Source: Thermodesulfobacteriaceae bacterium
GTDB taxonomy: Bacteria; Desulfobacterota; Thermodesulfobacteria; Thermodesulfobacteriales; Thermodesulfatatoraceae
DNA: 64,000 nt
Direction of reading: 5' to 3'
Assembly (NCBI GenBank): GCA_015494065.1
Contig: WGCA01000016.1
Coordinates: 1-64,000 of the forward strand
A program made the position numbers and the translations under genes. The notes below the pieces were generated by a model that saw nothing but the letters and a program-made list of their open reading frames with translations, was not told the DNA's origin and searched no databases. Each line of letters opens with the position of its first letter. Positions within the stretch are counted from its first letter, which is position 1. Shown here piece after piece: positions 1 through 64,000 of the stretch.

Positions 1-47
1 GTACCACATCTAGCTAAAATTAAAGGATTACTAGCAAAATCTACTTC

Positions 48-61
48 GGCATAAATTTTGC
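48..61 (+). promoter_or_regulatory. sigma-54 (-24/-12) promoter of the first PEP-CTERM gene
   Basis: The GG at 48-49 and GC at 60-61 are separated by exactly 10 nt, as required for RpoN promoters. The flanks GGCA and TTGCT match the consensus TGGCACG-N4-TTGCW, with mismatches at the first T and at the C and G of the -24 box. The GC lies 38 nt before the ATG at 100. Confidence comes mainly from the similar placement of matching sites before the other two PEP-CTERM genes of the window. Confidence 0.6.
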
Positions 62-99
62 TTGCAAAGAAAAAATAAAGCAAAACCGGAGAAAGTAAA

Positions 100-807
100 A
101 TGAGAGAAAAGAAGATAGCCTTAATGTTATTGTTAATTAATGCTATGTTTTATTTTTTCGAAATGGAAAAAATAACCAAAGCTACTCCTATTGAATTTTC
201 TGAAACTTTTTTAGGTTCCAAGGGAAACCATAATACTGATGATCATTTTGACTTAGAAGAAGGATGGAAGGCTATATTCGAATTTAAACTTTTCGATTTA
301 GGCGGTTATGCCATCTTGAGAGATGAACATAACAACATAATACAAGAAAAAATGCCCAGCTATGATGAAATCAGCTATGATCCCAATTCAAATTTACCTA
401 TTGAAGCATATTTGTCTTTCCAATTTTCTTCTGAGGATTTGGCTCCAGAAGAAATACAAATCAAAACAAGTTTTCTTGACGGAAATAAAGTTCTTTCTGA
501 AAAAACATATTGGCTAGGATATTGGTGGTTTGGTTATCATAGAAAATATGCCGATTTAACTATCGATTTAAAAGAAGAAGGAGTCTTAGATTATCTTAGG
601 GATGGACAATTTATCAGTATAGTAATTGCTCCTGAAGCTTTTTGTTTAATTGAAAATGATTTTTCTATAGAATGGGTTAACTTATCTTTAAAAGCCGATC
701 CTATACCTGAGCCGACGACTATTTTGTTGACCGGAATTGGGTTAGGTCTAGTTTATGGGATTATGAGGTTTAAAAGAACAACATATATTAATGGAGTTAC
801 CAAGTAG
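100..807 (+). CDS. PEP-CTERM sorting-domain protein
   Basis: Predicted exported protein of 235 residues, probably processed by an exosortase. A hydrophobic segment at about residues 5-22 looks like a signal peptide. The body matches no domain I know. The C-terminus has the tripartite sorting signal: PEPTT, a hydrophobic stretch with LLTGIGLGLVYGI, then basic RFKR. A GGAG ribosome site lies about 8 nt before the ATG. The gene is much more AT-rich than most of the window, which may mean transfer. About ten residues follow the basic cluster, more than usual, and the TAG stop lies in the first bases of a repeat element. The nearly identical sorting tail at 1214-2050 suggests the two are handled by the same exosortase, which is not in the window. 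The function of the body is unknown. Confidence 0.85.
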   Translation: MREKKIALMLLLINAMFYFFEMEKITKATPIEFSETFLGSKGNHNTDDHFDLEEGWKAIFEFKLFDLGGYAILRDEHNNIIQEKMPSYDEISYDPNSNLPIEAYLSFQFSSEDLAPEEIQIKTSFLDGNKVLSEKTYWLGYWWFGYHRKYADLTIDLKEEGVLDYLRDGQFISIVIAPEAFCLIENDFSIEWVNLSLKADPIPEPTTILLTGIGLGLVYGIMRFKRTTYINGVTK

Positions 808-960
808 TCGACATCATTATTTATCATTACGTATACACATCCGCCCTCAGTCATTGCGAGGAGCTCCGCAAAGCGGAGCGACGAAGCAATCTCTAGAGAT
901 CGCCATCCTCCCTGACACATTTAAAAACGTGTCAGAGGGTCGCGATGACTAACGGTCGGA
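806..960. repeat. Palindromic MITE-like repeat, copy A (truncated?)
   Basis: The block contains two hairpins: GCTCCGC/GCGGAGC (863-869 and 873-879) and CTGACAC/GTGTCAG (912-918 and 929-935). Its inner ends TCAGTCATTGCGA (about 848-860) and TCGCGATGACTAACG (940-954) are imperfect inverted repeats of each other. The stretch 912-954 matches, in inverted orientation, the element at 54620-54853, and the outer left end TAGTCGACATC (805-815) is also shared. The right outer arm present in the other copy is not found here, so this copy looks truncated. No coding capacity. Confidence 0.7.
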
Positions 961-1170
961 TTCAAAAGCTTTGGCTTACGACTTTCCGTTTAGACTCGTC
1001 TAAATGTAGGCTCACTGAAGACATGATTTCCTAACAAAATAGCACAAAAGCAAAAATGAAGAAAATTATAGATGTAATTTTGATGTTTACCGACATAAAT
1101 AATTGAGACGAAACTGAAATATGAGTTAGCAGGTCTAATCACCATAATTTTTTATTAAATTGTTGTTAAA
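961..1170. other. AT-rich spacer without a recognised gene
   Basis: Between the repeat and the terminator of the next gene I see no open reading frame with coding character and no RNA gene. The words TTTACCGACAT near 1086-1096 also occur at the left end of the other repeat copy (about 54617-54627), so a decayed repeat end may be present. Confidence 0.5.
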
Positions 1171-1204
1171 GATAATTAAAAGGCTGCCCGTTAAGGGCAG
1201 CCTT
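1171..1204 (-). terminator. Rho-independent terminator of the choice-of-anchor L gene
   Basis: Stem AAGGCTGCCC (1180-1189) pairs with GGGCAGCCTT (1195-1204) around a 5-nt loop. Read on the minus strand the hairpin is followed by TTTTAATTATC. It lies 10 nt past the stop codon at 1214, so it terminates the minus-strand gene. Confidence 0.9.
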
Positions 1205-1213
1205 GAGGATCGT

Positions 1214-2050
1214 TTAACTTCTCTTACGCCTCACAATACCGTAAACAAAGCCTAACCCCACCCCGGTCAATAAAACCGTAGCCGGCTCAGGCACAGGATT
1301 ACTCGGATTACCAGAAAAGGTTCCCGCTTCAATAAAAACGGCCGAATCGTAAATATAATCAGAGGTATCAGCGATCGCAATTTTCATATGATGTGTCCCC
1401 GGCGAAAGACCTAACAAACTGGCAACTAAAACCTTGGTAAATCCATCATATTGTACATCATAAGTTCCACTAAGATTACTTACAAAATAGGCGGAATTAG
1501 TATACTGATTTATAGTATTGACAGTTATTGGATCAGAAGTACCGGGAACCAGAGCAATATTGGTTCCGTCAACATAGAAAGCAAAAACGTCATTAAATGC
1601 ACTACCAACATATTCTTCATATTCTTCCGAAGCAAAAACAAAGTTAAAATACAAATTAGAAGTAGTAGTCTCAAAATCAAATTCCAAAACCGTAGCATCA
1701 TAAGTCTCGTAAGGATCTACCAAAATATCCAAATCACTATCACCAGACAATCCGTTATCAACACTATAATCTTCTTCATTATTAGGACCCACAGCACCTG
1801 CAGCTGAACCGGTGGTAAGAATGATTCCCTGATCAATACCTAAACCGGAAGAGAGACCGTCAGAAAAAATACCCACGGCGTCTAATGTTCCGGTAAAAGA
1901 GATATTTGAAACTGTAACCGTTGCGGGATCGATTATGGTATTAACCAAATCAGAAGCACCGGTAACAGAACCCACCGTTAAAGCATAAGCCCTTGTCACA
2001 ACCAAAAGCATTACTACTAGAATTCCTAAACAAAATTTCAATGGTTTCAT
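1214..2050 (-). CDS. Choice-of-anchor L domain PEP-CTERM protein
   Basis: Predicted exported surface protein of 278 residues. After a signal peptide (residues 1-23, ending in AYA) comes a choice-of-anchor L type beta-rich domain with the typical blocks GIILTTG and FNFVFASEEYEEYV, followed by AFNDVFAFYVDG. The C-terminus is a PEP-CTERM signal: PVPEPATVLLTGVGLGFVYG then RRKRS. Choice-of-anchor domains are named because homologues end in different anchoring signals. The start is well supported by AAAGGAGGT just upstream. A sigma-54-like promoter lies 34-49 nt before the ATG and a clear terminator follows the stop. The gene is AT-rich, like its neighbour at 100-807. The ligand and role are unknown; adhesion or an extracellular matrix role is only a guess. 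Confidence 0.9.
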   Translation of the reverse strand: MKPLKFCLGILVVMLLVVTRAYALTVGSVTGASDLVNTIIDPATVTVSNISFTGTLDAVGIFSDGLSSGLGIDQGIILTTGSAAGAVGPNNEEDYSVDNGLSGDSDLDILVDPYETYDATVLEFDFETTTSNLYFNFVFASEEYEEYVGSAFNDVFAFYVDGTNIALVPGTSDPITVNTINQYTNSAYFVSNLSGTYDVQYDGFTKVLVASLLGLSPGTHHMKIAIADTSDYIYDSAVFIEAGTFSGNPSNPVPEPATVLLTGVGLGFVYGIVRRKRS

Positions 2051-2083
2051 AATAGACCTCCTTTTAAGATTTATTTCTTTTCA

Positions 2084-2099
2084 TGCAAAAAAGATGCCA
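2084..2099 (-). promoter_or_regulatory. sigma-54 (-24/-12) promoter of the choice-of-anchor L gene
   Basis: Read on the minus strand: TGGCATCTTTTTTGCA. TGGCA and TTGCA match the RpoN consensus at the -24 and -12 boxes and the GG-to-GC distance is exactly 10 nt. Only the C and G of the -24 box differ. It ends 34 nt before the ATG. A TTTCCA-N5-TGGAAA palindrome about 100 nt further upstream (2191-2207) could bind an activator, but this is speculative. Confidence 0.75.
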
Positions 2100-2315
2100 T
2101 CAAGAATGTTTTATGTTTCATAAAATTTTAAAAAATTGGCGATTTTAAAAAATGAATTCTTATAAATCCTGTTAATTAAAGAGAAAATTTTTTCCATATC
2201 GTGGAAATTTATTTCACATAAACCATCTTAAATCTTCAAATTGTAATTTTTTCTTCATTATTACTCAAAAATTTTCTAAAAAGAATAGATTGTCTGATTA
2301 ATGCAGAAAAGACCG
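2100..2315. other. AT-rich upstream region of the choice-of-anchor L gene
   Basis: No gene is seen. The stretch is very AT-rich with many A and T tracts, as is common for bendable DNA upstream of sigma-54 promoters. The only clear symmetry is TTTCCA (2191-2196) and TGGAAA (2202-2207). Confidence 0.4.
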
Positions 2316-2362
2316 GATCTCTAAACCGCTCATCGCAACCCTAAAACAACGGTCTAGAGATC
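2316..2362. repeat. Hairpin beyond the deacetylase gene, possibly a repeat remnant
   Basis: GATCTCTAAACCG (2316-2328) and CGGTCTAGAGATC (2350-2362) are inverted repeats with one mismatch around a 21-nt loop. On the minus strand it follows the deacetylase stop (2374) and is trailed by TCTTTT, so it may act as a weak terminator. The word TCTAGAGATCG and the loop word CATCGCAACCC resemble parts of repeat copy A (806-960), which suggests a shared origin. Confidence 0.5.
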
Positions 2363-2373
2363 GTATGAACAAA

Positions 2374-3339
2374 TCAAAAACCCAAAAGCACTTTGAGGTG
2401 GGTTTCTACAGAGGCTACCAGGGATTTCAGTTCGTATCCCCCTTCGAGGGCGGAAATCACCGGGGCTTTGAAAATCCTGCTCCATTCCCGAACGTAGGCG
2501 CTCAGGGCGGCAAACCCTCGGGTGGTGAGGTTAAGGAAGGACATGTCATCATCGCGGTGGGCGTCAAAGCCTGCGGCAATCATGATCCCTTCCGGGGCAA
2601 AGGCCTTGACAGCCGGGTCCACCTGCTCCTGGAAGGCCTTCAGATATTCCGCGTCACCACTTTCTAGGGGCATGGGAATATTGAGGGTGTAACCCTCCCC
2701 GACCCCCGCTCCCCTTTCTTCAGCCAGACCCGTACCCGGGAAACTCAGGCGAGGGTTTTCGTGAAGGCTGACGTAAAAGACGGAATCGTCTTCATAAAAG
2801 GCGTGCTGTATCCCGTTTCCGTGGTGCGCGTCCCAGTCGAGGATGAGAAGGCGTCTCCGGTAGGTCTTTTGCCAGTAACGGGCCCCGACCGCCACGTTGT
2901 TAAAAAGGCAAAAGCCCAGGGCCCGGTCCTTTTCGGCGTGATGCCCCGGGGGCCTTACCGGACAAAAGACCAGGGTTTCACCCTCCCTTTCTACCAGATC
3001 AACGGCCACCAAAACCGCCCCTGCCGCCAGTTTGGCCACCTCAAAGGAATCGAAAGATATTTCGTTATCAGGGCCGCATATGTGGGTTTGACCCTTAAGA
3101 CAGGCCTCTTCAAGCCGCATGACGTAATGCGGGTCGTGGACCTGGGTGAGCCACTCAAAAGGGGCCTCTTTGGGCTCAACTATGCGGAGAAAAGGTCTTA
3201 GGGGACCATTTTCCAGAAAACGCCAAATGGCCTCCACCCGCAAAGGGCTTTCAGGGTGCTGGGGACCGGGAAGGTGTCTTTTGAAATCCGGCGAATAGAT
3301 AACGGGTAAACTTTTCTTGGCCAAAGGGTACACCACCAC
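2374..3339 (-). CDS. Histone-deacetylase-superfamily (AcuC-like) amidohydrolase
   Basis: Zinc-dependent deacetylase of the HDAC/AcuC/acetylpolyamine amidohydrolase superfamily, 321 residues, cytosolic. Seen: RPPGHHA (tandem catalytic histidines), DWDAHHGNGIQHAFY (zinc-binding Asp and His), and AAGFDAHRDD (third zinc ligand). Length and motif order fit the family. In bacteria such proteins deacetylate acetyl-lysine proteins (as AcuC does on acetyl-CoA synthetase), polyamines or other acetylated amines; the substrate here cannot be told. No acetyltransferase or acs gene is adjacent. Three GTG codons in a row (3333-3339) are possible starts and none has a good ribosome site, so the start is uncertain by a few residues. 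Divergent from the PurL fusion. Confidence 0.92.
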   Translation of the reverse strand: MVVYPLAKKSLPVIYSPDFKRHLPGPQHPESPLRVEAIWRFLENGPLRPFLRIVEPKEAPFEWLTQVHDPHYVMRLEEACLKGQTHICGPDNEISFDSFEVAKLAAGAVLVAVDLVEREGETLVFCPVRPPGHHAEKDRALGFCLFNNVAVGARYWQKTYRRRLLILDWDAHHGNGIQHAFYEDDSVFYVSLHENPRLSFPGTGLAEERGAGVGEGYTLNIPMPLESGDAEYLKAFQEQVDPAVKAFAPEGIMIAAGFDAHRDDDMSFLNLTTRGFAALSAYVREWSRIFKAPVISALEGGYELKSLVASVETHLKVLLGF

Positions 3340-3474
3340 CCAAATGCTTGTGGCATTTTACCATTTTCCCAGGGTATTTCATCGCCCGGAACCATGAAAT
3401 CAAATTGGGATAAAAGTTGACGAACGGCGTTGGCTGTGAAAAGGTCTATAAAGCCCGGGAGTACGGAGGAAACC

Positions 3475-6400
3475 ATGTTGGCAAGGATTGAAGTCGCCCT
3501 AAAACCCACCTTAAAAGACGCCCTGGGGGAAAAGACGGCCCGGCGGATGCGAGAAGACCTGGGCCTAAGAGTTAAGGCCTGCCGCACCATCCGGGTCTAT
3601 CTGGTGGAGGCCAATCTTACCGAAGACGAACTGGTGGCCTTTGCCACTGGTCCCCTCTGCGACCCGGTTACCGAGATTTACGCCGTGGAAAAACCCCTGG
3701 CCCCGGTTTTTGGTTTTGACTGGCTGATCCAGGTGGGGTTCCGCCCCGGGGTCACAGACAACGAAGGGCGTGTGGCCAGAGAGGCGCTGGCCCTCCTGCT
3801 GGGTCACCGGCTGGATGAGGAAGAAAACGTCTATTTTTTGCGGCAATACCTAGTGCAGGGGGAGCTTTCGCGGCAGGAGGCGGAACGGGCGGCTAAAGAG
3901 CTTCTGGCAAACGAACTCATCGAAAGGTTCTGGGTAGTGGCCCCGGAAGAATTCGACCCCGAAAAAGGCCTCACCATCCCGCCCCCCAAGGTAACCGAGG
4001 AGCCTGAGATCAAAGTAGAACTGTTTGATCTTTCTTCTTTGTCGGACGAAGAGCTCCTCCGCCTTTCCCGCGAAAGGGTTTTGGCCTTAAACCTCAAGGA
4101 AATGAAGACCATAAGGGATTATTTTCAAAACCCGGAATTTGTCTCCCTCCGCCACCAATATGGCCTTGACCACCGCATTACCGACGTGGAACTCGAATGT
4201 CTGGCCCAAACTTGGTCTGAACACTGTAAACACAAGATATTCAACGCCAAAATAGCCTATCGTGACGAAACCACCGGTCAGACCGAAGTCATAGACAGTC
4301 TCTTTAAGACCTATATCCGGCGCGCCACCGAAGAAATAAGGCGCGAAAAGGGCGATAGGGATTTCTGCCTTTCCGTGTTTGAAGACAACGCCGGAGTCAT
4401 CAGGCTCAACGACCAGTGGAACGCGGTCATGAAGGTAGAAACCCACAACAGCCCCTCCGCCCTGGACCCTTACGGCGGAGCCCTTACGGGCATCGTGGGG
4501 GTCAACCGGGATCCCTTTGGTACGGGAAAAGGCTGTCTCTTGGTCTTTAACACGGACGTTTTCTGTTTTGCCCCGCCGGACTGGAAAAGGCCCCTCCCAC
4601 CGCGGCTCCTTCATCCCAAAAGGATCTTTGAAGGGGTAAGGGAAGGAGTAGAGCACGGAGGCAACAAGAGCGGTATCCCCACGGTCAACGGCTCCATCGT
4701 ATTTGACCCCCGCTATTTGGGCAAACCGCTGGTTTATTGTGGCACCGGCGGCATCATGCCTGCGGAAGTATGCGGGGAGCCCGGGTGGAAAAAGGGAGCC
4801 CGACCCCAGGACCTGGTTGTCATGGTAGGGGGCCGCATCGGTAAAGACGGAATCCATGGGGCCACCTTCTCCTCCGAAGAGCTTCATGAAGGCAGCCCAG
4901 CCACCGCGGTCCAGATCGGAGATCCTATCACCCAGAAAAAGATGTTTGATTTCCTGCTGGTGGCCCGAGACGAATGTTTATACACCTCTATCACCGACAA
5001 CGGCGCCGGGGGGCTTTCTTCTTCCGTAGGCGAAATGGCCCGGGAATCCGGGGGGGCGGAACTGGACCTGGACAGGGCCCCGCTCAAATACCACGGCCTG
5101 CAACCATGGGAGATCTTGGTCTCGGAGAGTCAGGAAAGAATGACCGTGGCCGTACCCCCGGAATGCATCGAACGTTTCCTCGAGCTTGCCCAAAAGATGG
5201 ACGTGGAAGCCACGGTACTTGGCAAATTTACCGACAGCGGCTTCTTCCACGTCCGTTACCAGGGGAAGACGGTGGCCCTCCTGCCCCTCAAATTTTTACA
5301 CGAAGGGGTGCCCCAACTGGAGCTTGAGGCCGTCTGGCAGCCTCCCAAACACGAAGAACCCAAACCCCCGGTACCGGAGGACTGCGGAAGCATCTTAAAA
5401 AAGCTCCTTTCCCGTTACAACGTCTGTTCCAAGGAATACGTGGTCCGGCAGTATGATCATGAAGTCCAGGGGGGAAGTGTAGTCAAGCCCCTGGTCGGGG
5501 TACTGGATGACGGGCCAAGCGACGCCGCGGTTTTACGTCCGGATCTCGAGCGCCTTGACGGGCTGGTGGTGGCCCACGGCATCTGCCCCAAATTTTCAGA
5601 TATAGACACCTACTGGATGGTCATGAACGCCGTTGACGAAGCGGTGCGTAACGCGGTTTGCGTGGGGGCTGACCTGGAGCACATGGCCGGGCTGGATAAT
5701 TTCTGCTGGTGCGACCCTATCCAGAGCGAAAAGACCCCCGATGGTCATTACAAACTGGCCCAGCTCGTCCGGGCTAACAAGGCCCTTTATGAAATCACTA
5801 AAATTTACGGGGTTCCCTGTATCTCCGGCAAAGACTCCATGAAAAACGACTACCTGGCCACGGGACTGGGCTTGACCCCTGAAGAAAACCCCTTCGGGGT
5901 GGGAACGGTGCTACCTGACGGTAGCCTCAAGATCTCCATCCCACCCACCCTTCTCTTCTCCGTCATCGCCCGGATTCCCGACGTGACCCGGGCCATGACT
6001 ATGGAGGTCAAGGCCCCGGGAGAGCTGGTATACATCCTTGGCCAAACGCGGGCGGAATTGGGGGGTTCTGAATATTTTGCCAGCCTGGGCTTTGTCGGCC
6101 AGAGTGTACCCCAAGTGCAGCCTCATACGGCCAGGGAACGTTATCTCCGCCTGCGAGAAGCCATCTATTACGGTCTTATTTCCGCCGCTCACGATTGCTC
6201 AGACGGTGGTCTGGCGGTGGCCCTGGCGGAAATGGCCTTTGCGGGCGGGTTAGGCATGGTGATAGACCTTTCAGCAGTCCCTTACGAAGGTGAAAATCGG
6301 GCTGATTATATCCTCTTTTCCGAATCAGCCAGCCGGATCGTCGTCACTGTTCCCAGAGAAAAACAGCGGGAATTTGAAAAACTCTTCTCAGGCACCACGT

Positions 6401-6525
6401 ACGCCTTAATCGGCGAGGTGGTAGCCGAACCGGTGCTTACCGTGCGTAATGGCCGCGGAGAAACCGTGATCGAGGAAAACATCTTCACCCTTAAGGCTTG
6501 CTGGCAAAAACCCCTGGCCTGGTAG
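3475..6525 (+). CDS. purL: Phosphoribosylformylglycinamidine synthase, PurS-PurS-PurL fusion
   Basis: ATP-dependent FGAM synthetase of purine synthesis (FGAR + ATP + ammonia from glutamine to FGAM), 1016 residues. The N-terminus holds two PurS-like repeats: about residues 4-72 (RIEVALKPTLKDALGEK, then IRVYLVE) and 83-156 (LIQVGFRPGVTDNEGR, then ELLANELIERFWVV). A linker follows, then the PurL core with TWSEHCKHKIF (about 246-256) and KVETHNSPSALDPYGGALTG (about 320-339). The C-terminal glutaminase domain of the large single-chain enzyme is absent, so a separate PurQ must supply ammonia; it is not in the window. The ATG at 3475 has GGAGG 5 nt upstream; an in-frame TTG at 3430 lacks a good site. 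Convergent with the nuclease gene at 6527, one base apart. Confidence 0.95.
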   Translation: MLARIEVALKPTLKDALGEKTARRMREDLGLRVKACRTIRVYLVEANLTEDELVAFATGPLCDPVTEIYAVEKPLAPVFGFDWLIQVGFRPGVTDNEGRVAREALALLLGHRLDEEENVYFLRQYLVQGELSRQEAERAAKELLANELIERFWVVAPEEFDPEKGLTIPPPKVTEEPEIKVELFDLSSLSDEELLRLSRERVLALNLKEMKTIRDYFQNPEFVSLRHQYGLDHRITDVELECLAQTWSEHCKHKIFNAKIAYRDETTGQTEVIDSLFKTYIRRATEEIRREKGDRDFCLSVFEDNAGVIRLNDQWNAVMKVETHNSPSALDPYGGALTGIVGVNRDPFGTGKGCLLVFNTDVFCFAPPDWKRPLPPRLLHPKRIFEGVREGVEHGGNKSGIPTVNGSIVFDPRYLGKPLVYCGTGGIMPAEVCGEPGWKKGARPQDLVVMVGGRIGKDGIHGATFSSEELHEGSPATAVQIGDPITQKKMFDFLLVARDECLYTSITDNGAGGLSSSVGEMARESGGAELDLDRAPLKYHGLQPWEILVSESQERMTVAVPPECIERFLELAQKMDVEATVLGKFTDSGFFHVRYQGKTVALLPLKFLHEGVPQLELEAVWQPPKHEEPKPPVPEDCGSILKKLLSRYNVCSKEYVVRQYDHEVQGGSVVKPLVGVLDDGPSDAAVLRPDLERLDGLVVAHGICPKFSDIDTYWMVMNAVDEAVRNAVCVGADLEHMAGLDNFCWCDPIQSEKTPDGHYKLAQLVRANKALYEITKIYGVPCISGKDSMKNDYLATGLGLTPEENPFGVGTVLPDGSLKISIPPTLLFSVIARIPDVTRAMTMEVKAPGELVYILGQTRAELGGSEYFASLGFVGQSVPQVQPHTARERYLRLREAIYYGLISAAHDCSDGGLAVALAEMAFAGGLGMVIDLSAVPYEGENRADYILFSESASRIVVTVPREKQREFEKLFSGTTYALIGEVVAEPVLTVRNGRGETVIEENIFTLKACWQKPLAW

Positions 6526-6526
6526 T

Positions 6527-7078
6527 TCACAGGAGAGGCCTCTGGTGGACCCGGTCCACGTCCACCAGGGCCGGTTCTTCCAGATAAAATAGATAGGCCC
6601 GCGGTCTTTTCCCGAAAATTTCGGTAAGGACCTTTTGATAGAGCCCTACCTGTTCCCAGTGGGCCCTGCGTCTTCCCCCCAGTTTGTATTCAAGGAGGAC
6701 CAATTCGTCTCCTAAAAAGACGAGCCGGTCAAGACGGTGCAGTTGCCCTGCCTCGTCCTGAAATTCCTGTTCGCAAAGGGCCTTGGCCCCCTGGGCAAAG
6801 AAGGGCTTGACTTCCTTAAGACTCAACGCCCGCGCGAGGACCTTAAAAAGAAAATCCCTTGCCTGGGCAAATTCGTCCCGAAAGCGGGGATCCGCCAGGG
6901 CCAGCGCCCGGCCTATGGCCTTTTTCAAGGCGGGCTTCAGTTCTTTGAGATGGTATCCCGGCGGTAGGGGTTGGAGGAAATAAAGGGCCTGGTGCGCCAG
7001 TTCACCGTAACTGATCTCCCGGCTCCGCTCACCAAGCATCTCTAGATCGTAGGAACGCACCCTGATTTTAAGACGCAC
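6527..7078 (-). CDS. PD-(D/E)XK nuclease domain protein, detached C-terminus of AddA/RecB-like helicase
   Basis: About 183 residues corresponding to the C-terminal nuclease domain of AddA/RecB-type enzymes. Seen: GELAHQALYFL (early His motif), then DRLVFLGDELVLLEYKLGG (Asp, then Glu-x-Lys metal site) and HWEQVGLYQKVL (Gln/Tyr motif). The frame overlaps the end of the helicase gene by 11 nt: a GTG at 7078 sits inside the last codons of the helicase, so this could be a coupled second gene. Otherwise a 1-nt frameshift has split a single gene of about 1020 codons; sequence similarity to the family would run across the junction. A 9-bp inverted repeat (6542-6550 and 6560-6568) lies in its last codons. 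The open frame reaches up to 7165, but that extension has no family-like sequence. Confidence 0.75.
   Translation of the reverse strand: MRLKIRVRSYDLEMLGERSREISYGELAHQALYFLQPLPPGYHLKELKPALKKAIGRALALADPRFRDEFAQARDFLFKVLARALSLKEVKPFFAQGAKALCEQEFQDEAGQLHRLDRLVFLGDELVLLEYKLGGRRRAHWEQVGLYQKVLTEIFGKRPRAYLFYLEEPALVDVDRVHQRPLL
6542..6568. repeat. Perfect 9-bp inverted repeat at a convergent gene end
   Basis: CTGGTGGAC (6542-6550) and GTCCACCAG (6560-6568) flank a 9-nt loop, 17 nt past the purL stop and inside the last codons of the nuclease gene. It could form an RNA hairpin protecting the purL 3' end. There is no T-run, so it is not a standard terminator. Confidence 0.45.
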
Positions 7079-9575
7079 GGCCCAAATACCCCAATCGCTC
7101 CAGAAAATAACGCACCACGTCCCCGGTCCCAAACCGGGCCCGCTCAGGGGCCTTCTCCGGCACAAAAAGATAGAGCCGCTCCTTGGCCCGGGTAAAAGCC
7201 ACGTAAAGGAGGTTGAGACTCTCCAGGGCCTGCTCCGCTTTATCTTTTAAGACTTTCTCCCGGATAGGGCCAGGGTAAGGTTGTTGTACGTAGCCGAGCC
7301 GGCCTTCGGCCAGCGTAACCAGCCGGGGCACTTTGGGTTCCCAGTGGAGGAAGGGGAGAAAGACGACGTCAAACTCAAGGCCTTTGGCCCCGTGAATGGT
7401 CAAGATCTTCACCGCCTCAAGTTCTTCCGGCAGCCCGAGGCGTTCTTCGAACCCGCGCTCTTGCCAGCGTTCAAGAAAGGCCGAAAGCCCCACCCCGTCC
7501 TGTTCAAAAGAAAGGACCAGGGATAAAAAGCGGTGCAAAAAGGCCTCCTCTTCAGGGAAACGTTCGTACAAACGAAAGGTCTCAAAAATCTCCCGCACCA
7601 GGTCGTAGGGGGAAAGAAAGCCCACCTTTTCAAGAAGGGGCTTCAGGTATTGGTTATAACCAGCCTGATCAAGATCTTTCAAAAGCTCAATGAGGGGGCC
7701 GGCCCCAAGTCTTTCCCGCCAGAAATGGGGCGGGAGCTTAAAATACCCCTGCGCGATAGGACTTCTCAGGAAGCCCACCAGGGCCACGTCGTGCAGGGGG
7801 TAATCAAGGAAGGTGAGCAGAGAAATCAGGGCCCTGATAAGGGGAGAGTTGGCCAGCCGCAGGGCGTTTTCCGTAATGGCGGGGATTTCCAGCTCAAAGA
7901 GTAATTTGGCCACTTCCTCGGCCTGATCGTTGGTCCTGACCAGGATGGCCACTTCCCCCCGGCCTGCGTATTCCCGAAAGACCGAAGGCAGAAGCTTTCT
8001 CAGAGTCCCCAGGGTGTTTTCTTTAATCTCAAGGGCCGTTTCCCCGGTGAGGGTCACGATCTCCACCTGCCCCCCGGGGCGGTTTTCAGGGACCTTCTGG
8101 GAAACCTTGGCAAAGGTAGCGGCAATGGTCTCAGCAAATTCGGCCACGTAAGGGCAGTTTCTTCCCTCGTTCTTCTGGCCGTAGAGAAAACGCTGGGCAA
8201 TCAGGCGCGCCACCCCTTCGTCAGCCAGGAGGGAGAAAAAGGTATTGTTGAAGGTGACCAGCTTCTCCCTAGCCCGCCAGTTATAGAGCAGGGGCTCTTC
8301 GATGAGGGGCACGGGTAAATCCCTGGCCGCCTCGCTGAAGAGGACCGGGTCACCGCCACGCCAGACATAAATGGCCTGTTTCACGTCGCCAACGTAAGTA
8401 AGTGTCCCTCCGGTGGAGAGGGCCTCTTCCACCAGCGGCCTTAAGGCCTCCCACTGTTGCCGGCTGGTGTCCTGAAACTCATCGATGAGAAAATGCCGAA
8501 ATTTGGCCCCCAACTTGCAGTAAACCAGCGGTACGCCCTCGGCGCGCAGAATCTTTTCTACTATCTCCACCCAGCCACCGCCGTGAATTAACCCTTCCTG
8601 ACGCCGGAGGTGTTCCAATTCGGCCTTCAAAAATTCGTAAAGGCGGGCGTAAGGGACAAGCCTGATAATGGCGCGCGCCAGGAGATATTCTTCAAGGAGC
8701 CGTTTAAAACGGGCGTAAAGGTTTTCCAGCTCCTCGTCTTTGCGGGAGGCCTTAAAAAGCTCCCAGGCAAAGTTCTTCCAGAAAGGGGTGGCGGAAAAAT
8801 TGTCAATAGGGTCTTCAAACTTCACCTGCCAGGAAGGATAACGAAAAACAAACCCCCGCTCTTTGACCGCCTGAAGAAACTGAAAAGCGGCCTGCTTCAC
8901 CTTTTCTTCCAGGGCAGAAAGGGGGAATTCCTCCTGGTTAGCCTCAAGGGGCCTTCCTTTCAGCTCGTACCGGAAGAGATCAAGGAGGGTCTTACGGATC
9001 CCCTTTTCCGGGTTAAACCCCCCTTTGGTCTCTATTTCAAGATATGCCAGAAGGACTTCTCGGAAGACATCACGCAGCGCCAGAGAGCCGTCTCGCAGGG
9101 AAAGGAGTAAACGGTCATAAGCCCGGGTGAGCAGGACGTCTTCTTTGAGTTCTGCTTCCAGATCTGGTCTCAACCCGGCCTCCAAGGCCACCCCTTTTAA
9201 GATGGTAAAGACCAGAGAATCAATGGTGCGGACCTGAAGGTCGTGATAATGTTCAAAAATCAGCTCCAGCCACTGCCTAGCGACCTGCGGAGAAAAGCCC
9301 GTTTGTTCGGCAAATTTCCGGCCGTAAGGGGTCCCTAAAGCGATCTCTTTGAGGGTGCGTACCAGGCGCTCCTTCATCTCACAGGCAGCCTTGTTGGTGA
9401 AGGTAATGGCCACCACGGAGCGCAGGTGCTGGGGCGCAGGGGCAAGGGTGGCCAGAATTTCTAAAAACCTCTGGGTTAAGCGGTAAGTTTTCCCGGCCCC
9501 GGCCGAGGCCTCAATTTTAAAGACAAACGGAGAAGTAGACTCTTTTGGTAGGGAAGATATCCGGTTATAAATCAT
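7068..9575 (-). CDS. UvrD/RecB-family helicase (AddA-like), lacking its own nuclease domain
   Basis: Superfamily-1 DNA helicase, about 835 residues, the motor of an AddAB/RecBCD-like double-strand-break resection complex. Seen: Walker A ASAGAGKT at residues 23-30, motif Ia AITFTNKAACEMKER, Walker B LIDEFQDTSRQQW, motif III GDVKQAIYVWRGGDP, and C-terminal ILTIHGAKGLEFDVVFLP and LLYVAFTRAKERLYLF. AddA normally continues into a nuclease domain; here the frame stops at 7068 and the nuclease continues in another frame (6527-7078). The likely partner is the AddB-like protein at 55871-58699. The start is either ATG 9575 or TTG 9587; neither has a strong ribosome site. Divergent from the transporter at 9624. 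Confidence 0.9.
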   Translation of the reverse strand: MIYNRISSLPKESTSPFVFKIEASAGAGKTYRLTQRFLEILATLAPAPQHLRSVVAITFTNKAACEMKERLVRTLKEIALGTPYGRKFAEQTGFSPQVARQWLELIFEHYHDLQVRTIDSLVFTILKGVALEAGLRPDLEAELKEDVLLTRAYDRLLLSLRDGSLALRDVFREVLLAYLEIETKGGFNPEKGIRKTLLDLFRYELKGRPLEANQEEFPLSALEEKVKQAAFQFLQAVKERGFVFRYPSWQVKFEDPIDNFSATPFWKNFAWELFKASRKDEELENLYARFKRLLEEYLLARAIIRLVPYARLYEFLKAELEHLRRQEGLIHGGGWVEIVEKILRAEGVPLVYCKLGAKFRHFLIDEFQDTSRQQWEALRPLVEEALSTGGTLTYVGDVKQAIYVWRGGDPVLFSEAARDLPVPLIEEPLLYNWRAREKLVTFNNTFFSLLADEGVARLIAQRFLYGQKNEGRNCPYVAEFAETIAATFAKVSQKVPENRPGGQVEIVTLTGETALEIKENTLGTLRKLLPSVFREYAGRGEVAILVRTNDQAEEVAKLLFELEIPAITENALRLANSPLIRALISLLTFLDYPLHDVALVGFLRSPIAQGYFKLPPHFWRERLGAGPLIELLKDLDQAGYNQYLKPLLEKVGFLSPYDLVREIFETFRLYERFPEEEAFLHRFLSLVLSFEQDGVGLSAFLERWQERGFEERLGLPEELEAVKILTIHGAKGLEFDVVFLPFLHWEPKVPRLVTLAEGRLGYVQQPYPGPIREKVLKDKAEQALESLNLLYVAFTRAKERLYLFVPEKAPERARFGTGDVVRYFLERLGYLGRAS

Positions 9576-9623
9576 GCACGTCTTCAAATTTTAACCCTTT
9601 TTACTTTGAAGCGGGAGGAAAAA

Positions 9624-11459
9624 ATGGAACACGTTGCCTTGTCTCCGGCTATGATAAAAGTTTTCTTACTCCTCTTTTTGGCGGTCACCCTCTTTGTTCT
9701 CGACTGGGTAAGGGTGGACATAGTAGGTCTTTTGATTATGGTGCTCCTGCCCCTGAGCGGGGTCATCAGCGCTGAAGAAGCCATTTCCGGCTTCAGTTCC
9801 AACGCGGTGGTCTCCATCATCGCCGTCATGATCATAGGGGCCGGGCTTAATCGAACCGGGGTAATGGACCTCCTGGCCCGCAAAATAATAAGAATCGCCG
9901 GAAAAAGCGAAACACGCATCATGGTAGTGGTTTCTGGTACTGTCTCACTGATATCGAGTTTTATGCAAAACATAGGGGCTGCGGCCCTCTTTCTCCCGGC
10001 GGTCTCTAAGATTTGTAAAACGCTCAACCTTTCACCTTCACGCATCCTTATGCCCATGGGATTCTGCGCCATTATAGGGGGGTGTTTGACCCTGGTGGGT
10101 TCAAGCCCGCTTATAATGCTCAATGACCTGATGAAGGCCTGGTGGACTCATAACGCCGCTGCCCTAAACGGCGCCCCTTTTGAACCCCTGGGCCTTTTCA
10201 GCGTAACCCCGATAGGAGTAGCCCTGCTTTTGAGCGCGCTAACGTATTTCATTTTAATAGGTCGCTTTCTTTTGCCGGCCACCGCGAAGAAAGAACCCGA
10301 AGCCTGCCCCAAATTAAAACTGGTAGACATCTACACCCCGATCCTAGACTATGCCTTACTCCGGGTGCCCGCCCATTTTGGTTCCCAAAGCCTAGAAAAA
10401 CTCGCCATCGGTCAGCGTTTCCACGCTACCGTAATCGGCATCTTTAAAAAGAACCAGCCACCCATATTCGCCCCGGACAGACATACCTTCATAGAGGCCG
10501 GTGATCTGGTAGCGGTAATTTCTAGCAAAGAAAATCTAAAACGTCTGGCCATGGAACTGAAATGGAGGATGGAAGAATATCACCACGAATTTACCAAAAG
10601 GTCCCTGGTACCAGAATACGGGCTGGTCCAGGGAATAGTACCCCCTGGCTCCTCGCTGATAGGCAACACCCTGGAAGAACTGGATTTCAGGGACCGGTAC
10701 CACGCCAACGTCTTGGCCCTTTACCGGGGAGACCAAGTGATATGCGAAAACATAGGCAAACAGCCTTTACGGGCAGGGGACGCCCTCCTTATTTGGGGGC
10801 CGTGGGAGAAACTCAAGAAGCTACACAAAAACCTCGACCTGGTCTTTACGGAAGTTTTAAAAGGGGAGGAAGAAAAACCCAAAAAGGTCATCCCTGCTCT
10901 TATCTGTCTAGTGGGGGCCCTGATTTTGGCCATGGTATTTCAGGTAAAACTTTCGGTCGCCCTCCTCACCGGTGCCTTGGGCATGATCCTTTTGAAGGTA
11001 ATCTCCATTGATGACGCTTACCGGGCCGTAGATTGGATGACCATCTTTTTATTGGCCGGCCTCATCCCTTTAGGGAGGGCCTTTGAGAAGACCGGGGCGG
11101 CTCACTTCATCGCTTCCCAAATCATAAATTTGGCAGGAGATTTTTCCGCCATTACCCTCCTCCTCACCATAGGTGTCCTGACCTCCTTCTTCTCTCTGGT
11201 GGCCTCAAACGTAGGAGCCACCGTACTGATGGTCCCCCTTTCCATGAATCTGGCCCTGGAAACCGAATTCAATCCGCTCTTGGCCGGGCTTACGGTGGCC
11301 GTGGCTGCCTCTAACACCTTCATTCTTCCCACCCACCAGGTAAACGCCCTGATTATGCGCCCCGGAGGTTACAGGACCAAAGATTACCTCAGGGTGGGAG
11401 CCGGCATGAGCCTGATATATCTCTGTGTCATGTGTGCGGTTATTTATTTCTTCTATTAG
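9624..11459 (+). CDS. SLC13-family permease with two TrkA-C (RCK) domains
   Basis: Inner-membrane ion transporter, 611 residues, of the SLC13/ArsB-NhaD type (anions such as sulfate or dicarboxylates, driven by sodium or protons). Seen: membrane segments at about residues 8-200, then a soluble part at about 220-410 with two TrkA-C-like modules (ALLRVPAHFGSQSLEKLAIG and PPGSSLIGNTLEELDFRDRY), then a second membrane half with TVAVAASNTFILPTHQVNAL near the end. This layout is common in bacterial SLC13 proteins annotated as putative sulfate transporters. The substrate is not decided by sequence. The ATG at 9624 has GGGAGG 5 nt upstream and is preferred over TTG 9606. Its end overlaps the convergent DUF4139 gene by 4 nt. 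Confidence 0.88.
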   Translation: MEHVALSPAMIKVFLLLFLAVTLFVLDWVRVDIVGLLIMVLLPLSGVISAEEAISGFSSNAVVSIIAVMIIGAGLNRTGVMDLLARKIIRIAGKSETRIMVVVSGTVSLISSFMQNIGAAALFLPAVSKICKTLNLSPSRILMPMGFCAIIGGCLTLVGSSPLIMLNDLMKAWWTHNAAALNGAPFEPLGLFSVTPIGVALLLSALTYFILIGRFLLPATAKKEPEACPKLKLVDIYTPILDYALLRVPAHFGSQSLEKLAIGQRFHATVIGIFKKNQPPIFAPDRHTFIEAGDLVAVISSKENLKRLAMELKWRMEEYHHEFTKRSLVPEYGLVQGIVPPGSSLIGNTLEELDFRDRYHANVLALYRGDQVICENIGKQPLRAGDALLIWGPWEKLKKLHKNLDLVFTEVLKGEEEKPKKVIPALICLVGALILAMVFQVKLSVALLTGALGMILLKVISIDDAYRAVDWMTIFLLAGLIPLGRAFEKTGAAHFIASQIINLAGDFSAITLLLTIGVLTSFFSLVASNVGATVLMVPLSMNLALETEFNPLLAGLTVAVAASNTFILPTHQVNALIMRPGGYRTKDYLRVGAGMSLIYLCVMCAVIYFFY

Positions 11460-12892
11460 TCCTTTTGGCTGGGGCGTTTGATTTTGATGGAAAGGACCAG
11501 GATCTTTTTCTCCTCAGGCGCCAGGGAAAAGGCCCAGCTTACCTCCCCGTCGGGTTTACGCTTGTCCCAGGGGGGATCTGCCTCGGCCTCGATCTTTATT
11601 TCTTTGTGGTGAGAAACAGGAATCCGGTCTCTCACTTCCACAAAGACCCTGCGAGGATAATGGTTTATGATGGTGGTACGGGTTACCTTTTCCTGGACCT
11701 CTTTGCCCCAGAAGGAGTCACCGGTGATGTCCTTTAAGACCTCCTGTTTGACCTCAATGAGGTCCGCTACGCCAAAATATATGTGGGCCTTCTGGCCTGG
11801 GGAAAAGGGGCCAAGCCAGGTCCGCCCCATAAAAGAACCATCCAGATACAGCTGGGCCAAAAGGCGGGGCAGACTACGGTCAGGGGTGAAATCTGCGCGG
11901 AAATAGGCCGCACAAACCGCGTAAAGCGGAACTTCAAGGATCACCCTGTCAACCGTCAGGGTTTCTACCGGCAGGGGAATGACGTTTCGGCCAGGCACCA
12001 GGCGCACCCCTTTTATACTCAACCTTTCCCAGTATGCGCTCCCGGCTATTTCCCTTTCGATCCGCGGGGGCTTAAGTTTTTTGAGCGCCGAGGCGGCCTT
12101 GCCTAGAAGGACCCGCGGAGGAGGCACGAGGCCCTCGGATATGACCCAGGGATTGAAAGGTGGCGGGGCCACGGCACCCACGGCCCGGCTGCGGGGATAA
12201 AAACGCAGCTCCAAGGGCCCCAGGACCCGCCCGCTCTTTTGGGTGAGCAAAAATTGCGGGGCAATTTTTAAGCTTTTTTGGGAGGTCTCAAGGGAGAAGG
12301 TATAGTGATCCTTAAAAGTCAACCATCTGGAGGCCGGGTACCTTACCCAAAGCCGCCCACCTTCTGTCGCCCAGACAAGAAGGGCGCTAACTTTTTCACC
12401 ACTTACCTTGGCTGAGAGCTTGGCTATCTCTTCCTTGAGGGCGGCACGCTCCTTTTGAACCTTTTCCCGCTCCGCATTTAACCTTTCCCTCAAGTCCAGG
12501 TATTTCTCAAATTCCGCCGCCGGAAGGGCTTCCTGGCTATGCTTGATACCCTCCTCCAGGAGGGTCAACTCAGCCAGAAGCTCTTTTTCCCGGTCGGCAA
12601 GTTCCTTCTCCCGCTCCTTAAGCTCTTTCAGTTTGTTGAATAGCTCTCCTTCTGGTTCTACTTCCGTCAAACTGATATTAACTAGTTTGGGCGCCCCTTC
12701 CCGGCTGAGAAACTCTACCTCTTCCAGGGAAATTCTGGCAAGCAAGGGCAGGGCGTTTTCCCCTTCCTTGACCTCGAATTCCTCAACGATAAAGACACCG
12801 TTGCGGTAAACCTCTATCACCCTGGGGAGGGCGCAAATTTTTCCAGCCAGCAAGAGGACCAAAAAGCAAGAAAACAGGATCCGCACCAACAT
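11456..12892 (-). CDS. DUF4139 domain protein, exported
   Basis: Predicted periplasmic or surface protein of 478 residues with unknown function. A signal peptide spans about residues 1-21. It is followed by a small beta-rich region (VIEVYRNGVFIVEEF), then a charged coiled coil at about residues 85-160 (KELKEREKELADREKELLAE), and a C-terminal part of DUF4139 type with IINHYPRRVFVEVRDRIPVS and VSWAFSLAPEEKK. The order (N-terminal strand domain, coiled coil, DUF4139) matches mucoidy-inhibitor MuiA-like proteins, though this one is shorter. It probably forms a two-gene unit with the radical SAM gene upstream, whose stop lies 5 nt away. Convergent 4-nt overlap with the SLC13 gene. Confidence 0.8.
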   Translation of the reverse strand: MLVRILFSCFLVLLLAGKICALPRVIEVYRNGVFIVEEFEVKEGENALPLLARISLEEVEFLSREGAPKLVNISLTEVEPEGELFNKLKELKEREKELADREKELLAELTLLEEGIKHSQEALPAAEFEKYLDLRERLNAEREKVQKERAALKEEIAKLSAKVSGEKVSALLVWATEGGRLWVRYPASRWLTFKDHYTFSLETSQKSLKIAPQFLLTQKSGRVLGPLELRFYPRSRAVGAVAPPPFNPWVISEGLVPPPRVLLGKAASALKKLKPPRIEREIAGSAYWERLSIKGVRLVPGRNVIPLPVETLTVDRVILEVPLYAVCAAYFRADFTPDRSLPRLLAQLYLDGSFMGRTWLGPFSPGQKAHIYFGVADLIEVKQEVLKDITGDSFWGKEVQEKVTRTTIINHYPRRVFVEVRDRIPVSHHKEIKIEAEADPPWDKRKPDGEVSWAFSLAPEEKKILVLSIKIKRPSQKD

Positions 12893-12897
12893 CAGCT

Positions 12898-14055
12898 TTA
12901 AAATACAACGTAGGGGAGGGCCTTGGCCAGCAATTTTTGGTTGGGAAAAAATTTTTTTAAATCCCTTATCTTGGTCTCCCGGCGGACCGCCAGGATGCGC
13001 TTGGCCACGGTGGGGCCGATGCCAGGCACCCTCAAAAGCTCCCAGTAAGAGGCCTTGTGGAGATCGACTGGAAAAAATTCCGGATGAGCCCTGGCCCAGA
13101 GCTCTTTGGGGTCCGTATCAATGGAGAGAAAACCCTTTTCCAGTGGGATTTCCGCGGCCCGGAAACCGTATTTACGCAGGAGAAAGTCAACTTGGTAGAG
13201 CCGGTGCTCCCGGGTGCGCAGGTCACCCCGCCGGGCCTCCTTTTCTCCGGGAAGATCCCTGCGTCCGAAACCCGGCTGATAGGCGGAAAAATAAACCCGG
13301 TTAAGCCTGAACTTCCGGTAAAGTAACTCAGTAGTCCTGATAATGGCGGCGTCGTCTTCCCCGGAAGCCCCCACGATAAACTGGGTCGTCTGGGAGAGGG
13401 GACGTCCCAAACGCTCCTTAAAGCGGGCGATTTCTGCCAAACCCTCAAGGAGGTGCCTGCGAAAATCCTTTTTCCGGGAGAGGCGGGAGAGATAGTTCTC
13501 CCCCGGGGCTTCTATGTTCAGGGAAAGGGCGCTGGCGTAACGGGCCGCCGTGGCTATCGCTTCCCGGCTGGCCCCTGGGATCACCTTTAAGTGGATATAA
13601 CCGCCAAACCCCTCTTTTTCCCGCAGAATCTGGGCGCAGGCGATCAAACGCTCCATGGTGACGTCCGGGGAGGCGAAGACGCCGGTACTTAAAAAGAGCC
13701 CCTGAACGAGCCCGCGGCGGTAAAGTCCCATGAAGACCTGCACCAGCTCCTCCGGGGTCATACTGGCCCGGGGAGGGTCGGTGTCCACACGTAGAGGACA
13801 ATAGGCACAATCGTTAAAACATACGCTTGAAAGGAGGGTACGCAAAAGGGTCATCCGGCGGCCGTTAGGGAGCGTAACCGGGTAGAGCCAGCGTCCCAAA
13901 GGCCCCCGCCTCCGCCCTCGGCCTAGAGGGTCTTTGGCGCACGAGCCCGCCAGATCAAAACGGGAACCCTCGGTCAGGAGTTTGAGACGCTGGGAAAGGT
14001 CTGGTCTCAGGACCAGACCAGGCGACTGGCCAAACAAAGAGGCCTGCCGGTACAT
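12898..14055 (-). CDS. Radical SAM protein, putative DNA modification/repair type
   Basis: Radical S-adenosylmethionine enzyme of 385 residues. Seen: the cluster motif CFNDCAYC (C-x3-C-x2-C) near residue 85, a downstream glycine-rich LSTG segment, and a C-terminal helix-hairpin-helix LLRVPGIGPTVAKRILAVRR at about residues 340-360 that suggests DNA binding. It resembles the COG4277 family, annotated in databases as a putative DNA modification/repair radical SAM protein. In many genomes that family sits next to a uracil-DNA-glycosylase-like partner; no such partner is seen here. The reaction is unknown. Lies just upstream of, and in line with, the DUF4139 gene. Confidence 0.85.
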   Translation of the reverse strand: MYRQASLFGQSPGLVLRPDLSQRLKLLTEGSRFDLAGSCAKDPLGRGRRRGPLGRWLYPVTLPNGRRMTLLRTLLSSVCFNDCAYCPLRVDTDPPRASMTPEELVQVFMGLYRRGLVQGLFLSTGVFASPDVTMERLIACAQILREKEGFGGYIHLKVIPGASREAIATAARYASALSLNIEAPGENYLSRLSRKKDFRRHLLEGLAEIARFKERLGRPLSQTTQFIVGASGEDDAAIIRTTELLYRKFRLNRVYFSAYQPGFGRRDLPGEKEARRGDLRTREHRLYQVDFLLRKYGFRAAEIPLEKGFLSIDTDPKELWARAHPEFFPVDLHKASYWELLRVPGIGPTVAKRILAVRRETKIRDLKKFFPNQKLLAKALPYVVF

Positions 14056-14090
14056 AATTTTAGCATGGCAGGCCCCCTTAAAATGTCAAG

Positions 14091-15194
14091 CTAGGCCACC
14101 GGATAAGCCTCTGGCGGCCGTTCTTCAAGAAGTCGGACGTTGGTGGCCCCTTCGTCAAGCTGGACGATTTTGGTCCGGGTAACTACCCTTTCGGGCAGGG
14201 TTATGGTCTTGCCCCGCCGTCTTATCACCGTGGGGGCAATTCTGGTCTTATAGGTAATCTTGACCCCGAAAACCTTCCGGCCAAAACGGGTGGTATATTC
14301 CCCGGGCCCTTCCATTTGGATGTCAAAGGCGTCCCCAGGAAAATAGACCCGTTTGACCCGCAGACGGGGATAGACCCGACCCCCCTTGTATTCGTGGGGA
14401 CTTTCGTAAACAAGCCACAGTACCTTGCCGCTACGATAACGGGCTTCGGTGGGCACGTACTTTTGTGCCTTTTCCTCCTCTTCCAGTAAGCGCTGGAGGT
14501 ATTCCTCGATGGTCTCTTCTTGCACCAGTTCGTCTTCGTTCCACACCTCGTAGGCCACATCCCAGCGGTTAACCGCCGCGATAATGTTGGCCAGGGTTAC
14601 CGAACGTTCGTTCTCCTGGTGGGCGATCTCTCGCAATTTCGGGGTGTTTTCTCCGAGACGCCGCTCAAGCTCGCGGGAATAGGTCAGGGTGACCAGAAAA
14701 TCCGCGTATTTTTTGAGTTCGGTAAGTTCTTCGGGTTCGTCTACAAAGAGCATGGCCTTGCGCAGGCGGCAGAATTCGCGCCTCAAGACGTCTAATTCTT
14801 TCTGGATTTCCTCTATGATCTCGAGGGGTTTGGCCTCCTCAATCTCTTTAATGAGGGCGTCGTCCAATTCGTCGAGCTTTTTCTCTATTTCTTCGGCGGT
14901 GTCTGCACGCCACGGGTTATAATGTTTATCCCAGCCTTTGAAACGGGCCACGTAATTTGCCAGTCTAACCGTGGCCACGTTTTCCTCTCTGGCAGCCTCA
15001 CGAAGTTCCTCCACCCTGGGCCCAAACTTTTTTTGCCAGAAGGGACTGTAAGTCAAGGTACAGAGGTAATCAGAGCGTTTTTTGAGGTCCGTGAGTTCTT
15101 CCGGCCTTTCCACCGCCAACATTTCGTCCCGGATAAGACAGTTGATCCGCCTGACGTCCTCCACACTGTTCACCGGCCCGTAAATCCAAGCCAT
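14091..15194 (-). CDS. Unknown protein with an internal tandem duplication
   Basis: Protein of 367 residues that I do not recognise. Two homologous helical repeats are visible: about residues 15-95 and 139-219. Shared blocks are RPEELTDLKKRSDYLCTLTY versus EPEELTELKKYADFLVTLTY, then LREAAREENVATVRLANYVA versus LREIAHQENERSVTLANIIA. The repeats are joined by a Glu/Lys-rich linker (about 97-138). The C-terminal third (about 255-350) is beta-rich with many basic residues. There is no signal peptide or membrane segment. The start at 15194 is chosen for the strong AGGAGG directly upstream; the longer frame to 15272 has no support. It lies upstream of the radical SAM gene on the same strand, 35 nt apart. 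The high charge is typical of a thermophile cytosolic protein. Confidence 0.8.
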   Translation of the reverse strand: MAWIYGPVNSVEDVRRINCLIRDEMLAVERPEELTDLKKRSDYLCTLTYSPFWQKKFGPRVEELREAAREENVATVRLANYVARFKGWDKHYNPWRADTAEEIEKKLDELDDALIKEIEEAKPLEIIEEIQKELDVLRREFCRLRKAMLFVDEPEELTELKKYADFLVTLTYSRELERRLGENTPKLREIAHQENERSVTLANIIAAVNRWDVAYEVWNEDELVQEETIEEYLQRLLEEEEKAQKYVPTEARYRSGKVLWLVYESPHEYKGGRVYPRLRVKRVYFPGDAFDIQMEGPGEYTTRFGRKVFGVKITYKTRIAPTVIRRRGKTITLPERVVTRTKIVQLDEGATNVRLLEERPPEAYPVA

Positions 15195-15265
15195 CCTCCC
15201 ACCTCCTTTTGAAGAGATTAGCTCTATCTGGAAAAATAGGTATAAATTTCGGTTTGGCCAGGAAA

Positions 15266-15991
15266 ATGACAAAAATCAGGTTAAATAAATTGTTGGCCCG
15301 GGCGGGGGTTTCTTCTAGGCGGAAGGCTGACGAGTTAATAAAAGAAGGGAAGGTCAAGGTCAACGGCCAGGTGGTAACCGAAGTAGGGCTAAAGGTAGAC
15401 CCGCAGCGGCAAAAAATAGAAGTTGACGGAAGGCCGGTTTCTTTAGAACCCCTCGTTTATTACGTTTTCTACAAACCCCGGGGCTATCTTACCAGCCTTT
15501 ATGACCCACACGGCCGCCCTACCATCGCCCGGTTTTTAAAGGGATTGCCGGTACGGGTCTTCCCCGTAGGCCGGCTGGATGCGGACACCGAAGGTCTGCT
15601 TCTCCTCACCAACGACGGTGAACTGGCACACCACCTTTTGCACCCTCGCTACGGGATCAAACGTACATACCAGGCCACCGTCAAAGGGCATCCCCGCCCC
15701 GAAGACCTGGAACGCCTATTAAAAGAAGGGGTAGTGGTAGAGGGCCGCAGGGTTTTTCCCAAAAGTATCAAACTCCTCAAGAAAGGGCCCCGTTCCACCA
15801 CCTTCAAAGTGGTCGTGGGAGAAGGGCGTAAGAGAGAGGTGCGTAAACTCTTTGCGGCCATAGGCCATCCGGTAATAGCCCTTAAACGGGTGGCCTTTGG
15901 CCCCCTGACCTTGAAAGGACTCAAGCCAGGAGAGATGAGACCTTTGAGCCTAAGGGAGCTCAAACAACTAAAAGAAGCGGTCAAGCTTTGA
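15266..15991 (+). CDS. rRNA pseudouridine synthase, RluB/RsuA family
   Basis: Enzyme of 241 residues that converts a uridine in rRNA to pseudouridine. Seen: an N-terminal S4 RNA-binding domain (about residues 3-60: RLNKLLARAGVSSRRKADEL), then the catalytic domain with the active-site motif GRLDADTEGLLLLTNDGELA (about residue 110). The family is RluB/RluE/RsuA; the target uridine cannot be fixed from sequence, but RluB is the common single copy. The start chosen is ATG 15266 because the S4 domain begins there; its ribosome site (AGGA) is close and weak, and the open frame reaches up to 15209. It overlaps the convergent PHP gene by 11 nt. Confidence 0.93.
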   Translation: MTKIRLNKLLARAGVSSRRKADELIKEGKVKVNGQVVTEVGLKVDPQRQKIEVDGRPVSLEPLVYYVFYKPRGYLTSLYDPHGRPTIARFLKGLPVRVFPVGRLDADTEGLLLLTNDGELAHHLLHPRYGIKRTYQATVKGHPRPEDLERLLKEGVVVEGRRVFPKSIKLLKKGPRSTTFKVVVGEGRKREVRKLFAAIGHPVIALKRVAFGPLTLKGLKPGEMRPLSLRELKQLKEAVKL

Positions 15992-16844
15992 GGTGCTGGC
16001 GCCAGAAGGTGTATAGTTTTTCGTAAACCTCGTAAGGCACGAATAAGTTCCCCTTCCCGCGCCCCAGCTCGATTTCCGGCTTGTTGGCCCCGTGAAAGTC
16101 GCTCCCTCCGGAAACCAGGAGCCCAAACTCTTCCGCCATCTCCAGGCAGAAGGCGGTATATTCTTCGTCGTGATCGGTGTAATAGGCCTCGATAGCGCTC
16201 AGACCAAGCCCTTTCAGGTAGGCCACGTATTCCCTGGTTTCTTCCCGTGAAAGGCCCAAGTAATAGGGGTGGGCCAGGGACGTGATCCCCTGGGCCTCTC
16301 TGATAACCTCGATGGCTTCTTCCGGACTCAAGCGGGCCTTGGGCACGTAGGCGGGTTTGCCTTTTCCCAGGTATTTTTCAAAGGCCTCGTCAAAGTCCTT
16401 GACCACGCCCTTTTTGACCAAAAGTTTGGCCATATGGGGGCGGCCGATCTCGCCACCACCAGCCATCTTTGCCAGCTCCTCCATGTCCACAGGAACGCCC
16501 AATTCTTTGAGCTTCTCCACCATTAATTCGTTGCGTCTCTCTCTGGCTTCATGGAGCTGGCGCAGCACCGCTACCAAGTTGGGGTGCTGGTAATCAATGA
16601 AATAACCCAACAGATGGCAATGACCCGGCCCGTCAAACTTAACACTTATCTCCACTCCGGGCACGAAAGACAGCCCGCGCTCCTTGGCCCGTTGCTCCGC
16701 CTGGGCAAGCCCCACCACCGTATCATGGTCGGTAAGGGCCAGGGCCAAAAGTCCCTTTTTGTGGGCCAAATCAACCAGCTCCGTCGGGGTTAAGGTGCCA
16801 TCAGAAGCCGTGGAATGAGTATGGAGATCTATGGGGCCTTTCAT
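15981..16844 (-). CDS. PHP-domain phosphoesterase (RNase AM / YciV-like)
   Basis: Metal-dependent phosphoesterase of 287 residues. Seen: the PHP motifs IDLHTHSTASDGTLTP (residues 5-20), ALALTDHDTV (about 35-45), FVPGVEIS (about 60-67), LAHPYYL, and GGSDFHGANKP near the C-terminus. Length and motif order fit the YciV/TrpH group, whose studied members are 5'-3' exonucleases on RNA ends or act on 3',5'-nucleotide bisphosphates. The precise substrate is inferred only from the family. The ribosome site AGGAG precedes the ATG. The gene ends inside the 3' end of the pseudouridine synthase gene. Confidence 0.9.
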   Translation of the reverse strand: MKGPIDLHTHSTASDGTLTPTELVDLAHKKGLLALALTDHDTVVGLAQAEQRAKERGLSFVPGVEISVKFDGPGHCHLLGYFIDYQHPNLVAVLRQLHEARERRNELMVEKLKELGVPVDMEELAKMAGGGEIGRPHMAKLLVKKGVVKDFDEAFEKYLGKGKPAYVPKARLSPEEAIEVIREAQGITSLAHPYYLGLSREETREYVAYLKGLGLSAIEAYYTDHDEEYTAFCLEMAEEFGLLVSGGSDFHGANKPEIELGRGKGNLFVPYEVYEKLYTFWRQHLKA

Positions 16845-16949
16845 TTCTTCTCCTGTGCTAGGGTTTTGCTTTTTACTAACCGGTTATAAAACTTTGCCAA
16901 GCCCTGGGCTTAGAAAAAACCTTTTCGGCTTGTCAAATTTAACATTTGC

Positions 16950-16979
16950 TTGACTTAAAACCCTGGCCAACGGTAGAAA
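16950..16979 (+). promoter_or_regulatory. Sigma-70-type promoter of the universal stress gene
   Basis: TTGACT at 16950-16955 and TAGAAA at 16974-16979 are 18 nt apart. The predicted start leaves a short leader before the AAAGGAGG ribosome site and the ATG at 17016. Confidence 0.5.
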
Positions 16980-17015
16980 ATGAAAGAGAGACTCTATTAC
17001 CTAAAGGAGGTTATT

Positions 17016-17468
17016 ATGGCGGAGATCAAAACCATTCTTTTCCCTACCGACTTCACCGAAGCTTCCGTAAAGGTCTTGCCGTACGCCACCTATTTGGCGG
17101 ATAAACTGGGCGCCAAATTGATGGTCCTTTTCGTGGTGGAAGAACTTTCCAAATACGCCAACTTCTATGTCCCCCACAGCGCGCTGGATAACCTTGAGGC
17201 CGAACTTATGGAATCAGCCCGGAAAAAGATGGAAAGCTTCGTAGAAGACTACTTTGGAGGTTTTCCGGTAGAGACCATGATCCGCCGGGGAGACGTCCCG
17301 GAAGAAATAATAAAAGTGGCGGAAGAGAAGGGGGTAGACCTTATTGTTATGGGCACCCACGGGCGCAAGGGTCTGGAGAAGGTCCTCCTGGGTAGTGTGG
17401 CGGAACGAGTAGTCAAAGGTGCTCCTTGCCCGGTGATGACAGTTAATCCTTATCGGGTTAAAAAATAG
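17016..17468 (+). CDS. Universal stress protein, single domain
   Basis: UspA-family protein of 150 residues. Seen: KTILFPTDFTEAS at the N-terminus, and near the C-terminus the nucleotide-binding motif VMGTHGRKGLEKVLLGSVAE (G-x2-G then GS), followed by CPVMTV. The motif fits the ATP-binding subclass. The start at 17016 is set by a strong AAAGGAGG; an upstream in-frame ATG at 16980 lies on the -10 box. It is the first gene of a probable operon with a flavoprotein (33 nt downstream) and a soluble histidine kinase, so a role in redox or energy stress is likely but inferred. Confidence 0.93.
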   Translation: MAEIKTILFPTDFTEASVKVLPYATYLADKLGAKLMVLFVVEELSKYANFYVPHSALDNLEAELMESARKKMESFVEDYFGGFPVETMIRRGDVPEEIIKVAEEKGVDLIVMGTHGRKGLEKVLLGSVAERVVKGAPCPVMTVNPYRVKK

Positions 17469-17501
17469 TCCTGCAAAATCTTACGAAAGGAGCATCTCAA
17501 A

Positions 17502-18482
17502 ATGGAGAAAGCCAAGATCGTAGTGGTCGGAGCCGGACCTGCGGGGATTGCGGTGGCGGTAGAGGCCAAAGCGGCCGGGATAGAACCGGTGGTCGTCTTA
17601 GAAAGATCAGACAAGCCCTGTGAAACCATCCATAAATTCTACCACCCGGGCAAGCGGGTAGACGCCGTTTACCGTAAAGTGAAGGTCGACCCGATAGGTA
17701 TCTGCCGTTTTGATACCTGCTCCAAGGAAGAATTTCTAGAATTGATGGAACGCTACATCAAAGAATACGATCTTGACATCCGTTATAAACAGGAAGTCCA
17801 TAAAATCGAAAAGACCAACGATTGTTTCAGGGTACACGCCGGGCAGGATACCGTTATCGAAGCCCCCATCGTGGTCATCGCCATCGGTATCTTTGGCCGG
17901 CCCAATCGCCCGCCTTACGTGTTACCCAAAGATGTCCGAGACCGCATCTTTCTAGGCACACAGGCGGAAATCCCCTCCCATTTCAAAAAAGTCTTGGTGG
18001 TGGGAGGCGGGGATTCGGCGGCCGAGACCGCCTGTTACCTGGCCGACCAGGGCGCCCAGGTTTACCTTTCTTACCGGCGCCCTAAGTTTTTCCGGATAAA
18101 CGAAACTAATCTAGCCGAATTAAATAAAAGGGTCGAGGCAGGGAAAATTACCCTACTTATGCCCACCGATATTGAAGGGGTAGAACCCGCCGAAAACGGG
18201 GTGCAGGTCAATTTTAAAGACGGTCAGAAGATGGTCTTCGACGCCATATTTTACTGTTTGGGTGGGAGCACACCGGAAAACTTCCTGCGTTCAGCAGGTA
18301 TAGAGGTGGAAGGTAAACGCCCCAAGGTAGACGAGTATTACGAAACCAATGTTCCCGGGATCTTCCTGGCGGGCGATCTGGTTTTCGAAAAGGGAAGCAT
18401 CATGGCGGCTTTCAACTCCGCCCATAAAGTAGTCGAAGGCATCAAAAAGCGTTACCAAGAAAAACTGGCCCGTGGGTGCTAA
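17502..18482 (+). CDS. NAD(P)-binding flavoprotein, YpdA/thioredoxin-reductase-like, without redox CxxC
   Basis: Two-dinucleotide-binding flavoprotein of 326 residues. Seen: FAD motif VVVGAGPAGIAVAVEA near the N-terminus, NAD(P)H motif VVGGGDSAAETACYLADQGA at about 167-186, followed by YRRPKFFRI which resembles the HRRxxFR phosphate-binding motif, and LGGSTPENFL and FLAGDL near the end. The CxxC disulfide of thioredoxin reductase is absent. It resembles bacillithiol-disulfide-reductase (YpdA)-like proteins. The electron acceptor is unknown. A good ribosome site (AAAGGAG) precedes the ATG. Its TAA is directly followed by the ATG of the histidine kinase, which suggests the two work together. 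Confidence 0.85.
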   Translation: MEKAKIVVVGAGPAGIAVAVEAKAAGIEPVVVLERSDKPCETIHKFYHPGKRVDAVYRKVKVDPIGICRFDTCSKEEFLELMERYIKEYDLDIRYKQEVHKIEKTNDCFRVHAGQDTVIEAPIVVIAIGIFGRPNRPPYVLPKDVRDRIFLGTQAEIPSHFKKVLVVGGGDSAAETACYLADQGAQVYLSYRRPKFFRINETNLAELNKRVEAGKITLLMPTDIEGVEPAENGVQVNFKDGQKMVFDAIFYCLGGSTPENFLRSAGIEVEGKRPKVDEYYETNVPGIFLAGDLVFEKGSIMAAFNSAHKVVEGIKKRYQEKLARGC

Positions 18483-19574
18483 ATGGCTAAAAAAAGGGTG
18501 TATTGTCTGGACGAGGGCCTTCTTTCCAGCCAAGACCTGCTTCACGGGATTATTGAAAGTGCCACCGACGCCATCATCGCCATCAAAGAAGACCACCGGA
18601 TCATCCTTTATAACCTGGCCGCAGAACAGATCTTCGGCTACCGGGTGGAGGAGGTCCTGGGCCAGGACCTGGATCTCCTCCTTCCCCCGGAGGTAGCCGG
18701 AAAACACAAACAATACGTCGAGGAATTTATTAAAACCGGCCATTCTCCGGTGCTCGGCAAAGTGATGGCAGGGATGGCCAAACGCAAGGACGGAAGCCTT
18801 TTTCCCGTCCAGATCTCCCGCTCGGCTACGAAAATCAACGGACACTGGGTCTTTACCGCCATCCTGCGGGACATGTCCGCTCAGAAGGAGATGGAACGGC
18901 GGCTTCTGGAAAGCGAGAAACTGGCCGCGGTAGGGATGGCGGTCTCCCGCATCGTACATGAGATCAAAAACCCGCTCGTAGCCATCGGTGGGCTGGTCCT
19001 TTCCTTGTTAAAGAAAGAAGAGGACCCGGAGAAGAAAAAAAAGCTCTCGCTGGTTTTTCGGGAGGTTGAACGGTTAGAGAAACTCCTTAACGACATCAGC
19101 AATTTCGCCAAACCCTTAAAACTTGAAAAGAAAAAATTCGATCTCGTCAATCTCTGCGAAGAGGCCCTGGAAGTTTATCGCCCCCGTTTTGAAGAAGAAG
19201 GAATAAAGGTCAAACTCATCGCCCCCAAAGGAAAGGTGATGGTCCTGGGGGACGAAGAAAGATTAAAAGAGGTACTGTTTAATCTTTTTCAGAACGCCTT
19301 GGAAGCTATGGCCGGCAAGGGGGGCGAACTCACGGTCGAGGTCAGGGAAACCCCACATAAAATAATACTAGCCGTGCGGGACACCGGCCCGGGGATCCCT
19401 CCGGAGGTTTTAAAACAACTGTTCACCCCGTTTTTTACCACCAAAAGGCGGGGCACCGGGCTTGGGCTTTCCATCTCATTAAAAATCATCGAGGCCCACC
19501 AAGGCCGCATTTACGCCCATAACTACGACCGGGGAGCAGAATTCATTATCGAGCTTCCCAGGCCCCAAAATTGA
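18483..19574 (+). CDS. Soluble PAS-domain sensor histidine kinase
   Basis: Two-component sensor kinase of 363 residues. Seen: an N-terminal PAS domain (about residues 20-135) with DAIIAIKEDHRIILYN and EQIFGYRVEEVLGQDL, a HisKA segment with the phosphorylated His in IVHEIKNPLVAIGG (about residue 160), and an ATPase domain with N box LFNLFQNALEAM, G1 DTGPGIPPEVLKQLF and G2 GTGLGLSISLKIIEAHQG. No membrane segment is seen, so the signal is probably intracellular. No response regulator is adjacent. The gene abuts the flavoprotein gene without a gap, so a redox or flavin-linked signal is a fair inference. Its 3' end overlaps the convergent unknown gene (19546) by 29 nt. Confidence 0.93.
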   Translation: MAKKRVYCLDEGLLSSQDLLHGIIESATDAIIAIKEDHRIILYNLAAEQIFGYRVEEVLGQDLDLLLPPEVAGKHKQYVEEFIKTGHSPVLGKVMAGMAKRKDGSLFPVQISRSATKINGHWVFTAILRDMSAQKEMERRLLESEKLAAVGMAVSRIVHEIKNPLVAIGGLVLSLLKKEEDPEKKKKLSLVFREVERLEKLLNDISNFAKPLKLEKKKFDLVNLCEEALEVYRPRFEEEGIKVKLIAPKGKVMVLGDEERLKEVLFNLFQNALEAMAGKGGELTVEVRETPHKIILAVRDTGPGIPPEVLKQLFTPFFTTKRRGTGLGLSISLKIIEAHQGRIYAHNYDRGAEFIIELPRPQN

Positions 19575-20562
19575 ACGCTTCAAGCCCCTGCAACGCCTTT
19601 TGGTAGGCCGGCGCAAAAACCCTTCTGGCCACCTCCCGGGCCTTGGTGGTGGGAAGGAGCCTGATGAGGCGGTCCAGGGCTTTACACTCTTCGTAGCTAA
19701 GCTGCCACACGAAAAGACGCCAGAGCAGTTCGTTTCTTAGATGGGGAAAGGGATCTTCAGGGTTGGGGCGCAGTTCGTTCTTTTCGATCAGCTTGATATA
19801 GACGATGCTTCTGGCGGCCAGCAAATCCTCTGATAGGTTACGGTGTCTCCCTCCGAAGAGGTAGTAAGAAGTAAGGCCGTCTCCGGGTGAAGGTAAGACC
19901 TTGCGGAAGCCCCTGGCGGATAGGGCCTTTAAAAGGAGGTTTTCAGTGCGCAGGCGGATCAGGCCTTTTCCCTCCCGGGCCAAAAAATAAAGGAGTTTCA
20001 GATGGATATAGCCAGCCTCAACGTAAAAGGAAGGGGCCCTCGTCTTTTTGACCAGAGAAATGATTTCTCTGGCCCTCATGGCGTCGCGCAGGGTAATCCT
20101 TTGGGCGTCGGCCTGGGCAAAGGCCTTGATCTTTTCCACTAAGAGGTCAAAAGGTCCCTGCATCGCCGCATAATAATCCAACAGGCGCCCGAAACACAGG
20201 TGTTCCATGTCGTAGACCACGGTGAGCTCCGGACATTTTCTGACCTCTTCCGCCGGCACCCCCTCGTCCAGCAACGCCCTGATCAAGACCCACGTTTCGA
20301 GGTAAGGTTCCACCTGACAGATGTGTTTCCCTTCCCGGTACAGTTTTTTTAGTTCTTCCGCCAGGGCTTTGGCGTATTCCGGAAAGCCTGCTTCGCTTTG
20401 TTCTACGTACGCTGTGACCGTAATTTCTCCCCGCAACATGTTTGCAAATTCTGGGTCCGGGGGTTCCTCAAGCAGGATCCAATCGTGTTTCTTTAAAGAG
20501 CCCAAAATGGCAGGCAAAAATTCCAGTCTATGCGGGGTAAGTCCAACGGTAAGTAAGGACAT
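19546..20562 (-). CDS. Conserved-looking protein of unknown function
   Basis: Protein of 338 residues that I cannot place in a family. It is rich in charged residues and looks globular and cytosolic: no signal peptide, no membrane helix. Possible landmarks are WILLEEPPDPEFANMLRG near residue 30, ICQVEPYLETWVLIRALL at about 80-97, YVEAGYIHLKLLYFL near the middle, and GGRHRNLSEDLLAARS. The pattern of an early Glu-Pro segment, a Gln-Val-Glu-Pro and a later Gly-Tyr-Ile-His recalls TraB/ChaN-like folds, but this is weak. The start lies 35 nt inside the 3' end of the M42 peptidase gene, so it is probably co-transcribed and coupled with it. Confidence 0.7.
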   Translation of the reverse strand: MSLLTVGLTPHRLEFLPAILGSLKKHDWILLEEPPDPEFANMLRGEITVTAYVEQSEAGFPEYAKALAEELKKLYREGKHICQVEPYLETWVLIRALLDEGVPAEEVRKCPELTVVYDMEHLCFGRLLDYYAAMQGPFDLLVEKIKAFAQADAQRITLRDAMRAREIISLVKKTRAPSFYVEAGYIHLKLLYFLAREGKGLIRLRTENLLLKALSARGFRKVLPSPGDGLTSYYLFGGRHRNLSEDLLAARSIVYIKLIEKNELRPNPEDPFPHLRNELLWRLFVWQLSYEECKALDRLIRLLPTTKAREVARRVFAPAYQKALQGLEAFNFGAWEAR

Positions 20563-21559
20563 CTTCCGGGTGCTCCAGGAAGGCGACCACTAACTCGATG
20601 GCCGCGGCGATGTCTTTCTTATAAGCCAGACTTACAGGGGCGTGGAGATATCTTACCGGGACGGAAAGGGCGGTAGCCCTTACCGCACCTCCTGTTACCT
20701 GCAAAACGCTGGCGTTGGTTCCACCCTTTTTCTTCACCACTACCTGGTGGGAGATCTGGTGTTTTTCCGCTAGGGCGGCTAGACCCAGGGTCAGGTGTCT
20801 GTCTGCTAAAAACCGGGCGTCTGAAAGGCGCAACTCCGGCCCTTGACCACAACAGGCAAGCCTTTCGTGCGCCGGGGTCCCGGGAAGATCCGAAGCCAGG
20901 GTCCCCTCCAGGGCCACCACCACTTCCACCGCAAGGGCCTGTGCCAAAGCCTGGGCCCCGCGCAGCCCCGTCTCCTCCTGGACCGAGGCGGAGAGGTAAA
21001 GATCAACCTTGGGGTTTGCGCTCTTAAGGGCTTCTGCCATCACAAAAAGCCCCAACCGGTCGTCCAGGGCCTTGGCCCATACGGCTTCACTTGTTTCCTC
21101 AAAAAAGGGTGGAAACGTCACGGGATCCCCCACGGCCACCACCCCGCGCAGTTCGCTTTCGGGAAGACCCGTGTCAAGCAACATCTCTTCGATAGCCGGG
21201 GCCTTTTCTTCTTTTCCGAGATGAGGTGGTCTGCTGGCCACTACCGCCGTTACCTTACGCCGCCCCCAGACCAGGAGTCTCTGGCCGTAGACCAGACGGC
21301 CTTCCATCCCGCCCAGGGGCACCACCCTTAAGAAGGAGCCTTCCAACCCCGCCACCATAAAACCTACTTCATCAAGATGGGCGTCAAGCAGGACCCTGGG
21401 CCCTGGTCCCTTTTTGTGGAGCAATAAGTTCCCCAGGGCGTCGGTCTTTATTTCGTCCACCAGGGCTGCAACTTCGGCCTGAAAAAGCTCCCTTACCGGT
21501 TCTTCAGCCCCGGGAACCCCTGGGGCCTCACAGAGGCGCTTCAGGAATTCGAATCTCAT
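20528..21559 (-). CDS. M42-family metallopeptidase (glutamyl aminopeptidase-like)
   Basis: Cytosolic zinc or cobalt aminopeptidase of 343 residues in the M42 (FrvX/TET) family. Seen: LLDAHLDEVGFMVAGLEG (metal-binding His-x-Asp) near residue 58, AKALDDRLGLFVMAEAL (bridging Asp), SASVQEETGLRGAQALA (catalytic Glu-Glu), and a late GGTNASVLQ with a C-terminal VRYLHAP where a metal-ligand His is expected. TET peptidases of thermophiles form large dodecamers that degrade peptides. The start overlaps the xth stop as ATGA, and its 3' end overlaps the next gene, so a tight operon (22686 to 19546) is likely. Confidence 0.92.
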   Translation of the reverse strand: MRFEFLKRLCEAPGVPGAEEPVRELFQAEVAALVDEIKTDALGNLLLHKKGPGPRVLLDAHLDEVGFMVAGLEGSFLRVVPLGGMEGRLVYGQRLLVWGRRKVTAVVASRPPHLGKEEKAPAIEEMLLDTGLPESELRGVVAVGDPVTFPPFFEETSEAVWAKALDDRLGLFVMAEALKSANPKVDLYLSASVQEETGLRGAQALAQALAVEVVVALEGTLASDLPGTPAHERLACCGQGPELRLSDARFLADRHLTLGLAALAEKHQISHQVVVKKKGGTNASVLQVTGGAVRATALSVPVRYLHAPVSLAYKKDIAAAIELVVAFLEHPEDVLTYRWTYPA

Positions 21560-22338
21560 AGGTCAAAATATGCCATTACCGGGGCGTGGTCAGAAGGCCG
21601 TTTCCAGGAACGCGGCTCCCGGTCGATGAGGGCGTCTTTTAGCCTTTGCGCCAGGGCCTTACTTACCCATATGTGGTCCAGCCTTAAGCCACGGTTGGCC
21701 TTAAAGGCCCCGAATTGGTAATCCCACCAGGTATAGGCCCCCGGCTGGTTGGGGTGAACCGCCCGGTAAGTGTCCACAAAACCCCACTCCTGCAAAAGTT
21801 TGATGGCGGTGCGCTCTCTTTCGTGAAAACAGATCTGCCCGGCCAGAAGTTCCGGGTCGTAGACGTCTATAGGCTCAGGGGCTACGTTAAAATCTCCACA
21901 AAGGGCCACCAGGTCCCGTTCAGGGTCAAAATGATTTTCGAAATATTCCCGTAAACGGTAAATGAACTCCAGTTTGTAAAGGAAATAATCTGAGCCCACG
22001 CTGCCACCGTTAGGAATATAAACGGAATGGACCCTCACACCCCTTATAGTGGCGGCGATCAACCTCTCCTTGGCCTCTTCGTCTTCCCCGTCGGGAAAAC
22101 CGATCATGACGTCTTGTGGCTCTTCTTTGGCAAGGATAGCCACCCCGTTTCGTCCCTTACCACCGGCGTGGGCCGCCGCGTAACCCAGTGCCTCAAGTTC
22201 CGCGAAAGGGAAATCGCGATCCGTGGCCTTGGTCTCTTGTAAACAAACAACGTCTGGCGCACGCAGCTTGAGCCATCGTTTAAGGTGCTCAAGCCGCATG
22301 CGCACCGAATTTATGTTCCAGGTAGCTAGGACCAACAT
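21556..22338 (-). CDS. xth: Exodeoxyribonuclease III
   Basis: DNA repair AP endonuclease/3'-5' exonuclease of 260 residues. Seen: LATWNINSVRMRLEHL at the N-terminus, DVVCLQETKATDRDFP with the metal-binding Glu near residue 34, LCGDFNVAPEPIDVYDP, GLRLDHIWVSKAL and a C-terminal SDHAPVMAYFDL with the catalytic His. Length is normal for the family. The CGGC-protein stop lies 3 nt upstream and the M42 start overlaps its stop, so the genes are co-transcribed. Confidence 0.97.
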   Translation of the reverse strand: MLVLATWNINSVRMRLEHLKRWLKLRAPDVVCLQETKATDRDFPFAELEALGYAAAHAGGKGRNGVAILAKEEPQDVMIGFPDGEDEEAKERLIAATIRGVRVHSVYIPNGGSVGSDYFLYKLEFIYRLREYFENHFDPERDLVALCGDFNVAPEPIDVYDPELLAGQICFHERERTAIKLLQEWGFVDTYRAVHPNQPGAYTWWDYQFGAFKANRGLRLDHIWVSKALAQRLKDALIDREPRSWKRPSDHAPVMAYFDL

Positions 22339-22341
22339 CCT

Positions 22342-22686
22342 TTAGGCAAAATCGTGAGTGCCTGCCACACACTTAACCCCTACTTTTTCTTCTATCAGCT
22401 TGGGAAGATTTTCCAGATCGTGGTTTTTGCACATGGGGACCGCCTTGACCATGCAGTTGGAGAGATGAACCACTTCAAACTCGGTCCTCTTTTTGGTGGC
22501 GGCGATGTTGTTTATCAGGGCCCGGCCGGGACACTTACATTTGAGAAAACCCACCACCTGCACCTCATCGTAATCCTTAAAAGGCCCCCGTTTCTCGGCC
22601 GCCGCGGTCATACATTTCCAATCGCTGGGACAATCATAAGAGTTTTCAGAATAAGAACCGCAAGCTACGATTAAAACCCTGGCCAT
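22342..22686 (-). CDS. Small cysteine-rich CGGC-domain-like protein
   Basis: Protein of 114 residues with eight cysteines. Seen: LIVACGSYSENSYDCPSDWK at the start, GFLKCKCPGRALINNIAA in the middle, LSNCMVKAVPMCKNHDLENL later and VKCVAGTH near the end. This order matches the CGGC domain (predicted metal-binding redox proteins), but the name-giving CGGC is replaced by CKC here. The function of the family is unknown. The start at 22686 is set by AAAGGAGGT; the upstream frame extension to 22740 is unsupported. First gene of the minus-strand operon with xth, the M42 peptidase and the unknown protein. Confidence 0.75.
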   Translation of the reverse strand: MARVLIVACGSYSENSYDCPSDWKCMTAAAEKRGPFKDYDEVQVVGFLKCKCPGRALINNIAATKKRTEFEVVHLSNCMVKAVPMCKNHDLENLPKLIEEKVGVKCVAGTHDFA

Positions 22687-22890
22687 CCTTACACCTCCTT
22701 TCTTTTTTTCCACCTTGCGCCGCAGGTTTGTAAAAGTCAAGACCTGGAAACCCGGGTTTAATCCTCAAAAACCGGAAGAAGGCTGACTACTTTGGCCCCC
22801 AAAACCCTCCTAAATTAAAGAAATAAATTTCTCTGGTCTCTAAGCAAGACCGTGTAAGAATCCCGTCCGGCTGTTTACAAAAATTGTTTA
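22687..22890. other. Spacer between divergent transcripts, no gene seen
   Basis: Divergent region between the CGGC gene and the tandem universal stress gene. I see no ORF with coding character, no strong hairpin and no RNA motif. It must hold the promoter for the minus-strand operon, which I could not pick with confidence. Confidence 0.4.
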
Positions 22891-22919
22891 TTAATTTCAG
22901 ACTTTTTAAGCTATATAAT
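22891..22919 (+). promoter_or_regulatory. Likely sigma-70 promoter of the tandem Usp operon
   Basis: A perfect TATAAT at 22914-22919 with TTAATT 17 nt upstream (22891-22896), in AT-rich DNA. The start codon at 22990 would leave a leader of about 65 nt. The -35 box is poor. Confidence 0.5.
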
Positions 22920-22989
22920 ACTGAACAGAAGGCGTTTTTGAGGGTAAAAGCCTAGACTTTCTCCAAAATTTTAAAAAACGGAGGTCGTT

Positions 22990-23919
22990 TTGAATAGACA
23001 CCTTCTCCTCACCACCGACGGCTCCCCATACACCCAAAAGGCCACTTCTTATTTGACCACCGTCTTTTCCGGTCGCCAGGATGTGGAAATTACCGTCCTC
23101 TCCGTGGCTAAAGCACCCCCCTCTTACCTTTTACGCCCCATCCCCGGGCTCAACGAGATAGAACGGGAGGAGAGGCTGGAAAAATTTCAGGCCGAAGAGC
23201 TAAAAAAGGCCCAACACCACGTCAGTGAGGCGGTGGAACAACTAAAAAGAAAGGGGTTTGACGAAAAGAAGCTCCACACCAAAGTGGCTGTTCAATACGG
23301 AGACGTTGCCAATACTATTCTTCATGAAGCAAGAGAAGGACACTTTGACGCGGTGGTAGCAGGTCGCCGGGGGTTGGGGCGCCTTTCTTCGGCCTGGCTC
23401 GGAAGTGTTACCCAGAAGATGGTGGAATACGGACGCAACGTGCCGGTGTGGGTCATAGATGGAGAGGGGTGGAACAAGCGGTTCCTGGTGGCCGTAGACT
23501 TGGGAGAGCCCGGGATGAAGGTGCTCGACCACGTCATTTTTATGTTAGCTCCAGACCCGGAAGTGGAAGTGGAGATTCTTTACGTCCTGACCACCCTCTT
23601 TCCGAAAGAAAAAGAGCAGGCCCTTGAAGATATCCAAAAAATCCTTACCAAAGAAGAGGAAAAGGAGGCGGCGGAATTTTTTGCCGAGGCCCAAAAGATG
23701 TTTGCGGAGGAAAACTTCAAAGGCAAAGTGCGGGTCAAAATTAAGTCCTCTCCCCTGGGAGTGGCGGCCAGCATCTTAAAAGAGGCCCGGGAGGAAGATT
23801 TTGCCACCGTGGTGGTGGGGCGCCGGGGGCGGGGCGGTTTTAAAGGCCTTCTGCTGGGTTCCGTCTCCTCCAAAGTCCTTTTCAATCTCAATGACCGTGC
23901 TATTTGGGTGGTAGGATGA
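22990..23919 (+). CDS. Universal stress protein with two Usp domains
   Basis: Protein of 309 residues with two UspA domains in tandem, about residues 1-155 and 160-309. Each ends with a nucleotide-binding motif: [20 protein letters not shown] and [20 protein letters not shown], then PVWVI and AIWVV. Both keep G-x2-G and GS, so both may bind ATP. TTG at 22990 is the start, with GGAGG 5 nt upstream. First gene of a tightly coupled operon: the yacG ATG overlaps its TGA. It differs strongly from the single-domain Usp at 17016. Confidence 0.93.
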
Positions 23920-24107
23920 AAAAGGTGAAATGTCCTCATTGCGGGCAGGAGACCCATTGGGAAGGAAATCCTTTCCGGCCTTTCTGTTCTGAAAGGTGCA
24001 AATTGCTAGACCTAGGCCACTGGCTGGCGGAGGAATACCGGATCCAGGTACCTGCTGAAGGGGTGGAAGAAATCCACGAGCTTCCCAAGGAGGAAGAAGG
24101 TGAGTGA
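23916..24107 (+). CDS. yacG: Zinc-binding YacG-like protein (DNA gyrase inhibitor family)
   Basis: Small zinc-ribbon protein of 63 residues. Seen: [10 protein letters not shown] (first CxxC), then [20 protein letters not shown] (second Cys pair C-x3-C and the typical LxDLGxW). These are the hallmark features of YacG, which in Escherichia coli binds GyrB and inhibits gyrase. The ATG overlaps the Usp stop (ATGA) and the end overlaps the next gene, so it is translated as part of the operon. YacG is often next to coaE; here it sits in a redox operon. Confidence 0.92.
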
Positions 24108-25014
24108 TTTTTACGACGTAGCCATTATCGGGGCTGGACCGGCGGGGTTGCAGGCGGCTATCCACGCCGCCAGGCGAAAGGCCAAGACCATCATTTTTGG
24201 CAAAATAGAGGCGAGCGCCCTCTTTCGGGCCCACCTAGAAAACTATTTTGGCCTCCCCGGCAAAAAAGACGGAAAAGAGGTGCTGGAGACCGGGCTCGGC
24301 CAGGCCCAAAATTTCGGGGCGGAATACCTCCCCCAGGACGTGGTATCCCTTGCCATAGAGGGACCAGGCTTCCTTATCGAGACTGAAACCGGAGACCACT
24401 ACCGGGCTTACACCCTGATCATCGCCACCGGAGTGAGCCGGCGCCGGGCCAGAATAAAAGGGGAAAAAGAGTTATTGGGCAAAGGGGTGAGTTATTGTGT
24501 GGATTGTGACGGCTTTTTCTTCCGCGGGTTGCCGGTGGCGGTGTTGGGAAGCGGCAGCGCCGCGGCCCACGGGGCCCTTACCCTCAAAAAAATTACTTCC
24601 CCGGTTTATCTGGTAAGCCCTGAACTAAAAGTCTCAGAACAGCTCCTGGCGGAACTAAAAGAAGCCGGGGTGGAGATCATCCCCGCCAAGGCCAAAGAGA
24701 TCCTTGGTACCCAGGAGGTTGAAGGGCTGGTCCTGGAAAATGGAGAGGTATTAAAGGTAAAAGGGGTCTTCATCGAGGAAGGGGCCAAAGGGGCCCTCCA
24801 GCTGGCCACGGTCCTGGGAGTGGCCTTGGATCCAGAAAATATGACCTATATCCAGGTGGACCGCGAGCAGCAGACCAACCTCCCGGGAGTCTTTGCCGCC
24901 GGTGACGTCTGTGGCCCGCCCTTTCAGGTAGCCAAGGCCGTGGGCGAAGGTTGTGTGGCGGGGCTTAAAGCCGCCGAACTAGCGAGCAAACGGCGAAAGG
25001 AGCAGCAGTCATGA
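24100..25014 (+). CDS. Thioredoxin-reductase-like flavoprotein with degenerate NADPH site
   Basis: Flavoprotein of 304 residues with the thioredoxin reductase fold. Seen: FAD motif [19 protein letters not shown] at the N-terminus, redox motif [12 protein letters not shown] near residues 130-140 (CxxC as CVDC), and FAAGDVCG near the C-terminus. The NADPH-binding segment is degenerate: [11 protein letters not shown] replaces the usual GGGxSAxExA and the expected HRRxxFR is replaced by [10 protein letters not shown]. It may therefore take electrons from ferredoxin or another donor rather than NADPH, as described for ferredoxin-type thioredoxin reductases; this is inference. GTG at 24100 with AGGAAGAAGG upstream; it overlaps yacG by 8 nt and the MBL gene by 4 nt. 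Confidence 0.88.
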
Positions 25015-25667
25015 AACTTGAAGTACTAACCGTGGGAACCCTTGCGGTCAGGTGTTATTTGGTCATCTGCCCGGAGACCAGGGAATGTGCCATTATTGAC
25101 CCGGGTGGAGACGAAGGGCGTATCCTGGAAGAAGTGCACCGCCTTGGACTTGTTCCCAAATTTATCCTGGCCACCCACGGGCACGCGGACCACGTAGCCG
25201 GGGCCTGGTGGTTACGGAAAAAGCTTGATATTCCCGTGGCCATGCACGAAGCGGATGACTACTTCTTTCGCCAGCCAGACGCGGCGGCCATCTTCGCCGC
25301 CTGGGGTTTTGAAGTCAACGAGCCGGCGGACATCCTCCTAAAAGAGGGGGACCAGATCCGCATCGGTGAGACCATTGCCCTGCGGGTCATCCATACCCCG
25401 GGACATTCACCGGGTTCGGTCTGTTATTACGACGGCCAGCGATATCTCTTCACCGGAGACACCCTCTTTGTCGGGGCGGTGGGGCGGGCCGACCTTCCCG
25501 GAGGAGATTTTCACCAGATGCTCCGCTCAATCGAAGAAAAGATCCTGCCCTTACCCGACGAGACCGTTATCTGCCCAGGGCACGACTATGGTGACCGCCC
25601 CTTCTCTACCCTGGCGGAAGAAAAGAAGACCAACCCTTATATCACGGAATTCATCTTAGGGCGCTAA
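25011..25667 (+). CDS. MBL-fold hydrolase, glyoxalase II-like
   Basis: Metallo-beta-lactamase-fold hydrolase of 218 residues. Seen: ATHGHADHVAGAWWL (metal motif HxHxDH) near residue 55, HTPGHSPGSVCYY (third His), LFTGDTLFVGAVGRADLPGG and CPGHDYGDR at the end. This is the arrangement of glyoxalase II and related small thioesterases such as YcbL and persulfide dioxygenases. The substrate is not determined. The ATG overlaps the flavoprotein stop (ATGA), so it is the last gene of the Usp-yacG-flavoprotein unit. It ends 17 nt inside the convergent ugd gene. Confidence 0.9.
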   Translation: MKLEVLTVGTLAVRCYLVICPETRECAIIDPGGDEGRILEEVHRLGLVPKFILATHGHADHVAGAWWLRKKLDIPVAMHEADDYFFRQPDAAAIFAAWGFEVNEPADILLKEGDQIRIGETIALRVIHTPGHSPGSVCYYDGQRYLFTGDTLFVGAVGRADLPGGDFHQMLRSIEEKILPLPDETVICPGHDYGDRPFSTLAEEKKTNPYITEFILGR

Positions 25668-26976
25668 ATTTACCCCGCCCCATCCCCTCGTACCGGAAGC
25701 CCAGTTTCTGCATCCGGGCCGGTTCGTAAATATTGCGCGCGTCCACGATAGCAGGCTCGGCCATGAGCTTCTTTATCTTTTCGAGATCCAGGTAGCGGAA
25801 TTCATTCCATTCCGTAAGGATAACCAGGCAGTGTGCCTGTTCTGCTGCTTCGTAAGGATCGCGGGCGTAGTGCAAGGGAAGCTCCGGTTTGGCCTTACGG
25901 AACTCTTCCATGGCCACCGGGTCATAGACCCGTACCTTGGCCCCGGCCTCAACCAAGGCCTCCACGATGGTAAGGGCCGGAGATTCCCGCACATCACTGG
26001 TATTCGGCTTAAAAGAAAGCCCTAGCACCCCGATGGTCTTGTCCTTTAGGTCTCCACACATGAGCTTTACCTTCTCCACGGTGATATACCGCTGCCGGTC
26101 GTTAACCTTGAGCACGGCCTCGGGAATATACATGGACACCTGGTTTTGTTTGCCAAGGTAGGCCAGAGCCCTTACATCTTTGGGGAAACAGGACCCTCCA
26201 AACCCCGGCCCAGGGTTTAAGAAACGCGGCCCGATACGGGGATCAAGCCCCATGGCCTTGGCCACCGTGACCACGTCTGCCCCTACCCGATCACAGAGGA
26301 CGGCCATTTCGTTAATAAAACTGATCTTGGTCGCCAAAAAGGCGTTGGAAGCGTATTTGATCATCTCTGCGGTTTCCAGATCGGTGATCACAAAAGGGGT
26401 CTCCGCCAGATAGAGCGGACGATAGATGTCTTTAATGATGGCTATCGCGTGTTCACTCTCCCCGCCTATGACCACCCGGTCCGGACGCATGAAGTCTTCA
26501 ATGGCGCAGCCCTCGCGCAGAAATTCGGGATTGGAAATAACGTCCACGTTTACGTCGTATTTTTTGTTTTCGTCGATCAACTTCTTGAGCCAGCGGTTAG
26601 TGCCCACCGGCACCGTGCTCTTAGTGACAATAACCTTGTATTCGTCAATGATTTCGGCCAGGGCAAGGGCCACTTCCTTCACCGCGGAAAGGTCCGCTGA
26701 ACCGTCTGGGGCCGGCGGAGTCCCTACACAGATAAAGATGACCAGGGCCTGTTTAACCGCTTCCTCCAAATCCATGGTAAAAGAGAGTCTCCCGGCGGCC
26801 ACGTTTTTCTGGACCAGCTCCTTAAGCCCCGGCTCGTAAAAGGGTATTTCTCCGGCCTTCAAGCGGTTTATTTTTTCCGCGTCTTTGTCCACGCAGACCA
26901 CGTTCATACCGAAATCCGCCATCCCGGCCCCGGATACCAGCCCCACGTAGCCCGTCCCGATAACGGCGATGTGCAT
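25651..26976 (-). CDS. ugd: UDP-glucose 6-dehydrogenase
   Basis: NAD-dependent oxidation of UDP-glucose to UDP-glucuronate, used for surface polysaccharides; 441 residues. Seen: Rossmann motif VIGTGYVGLVSGAGMADFG at the N-terminus, FICVGTPPAPDGSADLS, KSTVPVGTN, NPEFLREGCAIEDFMRPDR, and the catalytic cysteine in GFGGSCFPKDVRAL near residue 260. The C-terminal domain with VLGLSFKPNTSDVRESPA is intact. No glycosyltransferase genes are adjacent. It starts just downstream of an AGGAGG ribosome site. Confidence 0.97.
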   Translation of the reverse strand: MHIAVIGTGYVGLVSGAGMADFGMNVVCVDKDAEKINRLKAGEIPFYEPGLKELVQKNVAAGRLSFTMDLEEAVKQALVIFICVGTPPAPDGSADLSAVKEVALALAEIIDEYKVIVTKSTVPVGTNRWLKKLIDENKKYDVNVDVISNPEFLREGCAIEDFMRPDRVVIGGESEHAIAIIKDIYRPLYLAETPFVITDLETAEMIKYASNAFLATKISFINEMAVLCDRVGADVVTVAKAMGLDPRIGPRFLNPGPGFGGSCFPKDVRALAYLGKQNQVSMYIPEAVLKVNDRQRYITVEKVKLMCGDLKDKTIGVLGLSFKPNTSDVRESPALTIVEALVEAGAKVRVYDPVAMEEFRKAKPELPLHYARDPYEAAEQAHCLVILTEWNEFRYLDLEKIKKLMAEPAIVDARNIYEPARMQKLGFRYEGMGRGKFSALR

Positions 26977-26990
26977 TGATGGCTCCTCCT

Positions 26991-27635
26991 CTAAGTTTTT
27001 TTGAGATAGGGGAATTCTTTAAGCACCTTATCTAGCCCTCTTGCTGCCAGCTCCCGGGCGGTAAGCCAACCAATTTTTCCGTAAAGTTTGAGGCTTAAGA
27101 CGTTTTCGCTAAGGGGCTTTTGGGTCTCGTCAAACCAGCCTCGCCAAATAACCCGGGCGTCTGAGACCCGCACCAGGATCAGGGCAAAGGCCACCGAGGC
27201 CGGTTTGACCACCGAAAAGCCGGAACCTTCCCTTTCCCGATACCGAAAAACCTTACCGTAAAGGACGGCGTCTACCCCCAGGCGCCGCCCTATTTCGGCG
27301 ATAAGCTTGTAAGCAGAGGCCCCGGTGTATTCTGAAAGCACCTCCGCCCAGAGCCTTAAGGCCTGATCCTCGGGTACCAGATAAAATTGGGGTTTTCCCG
27401 CCAGTTTGGCGTACAAAAGTTCCGTAAGCACCCCTGCGGCCTCACCGGCTACCTCCCCGGGAACAATTTTTCCGGCGAAGGCACAGGTAATCTCGTCTTC
27501 TTTCTGGCCAGGGCAGACCGGCTCAAAGGGCAAGACCGCAATCTTTTTAAGAGGTGGATAAATGGTCAAATCACGGGGTCTGCCGCAAGAAACCAGCAAA
27601 AAACAGATTAAAAAGAAAAAAAATAATTTTTTCAT
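26991..27635 (-). CDS. Putative lipoprotein of unknown function
   Basis: Predicted lipoprotein of 214 residues. Seen: a basic, hydrophobic signal MKKLFFFFLICFLLVSCG with lipobox LVSC, so Cys-17 would be lipidated, followed by KKIAVLPFEPV and, at about residues 115-130, AEIGRRLGVDAVLYGKVF, then ALILVRVSDARVIWRGWFD. These match small envelope lipoproteins of the GNA1162/CsgG-like fold family that recur in Gram-negative bacteria. The function is unknown. It lies between hisB and ugd on the same strand with short gaps, so it may be co-transcribed with them. Confidence 0.75.
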   Translation of the reverse strand: MKKLFFFFLICFLLVSCGRPRDLTIYPPLKKIAVLPFEPVCPGQKEDEITCAFAGKIVPGEVAGEAAGVLTELLYAKLAGKPQFYLVPEDQALRLWAEVLSEYTGASAYKLIAEIGRRLGVDAVLYGKVFRYREREGSGFSVVKPASVAFALILVRVSDARVIWRGWFDETQKPLSENVLSLKLYGKIGWLTARELAARGLDKVLKEFPYLKKT

Positions 27636-27644
27636 GGCGCTCTC

Positions 27645-28235
27645 CTAAAGGAGCCCCTTGGAAGACAGGGCTTCCTTTTTCTCCGTCTGCTGCAGGGCCT
27701 TCCTAAGGGCGTGGCCCAGGGCCTTAAAGCCGGCCTCCACCAAGTGGTGCGCGTTTTCGCCGTACAAAAAATGGACGTGCAGGGTAAAGAGACCGTTCAT
27801 GGCCAGGGCTTTTAAGAATTCCGCCACGAGCTCGGTATCAAAGGCCCCAATCTTCTCCACGGGGATGGTCCCCCGCTGCACAAAACAGGGCCGCCGGGCC
27901 AGGTCCAGATAAACCGCGGCCAGGGCCTCTTCCATGGGAATGACCGCAGCACCATAACGGGCAATGCCTTTGCGTTCCCCTAAGGCTTCGGCCAAAACAA
28001 GCCCCATGGTCAAGCCCACGTCTTCTACGGTGTGGTGAAAATCTACGTGAAGGTCTCCCCGGGCCTTTACTTTCAGGTCAAAACCCCCGTGCACCGTAAG
28101 CAGCTGTAGCATGTGGTCCAGAAAGCCGACCCCGGTTTGAATTTCGGCTTTACCGGTACCACGAAGGCGCCAGGACACATATACTTCCGTCTCCAAAGTC
28201 TCCCGTTTCATTTCTATCGGCTGGTCAGGCTTCAT
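27645..28235 (-). CDS. hisB: Imidazoleglycerol-phosphate dehydratase
   Basis: Histidine pathway enzyme (imidazole glycerol phosphate to imidazole acetol phosphate), 196 residues, single-domain form without the phosphatase part. Seen: GVGFLDHMLQLLTVHGGFDL near residue 40, HVDFHHTVEDVGL (manganese-binding histidines and Glu), and HVHFLYGENAHHLVEAGFKA at the end of the catalytic core. ATG 28235 is preferred: AGGA lies 8 nt upstream, while the TTG at 28241 is too close to it. No other his gene is in the window. Confidence 0.97.
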   Translation of the reverse strand: MKPDQPIEMKRETLETEVYVSWRLRGTGKAEIQTGVGFLDHMLQLLTVHGGFDLKVKARGDLHVDFHHTVEDVGLTMGLVLAEALGERKGIARYGAAVIPMEEALAAVYLDLARRPCFVQRGTIPVEKIGAFDTELVAEFLKALAMNGLFTLHVHFLYGENAHHLVEAGFKALGHALRKALQQTEKKEALSSKGLL

Positions 28236-28273
28236 CTTCAAGTCCTCTCGGCTTTCTTCCGATTGTGTTATCG

Positions 28274-28627
28274 ATGAGTATAGAGTTTTCTGACAAACTT
28301 AATCAACTCCTGCAAGCCCTCCAAAAGGATCTGCCCATAAAATTTTTTGGGCTGCTTGAGATCCCGGAGGCGGTAGCCTGGGCAGAAAGAGGGGGCATTG
28401 CGGTACACGAAAATTTCCACACCAAAAGACACTATTCTTACCACGTGATCTCCGCCAGCCGGGAAAAGCTTGAAGAATTTTGTGCCAAGGTAAACCTTTC
28501 TCCGGATAATATTAGGGCTTCTGACTTTTACCGGTTCTGGCACCTGACCTGGGTCCCCTTTACCCCTCCGGTCAGAAAAAAGAGGCCTAGGGGCCGCCCA
28601 CCCAAAAACCCCCCTAGGAGCGGTTAG
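28274..28627 (+). CDS. Small protein with a C-terminal AT-hook-like motif, unknown
   Basis: Protein of 117 residues that I do not recognise. The N-terminal part (about 1-95) is a compact mixed alpha/beta sequence with DLPIKFFGLLEIPEAVAWAE and a histidine/aromatic cluster HENFHTKRHYSYHVI. The C-terminus is basic and proline-rich: KKRPRGRPPKNPP, which contains the AT-hook core R-G-R-P. Such tails bind the minor groove of AT-rich DNA. Divergent from hisB with a very short spacer; 14-nt convergent overlap with the TetR gene. No strong ribosome site precedes ATG 28274; GTG 28265 is possible. Confidence 0.7.
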   Translation: MSIEFSDKLNQLLQALQKDLPIKFFGLLEIPEAVAWAERGGIAVHENFHTKRHYSYHVISASREKLEEFCAKVNLSPDNIRASDFYRFWHLTWVPFTPPVRKKRPRGRPPKNPPRSG

Positions 28628-29222
28628 GGGCTGCCTTTTCAAGGATCCCTTCCAGGAAAAAAGAAGCAATCTGTTTGGCCGCGGTATTTATGCGGTATTT
28701 CTTGCGCGGGGAAAGGATCCAGAAACGGGACATTTCGTCCAGGGCCCCGAAAAAGGCCCGTTTGAAAATGCCCGGCTTGACGTCTTTCCGGAAAAGGCCT
28801 TCTGCCTGCCCTTCGCGGACTATGCGGGAGAGCAAATTTACGTATTCCGCAAACTTCCGGAAATGACGGTCTTTCATAAACTTATAACTCTGGCGCAGTT
28901 CGATCTGAAAGAGCTCAGCCAGATAGCGGTTTTCTTCCACCAACCGCAGGTGAAGGAGGGCGTAGCGCTCAAGCTTGGCCCTGGCGTCAGGAAGAGTAGC
29001 CAGTTCTTCCTTCATGCGCTGCACGATACGGCTGAATTCCCGCTCAAAAATAGCCACCAGGAGGTCGTATTTGCTGCGGAAATAAAGGTAAATGGTGCCG
29101 TCAGCTACCCCGGCTTCCTTAGCAATTTCCGAGATACGCGCATTAAAAAAACCCTTTTGCGCAAAAACCTTGATGGCCGCCTGGAGGATCTTTTCTTCTT
29201 TATCCCTGCTTTTTTTCGGCAT
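28614..29222 (-). CDS. TetR/AcrR-family transcriptional regulator
   Basis: DNA-binding repressor of 202 residues. Seen: the N-terminal helix-turn-helix ILQAAIKVFAQKGFFNARIS then EIAKEAGVADGTIYLYFRSK (residues about 10-50), followed by an all-helical ligand domain. The domain order and the block YFRSKYDLLVAIFEREF fit the group that includes fatty-acid regulators such as FadR/FabR-like proteins, but the ligand is unknown. ATG 29222 is chosen because the family N-terminus begins there; the longer frame to 29306 is unsupported. TGAATGA (29258-29264) and TCATTTC (29273-29279) lie 36-57 nt upstream and form a weak palindrome that could be an operator. No target gene is obvious. Confidence 0.9.
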   Translation of the reverse strand: MPKKSRDKEEKILQAAIKVFAQKGFFNARISEIAKEAGVADGTIYLYFRSKYDLLVAIFEREFSRIVQRMKEELATLPDARAKLERYALLHLRLVEENRYLAELFQIELRQSYKFMKDRHFRKFAEYVNLLSRIVREGQAEGLFRKDVKPGIFKRAFFGALDEMSRFWILSPRKKYRINTAAKQIASFFLEGILEKAAPNRS

Positions 29223-29257
29223 ATATATCTCTGGAAAAGCTTGATAAAAAAAGCTTG

Positions 29258-29279
29258 TGAATGAACAACTTTTCATTTC
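29258..29279. promoter_or_regulatory. Weak palindrome upstream of the TetR gene, possible operator
   Basis: TGAATGA (29258-29264) and TCATTTC (29273-29279) form an imperfect inverted repeat between a possible promoter (TTGACA-like on the minus strand near 29310) and the start at 29222. It resembles operators of fatty-acid regulators, but the spacing is wider. Confidence 0.3.
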
Positions 29280-29394
29280 GTTATATTTTACCCGCTTTCT
29301 TGTCAAGAAAGAAACCGCACCGCAGGCGAAAAGGGTACTTTTACTGATTTTAAATTATCTCTTTGGTAAAACATTGGTAAAGCAAACTCTTCGA

Positions 29395-29613
29395 AATTAG
29401 GAACGGATCCTGTTTTTTTACGCTGAGGCTTCCTCCCTCGTACTAAATGAAGGATTTTTTGAGCACTTAGGCTATCAGACCGGGTATCCAAAAATAGGAA
29501 CGGATCTCCATTTCAATGGGTACAAATTTGGAGAAAAAAGCGCTTGTTTTGGAAAAAAATAGGGGGCTGATTTATCATGTTGCGCGAAAAAATAGGAACG
29601 GATCTATATTTCA
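29395..29613. repeat. Three direct copies of a REP-like motif at about 98-nt spacing
   Basis: The core TAGGAACGGATC starts at 29398, 29495 and 29593, with spacings of 97 and 98 nt. Copies 2 and 3 extend to AAATAGGAACGGATCT followed by CATTTCA or ATATTTCA. In both, flanking bases form stems of different sequence: TGCGC/GCGCA around copy 3 and GTATCCA/TGGGTAC around copy 2. The flanks between copies show no similarity. This looks like REP-type elements mobilised by a RAYT-like transposase. No transposase gene is in the window. Confidence 0.7.
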
Positions 29614-29623
29614 GCGCAGAAGC

Positions 29624-29653
29624 TTGACAGTACTTTTGTAGCTCTTCTAGGAT
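29624..29653 (+). promoter_or_regulatory. Sigma-70 promoter of the purD-purE gene
   Basis: A perfect TTGACA at 29624-29629 and TAGGAT at 29648-29653, 18 nt apart, lie directly after the last repeat copy. The ATG at 29684 is preceded by AAAGGAGG. Confidence 0.65.
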
Positions 29654-29683
29654 CGGGGAAAACGAAAAAAGGAGGAGCCACCT

Positions 29684-31408
29684 ATGAGGATATTGGTTGT
29701 AGGAGGAGGGGGGCGGGAACACGCCCTCTGCTGGAAATTCGCACAGAGTCCCTTGGTAGAAAAGGTCTTCTGTGCCCCGGGCAACGCCGGCATCGCCGAA
29801 GACGCAGAATGTGTTCCCCTAGCGGTAAACGACTTCGAAGGCCTGGCCCGTTTTGCCAAAGAACAGGAGATCACCTTCACCATCGTGGGCCCGGAAGACC
29901 CTTTGGCCCAAGGGATCGTCGATTACTTCAATGAACGGGGGCTCAAGATCTTTGGCCCCCGGGCGAAAGCCGCCCAAATCGAAGGGAGCAAGGTATTTGC
30001 CAAAAGGCTGATGGCCAAATACGGCATCCCCACCGCGGCTTTTGAGGTATTTGAGGACCCTCAAGAGGCCAAACGTTACGTGGAAGAAAAAGGCGCCCCG
30101 ATCGTGGTCAAAGCCGACGGTTTGGCGGCGGGTAAAGGGGTGATGGTGTGCCGGAGCGTGGAGGAAGCCAAGGCCGCGATAGACAAAATCATGGTCCAGA
30201 AGGCCTTCGGTGAGGCCGGAAAGCGTGTAGTAATCGAAGAGTGTCTGGTGGGAGAGGAGGCCTCTTTTATGGTCCTGACCGACGGCCAAACCATCCTGCC
30301 CTTGCCCTCTTCTCAGGATCACAAACCCCTCCTTGACAACGACCAGGGACCCAACACCGGAGGCATGGGGGCCTACTCGCCGGCCCCGGTAGTCACCCCG
30401 GCCTTGGCCCAGGAAATAATGGAAACCATTATGGAACCGGTCATCCGCGCCCTGGCCCAGGAAGGTATTCCCTACCAGGGGGTCCTTTACGCGGGGCTGA
30501 TGATCGTGGAGGGCAAACCCTACGTGCTTGAATTCAATTGTCGCTTCGGGGACCCTGAATGCCAGCCCCTTATGATGCGCATCAAAAGTGACCTGGCGGC
30601 CCTCATAAAAGCGGCCCTTGAAGGGGATTTGGCTGGCAAGAGCCTTGAAATTGACGAAAAGGCTGCCGTTTGCGTGGTCATGGCCAGCCAGGGTTACCCT
30701 GGAAAATACGAAAAAGGAAAGGTCATCCACGGCCTTGAGGAGGCGGCCCGGCTCCCCGGGGTGAAAATCTTTCACGCCGGCACCGCCCGCAAGGACGGAC
30801 GTTACGTCACCAACGGCGGCCGGGTGCTGGGGGTAACCGCCCTGGGCGAAGATATCCCCGAGGCCATTGACCGGGCTTACGAGGCGGTTGAAAAGATAAG
30901 CTGGGACGGGGTCCATTACCGCCGCGATATAGGGGCCAAGGCCCTCAAGCGGCTCCCTCCGGAAGTCCTGGTCCTCATGGGAAGCCAATCAGACCGGCCT
31001 ATCATGGAAAAGGCCGAAGAAATCTTCAAGGAATTCCGTCTCCCTTACCGGCTCCTGGTGGCCTCGGCCCACCGCACCCCGGATAAAGTCAGGAAACTGG
31101 CCCGGGAGGCCGCCCAACAGGGAGTTAAGGTGATCATCGCCGGGGCAGGTCTGGCGGCCCATCTGGCCGGGGCCGTGGCCTCAGAGACCACCCTCCCCGT
31201 TATCGGAGTACCCATCGCCGCCGGCACCCTGGGGGGCATCGACGCCCTCCTCTCCACGGTGCAAATGCCACCAGGCGTCCCGGTGGCCACGGTAGCCATT
31301 AATGGGGCCAAAAACGCGGCGGTCTTGGCGGCAGAGATTATAGCCCTTGGCCAGCCCCGCCTACGGGAAAAACTCAAAAAATTCCGGGCCCAAATGGCCC
31401 AGGGCTAG
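29684..31408 (+). CDS. purD-purE: PurD-PurE fusion: GAR synthetase plus N5-CAIR mutase
   Basis: Bifunctional purine enzyme of 574 residues. The first about 425 residues are PurD (phosphoribosylamine + glycine + ATP to GAR): MRILVVGGGGREHALCW at the start, VKADGLAAGKGVMVC, ATP-grasp EECLVGEEASFMVL, and LEFNCRFGDPECQPL. Residues about 426-574 are PurE, which rearranges N5-CAIR to CAIR: VLVLMGSQSDRPIM, VASAHRTPDKVRKL with the catalytic His, and DALLSTVQMPPGVPVATVAI. The PurE half resembles class I, so PurK would be needed to make N5-CAIR; it is not in the window. Both halves keep their active residues. The stop is followed after 2 nt by the EamA start. Confidence 0.96.
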   Translation: MRILVVGGGGREHALCWKFAQSPLVEKVFCAPGNAGIAEDAECVPLAVNDFEGLARFAKEQEITFTIVGPEDPLAQGIVDYFNERGLKIFGPRAKAAQIEGSKVFAKRLMAKYGIPTAAFEVFEDPQEAKRYVEEKGAPIVVKADGLAAGKGVMVCRSVEEAKAAIDKIMVQKAFGEAGKRVVIEECLVGEEASFMVLTDGQTILPLPSSQDHKPLLDNDQGPNTGGMGAYSPAPVVTPALAQEIMETIMEPVIRALAQEGIPYQGVLYAGLMIVEGKPYVLEFNCRFGDPECQPLMMRIKSDLAALIKAALEGDLAGKSLEIDEKAAVCVVMASQGYPGKYEKGKVIHGLEEAARLPGVKIFHAGTARKDGRYVTNGGRVLGVTALGEDIPEAIDRAYEAVEKISWDGVHYRRDIGAKALKRLPPEVLVLMGSQSDRPIMEKAEEIFKEFRLPYRLLVASAHRTPDKVRKLAREAAQQGVKVIIAGAGLAAHLAGAVASETTLPVIGVPIAAGTLGGIDALLSTVQMPPGVPVATVAINGAKNAAVLAAEIIALGQPRLREKLKKFRAQMAQG

Positions 31409-31410
31409 CC

Positions 31411-31836
31411 ATGGGAAAGACCCTGTTGCTTTGGGGCCTGACCCTCATCTTCTGGGGGTCAGCCCCGCTTTTTGAAAAGATTGGTCTGAGAGGGACCACG
31501 CCCCTGGCCGCCCTTACCATAAGAACCACTCTGGCGGCGATCGTGCTCCTTGGCGCCAGCCTTTTCCTGGGCCAGGCGTCCAATCTCCTCTCCCTTTCCC
31601 TGCGGGATTATCTCGCCCTGGGCGTGAGCGGAGTACTGGCCGGGGTGCTGGGAATGTTTACCTATTTTTCCCTCCTCAAAAGCGGGCAGGCCTCCAAAAT
31701 CGTCCCCCTTACCGCGGCCTACCCCCTGGTGACCGCCCTCTTGTCCTTTCTGTTGCTGGGAGAAAAGCTGACCCCGTTGCGTCTTTTAGGTATCTCGCTT
31801 ACCATTTTAGGGCTAATTATTCTGCAACGGAGTTGA
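31411..31836 (+). CDS. Short EamA-type (DMT) membrane protein
   Basis: Small integral membrane protein of 141 residues with about five transmembrane helices and one EamA domain. Seen: WGLTLIFWGSAPLFEKIGLR at the start, and TAAYPLVTALLSFLLLGEKL followed by LGISLTILGLIIL at the end, typical of the second half of drug/metabolite transporters. Single-EamA proteins are thought to act as dimers. The substrate is unknown. The start lies 2 nt after the purD-purE stop and the end overlaps the next ATG (TGATG). Confidence 0.88.
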   Translation: MGKTLLLWGLTLIFWGSAPLFEKIGLRGTTPLAALTIRTTLAAIVLLGASLFLGQASNLLSLSLRDYLALGVSGVLAGVLGMFTYFSLLKSGQASKIVPLTAAYPLVTALLSFLLLGEKLTPLRLLGISLTILGLIILQRS

Positions 31837-33683
31837 TGAGTTTCCCGTTAAGTGCCCTCTGCGGGCAGGAAAAAATGAAATTAGCCCTCCTGTTGCTGGG
31901 GGTAAACTCCCGTCTCAAGGGCGTCCTCCTCACCGGTGAGAAGGGCACGGCCAAGTCCACCGCCGCCCGGGCCCTGGCCATCCTCCTGGAAAAACCTTTT
32001 TTAAACGTCCCCCTTTCGGTTACGGAAGAGGCCTTGCTGGGCTCACTTAAACTGGAGGCAGCCTTTGCCGGAAAGAAGGTCTTTCAACCAGGCCTTCTGG
32101 CGCAGGCCGACGGCGGAGTAGTTTATCTGGACGAGATAAATCTTCTGGCCCGTCCCCTGCTCCACGCCCTCCTCCACGTGTTGGACACCGGGAAGGTACT
32201 TTTCGAACGAGAAGGCTTTTCCCTTAAGGCACCTGCCCGTTTTGTCCTCATCGGCTCCATGAACCCGGAAGAGGGCCTCCTTCCGGCCCAGATATTGGAC
32301 CGTTTCGGCCTCTGCGTGGCGGTCAAAGCCGAAAGGGACCCGACCCTGCGGGTAGAGATCGTAAAGAGGCGCCTGGCCTACGAAAGGGACCCGGAAAACT
32401 TTTACCGCCAATACGCCCAAAAAGAAGAGGAATTAAGGAACTGCCTCCTGGCCGCTAGAAAAAGATTGGCCCGGGTGAGGCTACCGGAAAGGATATTTGG
32501 GTTGATCAGCGTGATAGCGCAGGAGGCCGCGGTTTCCGGGCACCGGGCAGAAATAATGCTGACTGAAGCCGCCAAGGCCCACGCCGCCTTAAAGGGCAGG
32601 GTTAGCGTTGAGCTTGAAGACCTTGAAGCGGTCAAAGAGCTGGTCCTTTACCACCGCCGCCGGGAAAAAAGAATGGCCCCAAAGAAGAAAAAGGCCAAGG
32701 CCCCACCACCACAGCCCCCTAAAAGCACAAAAAAAGAGGAGACCAGCATTAGCTCTTTCCCTAAAACAGGGCCTTCTGCTCCGCCCACCGAAGAGGAAGA
32801 GACGGGAAAAAGCAAACCCCAGCCAGGCCTTGGCCCCCCGTCCCGGCCGCAAGAGGAAAAACCCTTCCCCATTGGGGAGGTCTTCAAACCCCGGGACCTT
32901 TCCTCAAGTGGTACCGCGAACCCTAAGGCCGCGCGCCTGGGCCGGAGCAGTCGGGCCTTAACCCTTACGGGGCCGGGATATTACCTTCGCCCTGTACCCT
33001 ATCAAGGGGAAGGGCAAATTGCTCTCCTCCCCACCCTGGTCTCAGCCGCCCTTAAAGGCGGCGCCAGGCCCCTTAAAGTAGCCCCTGCGGACCTGAAAGC
33101 CAAATTAAAATTGACCAAGACCTCGCGGCTCCTCCTCTTTTGTGTCGACGGCTCAGGTTCCATGGCCGCCCAGGCCCGGATGAAGGAAACTAAAGGGGCC
33201 ATCATGAGTTTGCTCATCTCCGCTTACCAGAAGCGGGACCAGGCGGCACTGGTAGTCTTTCGTGACCAGAAGGCCAGACTTGTCCTGCCTCCTACCTCTT
33301 CGGTGGAAAGGGCCGGCCGCCTGCTCAGGGACCTGGCAGTAGGTGGATCCACCCCCCTATCTCATGCCCTTTTCAGCCTGCGCCACTTTTTGAGGACCAG
33401 GTTACGGCAGCACCCGCACGAAGAGATCACGGTTATCCTTATCACCGACGGGCGGGGGAATGTAAGCCTCACCGGAAAACCCCCCAAAGAAGAAGGAGAA
33501 GCCCTGGCCAGGAGCCTGCGGCTTGAATTTCCTCAGGTACAATTCGTGATAGTAGACACCGAGACGGGGCCTGTTCGTTTGGAAATGGCCAGAGAACTGG
33601 CCAGGCTCCTTTCGGCCCGCTATTTTACGCCCGAGTCCCTTAAGGCAGACCGCCTTTTAAACATCATCCGTGAGGTGGATTGA
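31836..33683 (+). CDS. ChlD-like AAA+ ATPase with von Willebrand A domain
   Basis: Protein of 615 residues resembling the D subunit of magnesium/cobalt chelatases. Seen: AAA+ domain at about 1-270 with Walker [18 protein letters not shown] and Walker B GGVVYLDEINLLAR, then a Lys/Pro/Glu-rich linker (about 285-385), then a VWA domain with MIDAS CVDGSGSMAAQ near residue 440 and later VGGSTPLSHALFSLRHFL and ILITDGRGN. In classical ChlD the Walker A is decayed; here it is intact. Together with the ChlI-like gene behind it, it should form a hexameric motor that drives metal insertion or remodelling. No large chelatase subunit (ChlH/CobN) is nearby. The start ATG overlaps the EamA stop. Confidence 0.88.
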   Translation: MSFPLSALCGQEKMKLALLLLGVNSRLKGVLLTGEKGTAKSTAARALAILLEKPFLNVPLSVTEEALLGSLKLEAAFAGKKVFQPGLLAQADGGVVYLDEINLLARPLLHALLHVLDTGKVLFEREGFSLKAPARFVLIGSMNPEEGLLPAQILDRFGLCVAVKAERDPTLRVEIVKRRLAYERDPENFYRQYAQKEEELRNCLLAARKRLARVRLPERIFGLISVIAQEAAVSGHRAEIMLTEAAKAHAALKGRVSVELEDLEAVKELVLYHRRREKRMAPKKKKAKAPPPQPPKSTKKEETSISSFPKTGPSAPPTEEEETGKSKPQPGLGPPSRPQEEKPFPIGEVFKPRDLSSSGTANPKAARLGRSSRALTLTGPGYYLRPVPYQGEGQIALLPTLVSAALKGGARPLKVAPADLKAKLKLTKTSRLLLFCVDGSGSMAAQARMKETKGAIMSLLISAYQKRDQAALVVFRDQKARLVLPPTSSVERAGRLLRDLAVGGSTPLSHALFSLRHFLRTRLRQHPHEEITVILITDGRGNVSLTGKPPKEEGEALARSLRLEFPQVQFVIVDTETGPVRLEMARELARLLSARYFTPESLKADRLLNIIREVD

Positions 33684-34672
33684 TGGAAAGACACCTTTTT
33701 CCCTTTGTAGCGGTGGTGGACCAAGAAGAGATGAAATTGGCCTTGATTTTGAACGTGATTGACCCTTCCATCGGGGGGGTACTCATCCGCGGTGAGAAGG
33801 GTACGGCCAAATCCACCATCGTCCGCTCCCTGGCCGACATTTTGCCCGAGATAGAGGTGGTGGAAGGGTGCCCCTTTTCCTGCGACCCGAACGACTTAAA
33901 AAGCCTCTGCCCGGAGTGTCAGGAAAAACACCGCCAGGGGCCCCTGCCACGGGCCAAACGCAAAGTAAAGGTGGTGGAACTCCCCCTTTCCGCCACTGAA
34001 GACCGGCTCGTGGGCAGCATCGATCTTTCCGCGGCCTTGAGTAAAGGAGAGCGTAGATTTGAACCCGGCCTCCTGGCCCTGGCTCACCGGGGTTTCCTTT
34101 ACGTGGACGAAGTAAATCTCCTTCCGGACCATCTGGTGGACACCCTCTTAGACGTGGCCGCCATGGGCGTCAACTACGTGGAAAGGGAAGGGGTAAGCTT
34201 CACCCACGCTGCCCGGTTCGTCCTGGTGGGTACCATGAACCCGGAAGAAGGTGAGCTGAGACCACAACTGCTGGATCGGTTTGGTCTGTGCGTGAACGTG
34301 GCCGGGCTTAAAGAACCGGCCAAGAGGGTCGAAATCTTAAGGCGCCTTGAGGAATTCAACCGTGACCCGGAAGGATTTAAGCAAAAATTTGCCCGGGAAA
34401 CGGAAGAATTAGTCCAAAAAATAACGGCCGCCAGGGCCATGCTCCCGGAGGTAAAGCTTTCCGAGGAAGTCCTTTACGCCATCGCCAAAAAGACCATTAC
34501 CCTGGGAGTCGATGGTCACCGGGCCGATCTTACCATGGCCAAATGCGCCCGGGCCCACGCGGCCTTGGCCGGAAGGACCGAGGTCAGTGCTGAGGACCTT
34601 AAAGTGGCGGAAAAGCTGGCCCTCCCTCACCGGCTAAGACGACGGCCCTTTGAAGAAGTGGCTAACTTTTGA
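33683..34672 (+). CDS. ChlI-like AAA+ ATPase (chelatase motor subunit)
   Basis: Protein of 329 residues resembling the I subunit of magnesium chelatase. Seen: Walker [18 protein letters not shown] near residue 35, a cysteine-containing insert (CPFSC then LCPEC) typical of this branch, the insert and Walker [21 protein letters not shown], sensor segment [20 protein letters not shown], and a C-terminal helical lid with [20 protein letters not shown]. It lacks a VWA domain. The ATG overlaps the ChlD-like stop (TGATG), so the two are made together. Its end overlaps trpG by 11 nt. Its target chelatase is unknown; a cobaltochelatase CobN is the likeliest candidate in an anaerobe. Confidence 0.9.
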
Positions 34673-35330
34673 GCGGACCGAAGAGGAAATTACGCAAAAT
34701 AATCACCCCTTCGGGGAGGTCGTCTGAGGTAAAATCCCACTGCCGGGGTGGTTTTTTAAGCCTTTTCCAGGCGTAAAGGGAAGTACCAATGGATTCGGGG
34801 TGGAACTGGACCCCTTCCACCGCTAACTCCCTGTGGCGCACCCCCATGATCTCGCCCTCTTCGTCACGGGCGGTGACGATCAGCTCTTCCGGAAGGCTCT
34901 CTTCTTCTATGACCAGAGAGTGGTAACGCATGGCCTCAAAGGGGGAGGGAAGACCAACGAACACCCCGTGGCCGTCGTGTTCGATCAAGGAAGTTTTCCC
35001 GTGCATCAAACGTTTGGCCCGGACGATCCGCCCCCCGAAGGCCACCCCGATACTCTGGTGGCCCAAACATACCCCCAGAATCGGAACCTTACCGGCGAAG
35101 TGTCTTATCGCCGCCACCGAGATCCCAGCCTCTTTAGGGGTGCACGGCCCCGGGGAAATCACCAAGTGGGTGGGCTCAAATTCTTCCAGGACCCCTAGCT
35201 CCACCTCATCGTTACGGTAGACCTTGACCTCGCTTTCCTCTGCCAGTTTCTCACACATTACACCGAGGAGCTGAACCAGGTTGTAGGTGAAAGAATCATA
35301 GTTATCTATGACCAGGAGTCTTACCGCCAT
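34662..35330 (-). CDS. trpG: Anthranilate synthase component II (glutamine amidotransferase)
   Basis: Glutaminase subunit, 222 residues, that feeds ammonia to TrpE in tryptophan synthesis; related PabA forms can also serve folate. Seen: [19 protein letters not shown] at the N-terminus, [15 protein letters not shown], the nucleophile Cys in [17 protein letters not shown] near residue 85, and the catalytic His/Glu in [13 protein letters not shown]. The length is slightly above usual because of a C-terminal extension. The ATG overlaps the trpE stop (TGATG), so the pair is coupled. Confidence 0.96.
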
Positions 35331-36814
35331 CAAAGCCCCCTTTGCGCCATTTCAATGGCCTTCATCATGCCCCGGGCTTTATTAAGGGTCTCCTGATACT
35401 CTCTTTCTGGATCGGAATCCGCCACGATACCCGCCCCGGCCTGGAGGTAAAGCTTCGTACCTTTCTGAAAAAGGGTCCTTATGGCGATACAAAAATCCAT
35501 ATTACCTGAAAAACCAAAATAGCCCACCGCCCCGGCGTAAGGCCCACGTCGGGCGGCCTCAAGCTCCTCGATAATCTCCATGGCCCGGATCTTGGGCGCA
35601 CCAGAGACCGTCCCCGCGGGAAAGGCGGCCTTTAAGACGTCAAACATATCATATTCCGGCCTGAGCTCACCCCTGACCCCGGAGACCAGGTGCATCACGT
35701 GGGAATAACGTTCAATCACCATCAGCTCATAGACCTCTACCGAACCATAACGGGCCACCCGCCCCACGTCGTTGCGGCCGAGATCCACGAGCATAAGGTG
35801 TTCGGCCCTTTCTTTGGGATCGTGCAGGAGATCTTCGGCCAGGGCGAAATCCTCGGTCTCGGTCCGGCCCCGAGGCCTGGTACCGGCAATGGGGCGTACT
35901 TCCACCCGCCCTTCTTCCAGGCGGACCAAGATTTCAGGCGAAGAACCGATCAGGGTTTCGTCTCCGAGCCGAAGGTAAAATAGATAGGGAGAAGGATTTA
36001 TCTTGCGCAGGGCGCGGTAAAGGTCAAAGGGACGCAAATGACTCTCCCCGGAGAAACGCTGGGAGAGCACCACCTGGATAACGTCACCGGCCTCGATATA
36101 CTCCTTGGCCTTTTTCACCATCTGGTAGAAGCGCTCCGGGGTGATCTCTGGCAAAAGCTTGGTCTCTTGAGGCGAAGGCACCGCCGGGGGATAGATGAGA
36201 GGGCCTCTTACCCGACACACCATGGCCTCAATCTCACTTACCGCCCTTTCGTAAACCGCCTCAGGGGGCACCCCCTCTTCCAGCCGGGCGTTGTAAACGA
36301 TAAGGAGGCTGTGTTTTAGGCAGTCGTAAACGAGGAGGACTTCCGGAAACATGAGGTGGATGTCTGAAAAGCCCGCGGTGTCGGGAAGGAGAGAGGGCAG
36401 CTTTTCCATGAACCGGACCATATCGTAAGAGACAAACCCCACGGCGCCCCCGAAGAAACGGGGTAGAGCCGGGAGGGTGGCGGCCTTGAACCTGCCCAGC
36501 ACCCGCCGCACTTCGGCCAACGGATCTGCCGAACGAAACCTCTTCTCCCCGTGGGGGTCAAGAAGGGTTATCTCTTCTCCCCGGCTACGAAAGATAAGAA
36601 AGGGGTTTACGCCGATAAAGCTAAACCTGGCCCATTTTTCCCCGCCTTCCAGGCTTTCAAGCAGGAAGCCGTAATGCCCCACAAAAACCTTGTGAAAGAG
36701 GGAGATAGGGGTCTCCATGTCCACCAGGACTTCCTGGTAGACGGGAATAAGATTGGCCTGCCGGGAAAGTTCGAGAAAGGTCTTTTTGTCCGGTAGAGGG
36801 TGTATTTTAATCAT
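35330..36814 (-). CDS. trpE: Anthranilate synthase component I
   Basis: Large subunit, 494 residues, converting chorismate to anthranilate. Seen: [18 protein letters not shown] near residue 50, whose LLES motif is the tryptophan feedback site, so feedback inhibition is expected; [50 protein letters not shown]; and a C-terminal [21 protein letters not shown] 36814 fits the family N-terminus; the frame extends to 36850 without support. Coupled with trpG. trpC lies at 58707, so the pathway genes are scattered. Confidence 0.96.
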
Positions 36815-36896
36815 GAAGCCGCTCTTATCGCGACCGGACCCTTCTGTCAAGCATTAACGTGGACAGAAGAAAAGAGAGGAATTATAGGTTTCTCGT

Positions 36897-37439
36897 ATGT
36901 TAAACGTGCCCAATTGCATCACCCTTTTGCGCCTGTTTCTCATCCCCGTAATTATAATCGCCCTGCTTGAAGGGCACCCCCACCTGGCCCTTTTGTTTTT
37001 CATCGTGGCCGGGATCAGCGACGCCCTGGACGGCTTCCTGGCCCGGGCCTTAAAACAAAAAACCCTGCTCGGGGCCATCCTAGACCCTATCGCCGATAAA
37101 CTCCTCATCAACACCATCTATATCCTGGGGGCTTACCTGGGCCTCTTGCCTGACTGGCTGGCCGTGATCGTGATAAGCCGGGACGTGATGATCCTCATTG
37201 GTTTCCTCATCCTTACCTGGCACACCCGAAAAATCGAGGTCAAACCCACTGTCCTGAGCAAGGGTACCACCGTGGCCCAGATAAGTACGGTAGTGATCAC
37301 GCTGGCCCACTTCTCGGAAGGGATAAAGGCGCTGGCCTGCTACCTCACCGCAGGGCTGACCATCGTTTCAGGGATGCATTATCTCTTTTGGGGGCTGAAA
37401 ATGCTTGAGGGAAACAAAAAAGGGGAGCGCCCGGCTTAA
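36897..37439 (+). CDS. pgsA: CDP-alcohol phosphatidyltransferase, PgsA-type
   Basis: Integral membrane enzyme of 180 residues, making phosphatidylglycerol phosphate from CDP-diacylglycerol and glycerol 3-phosphate. Seen: LNVPNCITLLRLFLIPVI at the start and the family signature D-x2-DG-x2-AR-x8-G-x3-D-x3-D in DALDGFLARALK then GAILDPIADK (about residues 42-68). Four to six membrane helices are visible. PgsA is the best call, but other CDP-alcohol transferases share the signature. A TGGACA-N17-TATAGG promoter candidate (36860-36888) would start transcription almost at the ATG, giving a leaderless message. Confidence 0.88.
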   Translation: MLNVPNCITLLRLFLIPVIIIALLEGHPHLALLFFIVAGISDALDGFLARALKQKTLLGAILDPIADKLLINTIYILGAYLGLLPDWLAVIVISRDVMILIGFLILTWHTRKIEVKPTVLSKGTTVAQISTVVITLAHFSEGIKALACYLTAGLTIVSGMHYLFWGLKMLEGNKKGERPA

Positions 37440-37447
37440 GCGCTCCC
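37415..37447 (-). terminator. Rho-independent terminator of the third PEP-CTERM gene
   Basis: GGGAGCGC (37423-37430) pairs with GCGCTCCC (37440-37447). Read on the minus strand, downstream of the stop at 37468, the hairpin is followed by a run of six T residues. It also lies inside the last codons of pgsA. Confidence 0.85.
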
Positions 37448-37467
37448 TCTCGGGCCTACCTTCCCGA

Positions 37468-38238
37468 CTACCCTTCCCGCCGTCTACGGCGCAAAAATAT
37501 GCTTACGGCGAAAAGGCCCGCCCCTGCCAAAAGGATGGAAGCCGGCTCGGGGGTGTGCGCCACCACCTCGCCGTAATCGTTACCACACTCCATGGTCCAG
37601 TGGATTTTTATGGAAGTAAACGGCTCATTAAAAAGAGCAAGGGGAATGGCGGCTTCGATGATATACCGGGGCAAATCAGGATCATCGGCCTTGTAAGCAA
37701 AATCGATAGTGTCTATTAAGGTGCCGCTTGCCATGCGGAAGGGATTGGAGATGGAGTGCTGATCATAATAAACATCTTGCCAGACCGTAACCCTGTAAAA
37801 ACCACCTAGGGTGGCACTCCTGTTATTGTCCCCATCAACATAATTGGAAATAACCAGGGCGTAGTCCCAACTGCCGTTAGCCCCGACGTCAAAGGCGATA
37901 TCCCCGGCGTCCCAACCATTGCGACCCTCTAGCGGGAAGCCCGTGGCAATGGCCACGTAAAGATTCTCATCATCAAAAGTAGCCAGGATGGCTTCAACAT
38001 CGTAATTTTGCCCTCCATATCCGGGCTCCACGTAGCCATCATTTTCTACCCAATCCTCCTGCCACACAAACACCCCTGGCACGCCAGGGTCCCAATTATT
38101 GTCGTTTTCACCAAAAGAAGAGGTATTTACCCCCCAATCCGAGAGGTCCCCGTCCAACGTAATGGCTAAGGCGCTGGCTCCAGCGGCCAGCCCCCAAAGA
38201 AAAACAACTACCCAAAACAAAGTCCAAACTCTCCTCAT
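37468..38238 (-). CDS. PEP-CTERM protein with DOMON/CBM9-like domain
   Basis: Predicted exported protein of 256 residues. Seen: a signal peptide (about 1-24, ending ASA), then ITLDGDLSDWGV near residue 27, a start typical of CBM9/DOMON-like carbohydrate-binding beta sandwiches, a middle with ENLYVAIATGFPLEGRNGWD and DIAFDVGANGSWDYALVIS, and a C-terminal sorting signal TPEPASILLAGAGLFAVS then FLRRRRREG. It is not AT-rich, unlike the two PEP-CTERM genes at the left end. A sigma-54 promoter lies 38 nt upstream and a strong terminator follows. The carbohydrate ligand is inferred only from the fold. Confidence 0.9.
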   Translation of the reverse strand: MRRVWTLFWVVVFLWGLAAGASALAITLDGDLSDWGVNTSSFGENDNNWDPGVPGVFVWQEDWVENDGYVEPGYGGQNYDVEAILATFDDENLYVAIATGFPLEGRNGWDAGDIAFDVGANGSWDYALVISNYVDGDNNRSATLGGFYRVTVWQDVYYDQHSISNPFRMASGTLIDTIDFAYKADDPDLPRYIIEAAIPLALFNEPFTSIKIHWTMECGNDYGEVVAHTPEPASILLAGAGLFAVSIFLRRRRREG

Positions 38239-38275
38239 CGGCCCGCCCCTTTAAATTTATTCAATGCTATTTTGA

Positions 38276-38291
38276 AGCAAAATGCGGGCCA
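38276..38291 (-). promoter_or_regulatory. sigma-54 (-24/-12) promoter of the third PEP-CTERM gene
   Basis: On the minus strand: TGGCCCGCATTTTGCT. It differs from the RpoN consensus TGGCACG-N4-TTGCW at one position only and has the exact 10-nt GG-to-GC spacing. It ends 38 nt before the ATG, leaving room for an AAAGGGG ribosome site. A TGAAATA-N9-TATTTCA inverted repeat lies just upstream (38301-38323). Confidence 0.88.
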
Positions 38292-38382
38292 AAATTGTCT
38301 TGAAATAATTTTAGGCTATTTCAGGGATCAAGACCAAAAGGCGAGAAAAATTTTTTCCTAATTTGATGGCAAAAATTTTTCC

Positions 38383-39354
38383 CTACCAGAAGAGTTTGAG
38401 ACGGATCTTTTTGAGTTCTTTTACGGTCTTAAGGGGAAGATAAGCGGGTATTTCCAGGCGGGTGGCCAGGTCTGCCACGGTTTTTCGAGCCTCGGTTTCG
38501 TCTCTGGCGTGCACCATGGTGTAAAGGTTGTAGGGCCATTCCGGGTAACTCTTTCTTTCGTAACAGTGGGTAATTTTTTTCTCACGGGCTAAAAATTTTC
38601 CCACCTCTTCTATCCGACCGGAAGGAACTTGCCAGGCCACCATGATATTTCCCTTAAGGCCGGCGCGGGTATGACGTATCAAACCGGCAAAACGCCGGAT
38701 AATACCCTGGGACAAACCTTCTTTGAGCCAGGAAAGGACTTCTTCTTCCTGAAGGCCCGCTTTGCGGGCGATTTCCTGAAAGGGCCTTGGGCAAAGGGGA
38801 AGGTCTTCCTGGGTCAACCTTACCAGGGTGATGGTCCTGGGGTCCGGGGGCGAAACTCGGGAAAAAGAGGTCTTAACTTCTAAATCCTGGCTCTCACCCC
38901 CGTCTTCCCCCAGCACGTACACCGCCGCGATGTGGAAGACCCGCTTTATGGGAAGGAGGAGGTATTTTTCTACCCCGGCCCGGGCCAAAAGGTCTGCGAC
39001 CGTCTCTTTCAGGTCCTCGCCCGGGGGGACCGCGATGGTAAACCAGAGGTTATAAAAATGGTCCCGCAGGTAATTATGGCTCACCCCTGGGTAGGAATTT
39101 ATGGTCTCCGCCGCCTGAGGAAGATTTTTTTCGGAGACCGCCGCCGCGACCAGGGTGGTCCGGTAACCCAGGGCGGCAGGGTTAAAAATGGCACTTATCT
39201 GGCGCAAAATACCTTCTCTTTTGAAGTTTAAGAGGCGCGCCAAGACCTCCTCTTCGGAAAGGGAAAGTCTCTGTGCCAGAGCCGCGTAGGGCCTGGCCTC
39301 CAGAGGAAAGCGCTGTTGTATTTCGTTTAAAAGAGCCCGGTCCGTGGCCTCCAT
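38383..39354 (-). CDS. ahbAB: Siroheme decarboxylase, AhbA-AhbB fusion
   Basis: Protein of 323 residues that decarboxylates siroheme to 12,18-didecarboxysiroheme in the alternative haem route of sulfate reducers and archaea. Two Lrp/AsnC-like halves are visible. The first (about 1-150) has an N-terminal winged helix and the active motif SHNYLRDHFYNLWFTIAV; the second (about 170-323) repeats this with THCYERKSYPEWPYNLYTMV. In most species AhbA and AhbB are separate proteins that pair up; here they are one chain. An Lrp-type regulator is unlikely because of the two active motifs. No other ahb gene is adjacent. Confidence 0.93.
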   Translation of the reverse strand: MEATDRALLNEIQQRFPLEARPYAALAQRLSLSEEEVLARLLNFKREGILRQISAIFNPAALGYRTTLVAAAVSEKNLPQAAETINSYPGVSHNYLRDHFYNLWFTIAVPPGEDLKETVADLLARAGVEKYLLLPIKRVFHIAAVYVLGEDGGESQDLEVKTSFSRVSPPDPRTITLVRLTQEDLPLCPRPFQEIARKAGLQEEEVLSWLKEGLSQGIIRRFAGLIRHTRAGLKGNIMVAWQVPSGRIEEVGKFLAREKKITHCYERKSYPEWPYNLYTMVHARDETEARKTVADLATRLEIPAYLPLKTVKELKKIRLKLFW

Positions 39355-39430
39355 GGCTTAATAGTGGCGGGTCTCCGCGCAAAAGTAAAGAGGAAGACGC
39401 AAAAAGGTTTCCTCCCGTGATCCCCTCGCC

Positions 39431-39436
39431 TATAAT
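39431..39436 (+). promoter_or_regulatory. Perfect TATAAT just before emrA, possible leaderless start
   Basis: TATAAT at 39431-39436 lies 8 nt before the ATG at 39445 and no ribosome site is seen between. If used as a -10 box, transcription would begin at about the start codon. The -35 region (TTTCCT, about 39408) is poor, so this is uncertain. Confidence 0.3.
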
Positions 39437-39444
39437 CAATCAGC

Positions 39445-40581
39445 ATGACCCGTTCGCAGGGCAAAAAAATCAGCACGCTGGTACTCCTGGGCGTCCTTTT
39501 GGCCTTACTGGTCGGTCTTTTCCTTTTTATCCACCACCGCATGCATTACGCCGTAACCAACGCCGTCTTTGTGGAAACAGAAAACCTGGTTTACGTGAGT
39601 TTTACCCGGGTGGCGGGCAGGATCCTTGAAACCCATAAAAAAGAAGGGGAAAGAGTCAGCCAGGGGGAAGAGTTGGCCCTTTTGGACCCCAAACCTTACC
39701 AGCAGGCCTTGGCGGCGGCCCGGGCGGAACTCCTGGCCCTGAAACACCAGCAGGAGGCCTTAAGACTTGAGATCAAACGCCTTGAAGAAGAGATCGCCCT
39801 AAAACTTGACCAGACGAGACGTCAACTTGAAGAAATTGAGGCACGCCGGACGGCCATCTCCGCCAGAAGGGCGGGTCTTGACGCCGAAATCGTCCAGTTA
39901 AAAAGGGATAAGGCCCGTCTGGCCTACCTCTTCAGGCAAGACCTGGTGCCTAAAAGGAAACTGGAAGGGGTGGAAACGTCGCTAGCCAAGCTTGAAAAAG
40001 AAAAAAAGGCCCTCACCTTTGAAGAAAAGGCCCTGGCCAAGGCCCGGGCGGCCTTAAAAAAGAACCTGGCCCTCCTTTTAAACCAGCAAAAATTGGTGGC
40101 GGAGAAGAAAAAAGAACTTGCTAGCCTTGGCGCGCGGGAAAAGGCCTTGCGGGCCCGGGTGGAGACCGCCTCCCTGGAACTGAGCTATTGCCGGCTCACT
40201 TCGCCCATCTCCGGTTACGTGGCCAAAAGATTCCACGTCGCCGGAGACGTGGTGGGCCCTGGCGAGCCCGTCTACGCCCTGGTAGACCCCAAAAGCCTTT
40301 ACATCCTGGTCCTCCTTGAGGAGACTAAACTCAGAGGAGTCAGACCGGGTGCACTGGCCAAAATCAAAATAGACGCCTTTCCCCAAGAGAAATTCGAAGG
40401 CCGGGTGGAGGAGATCTTGCCGGCCACCGCGGCCAAATTTGCCCTGGTGCCCAGAGACGTCTCCGCCGGCGAATTCACCAAAGTAGCCCAGCGGGTCCCC
40501 ATCAAGATCCGTATCACCAAAGGCCCGGTTGAGCTCTTGCGGGTCGGCCTAGGGGGGGAGGTGGAGATCAAACGCCGATGA
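39445..40581 (+). CDS. emrA: Membrane fusion protein, HlyD/EmrA type
   Basis: Periplasmic adaptor of a tripartite efflux pump, 378 residues. Seen: one N-terminal membrane segment (about residues 11-29), a lipoyl half-motif GRILETHKKEGERVSQGEEL, a long coiled-coil hairpin (about 90-235) and the second half with LTSPISGYVAKRFHVAGDVV, then a C-terminal beta-barrel. The gene has the ATG-overlap with emrB (ATGA) and sits in the order emrA-emrB-tolC, so it belongs to the pump. The exported compound cannot be told. Confidence 0.93.
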   Translation: MTRSQGKKISTLVLLGVLLALLVGLFLFIHHRMHYAVTNAVFVETENLVYVSFTRVAGRILETHKKEGERVSQGEELALLDPKPYQQALAAARAELLALKHQQEALRLEIKRLEEEIALKLDQTRRQLEEIEARRTAISARRAGLDAEIVQLKRDKARLAYLFRQDLVPKRKLEGVETSLAKLEKEKKALTFEEKALAKARAALKKNLALLLNQQKLVAEKKKELASLGAREKALRARVETASLELSYCRLTSPISGYVAKRFHVAGDVVGPGEPVYALVDPKSLYILVLLEETKLRGVRPGALAKIKIDAFPQEKFEGRVEEILPATAAKFALVPRDVSAGEFTKVAQRVPIKIRITKGPVELLRVGLGGEVEIKRR

Positions 40582-42128
40582 AGGCCCCATACGCCACCCT
40601 TACCGCAAAAAAACGGGCCCTGGTCACCGTGATCGTAATGGTGGGCGCCTTTATGGCCATCCTAGATACCACCATCGTGGATATAGTGGTCCCCAAGATG
40701 ATGGCCCCCCTGGCCACCGATCTTTATGGTATCCAATGGGTGATCACGGCCTACATGATGGCGGCGGCCGTGGGGCTCCTTTTGATCGCCTCCCTGGCCA
40801 GGGCCTACGGTTTCACCAAGATCTTCATCCTGGGCCTTGGTGTCTTTACCGCAGCCAGTGCCGCCTGCGGCGCGGCCACCTCCCTTTACGAAATGATCAC
40901 TTTCCGGGCCCTGCAGGGCCTGGGGGAGGCCTTTATCATGGGCTCAGCCCAGGCCATCCTCTACGCGGCCTATCCCCCCGAACGCCAGGGGCTGGCCATG
41001 GGGATCTTTGCCCTGGGGGTGAGTTTCGCCCCGGCCCTGGGTCCCACCGTCGGCGGTTTCCTAACGCAGCACTTTTCCTGGCGCTATGTTTTTTACATCA
41101 ATATCCCGGTGGGAATGATAAACTTGGTGGCCGCCCTTTCCTTCCTTCCGGAGCTTCTGCCGGGTTCAGGCCGCCTTTACTTTAATTTCCGAAGCTATTT
41201 TTTGATAAGTACCGCCACCGTCTCGCTGCTCATCCTACTCTCTAAAGGACAGCAGTATGGCTGGTTCCAGTCCACCTTCATCGGCACCCTGGCCTTTGTC
41301 TCCGCCATTTCTTTCGTCCTCTATCTCCTCTCCGAGATGTGGAGCCCGAGGCCGCTCATAGATTTCAGCATTTACCGGATACCGGAATTCGGGCTCACCA
41401 TGGGTTTTCATTTCTTCGTGCTCGGTTTTGCCATGTACCAGATTTTCTATCTCCTCCCCCTTTATTACGAACACTTAAAAGGCCTGCCCACTTTTGATAC
41501 CGGTCTTCACATGCTGGCCTTTGCCGGTTTTATAGGCCTTTTTTCCATCATCTCCGGGGCCTTGAGTGACCGGTTAGGGCCAGAAAAGATCCTGCTGGGG
41601 AGTTTTCTCATCCTCTGCTTTTCAAGCCTTTTCCTGTTGCCCAAGCTGGACTATTGGCGTCCGGCCAAAGAGGCCGCCCTCCTTACCATCCCTTACGGAA
41701 TCGCCCTGGGGATGTTCTTTGCCCCTTTGGCAGCTTTGGCCCTGAGAAAGCTTGGCGATAAAGCCGGACTGGGGGTGGCCCTTATGCATTACCAACGCTT
41801 CGTGGGTGGCTCTTTTGGCACTGCCCTGGCGACCAATACCCTGGAAAAGCGGTTGGCCTTCCACTTCCAAGAGATGACCGGGCTGGAAAATTACGTTTAC
41901 GTAAAGCATTATTTAAGTAAAGGGGCGCTGCTACTTGGAAAAATTTTTCCCAAAGGGGTGGCCCTGGCCAAGGCCAAAGCCCTGTTTTACCAGGTGGAGG
42001 GCCTTCTAGCCCTTTCTTTGGCCTTTAAGGACACCTTCCGCCACACTTTCTATTACGCTTTGATCGGCGGTGTCTTCCTTTTCGGTCTTTTCATCCACAA
42101 ATGGCGCACGAAAAGGGTTGAGCCGTGA
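40578..42128 (+). CDS. emrB: MFS drug efflux transporter, DHA2 (EmrB/QacA) type
   Basis: Inner-membrane proton antiporter of 516 residues with about 14 membrane helices. Seen: MVGAFMAILDTTIVDIVVPK, the DHA2 motif D1, in the first helix; WVITAYMMAAAVGLLLIASL; FRALQGLGEAFIMGSAQAIL; and FALGVSFAPALGPTVGGFL with motif C. The gene is coupled to emrA and tolC by 4-nt overlaps. Substrates of the family are hydrophobic drugs, uncouplers or fatty acids. None can be assigned here. Confidence 0.94.
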   Translation: MKAPYATLTAKKRALVTVIVMVGAFMAILDTTIVDIVVPKMMAPLATDLYGIQWVITAYMMAAAVGLLLIASLARAYGFTKIFILGLGVFTAASAACGAATSLYEMITFRALQGLGEAFIMGSAQAILYAAYPPERQGLAMGIFALGVSFAPALGPTVGGFLTQHFSWRYVFYINIPVGMINLVAALSFLPELLPGSGRLYFNFRSYFLISTATVSLLILLSKGQQYGWFQSTFIGTLAFVSAISFVLYLLSEMWSPRPLIDFSIYRIPEFGLTMGFHFFVLGFAMYQIFYLLPLYYEHLKGLPTFDTGLHMLAFAGFIGLFSIISGALSDRLGPEKILLGSFLILCFSSLFLLPKLDYWRPAKEAALLTIPYGIALGMFFAPLAALALRKLGDKAGLGVALMHYQRFVGGSFGTALATNTLEKRLAFHFQEMTGLENYVYVKHYLSKGALLLGKIFPKGVALAKAKALFYQVEGLLALSLAFKDTFRHTFYYALIGGVFLFGLFIHKWRTKRVEP

Positions 42129-43426
42129 AAAGGGCTCTCGTCCTCCTGTTGTTTGGCCTGGTTTACGCCTCTTCGGCGCTGGCGGGTGAGGTGTTAAGTC
42201 TTACGGATTGCCTGCGCCTGGCGCTCGAAAACTATCCCCGCCTTAAGAGGCTTGCAGCCCAGAGCCAGGCCCGGGAAGCCCTTAAGAAGGCGGCGGAAAA
42301 GGATCTGTTGCCCCGTCTCTCTTTCGGGTACCGGTACAGCCGGCTTCGGGACCGCCAAAAGATAGTAATCCTCGGCCACGACGTCCCCATCTCCTCTTAC
42401 GAAATGGTCGAAGCAGACCTTACCCTTGAGATCCCCGTCTTCTATGGTTTTTCGCTGCGGATAAAAAAGGCCCTGGCCGCCCTGCAAGCCGACGTGGCGC
42501 GGGTTGAGGAAGAAAGGGGCCGGCAGCAAATAGCCTTTGAAGTCAAAAAGGCCTATTACGGCTATCTCACCGCCAAACGGCGGGTAAAGGAGGCCCAGAA
42601 ATCTCTGATGAGGCTTAAGGAACACCTCAGAATGGCCCGGGCCTTTTATGCAAAAGGGCTGGTGGCCAAACATCAGGTACTGGCAAGCGAGGTGGCGGTG
42701 GCGGAAGCTGAACACCGACTGGTGCTGGCCCAAAACGCCTTAAAAATCGCCGGTTACCGCCTGAATTTTCTGCTTAACCGTGAACTTACGGCCCCTCTTT
42801 CCTTAAGGGACACCCTGGCCATATCTCCCCGAATAAAAGCGCTTGACGTTTACCTGGAAGAGGCCCTTTCCCAGCGCCCTGAGATGCAGGCCGCCCGGTT
42901 GGCCCTGGAGATGGCCCAGGAAAGAGTTCAGCTGGCCAAGGCCCGCTATTACCCTCAAATAGACCTGGTAGGGCTCTACCAGAAAAGGGGCACAGACCTT
43001 TTGGCCTCCCAGGACCCTTACTGGGACCGCGAAAACATCGTCTTTACCCTTAATTTCCGCCTGCTCCTCTGGGATTGGGGGCAGAGGGGAGACCAGGTGG
43101 CGGCGGCCCGGGCAGAGGCCCTGGCCCAGCAGGAGGCGGTAAGAGAACTGGAAAAAGAAATAGAACTGGAAGTGCGGCAGGCTTATCTTGACTTCTCCGC
43201 CGCTAAAAAACGCCTAAAACTGGCCCAAAAGGCCCTCCAGAGCGCCCAGGAAAATTTCCGGCTGGAAAAGGCCCGCTTTAAAGAAGGCCTGGCCCCTACC
43301 GCTGACGTCTTGGACGCCGAAGCCTTCCTGGCCGCCGCTGAAGCCCGTCACTTGGAGGCGTTGGCTGCCCTCAAGCTGGCCCAGGCCGCTCTCCTTCTGG
43401 CCGTGGGGGCCCCTCCTCTCCCTTAA
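42125..43426 (+). CDS. tolC: TolC-family outer membrane efflux protein
   Basis: Outer membrane channel, 433 residues. Seen: signal peptide (about 1-20, ending ALA), LSLTDCLRLALENYPRLKRL, long alternating helices with heptads (two OEP repeats, about 25-215 and 235-430), and the typical LDAEAFLAAAEARHLEALAA near the end. GTG start overlaps the emrB stop (GTGA). It completes the emrAB-tolC pump. Its end overlaps the convergent Sua5 gene by 56 nt, an unusually long overlap. Confidence 0.93.
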   Translation: MKRALVLLLFGLVYASSALAGEVLSLTDCLRLALENYPRLKRLAAQSQAREALKKAAEKDLLPRLSFGYRYSRLRDRQKIVILGHDVPISSYEMVEADLTLEIPVFYGFSLRIKKALAALQADVARVEEERGRQQIAFEVKKAYYGYLTAKRRVKEAQKSLMRLKEHLRMARAFYAKGLVAKHQVLASEVAVAEAEHRLVLAQNALKIAGYRLNFLLNRELTAPLSLRDTLAISPRIKALDVYLEEALSQRPEMQAARLALEMAQERVQLAKARYYPQIDLVGLYQKRGTDLLASQDPYWDRENIVFTLNFRLLLWDWGQRGDQVAAARAEALAQQEAVRELEKEIELEVRQAYLDFSAAKKRLKLAQKALQSAQENFRLEKARFKEGLAPTADVLDAEAFLAAAEARHLEALAALKLAQAALLLAVGAPPLP

Positions 43427-44039
43427 GCGTTTTGGCTATTTCTTTCCAGGGGATGGCCCCGGCCCTGAGAAGCCTGACCTCTTCTTGGGTGACCAGGACG
43501 ATGGTCGAAGGCGCTTTAGCCGCACAGTTTCCCCCTGCCAGGACCAAATCTACCTCCGGCAACATGGCAAGGACCTCGTTAGGCGTGGCGGCCGGGGGAT
43601 GTCCCGAGAGGTTGGCACTGGTCCCGGTGAGTGGTCGGCCGTATTTTTGGGCCAAAAACCGCGGCACCGGATGGGAAGTTAGCCTTACCGCTACCCTCCC
43701 CGTGCCGGCCGTAAGATAAAGGGGAAGTTTTTCCCGGGCCGGAAGCACCAGGGTTAAAGGTCCAGGCCAGAAACGGCGCATGAGCTTGCGCGCCAGCGGG
43801 GGTACCTCTTTTACCACCTGGAAGAGCTGGGCTTCGTCTCCCAGCAGGAGTAAAATTGGCTTTTCCTCCGGTCTTTTTTTGAGACGGTAAAGGCGTTTTA
43901 AGGCCTTTTCTTGCAAAGGATCCGCCGCCAGGCCGTAAAAGGTCTCCGTAGGGAGGGCCACCACGCCCCCTTCTGCAATCACCCGCAGGGCTTCCACCAC
44001 CGCGGCTTGAAAATCTTCTAACTTTATAACTTTCGCCAT
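43371..44039 (-). CDS. tsaC: L-threonylcarbamoyladenylate synthase (Sua5/YrdC family)
   Basis: Protein of 222 residues that makes threonylcarbamoyl-AMP for the t6A37 modification of tRNA. Seen: ALRVIAEGGVVALPTETFYG near residue 17, LYRLKKRPEEKPI, PGPLTLVLPAR, VRLTSHPVPRFLAQKYGRPL and GTSANLSGHPPA. The C-terminal Sua5 domain of the longer form is absent, so this is the short YrdC/TsaC type. The 3' end runs 56 nt into tolC. The other TsaBDE partners are not in the window. Confidence 0.95.
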   Translation of the reverse strand: MAKVIKLEDFQAAVVEALRVIAEGGVVALPTETFYGLAADPLQEKALKRLYRLKKRPEEKPILLLLGDEAQLFQVVKEVPPLARKLMRRFWPGPLTLVLPAREKLPLYLTAGTGRVAVRLTSHPVPRFLAQKYGRPLTGTSANLSGHPPAATPNEVLAMLPEVDLVLAGGNCAAKAPSTIVLVTQEEVRLLRAGAIPWKEIAKTLKGEEGPPRPEGERPGPA

Positions 44040-44099
44040 AATCCCTGAACTCGGTTAGAATATCTTACCAAAAAACCCGGCAGTGAAATTAAGCGGGCC

Positions 44100-46097
44100 A
44101 TGGAGAAAAGAGAAAAATTTAAACTGGTAAGCCCTTTTGCCCCTACCGGGGACCAACCCAAGGCCATTGCGACCCTGGTGGACTGGGTCAAGGGAGGGGT
44201 TAAACATATGGTCCTTAAGGGGGTTACCGGCTCCGGCAAAACCTTTACCATGGCCAACGTCATCGCCCGGCTAAACCGGCCCGCCCTCATCATCGCCCCC
44301 AACAAGACCCTGGCCGCCCAGCTTTACAATGAATTCAAAAAACTCTTTCCTTACAATGCGGTGGAATATTTCGTCTCTTACTACGACTATTATCAGCCCG
44401 AGGCCTATATTCCTGCCACGGACACCTACATCGAAAAAGACGCCTCTATCAACGAACTCATTGACCGCCTGCGGCATTCCGCTACCGCCGCGGTCCTTTC
44501 CCGGCGCGACGTGATCGTGGTGGCCAGTGTCTCCTGCATATACGGTCTCGGATCCCCTGAAGAATACGCCCGTATGCACCTTTATCTGCGTACCGGTGAG
44601 GAATACCCCCGGGACAGGATCATAAGGCGGCTGGTTACCATGCATTACGAACGCCGGAACTTTGAACTCACCCGGGGCACCTTCCGCGTCCGGGGCGACG
44701 TGATAGAGATCTTCCCGGCGCACGAAGAAAAACGGGCCATCCGCGTAGAACTCTTCGGGGACGAGATCGAAAGCATCAAGGTAATAGACCCTTTCCGGGG
44801 CAAGGTCCTGGGACGGCTTGAGGCGATAACCATTTTCCCGGGCACCCACTACGTGACCAGTGAAGACCGTCTGGCCCGGGCCATTGAAGAGATTAAAAAA
44901 GAGCTGGCCGAGCGGGTGGCCTGGTTCAAGGCCCAGGGCCGTCTCCTTGAAGCCGAGCGACTCCTCAAACGCACCCTCTTTGACCTGGAAATGTTAGAAG
45001 AGATGGGGTTCTGCCACGGGATCGAGAATTATAGCCGTTACCTGGACGGACGGGCCCCAGGAGAGCCCCCTTACACCCTGCTTGACTATTTCCCGGACGA
45101 TTTCCTCATCTTTATAGACGAAAGTCACATTACCATTCCTCAGCTCCAGGGGATGTACCGGGGGGACCGTTCCCGCAAGGAGATCCTGGTAGAATACGGT
45201 TTCCGTCTACCTTCGGCCCTTGATAACCGCCCCCTCACCTTCGAAGAATTTGAGGAAAGGGTGACGCAGGTCATTTACGTCTCCGCGACCCCGGGAGATT
45301 ACGAACTCGAAAAGGCCGGCCCCCACGTAGTGGAACAAATTATCAGGCCCACCGGCCTTATGGACCCTAAAATAGAGGTCCGCCCTGCCAAGACCCAGGT
45401 AGACGACCTCATCGGAGAAATACGTAAGCGGATCGCCCGCAAGGAAAGGGTACTCGTATGTACCCTTACCAAACGCATGGCTGAAGAGCTTACCGAATAT
45501 CTGAACGACTTGGGGATTAAAGCCCGGTATCTCCACTCGGACATCAAAACCCTGGAGCGGGCCAAGACCATCCGCGATTTAAGACGGGGAGTGTTTGACG
45601 TACTGGTGGGTATTAATCTTTTGCGTGAAGGACTTGATATCCCGGAAGTCTCTCTGGTGGCCATCCTTGACGCGGACAAAGAAGGCTTTTTGCGCTCGGA
45701 ACGTTCCCTGATCCAGATCGCCGGCCGGGCGGCCCGTAACGTCAACGGTACGGTCATACTTTACGCCGACCATGTAACGGAGTCCATGCGCCGGGCCATT
45801 GAAGAGACCAACCGCCGCCGCCGGCTCCAGGAAGAATACAACCGTAGGCACGGGATCAGCCCCCAAACCATTAAAAAAGGGCTTGAAGACGCGCTGGCTC
45901 AGTTTTATGAGGCAGACTACGTGGACCTTGAAAAGATCGCCGAGGTGGAAGTCGACGATATCGAAAAGCTTCGCAAACTCATCCGCCAAACCGAAAAAGA
46001 AATGCGCAAGGCTGCCAAAAACCTCGAGTTCGAAAAGGCCGCCGCCCTGCGAGACAAGCTCTTCTCTTTAAGGCAACAACTCCTCAAAGCCGCCTAA
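44100..46097 (+). CDS. uvrB: Excinuclease ABC subunit B
   Basis: Nucleotide excision repair helicase, 665 residues. Seen: Walker [18 protein letters not shown] near residue 40, the beta-hairpin [20 protein letters not shown] near residue 95, [57 protein letters not shown], and a C-terminal UVR domain with [20 protein letters not shown] for UvrC contact. Full length. Starts 60 nt after the divergent Sua5 gene. Confidence 0.98.
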
Positions 46098-46200
46098 ATT
46101 TTTCCTTTGGCTTTAAATTTTTCCGTGTTATCCTTGGCTAGAGGGGGTGCCAGAAAGTTTCTAGGTTCCCACCTAAGAAAATTTTTAAGGAGTTTGTTTT

Positions 46201-46665
46201 ATGCGTAAAGTAAAGCTTGGAGACGTAGTAAGTATCCACTGTGTTGGTCGCTTGGAAAACGGCGAGGTCTTTGAAAGCACCGAAGGCGGGCCGCCTTTTC
46301 AGTTTCAGGTTGGCTCTCCGGAGATCATCCCCGGGCTTTCCGAAGCGGTGATCGGCATGGCTGAAGGAGAAGAAAAGGAAGTCACCCTTACCCCGGACAA
46401 GGCCTTTGGGGAAAGGGACGAAAGGCTGGTAAAAGTGGTGCCGCGGGAAGCCCTAAGCCTTGATACCGAACCCCAGGTAGGCATGATGCTGAACCTGGTC
46501 TTTAACACCGAACAGGGTGAGGTGACCCTGCCGGCCACCATCACCAACCTGGACGAGGAGAACATCACCCTAGACCTCAACCCGCCTCTGGCCGGGCAAA
46601 ACGTCACCTTTTATATCAAAGTGGTAGAAATCCAGAACGGAGAATCCCCTATTATCCAACCCTAA
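46201..46665 (+). CDS. FKBP-type peptidyl-prolyl isomerase, SlyD/SlpA-like
   Basis: Cytosolic folding helper of 154 residues. Seen: GDVVSIHCVGRLENGEVFES, the FKBP fold with IPGLSEAVIGMAEGEEKEVT and PDKAFGERDERLVKVV, then the inserted IF domain (about 75-125) typical of SlyD/SlpA, and NPPLAGQNVTFYIKVVEI at the end. A histidine-rich metal tail like that of Escherichia coli SlyD is absent. A ribosome site AAGGAG precedes the ATG. Convergent 4-nt overlap with the MAT gene. Confidence 0.93.
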   Translation: MRKVKLGDVVSIHCVGRLENGEVFESTEGGPPFQFQVGSPEIIPGLSEAVIGMAEGEEKEVTLTPDKAFGERDERLVKVVPREALSLDTEPQVGMMLNLVFNTEQGEVTLPATITNLDEENITLDLNPPLAGQNVTFYIKVVEIQNGESPIIQP

Positions 46666-47850
46666 CAGCAGGGCCAGACGCCGGAGACGATCTTTTCGTA
46701 GTAAGAAGGGATCGTCTCCAGTTCCTCCCTCACCAGCTCCTTGGCCCGGGAAGAGACGTGGGAAAAGTCTCCTTCGACCCTGAGCTTTAAGAGAACCGTC
46801 TGCGGCTCGTTGATAGGGCTTCCAATACGGCTTACCAGGAACACGTAAGCCTCTTTAAGCTCTTCGATTTCAGAAACCAGCTTTTCCGCCGTCTGTTGGG
46901 CAAAGAAATTATAGATCTTGCCCACGTGGCTTACGGGGTTTTTACCACAGGCAGCCTCAAGACTCATGGGACGCAAAGGGGTTATCAAACTGTTTACTCG
47001 GTTCCCCCGTCCCACTTCGCCGTCGTCCCCGGCCTCAGCGGAAGTCCCGGTAACGGTGAGATAAACGTCTCCCTTTTCGGGGTCGTCGGCGGCGTTAAGG
47101 GCAATTTCAAGCCCGGGATAGGCGCGGGAAAAAACGGGCTTTCAAAAGGTTTATCAACCTTTCTTTGGTCTCCCAATATGCGCCAGGGTCGCTTACGTAT
47201 TTGCCAACCATAGCGCAGGCCACTGTCAGACGAAACCGGTCTCCTTCCCTCACCCCCATGACTTTTATATCCTGGCCCACGGCCGGGTGCTCGGCGTGAA
47301 ACGAAGGGGCATTTAAGTAATTTTCCGCCTCTTTCACCAGTTTTTCCAGGGGAGATAAGGGGGCATAGCCCACCCCTACGGAGGTGTCGTTGGCCAAGGG
47401 AACACCTTTTTGCTGGGCCTTTAGGAAAAGCTCTACCAGTTCCGGAGAGCCCGGGCGCACGCATACCTTAAGCCTTACGTGTTTTTCCGGATTGAGGGCG
47501 TGAAAATGCGCCTGAAACCAGCGGTAGGCCGCCTCCCTGGCCAGGTCTTCCACCGGCACCACCACCCCGCGGAATTCCGTGGTGGCCCGCCCGACCAGAA
47601 AGACCTCAAAGGGTTCCAGGACCCTCCCTCCCCCAAAGGCCGGTTCCGTACGGCCGGCAAAAAGAAGACCCTTGTCCACGTTATGGTGCAGGATAAAACC
47701 AAAACGTTCAAGATAGAAACGACAAAGGGCCCGGGAAAATTCCTCCGCTAGGGCGTCGCAGATGGTATCAGGGTGCCCCAACCCCTTCCTTTCTACGATT
47801 TCCAAAGGAAGAAGATGAACAGGAGGCCCTATAAGCGGTGTTACTATCAT
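46662..47850 (-). pseudogene. mat: Archaeal-type methionine adenosyltransferase, interrupted by a 1-nt frameshift
   Basis: Enzyme that makes S-adenosylmethionine from ATP and methionine, of the archaeal family, not bacterial MetK. The N-terminal part (start ATG 47850, coupled to valS as ATGA) has LPLEIVERKGLGHPDTICDA, GGGRVLEPFEVFLVGRATTE, VPLANDTSVGVGYAPLSPLE and VMGVREGDRFRLTVACAMV. It then hits a TGA at 47107-47109. The rest of the family sequence goes on in the next frame: [60 protein letters not shown] and VSRIGSPINEPQTVLLKL, ending at 46662. Removing one base in the A6 run at 47129-47134 restores one frame of about 395 codons, a normal length. This may be a sequencing error, a real mutation or a +1 frameshift site. 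Apart from the shift the gene looks well conserved. Confidence 0.88.
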
Positions 47851-50495
47851 GTTCCGGTCCCCACTTCCTCCAAGCGTTTGATGTTTTCCCGAATGCGCTG
47901 GAGCTTTTCTTCAAGCTCACGGGCCCGGGTCTTTTCCTTTTCCACCACCTCCGGTGGGGCCTTTTTAAGAAAGTTTTCGTTTTCCAGGCGCCCTTTGACC
48001 CGGGAAAGCTCCTTGAGCACCTTTTCTTCGTCCTTCTTGAGTTTTTTAAGCTCTGAGGCCACGTCAACCAGACCTTCTAGGGGCACAAAAACCTCGGCGT
48101 CTGTGAGCACCGCCGAGGCAGCCCCCTTGGGGCGTAAACCACCCAGCTGAAACTCAAGGGTTTTAAGGCGGGCCAGTTGTTTTATCACCGGGCTGAATTC
48201 CTGGAAAAGCGCAAGTTTTTCCTCTTTTTCCGCCCGCACGATCGCCTTTATTTCCTGCGTAGGGTGGAGGTTATAATCCGCCCGGATGGCCCTTATGGCC
48301 ACGATAAGCTCTCTGACCTTGTTAAGCTCCGCTTCCACCCCTTCGTCAATGAAGGCGCGCTGGGGCCTGGGATAAGGGGCCACGATCAGGGCCTCTCCTT
48401 CATGAGGGATAGCCTGCCAGATTTCCTCGGTCACAAAGGGCATGAAGGGGTGAAGCAACCTCAGGCTCTTCTCTAAGACCTCAACCAGCACGTTTTGAGC
48501 AAGCCTTTTGGCCTCACCCCCCTGAGCCAGGAACCGTTTAGACATCTCCACGTACCAATCACAAAACTCATGCCAGAAGAAATGGTAAATCCCGAGGGCC
48601 GCCTGGTCGAATTCGTATTCGTCAAGGGACCTTCTGACACGCTCGATGGTCTTTTGTAACCGGGAAAGGATCCAGCGACTCTCTTTGGGGAGGGTCGCCT
48701 GGGACAGATCGACCTTTTCGTACCCGTCAAGATTAAGGAGCACGAAACGGGCCGCGTTCCAGATCTTGTTCACGAAATGGCGGTAACCTTCAATCCGGGA
48801 CTCGGCCAGCTTTATATCGCGGCCCTGGGCCGCAAGCGCCGCCAGGGTGAAACGGAAGGCGTCGGTACCGTATTTTTCGATCATGACCAGGGGATCGATG
48901 ACGTTTCCCCGGCTTTTACTCATCTTCTGGCCTTTTTCGTCCCGTACCAGGGCGTGGATATAGACGTCTTTAAAAGGGACCGCCCCCATGAAGTGGAGCC
49001 CCATCATCAACATCCGGGCCACCCAGAAAAAGAGGATGTCAAAGCTCGTCACCAGGAGAGAGGTGGGGTAATAAAGCCTGAGTTCCGGGGTATCCTCTGG
49101 CCAGCCCAGGGTAGAAAAGGGCCAGAGGGCGGAGGAAAACCAGGTATCCAGGACGTCTTCTTCCTGAACGATGTTTTCTGAACCGCAGTGGGTACAGGCC
49201 TTCGGGTCTTCCCGGGAGACGGTAATCTCGCCACAATCCTTACAGGTCCAGGCGGGCAGCCTATGCCCCCACCAGATTTGGCGCGAAATACACCAGTCCC
49301 TGATATTTCTCATCCAATCGAAATAGAGGTTTTTCCAGTTTTCCGGCACCAGCCGGGTAAAACCCCTCTCCACCGCGGCGATGGCCGGGGTGGCCAGGGG
49401 CTTCATCTTTACGAACCATTGTTTAGAAAGGAGGGGCTCGACCACGTCACCACAGCGGTAACACTTACCAAGCACCACCTCGTAGTCTTCAATCTTTTCC
49501 AGAAGACCCTGGGCCTTTAAGTCCTCCACTACCTTCTTTCGGGCCTCAAAGCGCTCAAGCCCCGCGTAGGGACCGGCCTCCTCGGTCAGGCGGCCGTCCT
49601 CGTCCATGATCTTCACGAAGGGAAGCCCGTGGCGCCGGGCGATTTCAAAATCGTTAAAATCATGGGCCGGGGTCACCTTGACCGCCCCGGTACCGAATTC
49701 CGGGTCAACCTCCCGGTCCGCTATGATGGGGATCTCCCGGCCGATGAGGGGAAGCTTCACCTTTTTGCCCACCAGGTGCCTATAACGTTCGTCTTCCGGG
49801 TTCACCGCCACCGCGGTGTCTCCCAGCATGGTCTCCGGCCGGGTGGTGGCCACCACGATATAGCCTTCTTCGTCAAGTAAGGGGTAACGGATGTACCAGA
49901 GATGGCCGGGAACTGGTTCGTGTTCGACTTCGATATCAGCCAGAGCGGTGTGACAGCGGGGACACCAGTTGATAATGTAATCTCCCCGGTAAATAAGGCC
50001 TTCTTCCCAGAGGCGGACGAAGACTTCCCGTACCGCCCGGGAAAGCCCTTCGTCCATGGTAAAACGGAGCCTCGTCCAATCACAGGAGCAGCCCAGGCGT
50101 TTGAGCTGCTCAATGATGGCCCCGCCGTATTCTTCCTTCCATTGCCAGACGCGCTTGAGAAATTCTTCCCGCCCTAGGTCGTGCCGGCTGAGCCCTTCCC
50201 TGGCCAAGGCCCTCTCCACCACGTTTTGGGTGGCGATACCGGCGTGATCCGTCCCCGGGACCCAGAGGGTGTCGTAGCCGTCCATCCGTTTGTAGCGGGC
50301 CATGATGTCCTGCAAGGTGACATTTAAGGCGTGTCCTACGTGGAGTTTTCCCGTGACGTTAGGAGGGGGGATGACCATGGAAAAGTGGGGACGATCTTTG
50401 GCAAGTTTGGCCTGGAAATAGCCCTTCTCTTCCCAAAAGCGGTACCACTTTTCTTCCACGCCGCGAAAATCGTAGGCCTTGGGCAGCTCCTTCAC
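47847..50495 (-). CDS. valS: Valine--tRNA ligase
   Basis: Class I aminoacyl-tRNA synthetase of 882 residues. Seen: HIGH-type motif [20 protein letters not shown] near residue 44, the editing domain (about 190-350) with [44 protein letters not shown]-type motif [16 protein letters not shown] near residue 525, and a C-terminal coiled coil (about 810-880). GTG 50495 is the start, with AAGGAGG 6 nt upstream. The stop overlaps the MAT start, so the two are coupled. Shares a strand with prepilin peptidase upstream. Confidence 0.98.
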
Positions 50496-50572
50496 GCAGA
50501 CCTCCTTAGCTTCTCAAGAAGTATCCTAAAGTTTATAACCGCAATTTGAGACCTAGACCAGTTTGCCAAAGG

Positions 50573-51346
50573 TTAGAAAGGAAATAAAGAGGCCCAAAAA
50601 TTCGGGGGAAGGAGGAGATAAACCAGGGCCCCCAGGGAGAGAAAGGGACCAAAGGGGATAGCAAAGGTCCGTTTATCCTTGATTTTATAAAACAAAGTAA
50701 AGGCGATCCCCACTACCGAACCGGTAAGCGAGGCCAGCAGAAGGACCGGCACCAGGCTTTTCAGCCCTAAAAAGGCCCCGATCAGGGCCAGGAGTTTGAG
50801 GTCCCCTCCTCCGAGCCCTTCCCTCTTGGCCAGGAAATAATAAAACTCCGCCACCAAATAAAGCCCGCCTGCCCCGCAAAGGGCCCCCAGGAGCGAAGTG
50901 AGGGGCGTCACCAGCGGGTTAAACGCCGAAAAAGCAAGCCCCACCAAAATGCCAGGAAGGCTAATCTCGTCCGGGATGATTTGGTAATCAAGGTCGATGA
51001 GGCTCGCCACCAGCAAGGCCGCCCCGAAGGCCAGAAAACCCAAATAGGCCGGAGTAAAGCCAAAGCGCAGAAAGAGGAGGGCCGATAAAAGACCCGAACC
51101 CAATTCCACCAGGGGATAGCGGAAAGAAATGGGGCTGCCGCAAGCCCGACAACGGGCCCGTAAAAACAGGTAGCTCAAAAGGGGGATATTGTCGTACCAG
51201 CGGATGGGGTTCCCGCAATGAGGACAGTGGGAGCCTGGGCTTACTATCGATTCTCCCCGGGGGAGCCGGTAGGCGCAGACGTTTAAAAAACTGCCCAGAA
51301 CGGTACCCCAAAGAAAAGCCGCTAATAAAGCCAACTTGTCTACCAT
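50573..51346 (-). CDS. pilD: Prepilin peptidase (type IV leader peptidase)
   Basis: Membrane aspartyl protease and N-methylase of 257 residues that processes type IV pilins and type II secretion pseudopilins. Seen: FLNVCAYRLPRGESIVSP, zinc CxxC pairs HCPHCGNPIRWYDNIPLLSY and RCRACGSPISFRYPLVEL in the N-terminal methylase part, and catalytic aspartates in LIDLDYQIIPDEISLP and GGGDLKLLALIGAFLG. About eight membrane helices. It starts immediately after the stop of the PilZ gene, so the two are probably expressed together. Confidence 0.95.
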   Translation of the reverse strand: MVDKLALLAAFLWGTVLGSFLNVCAYRLPRGESIVSPGSHCPHCGNPIRWYDNIPLLSYLFLRARCRACGSPISFRYPLVELGSGLLSALLFLRFGFTPAYLGFLAFGAALLVASLIDLDYQIIPDEISLPGILVGLAFSAFNPLVTPLTSLLGALCGAGGLYLVAEFYYFLAKREGLGGGDLKLLALIGAFLGLKSLVPVLLLASLTGSVVGIAFTLFYKIKDKRTFAIPFGPFLSLGALVYLLLPPNFWASLFPF

Positions 51347-51706
51347 TTATCCGGCCAGTTTTTGGTAAAGATTGCGGGCTTCCTCTAACAAAGGAAGAAT
51401 TTTTACAAACTTGGCGTATACCAGATGCAACCGGTCCGGAAATTCCAGAAATTCAATCCCCATCCCCAGACGCTCAGCCGTGCCGTGGTGACGTACGATC
51501 CCGGTAACTGGTAAAGGACCGACGCACGGGAGCATTAAAGTAAGGGAGACTTTTTCTCCTTTGGGAATCAGGAGTTCCGGAGGCGCTTCGATAAAACAGC
51601 CGGAAAGAGAAAGGTCGCAGAGATAGACGTGCATTTCCCGGTCGTTTAAGAAGGCCGGCAGACGACAACAATAACGGGGATATTTGCGCCGGTCGATAAA
51701 AAACAT
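51347..51706 (-). CDS. PilZ-domain protein (c-di-GMP receptor)
   Basis: Protein of 119 residues with a single PilZ domain. Seen: the c-di-GMP motif RRKYPRYCCRLPAF (RxxxR) at the N-terminus, and the second motif DLSLSGCFIEAPPEL (D/NxSxxG) near residue 31, then GIVRHHGTAERLGMGIEF. Both halves of the binding site are present, so it should bind the second messenger. It directly precedes prepilin peptidase, which suggests control of pilus or secretion functions; this is inferred. Confidence 0.9.
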   Translation of the reverse strand: MFFIDRRKYPRYCCRLPAFLNDREMHVYLCDLSLSGCFIEAPPELLIPKGEKVSLTLMLPCVGPLPVTGIVRHHGTAERLGMGIEFLEFPDRLHLVYAKFVKILPLLEEARNLYQKLAG

Positions 51707-51772
51707 AAAAACTCCTTTTGGGACTTCCGAACTTATAGTAGCTATCGGTCACAAAAAAGAAAGAGAAAAATC

Positions 51773-53092
51773 ATGGGACGTCTAACTTTCTGGGGCGCCT
51801 GTGGCACGGTAACAGGAAGCCTCTATCTCCTGGAAAGTGGAGACAAAAGGGTTTTGATCGATTGCGGGGTCTACCAAGGACTGGAAGCGCAAAAACTCAA
51901 CCAGACCTTCCCCTTCGATCCTGCCGATATCCAGTACGTAATCCTAACTCACGCTCATCTGGACCACTCCGGCCGGTTGCTTGAGCTGGTTAGAGACGGT
52001 TTCCGCGGTGAAATTCTGGCCACTCAGGCCACCTTAGAACTTTTAAAAATTATCCTGGAAGACCGCCTTCACCTGGAACCCCACCTGGGCCCCAAGGAAC
52101 TGGCCCAACGGGTGCTTAGCCTTTGTTGGCCCTTTGAATACAACCAGATCTTTGATATACCGGGCCAAATCCATTTCCGGCTGCGGGACGCCGGGCACAT
52201 TTTGGGCTCCGCTCACCTGGAGCTCTGGTGTGAAGGGAAAAAGTTGGTCTTTTCCGGGGACATTGGCCGTCAAGGCACCCCCATCATCAAAGACCCAGAT
52301 CCCCCTCAAGAAGCCGACTACCTCATCATGGAGTCCACCTACGGGGGGCGAAGGCACCCTCCCTTCAATTTGGCTAAAAAACAGCTAAAACTCATTATCG
52401 AACAGGCCAGGCGGGATAAGGCCCGGGTCTTTTTCCCCTCCTTTGCCATCGGACGCACCCAGGAACTGATCTATTTCCTGAACGAACTAATCGAAAATAA
52501 AGAGCTTGCCCCTTTACCCGTGGTAGTGGACAGCCCCATGGCCTTAAAGGTGACTAGAGTTTACGCCAGGCATACGGAGCTTTACGACGAAGAGGCCCTA
52601 GAGAAACTGGCCCGGGGAGACCAGATTTTTTCCTTCCCCCTGCTCTTCTCCGCGGCCTCAATAGAGGCCTCCCGCCGGATCGAAGAACTTACGCCACCCT
52701 ACGTGGTGATCGCAGGATCCGGCATGGTAACCGGGGGGAGGATCGTGGACCACCTAAAACGCCATCTAAACGAACCCAAGACCTACGTAGTCTTTGTAGG
52801 TTACCAGGCTGCCGGCACCCCGGGCCGGGAAATCCTCAAACGCCGCCCAAAGGTCAAACTCGACCACCAGCTGGTAGAAAACCGGGCCCGAATTTTCAAA
52901 ATCGAGGCCTTCTCCGCCCACGCCGACCACCACGAACTCCTGGCCTGGCTCGGGTGTTTTCAAAAAGTCCCACACCAGATCTTCCTGACCCACGGAGAAA
53001 ATCCCGCCAGAAAGGCCTTAAAGGAAGCCATCAAAGGACGTTTCCCGACCCAGGTCCAAACTCCGCGCCTCGGGGAGTTTCTTTCCTTCTGA
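51773..53092 (+). CDS. Beta-CASP metallo-beta-lactamase-fold ribonuclease
   Basis: RNA-processing nuclease of 439 residues, YSH1/CPSF-73-like. Seen: zinc motifs LTHAHLDHSGRLLELV, LVFSGDIGRQGTPII, beta-CASP block VFFPSFAIGRTQELIYFLNE, GSGMVTGGRIVDHLKRHL, and C-terminal IEAFSAHADHHELLAWLG with the last His. Related bacterial proteins act as endo- or exoribonucleases. The ribosome site before the ATG is weak. Its 3' end overlaps the convergent methyltransferase gene by 62 nt. Confidence 0.94.
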   Translation: MGRLTFWGACGTVTGSLYLLESGDKRVLIDCGVYQGLEAQKLNQTFPFDPADIQYVILTHAHLDHSGRLLELVRDGFRGEILATQATLELLKIILEDRLHLEPHLGPKELAQRVLSLCWPFEYNQIFDIPGQIHFRLRDAGHILGSAHLELWCEGKKLVFSGDIGRQGTPIIKDPDPPQEADYLIMESTYGGRRHPPFNLAKKQLKLIIEQARRDKARVFFPSFAIGRTQELIYFLNELIENKELAPLPVVVDSPMALKVTRVYARHTELYDEEALEKLARGDQIFSFPLLFSAASIEASRRIEELTPPYVVIAGSGMVTGGRIVDHLKRHLNEPKTYVVFVGYQAAGTPGREILKRRPKVKLDHQLVENRARIFKIEAFSAHADHHELLAWLGCFQKVPHQIFLTHGENPARKALKEAIKGRFPTQVQTPRLGEFLSF

Positions 53093-54179
53093 AGACAAAG
53101 ACCCGGCGGCCCCCATGGGCAAAAGAGGTCAGGCGTTCTAAGGGAAAGGGGAAACGTACCGGTAATCTGGGGGAAGGGAAGATAAAACTCAAGGCCCATT
53201 CCCGGAAAGGACCGGCGAAACGGCGGGCCAGGGCCTGTAAAGGCTCCAGTGAGGCCTTTAACCGGGCCCCGTAGGGAGGGTTGGTCACCACGTAACCCGG
53301 GGTCTTCTCCGGGGGCAGGAGGTGCGCGACGTCTTTGATCTCTAAGTTGAGATAAGCCGCCACCCCGGCTGCTTCCGCGTTTTTAAAGGTGGCCTGGACT
53401 GCTTTTGGGTTCCGGTCGCTGCCGTAAAAACGGGCCAGGGGCTGTCTCTGCCTTTTTTCCGCATCCAGCAAGAGTTCACGCCACAAGGGGGCGGAAAAAT
53501 TCTTCCATTTCTCAAAGGCAAAGGAACGCCCAAGCCCCGGAGCCCGGTGGCAAGCCCACCAAAGGGCCTCAATCAAAATGGTACCTGTGCCGCAGAAAGG
53601 GTCCAAAAAGGGGCTTTTTCCGTCCCAAGAAGAAAGCAGAACCAGGGCCGCGGCCAGATTTTCCCTCAACGGGGCCGGGCCGACGGCCACCTTATAACCC
53701 CTTTTGAAGAGATTGCCCCCGGAGGAGTCTATACGCAAAAGGACTTCATCTTTGAAAAGGCGTACCACCAGGAGTGGGGCTTCTTCGTCCTTGCTCAAGG
53801 GTAAGTCTCGGCCCAAACGCTTGGAAATACCGGCTACCACCCGCTCCGCAACCGCTTGTGAGTGGTAAAGCCTTGATCGGCGGCAGGTGACCCTCAACCT
53901 TACCCCAGGGGCTTCCGCCAGATAAATCTCCCAGGGATAACGGGCCACCTTCTCTACCAGTTCTTTAAAAGCGGTGGCCCGAAAACGCCCCACTTTGAGG
54001 AGGATCCTGCTGGCCACCCGGGACCAGAGATTTAAAGAATAAAGCTCTCTCAGCCCTCCTTTTACGATTACGCCCCCTTTGGTCTCGCGCCCGGAAAGAC
54101 CAAGGCCCTCTATCTCCTGTTTGAGGACCTTTTCCAGTCCCGGTGGACAGACGGCCAGAATTTCAAACACGCTAGACAT
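53031..54179 (-). CDS. THUMP-domain rRNA guanine methyltransferase, RlmL-like
   Basis: SAM-dependent RNA methyltransferase of 382 residues, similar to the N-terminal half of RlmKL (m2G2445 in 23S rRNA). Seen: the N-terminal THUMP region (about 45-155, RVASRILLKVGRFRATAFKE), SAM motif FLDPFCGTGTILIEALWWAC near residue 190, and the catalytic TNPPYGARL near residue 300. It has no RlmK half. The site it methylates is inferred. 62 nt of its 3' end lie inside the convergent beta-CASP gene. It starts 3 nt after the cupin stop. Confidence 0.93.
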   Translation of the reverse strand: MSSVFEILAVCPPGLEKVLKQEIEGLGLSGRETKGGVIVKGGLRELYSLNLWSRVASRILLKVGRFRATAFKELVEKVARYPWEIYLAEAPGVRLRVTCRRSRLYHSQAVAERVVAGISKRLGRDLPLSKDEEAPLLVVRLFKDEVLLRIDSSGGNLFKRGYKVAVGPAPLRENLAAALVLLSSWDGKSPFLDPFCGTGTILIEALWWACHRAPGLGRSFAFEKWKNFSAPLWRELLLDAEKRQRQPLARFYGSDRNPKAVQATFKNAEAAGVAAYLNLEIKDVAHLLPPEKTPGYVVTNPPYGARLKASLEPLQALARRFAGPFREWALSFIFPSPRLPVRFPFPLERLTSFAHGGRRVFVFRRKETPRGAEFGPGSGNVL

Positions 54180-54182
54180 AAA

Positions 54183-54494
54183 TCAAAGGGGCGGGGCAAT
54201 GGTTACCAGAAAACGCATATCAGTTTTGGCCCGCAGACCGTGAGGTTCTCTGATCTGACAAATAAGGATATCTCCTGCCTTGGCTGGCAAAGACACCCCG
54301 TCTCCCAAAAATTCTCCTTCACCTTCCAAAATCAGGATGGAAAGCTCGCCTTCCACGTCGTGGGAGTGGACGGGGAAAGTGGCCCCGGCCTTGAGGTTAA
54401 AATTAATGATGCGAAAATAGGGCGAGTCGTGCACCAGAATTTTGGTCAGCTCCCGGTCAAACCGTTTGTTCTCGTCAAGGCTGTAAACTTTCAC
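54183..54494 (-). CDS. Cupin-fold protein
   Basis: Small single-domain cupin of 103 residues. Seen: FNLKAGATFPVHSHDVEGEL (first cupin motif with two His and a Glu), and GDILICQIREPHGLRAKTD (second motif with the last His). All metal ligands look present. The function could be an enzyme or a sensor and cannot be fixed. GTG 54494 is set by AAGGAGGT a few bases upstream. Just upstream of the RlmL-like gene on the same strand. Confidence 0.88.
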   Translation of the reverse strand: MKVYSLDENKRFDRELTKILVHDSPYFRIINFNLKAGATFPVHSHDVEGELSILILEGEGEFLGDGVSLPAKAGDILICQIREPHGLRAKTDMRFLVTIAPPL

Positions 54495-54619
54495 CTAAAA
54501 CCTCCTTGTTTTTCTTTAATAACCAGTCTTGTAGCTCCCTGACAATTGTTATTAATGACTTTCTAACCATTCCTCCAGGCCAGAATATAACTTCAAAGAT
54601 TATTAATAGGAGCATTTTT
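54495..54619. other. AT-rich spacer upstream of the cupin gene
   Basis: No gene or hairpin of note. It must contain the promoter of the cupin-rlmL-like transcript, which I could not assign. Confidence 0.4.
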
Positions 54620-54853
54620 TACCGACATGCTTAATCGTACTTATTGTCATCATAAACCCCTCGTTAGTCATCGCGACCCCCTGACACGTTTTTAAAACGT
54701 GTCAGGGGGTCGCGATCTCAGATCGTCACGGCCTCTACCGAAACCTCACGACAGGGATTGCTTCCCCCTGTCGTGATGATTTAACCCCGACAGGGGTCGC
54801 AATGACTGAAGGGCTGATACAGACATGTAACGTAATAGATAAGATGTCGACTA
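54620..54853. repeat. MITE-like palindromic element, copy B (complete)
   Basis: About 230 nt with long imperfect terminal inverted repeats: left CCGACATGCTTAATCGTAC to TTAGTCATCGCGA, right (reverse-complement) GTCGACATCTTATCTATTAC to TCAGTCATTGCGA, about 55 nt each. Inside are a 47-nt near-perfect palindrome (arms 54670-54692 and 54694-54716, one unpaired T at 54693) and a second hairpin CACGACAGGG (54747-54756) / CCCTGTCGTG (54766-54775). The stretch 54662-54704 matches copy A (912-954) inverted. No coding capacity. Confidence 0.8.
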
Positions 54854-54946
54854 TTTGATGACCCCATCAATCAGAGAATTGCGGAAACCTCAAATGTTGC
54901 TACAGTATTAGTTTTCTATTTCGGGAAGAGCTAGGAGGAGCTGGCC
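54854..54946. other. Leader region of argF
   Basis: Only a short stretch before a good ribosome site (AGGAGG). No arginine-regulator operator or strong promoter was recognised. Confidence 0.35.
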
Positions 54947-55858
54947 ATGCGGCACCTAACCCGCGTCTTTGACCTGAACACTTATGAAATCAAACTGTTG
55001 CTTGAAAAGGCCTTTTCCCTGAAAGAAAGCTTTAAATATGGCCAGCCAAGGCGCAGCCTTACCGGCAAGGTCCTGGCCCTCCTCTTTGAAAAACCCTCCA
55101 CCAGGACCCGGGTCTCCTTTGAGGCCGGGATGCAACGGCTGGGAGGGACCACCATCTTTCTTTCCAGTAAGGATTTACAACTTTCACGTGGGGAACCCTT
55201 AAAAGACACCGCCCGCGTCCTTTCCCGCTACGTGGACGCTATTGTGGTACGTACCTTTGGCCAAGAAGTGGTAGAGGAGCTTGCCCGCTGGGCCGGTGTT
55301 CCCGTTGTCAACGGGCTTTCAGACCAACATCACCCTTGCCAGGGGCTTTCTGACGTAATGACGGTCATCGAGAAAAAGGGAGACATAACCAAATTAAAAG
55401 TGGCCTGGGTGGGAGACGGCAATAACGTGGCCCATTCTTGGATGGAGATGGCCGCCCGTTTGGGTTTTCATCTCTGGCTGGCCTGCCCGGAAGGTTATGA
55501 TCCTGACCCTGAAATACGGGCCGAGGTGGAAAAAGAGGCCCCGGGCGTCATCCACCTGGTACGTGACCCTAAAGAGGCCGTGCGTGACGCCGACGTTATC
55601 AATACAGACGTCTGGGCGAGTATGGGGCAGGAAAAAGAGGCGGAAAAGAGGAAAAAAGTCTTTTCGCCTTATCAGGTAAACGCCGAGCTCCTTAAATACG
55701 CCAAGCCCGACGCCATCGTGCTGCACTGTTTGCCCGCCCACCGGGGCGAGGAAATCACCGAAGAGGTCCTAGAAGGCCCGCAAGCGGTGGTCTGGGACCA
55801 GGCCGAAAATAAAATGTGGCTCCACATGGCCCTTCTAGAATGGCTACTTACGGGTTAA
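54947..55858 (+). CDS. argF: Ornithine carbamoyltransferase
   Basis: Arginine pathway enzyme (carbamoyl phosphate + ornithine to citrulline), 303 residues. Seen: carbamoyl-phosphate site FEKPSTRTRVSFEAGMQRLG near residue 48, DQHHPCQGLSDVMTV, and the ornithine site HCLPAHRGEEITEEV near residue 263. Length is normal. The ATG is preceded by AGGAGG. The AddB-like gene starts 12 nt downstream of its stop. No other arg gene is nearby. Confidence 0.97.
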   Translation: MRHLTRVFDLNTYEIKLLLEKAFSLKESFKYGQPRRSLTGKVLALLFEKPSTRTRVSFEAGMQRLGGTTIFLSSKDLQLSRGEPLKDTARVLSRYVDAIVVRTFGQEVVEELARWAGVPVVNGLSDQHHPCQGLSDVMTVIEKKGDITKLKVAWVGDGNNVAHSWMEMAARLGFHLWLACPEGYDPDPEIRAEVEKEAPGVIHLVRDPKEAVRDADVINTDVWASMGQEKEAEKRKKVFSPYQVNAELLKYAKPDAIVLHCLPAHRGEEITEEVLEGPQAVVWDQAENKMWLHMALLEWLLTG

Positions 55859-55870
55859 AGTATCCTTATC

Positions 55871-58699
55871 ATGGGGCAAATAAAGGCCCTGGCCTCCCGC
55901 AACTTTCTCAAAAACCTGATAGCCCAAATCCCGGACGAAGAACTTTTTGATCCTCAAACCACCTTCGTCTTCCCCACCCGGCGGGCAGGACTCTTTTTCC
56001 GGTATTACCTCTTTGAGAGGCGCCAAAGCCCCGGGCTCCTGCCCCGGGTAATCAGTTTTGCGGACCTGATAGCCGAACTGGCCACCACCCTCTCCCCTCT
56101 CCCCCTCATCCCCAAGGCGGACCAGGCCTGGCTCCTGTGGCAGATCGTCCAGAAAACCGCCCCCTTTGCCAAAGTGGCCGGCAGTTTTGACCGCTTTTTT
56201 CCCTGGGGCCTGAGGCTGGCCGAGGTACTTGACCAGCTCGACCGTGAACTGGTAAGGGCCCAGAACATCCCCTACCCCCCTGAAGAAGACCTCCCGCAGG
56301 AGGCTTTGACTTTTCTGGAACATTTGGGGGACATCCAGCAGGAGTTTGACCAGGTACTGGCGGCCAAAGGGGTGACTACCAGCGGGAAGAGGCTGCAGAC
56401 GCTGGCGCAAAAGATAGAGGAACTCCCCTTTCCCCAAGGACCCCTCCACCTGGTCGGCTTTTTTATGCTCACCCGGGCGGAACAGAAAATTTTTAAGGCC
56501 TGGCTTAAGAGGGGAGCGGTCCTCTGGTGGCGTCTGGAGGGAGACCAATTTCCAGAGGTCTACCAGAAGCTGGAAAAGACCTTCGGCCAGAAGGCCGAGG
56601 TCATCCAGGAAGAATCACCCCACCAAACCAGCTTTTCTTTCTTTGAGGCCCCGGACGTCCACCACGAATTGGCCAAACTGAAAGAGATCTTGCCCAGGCA
56701 GACCACCCGACCAGACGAAAACCTGATCTTGCTCTGCGCCGCCGGCCATTTAATTCCCTTACTTTATGAACTGCCGGAAGAGGCCGCCGTCAACATTACC
56801 CTAGGCTACCCCCTTTTCCGCACCCCCCTGGCACAACTTTTTCTCCTCTTCTGCGAGCTGGTAGAGAGCAGACACGGCGAAGAACTCTACGTCCCTTCCT
56901 ATTTACGCCTTACCAAACACCCCTATCTGCGGGGGATAACCTTCGGAGGAGAGGTGGCCCGGCTCCATTTTCACGAAGTGGAGAACCAGCTCCGTGATCA
57001 CGGAAGCCCTTACCTGACGCTTTCCCAGATCGAGAACCTCCTGGTGGGCAAACCCCAGACCCAGAAATTTATGGCCTGGTTCCACCAAAACCTCCTTAGA
57101 CCGTGGCTTGAGCTGCAAACCGCCCAGGAACTGGCGGCTTGTTTGCGCCGGACCGTCAAAGAATGTACCCGGATACGCCTCCTCTCCCAGGAAGAGACTC
57201 CGGAAGGGCTGCTGGAACGGGCTTTTCTCTTCGCCTTCGAAAGTGAGGTCCTGCCAAGCCTGGAAAAGGTCTCCTTTGCCAGGGAAAGGCTGGCCCCGCG
57301 CACCCTTTTTGCCTTTCTGCGTGAATTGCTCAAAAACATCCGGGCCCCTTTTGAAGGGGAGCCGCTAGAAGGCCTTCAGATCATGGGCCTTTTGGAAACC
57401 AGGCTCTTGTCCTTTGAAAACGTCTTTGTCCTCGACGCCAACGAGGGTTACCTACCCTCGGTGGAAGAAGTAAACCCCCTCCTTCCGGAGGGCATCAAAC
57501 CCCTGCTGGGGCTTCCTCCCCGGGAGCGGGAAGAAATTATCGAAAGGCACCACTTTTTGGCCCTGGTTTACGGGGCCCAAAAGGTGCACCTCTTTTACCA
57601 AAGTGCTGTAAGCGGCAAAGGGGAAAGTGTGGGTAAAAAGCTCCGCAGTCGTTACGTGGAAAAGATCCTCTGGGAGGAAGAACAAGCTGCCGGACGCCTC
57701 CTGCCGGAAAAGGTCTCCCGTATCGCTTTGCGTCTGAACCCCAAGGCCTTTCAGAGCCCGGAGGCCATTCCCAAAGGAGAGGCCGAAAAGGAAGCCGTCT
57801 TTAAACTCCTCAAAGACCGGGCCCACGGGGTCTCCGCCACCCTTTTAAATACTTACCTTACCTGCCCGGCCAAGTTCTATTTCCAATACGTACTCGGTCT
57901 TAAACCTCCCAATGAGGTGCTGGATTTCGACGCCGCTGAATTCGGCTCGGTGGTCCACGCGGCCCTGGAAGAATATTTCAGACCGTTTCTCAAAAGAACG
58001 TATCTTCCCCAGGAAGACAACGACCCGGAAAAACTGCTCTCCATCTTTACCCAGTTTTTCCGTCTATCCTCACTATACCACCAGCTAGGCCCGGAAAGGC
58101 GCTTTTTTGTGGAAGAAACCGCCCGTTTCCGCCTCAAACGTTATCTTGAATACCTGGCCCGCAAATTTCCCCAAGGTTTTGAGATATTGAGTCTGGAAGA
58201 GGAATACCGACGCCACTTCAACGACCTCCTCTTTGCCGGCCGGCTGGATCGCTTAGAAAGGCGGGGAGAATGTCTTTACGTCCTGGATTACAAAACCGGT
58301 CAGTACCTCAAGACCTATTCCACCAAGCACCTGCAGGAAAAATTGTTCCCTTATGAACCGCCAGGCAGCTTTGGGCGTGAGGATTTCTTCGATTTCCGAC
58401 AGCGCATGCCTGATATCCAGCTGTTTCTCTACCTCTTTTTGACTTCGGAGCTGGGTACCCAAAACGCCGCTTATCTCCAGCTGGCAGCTGGCAAATTAAA
58501 AGATATCGAAAAGCCCCTCTTTTACGAGTCGTACCTGCCGCCGGATCAGGTGGAAGAGTTTATGGTAAAAAAATTCCCGCGTATGCTGGAATATCTCTTG
58601 CGACACATGGTAGAAGCCGAGGCCTTTTACGCTACCCCAGAAGACAAGCTTTGCGGCTTTTGCGATTTTCGTCTAGCCTGTGAATGTGCTAAAAGATAA
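55871..58699 (+). CDS. AddB-like nuclease/inactivated-helicase protein
   Basis: Protein of 942 residues of the AddB/PD-(D/E)XK family, the likely partner of the AddA-like helicase at 7068-9575. Seen: an N-terminal helicase-like part with TFVFPTRRAGLFFRYYLF, a middle with VFVLDANEGYLPSVEEVNPL, and a C-terminal nuclease domain with TCPAKFYFQYVLGLK, FGSVVHAALEEYFRPFL, AGRLDRLERRGECLYVLDYK (Asp and Asp-Tyr-Lys) and LCGFCDFRLACEC. The last cysteines with the earlier one in TCPAKF form the iron-sulfur staple of AddB-type nucleases. No Walker A like that of the AddA gene is visible. Confidence 0.88.
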   Translation: MGQIKALASRNFLKNLIAQIPDEELFDPQTTFVFPTRRAGLFFRYYLFERRQSPGLLPRVISFADLIAELATTLSPLPLIPKADQAWLLWQIVQKTAPFAKVAGSFDRFFPWGLRLAEVLDQLDRELVRAQNIPYPPEEDLPQEALTFLEHLGDIQQEFDQVLAAKGVTTSGKRLQTLAQKIEELPFPQGPLHLVGFFMLTRAEQKIFKAWLKRGAVLWWRLEGDQFPEVYQKLEKTFGQKAEVIQEESPHQTSFSFFEAPDVHHELAKLKEILPRQTTRPDENLILLCAAGHLIPLLYELPEEAAVNITLGYPLFRTPLAQLFLLFCELVESRHGEELYVPSYLRLTKHPYLRGITFGGEVARLHFHEVENQLRDHGSPYLTLSQIENLLVGKPQTQKFMAWFHQNLLRPWLELQTAQELAACLRRTVKECTRIRLLSQEETPEGLLERAFLFAFESEVLPSLEKVSFARERLAPRTLFAFLRELLKNIRAPFEGEPLEGLQIMGLLETRLLSFENVFVLDANEGYLPSVEEVNPLLPEGIKPLLGLPPREREEIIERHHFLALVYGAQKVHLFYQSAVSGKGESVGKKLRSRYVEKILWEEEQAAGRLLPEKVSRIALRLNPKAFQSPEAIPKGEAEKEAVFKLLKDRAHGVSATLLNTYLTCPAKFYFQYVLGLKPPNEVLDFDAAEFGSVVHAALEEYFRPFLKRTYLPQEDNDPEKLLSIFTQFFRLSSLYHQLGPERRFFVEETARFRLKRYLEYLARKFPQGFEILSLEEEYRRHFNDLLFAGRLDRLERRGECLYVLDYKTGQYLKTYSTKHLQEKLFPYEPPGSFGREDFFDFRQRMPDIQLFLYLFLTSELGTQNAAYLQLAAGKLKDIEKPLFYESYLPPDQVEEFMVKKFPRMLEYLLRHMVEAEAFYATPEDKLCGFCDFRLACECAKR

Positions 58700-58706
58700 G
58701 CGGACT

Positions 58707-59477
58707 ATGAGTAACATCCTGGCCAGAATCCTGGCGGAGAAGAGACGCGAAGTACAAAAACGCAAGGAAAGGGGGCTCTTTTTCCGGCCTTTTTGGCAAC
58801 ACCAAAGACGTTCCTTGAAAGAGGCCTTAAGCCGCGGTGACGGTTTCAGGATAATCGCCGAGCTTAAAAGGGCTTCCCCTTCCAAAGGCGTGATCGCCCC
58901 CCAATTTGACCCCCTCTCCCTGGCCAGGGCCTACCAGGAGGCCGGGGCGGCGGCCATCTCCTGCCTTACTGACGAAACCTTTTTCAAAGGGCACCTGGAA
59001 TACCTGGCCGCGGTGAGAGACGAGGTTTCCCTGCCGCTCCTGCGCAAAGATTTCATCATCGACGAGGTCCAGCTAGAGGAAGCCAGGGCCTTTGGCGCAG
59101 ACGCGGTGCTTTTAATCGTAGCCGCCCTTTCTCTTAGCAAACTAAAAAATCTGCTGGAAACTGCCAAAGACTTAGGACTTGAGGCCCTGGTCGAAGTACA
59201 CGATGAAAAGGAACTCGAATGTGCGCTCACCGCTGGGGCAGAAATTATCGGGGTCAACAACCGGAATCTTAAGACCTTTGAAGTGAAGCTGGAGACCAGC
59301 CTCAGGCTCAGACGTCTGGCCCCGGAAAATATCTTATTCGTCGCGGAATCAGGCATCAAGGGGCCAGAAGACGTAAGGCGCTTAAAAGAGGCGGGGATTT
59401 CTGCGGCCTTGATCGGAGAAAGCCTCGTGCGGGCTAAAGACCCAAAGGCCCTTTTAAAGGCCCTCCTTTCAGCCTAA
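58707..59477 (+). CDS. trpC: Indole-3-glycerol-phosphate synthase
   Basis: Tryptophan pathway enzyme, TIM barrel, 256 residues. Seen: IAELKRASPSKGVIAPQFDP near residue 45, LLRKDFIIDEVQLEEARAFG near residue 110, EALVEVHDEKELECAL, GVNNRNLKTFEVKLETSLRL, and AESGIKGPEDVRRLKEAG. ATG 58707 starts 7 nt after the AddB-like stop; the frame extending to 58680 is inside that gene and has no support. The trpEG pair lies at 34662-36814. Confidence 0.97.
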   Translation: MSNILARILAEKRREVQKRKERGLFFRPFWQHQRRSLKEALSRGDGFRIIAELKRASPSKGVIAPQFDPLSLARAYQEAGAAAISCLTDETFFKGHLEYLAAVRDEVSLPLLRKDFIIDEVQLEEARAFGADAVLLIVAALSLSKLKNLLETAKDLGLEALVEVHDEKELECALTAGAEIIGVNNRNLKTFEVKLETSLRLRRLAPENILFVAESGIKGPEDVRRLKEAGISAALIGESLVRAKDPKALLKALLSA

Positions 59478-59854
59478 AAGGGCCAGCCGTATTTGAGCCT
59501 AAAGGCCCACCACCCAAAAATAAAGACGAGCCAGGCTTTAAGGAAAAGCCCCTGCCCTGGTTTCCTTTCAGGAAAAAGGGCCGAGGTCAACAAGAAGACC
59601 AGCAAAGGGTAGACGTTGGGATTGGCCCAGAAGGCCTCCCTGAAACACCCGGCCAAGAGAGCCTTTATGGCGTCTGTCATCCCGCACCCCGGACAGGGAC
59701 GGCCTGTAAGCATCTTGAAGGGACATTTCCAGGGCAGGAAAAGCTTGGCTGGGGCCAGAAGATGGAAATAGGAAAGGCCTGCCAGGACCAAAAGGGCCAA
59801 GAGGAAAAGGCGGAATAATTTGGTTTCCTCTTCAAGTACGCTTTTTAAGTTCAT
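59474..59854 (-). CDS. DUF2752 membrane protein
   Basis: Small membrane protein of 126 residues with about three hydrophobic segments. Seen: the family motif TGRPCPGCGMTDAIKALLAG near residue 50 (CPGCGMT). Function unknown. Its N-terminus overlaps the next gene upstream (DUF4234-like) by 23 nt, so the two are coupled. Convergent 4-nt overlap with trpC. Confidence 0.88.
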   Translation of the reverse strand: MNLKSVLEEETKLFRLFLLALLVLAGLSYFHLLAPAKLFLPWKCPFKMLTGRPCPGCGMTDAIKALLAGCFREAFWANPNVYPLLVFLLTSALFPERKPGQGLFLKAWLVFIFGWWAFRLKYGWPF

Positions 59855-60239
59855 GGATGATCATATTGAGCTCTTTTTGTTGGATGGCATCTGTAATGAT
59901 GCCCAAGGAAACCAGGGTCAAGACCAGAGAGATGGCCGGCAGACTCTCACTGGGTGGTAGGCCGTATTTATGCTGGATACGCACGATGGCCCGGCCCATG
60001 AGGTATTCGTGGTAAAGGTTGTAAAGACCACAGGTGAGCAGCGTAAAGATGAGCCACTTGCCGAAATGAAACTCTTCATAGCCCAAAAGAATGTTTACCG
60101 TACGCATCTGGCGGTATTGCCAGACCAGGTCCCAAATACCGCAGGTGAGCAGGGTCAAAATGACGTCTTTGGCCACTCCGGAGGGCTCAAGCTCCGTCCC
60201 GGGAGGGAGACGCCAAAGGCGTTTAGGGTCCTCCTTCAT
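59832..60239 (-). CDS. DUF4234-like membrane protein
   Basis: Small membrane protein of 135 residues. Seen: repeated VILTLLTCGIWDLVWQYRQM and FTLLTCGLYNLYHEYLMG, each a short helix with TCG, typical of DUF4234, and a third hydrophobic segment (about 100-120). Function unknown. Coupled with the DUF2752 gene by a 23-nt overlap. The pairing of two small orphan membrane proteins suggests a shared complex, but there is no direct evidence. Confidence 0.85.
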   Translation of the reverse strand: MKEDPKRLWRLPPGTELEPSGVAKDVILTLLTCGIWDLVWQYRQMRTVNILLGYEEFHFGKWLIFTLLTCGLYNLYHEYLMGRAIVRIQHKYGLPPSESLPAISLVLTLVSLGIITDAIQQKELNMIIHELKKRT

Positions 60240-60277
60240 GCCGCCTCCGCTTTTTTGAGCCCTTATCGGCTATTTGG

Positions 60278-62353
60278 CTATTTAAGCTCAAGGGTCAAAG
60301 AAAAGCCCTTATTCTGGTTTTTAGAAAGGGCAAGGGGCCAGAAAGGCATGAAAGCCAAACCCTGGACGGTGAGGTCATAACCGGCTTCTGATTGACTCAC
60401 CGTCTTTACCGGAAATAGGAAAAAGTTGGTCCTTTGAGGCAGGCTTATCCGGAGATGCTCTAAGGGGTGGTGAAAGACAAAATTTTGCCCTACCCCTTCT
60501 TTGGGTTCACGCCAGGAAAAGTCCTTTCCGTCCACTAAAAAGGCCCCCTCACTGGTGGCCATAAAAAGGGGAAAGAAATTGAACTCCACCCCAAAAAAAC
60601 ACCTGGTCTCTTCTTCTGCCCGGTATTCAAGCTCGTAGTTGACCTGGAGCTTCTGGCCTCCTTCTTCGATCTTTAGCCGTTTACGCAATAGAAGGGGCCT
60701 TCTAACGGAACCCGGGGGGTAAAGGCCGCCGTCTCTAAAAAACAAGATTTCTGCCCCGGAACGGTGCCAGCGGAAAGGCTGGTTGGCAAAATCTCCCCAT
60801 TCACCAAAGTCACAGCGTACAAAATCCGCCAGACCGCGATCGGGATCAAAAAAATGCTCTATCAGGGAGTGCCTTTCATACCAGTCGTAGACTAGGGCCT
60901 CAATGACCTCCTTGGAAGGACGTTTTTTGAGGAGGTGGATACTGGAAACACCTTCTCTCTCTTCTTGCGGCCGGGCCTCTTTAAAATGCCTTATCCCTTC
61001 ATGGTAGGCCTCAAAGCGTCTGGTCAGTACGTTCTGGTAATTATGGTGGGTTTTAAAGCTGGACCACTCCTTTATTTGGCCTCCGTAAGCGGGTTTAAAG
61101 GCCAGAAAGGCCTTCTCCGAAGCCGAAATGATTTCCTCTTGGCCGTCCAAGTCTATATCCTCAGCCCAGATTTCGGGCCGTTCTCCCCGCCGTAACCTTG
61201 CCTCGGCGCTGAGCAATTTTTCCCATACGGCCCTGCGTAAATGAGGTAAATAAAGCCCCCCGAAGATACCGTGCCAATAAGCATCGTTACATTGGGCGGC
61301 CAACAAATCCAGGCGGGCTTCAGGATCAAAACGCACGCCCCGGGAAAGGGCGCTTACCTGATATACCCTCTTGTGCAAATAGTTTGATTCTGGATATTTG
61401 ACCAGAAAATTGCGCCAGTGCCCTCCCCTGATAAAGGGAGCAAACCGGGTCTTTTCGGGTTTTAGCCTTTCTTCAAGCTCAGTCAATTCGAGAATTCGTT
61501 TGGCCGGGAGAGCCCATTCTTCCATTTCTGCATAAGAGGCCGTGGGCAGGTAGGCCAGCCCCTGGGCCGGTATCCTTTCCAGGGCCTCGGCAAAGGTGAG
61601 GATCTCAATCCGGCCTTCCTCCTGCCAGCGACGGAGGGTCTTCAAAAAGGCCTCAAGCCAGCCCTTATCGTAGACCCATTCTTTTGTCCCGGGCCAGACA
61701 CCAAACTTTTCCCCGTCGTCAAAATAAATGGCCAAACGGCCACCCCTTACCTGTACGTCGTGCAGATAATTGGCCAGGCGCTCTATCGGCCAGAAAGGGA
61801 TGGCGTAGCGCAGGGTCTCATCAATAGGGAAGACCGCGAGCCTCTTCCCTTCGGCCTCGGTAAGGTAGTAACCGTAAAGATCGTTCTTCTCAAAACCGGA
61901 CACGATAAAGTGCCGGTCATCCACCACCACGTATTTGATACCCAAAGAGACCAGATCCTCGACCAGGGCCTGTTCCCAAACCCGTTCGGTCAACCACAGG
62001 CCCACGGGTGTCTGACCGAAGTGACGTTTGAGGTAATCCTTGTGGCGCAAGATCTGTTCTTTGCGGTCTTCCCGGGGAATAACCGCCAAAATAGGCTCAA
62101 AAAAGCCGCCGCAAACCAGCTCCACCTGGCCGCGGTCCACTAGCTTCCCTAAAAGTTCAAAGGTCTTGGGATGGTGATCTTCCCACCAGCGGAGCAAAAT
62201 CCCACTCACGTGGACACTAAAGCGAAAATGGGAGTGCGCCAGGGCCTTTTTGAAAAAGGGATAATAGCTTTCGTCGGTCAGCTTTTCGATTACATGGTCA
62301 AAATTACCCAAAGGCTGGTGGTTATGAATACCGAAAACAAAAGGCAACCCCAT
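60278..62353 (-). CDS. GH57 4-alpha-glucanotransferase/amylase-like protein
   Basis: Glycoside hydrolase family 57 enzyme of 691 residues, acting on alpha-1,4-glucans (starch, glycogen). Seen: FGIHNHQPLGNFDHVIEKL at the start, GFFEPILAVIPREDRKEQIL, VGLWLTERVWEQALVEDL with the nucleophile Glu near residue 124, IYFDDGEKFGVWPGTKEWVY with the acid/base Asp near residue 210, and a long C-terminal DUF1926-like domain. This layout is that of Thermococcus-type 4-alpha-glucanotransferase. GH57 enzymes of this type are common in thermophiles. It has no signal peptide, so it acts on intracellular glycogen or maltodextrin. Confidence 0.93.
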   Translation of the reverse strand: MGLPFVFGIHNHQPLGNFDHVIEKLTDESYYPFFKKALAHSHFRFSVHVSGILLRWWEDHHPKTFELLGKLVDRGQVELVCGGFFEPILAVIPREDRKEQILRHKDYLKRHFGQTPVGLWLTERVWEQALVEDLVSLGIKYVVVDDRHFIVSGFEKNDLYGYYLTEAEGKRLAVFPIDETLRYAIPFWPIERLANYLHDVQVRGGRLAIYFDDGEKFGVWPGTKEWVYDKGWLEAFLKTLRRWQEEGRIEILTFAEALERIPAQGLAYLPTASYAEMEEWALPAKRILELTELEERLKPEKTRFAPFIRGGHWRNFLVKYPESNYLHKRVYQVSALSRGVRFDPEARLDLLAAQCNDAYWHGIFGGLYLPHLRRAVWEKLLSAEARLRRGERPEIWAEDIDLDGQEEIISASEKAFLAFKPAYGGQIKEWSSFKTHHNYQNVLTRRFEAYHEGIRHFKEARPQEEREGVSSIHLLKKRPSKEVIEALVYDWYERHSLIEHFFDPDRGLADFVRCDFGEWGDFANQPFRWHRSGAEILFFRDGGLYPPGSVRRPLLLRKRLKIEEGGQKLQVNYELEYRAEEETRCFFGVEFNFFPLFMATSEGAFLVDGKDFSWREPKEGVGQNFVFHHPLEHLRISLPQRTNFFLFPVKTVSQSEAGYDLTVQGLAFMPFWPLALSKNQNKGFSLTLELK

Positions 62354-62361
62354 AAAACCTC

Positions 62362-63273
62362 CTAACTGCGGGGGATCTCAAGCATCCGGGCCACGGCCCG
62401 GTAGGCACGCTTTCTAATATCCTCAGGCACCTTGACTACTGGGGACAAGGTCTCAAGGGCCCGCTTTAGGTCCTCCAGGGATATGATCTTCATGGCCTTA
62501 CAAAGCATCTTTTCGGAGGCAGGGTAAAACTCTTTATCGGGGTTTTGTTTTTTAAGAGGGTAGAGAAGCCCCACCTCCGTGCCCACGATGAATTCCCTGG
62601 CCTCACTCTCCCTGGCAAACCTGAGCATACCGCTGGTGGAACGCACCGCGTCCGCCAGGTCTATCACCTCTGGCCGACACTCAGGATGAGCCATAAAGAC
62701 CGCCCGCGGATGGGCCTCTTTGGCCTTTTTGACTTCTTCTACCGTAAGGATATCGTGGAAGGGACAAAAGCCTTCGTGAAAATAGATCTTCTTATCCGGG
62801 AAAAAGCGCTGGGTATACCGGGCCAGATTCATGTCAGGCAAAAAGATGATCTCCTTGGCCGCGAGAGACTTGACCACATTTATAGAATTGGCCGAGGTAC
62901 AACAGATATCAGAAATGGCCTTTATTTCCACGTAAGAATTGACGTAGGTTACCACTGGGGCCTTGGGATATTTGGCTTTCAAAGCCTCTACGTCTTCTAC
63001 GGTGATCATGTCTGCCATCTCACAGCCCGCTTCTGGCCGGGGAAAGACCACCAGCTTGTCCGGACAAATGATGGCCGCGGTCTCCGCCATGAACCGCACT
63101 CCGCAAAAGACGATCACTTCCGCCTCGGTCTGCGCCGCCTTCAAAGAAAGCTCCAGGGAATCTCCCGTAAGGTCCGCCACGTCCTGGATCTCAGGGGGCT
63201 GGTAATTGTGGGCCAAAATGATGGCCTTCTTTTCCCGGGCCAGGGCCCTTATTTCCTGCTGGAGTTCACGCAT
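62362..63273 (-). CDS. nadA: Quinolinate synthase
   Basis: NAD synthesis enzyme of 303 residues with a [4Fe-4S] cluster. Seen: AIILAHNYQPPEIQDVADL, DSLELSLKAAQTEAEVIVFC, HEGFCPFHDILTVEEV, and cysteines in DICCTSANSINVV and EKMLCKAMKIISLEDL that, with an earlier cysteine, ligate the cluster. NadB and NadC are not in the window. It starts 4 nt after the lolA stop; a 4-gene strand lolA-nadA-GH57 is possible. Confidence 0.97.
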   Translation of the reverse strand: MRELQQEIRALAREKKAIILAHNYQPPEIQDVADLTGDSLELSLKAAQTEAEVIVFCGVRFMAETAAIICPDKLVVFPRPEAGCEMADMITVEDVEALKAKYPKAPVVTYVNSYVEIKAISDICCTSANSINVVKSLAAKEIIFLPDMNLARYTQRFFPDKKIYFHEGFCPFHDILTVEEVKKAKEAHPRAVFMAHPECRPEVIDLADAVRSTSGMLRFARESEAREFIVGTEVGLLYPLKKQNPDKEFYPASEKMLCKAMKIISLEDLKRALETLSPVVKVPEDIRKRAYRAVARMLEIPRS

Positions 63274-63277
63274 AACC

Positions 63278-63931
63278 TCACCTCTCTTTTATAATTTCTG
63301 TCCCTTGAGGCGGGACAAAGCGGAAGAGCTCAGGGGATAAGGTGACATTTCGCTTGAGATTCAAAAACCGTATCTTGGTAAGGTTACCCAGCTGATCCCA
63401 AAACCAGATCTCTTTGATCTCCCCGGTCCGGGGATCGGCAACCAGGGTCAATCTAGCCACCTGGGGATTGGTCTCCCGTGGCGTTAAACTCAAAGCCACC
63501 AGGCCGGAAGGCAATTTTTCACAGGAGACTATCACAAAATCCTTCAAAAGATTACCCTTCCCTGTCATAAAACCCAGAGTTACCTTCGGGGAGAGCGCCC
63601 GACCGGTGGGAAAAATCATCACCTGTTTCTCTTCAGGGCTGTAAACGTAGACGTTGAGCTGGTCCACCACGATGAGCAATTTCTCGGGCCAGGAATATTC
63701 CCAGCGCATGAGCCCTGGCCTTTGGAAATATACTTTTCCTTTAGAAAGCCTGACTTCAGCCCCCCGGCGCCAGTGGACTTCCTGTTCGAATTCCCCGGCA
63801 AAACTTCGGGTATCCTCGTAATATTGCTGGATACGGGCGGCTATCTCCTGAGCGTTTAAGGCCCAGAGGGCCTTAACGCTCAGGACGCACCAAAACAGGG
63901 CGAGGGCGAACACCATCTGACGGCCCAACAA
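63278..63931 (-). CDS. lolA: Outer membrane lipoprotein carrier protein LolA
   Basis: Periplasmic chaperone, 217 residues, moving lipoproteins from the inner to the outer membrane. Seen: a hydrophobic signal (VFALALFWCVLSVKALWA), then IAARIQQYYEDTRSFAGEFE, GKVYFQRPGLMRWEYSWPE, GFMTGKGNLLKDFVIVSC, and C-terminal NLTKIRFLNLKRNVTLSPEL. The gene start is inside the 3' end of ftsK (59-nt overlap). TTG 63931 or 63928 follows AAGGAGG; the ATG at 63916 is a possible alternative. Confidence 0.92.
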   Translation of the reverse strand: MLGRQMVFALALFWCVLSVKALWALNAQEIAARIQQYYEDTRSFAGEFEQEVHWRRGAEVRLSKGKVYFQRPGLMRWEYSWPEKLLIVVDQLNVYVYSPEEKQVMIFPTGRALSPKVTLGFMTGKGNLLKDFVIVSCEKLPSGLVALSLTPRETNPQVARLTLVADPRTGEIKEIWFWDQLGNLTKIRFLNLKRNVTLSPELFRFVPPQGTEIIKER

Positions 63932-64000
63932 TCCCCTCCTTTTCCATCCGTTCTATCATACGGGCGGCACGGTTATACCCCACCCGCAACCTGCGCTGAA
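63873..64000 (-). CDS. ftsK: FtsK C-terminal gamma domain, partial at window edge
   Basis: The minus-strand frame that runs in from the right edge reads QRRLRVGYNRAARMIERM followed by EKEGIVGPSDGVRPR and ends at 63873. This is the DNA-reading winged-helix gamma domain of FtsK, which recognises KOPS and activates XerD. Only about 41 codons are in the window; the rest lies beyond. FtsK is the double-stranded DNA translocase at the division septum. Its 3' end overlaps lolA by 59 nt. Confidence 0.93.
   Translation of the reverse strand, partial: QRRLRVGYNRAARMIERMEKEGIVGPSDGVRPRPVLVRPER

Follow-up and report, generated by a model that had tools for sequence, protein, structure and literature searches.

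Is the near-perfect sigma-54 match at 38276-38291, just upstream of a PEP-CTERM gene, a promoter, and does it belong to a wider scheme that controls such genes? We addressed this in a stretch of 64,000 nt (the window), part of contig C16 of a 2.03 Mb host genome, and in 40 relatives, divided into those of the same genus and family (f1), a second family (f2, represented by G010) and a third family (f3). Our results favor, with a probability of about 85%, the reading that the site is the promoter of a PEP-CTERM gene in a dedicated sigma-54 regulon, where an activator would bind upstream and a degenerate activator-like protein, here called the pseudo-bEBP, would tune the response.

The -24/-12 site and the PEP-CTERM genes

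The features of the window that bear on the promoter are the following.

37468-38238, minus strand: PEP-CTERM protein gene, 256 aa, with signal peptide and HTPEPAS...RRRRR sorting tail
38276-38291, minus strand: sigma-54 -24/-12 promoter TGGCCCG-CATT-TTGCT of gene 37468-38238
1214-2050, minus strand: second PEP-CTERM gene, with a choice-of-anchor L domain (NF038133 241 bits, TIGR02595 22.3 bits)
2084-2099, minus strand: sigma-54 promoter TGGCATCTTTTTTGCA of gene 1214-2050, consensus match with 2 mismatches
100-807, plus strand: further PEP-CTERM gene (TIGR02595 20.6 bits)
47-62, plus strand: sigma-54-like site CGGCATAAATTTTGCT of gene 100-807, consensus match with 3 mismatches

The 256-aa protein has a hydrophobic N-terminal segment and the C-terminal sequence HTPEPASILLAGAGLFAVSIFLRRRRREG, and it scores above the curated cut-offs of both TIGR02595 (18.2 bits; cut-off 16) and PF07589 (25.4 bits; cut-off 20.7). 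Single-sequence structure prediction was poor (pLDDT 42), and a sequence search of the PDB gave no match at E <= 0.001. The gene directly upstream, at 38383-39354 on the minus strand, encodes a fused siroheme-decarboxylase-like (NirDL/AsnC-type) domain pair; in several relatives, too, the PEP-CTERM orthologue is preceded by the end of a gene like this one.

On the minus strand, positions 38276-38291 read TGGCCCGCATTTTGCT, which combines the GG and GC dinucleotides and the correct spacing with a near-consensus match to TGGCACGN4TTGCW. The original prediction placed this site one base off the consensus and 38 nt before the start codon; both coordinates and the mismatch count were reproduced, with the ATG being that of the ORF at 37468-38238, and a transcription start near 38265 can be inferred. 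Within the window it is the sole site with at most one mismatch, and such a site arose in only 3 of 5000 dinucleotide shuffles of the intergenic region (144 nt, extended by 8 nt). The consensus should nevertheless be interpreted with caution, since allowing two mismatches gave 9 matches in the window where 6.7 are expected, and the whole genome held 75 matches against 67 for the reversed pattern; with counts this near chance, a consensus match alone is no evidence. From this lack of enrichment it could be argued that the match is a chance look-alike and that a housekeeping sigma factor transcribes the gene. We consider this very unlikely, because the site is kept in all orthologues, is strongly enriched before PEP-CTERM genes and co-occurs there with palindromes (see below).

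Orthologues of gene 37468-38238 were found in six relatives (G003, G004, G006, G007, G009 and, from another family, G010). Their promoter flanks diverge and the -24 GG and -12 TTGC are retained, these elements being invariant in seven orthologues. Absence of the elements from orthologues in close relatives had been named beforehand as the observation that would speak against the promoter, and what we found is their retention in six of six. Position, conservation and context thus make 38276-38291 a convincing predicted promoter despite the chance-level frequency of the bare consensus.

The same control was proposed for all three PEP-CTERM genes of the window, and each indeed has a sigma-54 site, with one, two (TGGCATCTTTTTTGCA) and three (CGGCATAAATTTTGCT) mismatches. 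The remark that the third gene is not AT-rich was also borne out, its GC content being 52.3% versus 39.2% and 31.8% for the two genes at 0.1-2 kb. Those two genes (32-39% GC, in a window of 54% GC) adjoin positions 850-960 near the contig start, where a short 'cattgcgaggagc...gcgacgaagcaatc' sequence of a kind frequent in dispersed repeats is found. Elsewhere in the host genome, a fourth PEP-CTERM gene on contig C54 has a weaker sigma-54 site (AGGCATGGTTTATGCT) together with palindromes, and a likely fifth, cut by the end of contig C63 (L166:2534-2976), has the full arrangement of promoter and palindromes. A likely PEP-CTERM gene cut by the start of contig C40 in G007 (L163:1-340) likewise has one or more palindromes and a sigma-54 site.

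Tandem palindromes upstream of the promoters

Most PEP-CTERM genes have a palindrome upstream, with the consensus GGGAAAAATTTTTCCC and frequently in two copies. Those of the window, with centres counted from the start point near 38265, are listed with the inverted repeat that was originally noticed.

38343-38358, minus strand: GGAAAAAATTTTTCTC, predicted proximal activator site, a conserved palindrome with 2 mismatches, centred at about -86
38368-38383, minus strand: GGGAAAAATTTTTGCC, predicted distal activator site, a palindrome with 1 mismatch, centred at about -111 and overlapping the final base of the stop codon of the upstream gene
2181-2196, minus strand: predicted activator palindrome TGGAAAAAATTTTCTC of gene 1214-2050, consensus match with 3 mismatches
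38301-38323, no strand assigned: TGAAATA-N9-TATTTCA inverted repeat, judged incidental

Because the contig begins 46 nt before the -24 element of gene 100-807, the corresponding region of that gene lies outside the sequence. The original prediction advanced the TGAAATA/TATTTCA repeat as a possible activator site, an idea we reject: a 7-bp inverted repeat of this kind occurs in 452 of 1000 shuffles of the region (45%), and only the closest relative, G006, shares it. The accompanying suggestion to search the region 80-150 nt upstream for a conserved activator site led elsewhere, namely to the tandem GGGAAAAATTTTTCCC palindrome, to which binding is predicted.

Several observations set these palindromes apart from chance. 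No best and second-best pair as good as that at 38343-38358 and 38368-38383 appeared in 1000 shuffles. In the host genome and its relatives, 49 PEP-CTERM genes have upstream DNA of sufficient length; a palindrome with at most two mismatches is found at 27 of them, against 0/49 for a reversed word of the same composition. Neighboring copies tend to lie about two helical turns apart (26 of 36 spacings at 19-25 bp). The core G-AAAA-WW-TTTT-C is nearly invariant and the GG/CC flanks weaker among 56 sites, a profile that is descriptive only since the sites were chosen by their similarity to the consensus. In G010 the palindrome is weaker and present in four of eight genes. Counts of single palindromes in the host genome (17 versus 14 reversed) are uninformative alone, and specificity resides only in pairs and in the combination with the promoter.

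That combination was compared with 326 other genes from f1/f2 genome loci. A sigma-54 site with at most two mismatches precedes 26 of the 49 PEP-CTERM genes and 9 of the 326 controls (Fisher p = 3e-19), which, with all recovered orthologues keeping the site, upholds the proposal that PEP-CTERM genes share sigma-54 control. For palindromes with at most three mismatches the figures are 33/49 and 9/326 (p = 4e-27). Both elements together (at most three mismatches in the sigma-54 site and four in the palindrome) were found at 30/49 PEP-CTERM genes, at 1/326 controls and at none of the 73 controls whose upstream DNA is free. At these cut-offs one element or both are missing from about 40% of the 49 genes, in some cases because the gene is broken and in others not. 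One PEP-CTERM gene, on contig C86 of G007 (L374), may have a broken frame, the module lying a long way before the 148 aa that survive.

Part of the module was also searched for genome-wide, as GAAAWWWWTTT followed after 41-101 nt by GGCMYN5TTGC. The search returned 31 matches, which fall at 27 loci and come from 10 of the 11 PEP-positive f1/f2 genomes; the reversed pattern gave none in 24 genomes. By position, about 24 of the 27 loci are PEP-CTERM genes, including the 38276-38291 promoter and gene 1214-2050; two more are ORFs that a contig end truncates and that begin like signal peptides, and one precedes amtB (named by eye), a gene that sigma-54 ordinarily controls elsewhere. With a slightly stricter palindrome, the search of 380 kb of background matched gene 1214-2050 alone. 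Thirteen f3 genomes yielded two matches, in or beside unrelated genes. PEP-CTERM genes themselves occur in 10/10 f1/f2 relatives and in 1/30 f3 genomes, and the DNA of each of these hits was taken into the analysis. The exosortase loci examined showed no palindrome near a -24/-12 site. Taken as a predicted unit, a sigma-54 promoter with two upstream palindromes marks most PEP-CTERM genes in the family, plus the pseudo-bEBP gene.

Two other roles for the palindromes have to be weighed. They could belong to the upstream gene, as terminators or as hairpins in its mRNA, given that the distal copy touches that gene's stop codon at 38383 and that GGGAAA/TTTCCC is able to pair in RNA. However, palindromes are also found where the upstream gene is divergent, as at the pseudo-bEBP gene in G004 and G007 and at many PEP-CTERM genes (by a rough ORF rule, and so supportive only), no T-run follows them, and the copies come in phased pairs; a role in the RNA is therefore extremely unlikely. 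Alternatively, they could bind a separate factor, such as a repressor or a nucleoid protein, with the sigma-54 promoters served by a bEBP that has no conserved site or acts from solution. Their AT-rich centres, the variable distance to -24 (57-188 nt) and the lack of a link between the palindrome and any bEBP are in keeping with such a factor. Yet tandem palindromes two turns apart, 60-190 nt before a -24/-12 element, are the classic bEBP layout, and the module is specific to PEP-CTERM genes, which makes a separate factor improbable and argues for sites of a sigma-54 activator.

Candidate activators and a co-regulated pseudo-bEBP

The host genome has one rpoN (C54:25717-26193, PF04552 209 bits) and an exosortase gene (C33:5863-6576, TIGR02602 228.8 bits), the latter being present once per PEP-positive genome. 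Twelve bEBP-type matches are present as well. The regulator known from Proteobacteria, PrsR, was rejected as the activator, as no protein in the sets of 12 and 3 genomes searched reached the TIGR02915 cut-off (best about 452 versus 502.6 bits). The TTTACA motif of Haft and co-workers was rejected as the upstream site, being found at 2 of 34 genes, the same as in the reversed control. It could still be hypothesized that this is the PrsK/PrsR regulon of Proteobacteria, its binding site having drifted, as the logic is the same there, with a sigma-54 site and an upstream, at times repeated, motif about 60 nt off (PMC1569441). In view of the PrsR scores and the TTTACA counts, we regard this as improbable.

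When the bEBPs of G000, G004, G010 and three PEP-negative genomes were placed in one tree, two host-genome proteins stood out as having counterparts in f1/f2 and none in the f3 genomes sampled. The first is a receiver-less bEBP of 347 aa (C19:18370-19410; L233:2871-3914, plus strand), 20 bp upstream of an NDP-sugar epimerase gene. Orthologues in eight further f1 genomes and in G010 are 59-99% identical to it, against a full-length identity of at most 52% elsewhere; none turned up in G009, an incomplete genome, and the protein's own gene has no palindrome in its upstream DNA. The gene lies near galT-like and stand-alone receiver genes, and its phylogenetic profile is that of the PEP-CTERM genes. 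The second, a 680-aa PAS-bEBP with the same presence/absence profile, sits inside a cytochrome operon that it probably serves. From these profiles the 347-aa protein is our favored candidate for activator of the PEP-CTERM regulon, a doubtful assignment at present, and the activator may instead be a regulator that f3 genomes keep for other targets. In G005 (C1, L172:359-3254) a histidine kinase/bEBP pair lies directly 3' of a PEP-CTERM gene. The clade of this bEBP occurs in G004, G005 and G010 and has no member in the host genome, so we rejected it as the general activator.

Palindrome pairs without an adjoining PEP-CTERM gene led to one further gene.

C54:19513-20709 (L376:1514-2710, minus strand in L376): pseudo-bEBP of about 400 aa, with orthologues at L160, L161, L162, L181, L182, L262, L263 and L185

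The protein, encoded at C54:19516-20709, occurs in 9 of 10 family genomes, with 45-97% identity to the host copy, and is absent from G010 and the third family; ordinary bEBPs were among the matches listed when the named genomes were scanned for it. Its AAA+ domain is that of sigma-54 activators (PF00158, E = 3e-33), with the Walker A motif GxxGxGKE retained in 9/9 sequences. In all nine, the GAFTGA loop is replaced by unrelated residues, the DE of Walker B has become EN, ED or EG, and the first finger arginine and the sensor II arginine are lost, the second finger arginine being kept or changed to lysine. There is no Fis-type DNA-binding domain, the protein ending in a conserved T-x-S-R tail, and the N-terminus looks like a receiver in which no phosphorylatable Asp is evident. 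One or more palindromes and a -24/-12 site precede 8/8 pseudo-bEBP genes with readable upstream DNA. The gene is near a kdsA-kdsC-lptCAB-rpoN cluster in G000 and G005 (rpoN by profile match, the other names by eye) and elsewhere in G004.

A predicted regulon and its relation to known systems

According to our hypothesis, RNA polymerase with sigma-54 would wait as a closed complex at the -24/-12 element until an activator bound to the palindromes turned on the PEP-CTERM genes with the module together, and their products would then be exported, with the only exosortase of the genome carrying out the processing. The same signal would induce the pseudo-bEBP, which could tune the activator by forming mixed oligomers with it, in the simplest form as negative feedback. 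Feedback control by the pseudo-bEBP is what we infer, and the sign could be either. The most specific version, in which a PEP-CTERM regulon outside the PrsR clade uses a different activator at tandem GGGAAAAATTTTTCCC sites and a co-induced, dead and non-DNA-binding pseudo-bEBP in mixed rings brakes surface-protein output, is a tentative proposal, with the odds somewhat against it as a whole.

In 2006, Haft et al. described how PEP-CTERM genes of Proteobacteria are preceded by sigma-54 sites and a motif of the TTTACA type; they tied these to PrsK/PrsR, saw the motifs only in Proteobacteria as then defined, and stated that more PEP-CTERM regulators and motifs were yet to be discovered (PMC1569441). 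The present genes share with that PEP-CTERM/EpsH regulon the sigma-54 site, the upstream and sometimes repeated motif, the single PEP-CTERM genes and the exosortase. They differ in having GGGAAAAATTTTTCCC in place of a 17-nt motif ending in TTTACA, no PrsR above the cut-off and a co-regulated pseudo-bEBP. With PrsR and TTTACA absent, sigma-54 control of PEP-CTERM genes here differs from the proteobacterial version, and GGGAAAAATTTTTCCC would be one of the further motifs foreseen in 2006.

In Aquincola tertiaricarbonis, the -24/-12 element of pepA (TGGCAC / CTGCTT) has been mapped and its rpoN dependence demonstrated by experiment (PMC9850573). A promoter of this type before a PEP-CTERM gene is common to both, read here from sequence, whereas that organism has PrsK/PrsR and a previously predicted enhancer, with no GGGAAAAATTTTTCCC-type palindrome reported. 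DVUA0057 of Desulfovibrio vulgaris is a bEBP that binds upstream of several sigma-54 PEP-CTERM genes (PMC3333781, PMC4641369). It is set apart by its description as a receiver-type response regulator from an exopolysaccharide operon, with a predicted motif common to DVU0110. Modulation of one bEBP by another through mixed oligomers is known from HrpR/HrpS, VnfA1/VnfA3 and FleQ/FleT (PMC9542535). Only the pseudo-bEBP lacks GAFTGA, Walker B, arginine finger, sensor II and DNA-binding domain together, and unlike those pairs it itself belongs to the regulon.

Our literature search found no paper on a PEP-CTERM sigma-54 regulon in the present group. The logic is known; what is new, as far as could be found, is the palindrome site, the pseudo-activator and the apparent lack of PrsR. 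Sigma-54 control of exosortase-sorted proteins is thereby extended to a family apparently without PrsR, which suggests that more than one activator has served to couple the same targets to sigma-54. The palindrome offers a sharp DNA motif for tracking down the activator and its signal, and the pseudo-bEBP a natural experiment in which an AAA+ activator has been stripped of its ATPase, sigma-contact and DNA-binding parts. Judged from these genomes, the control scheme of Proteobacteria recurs here with different parts.
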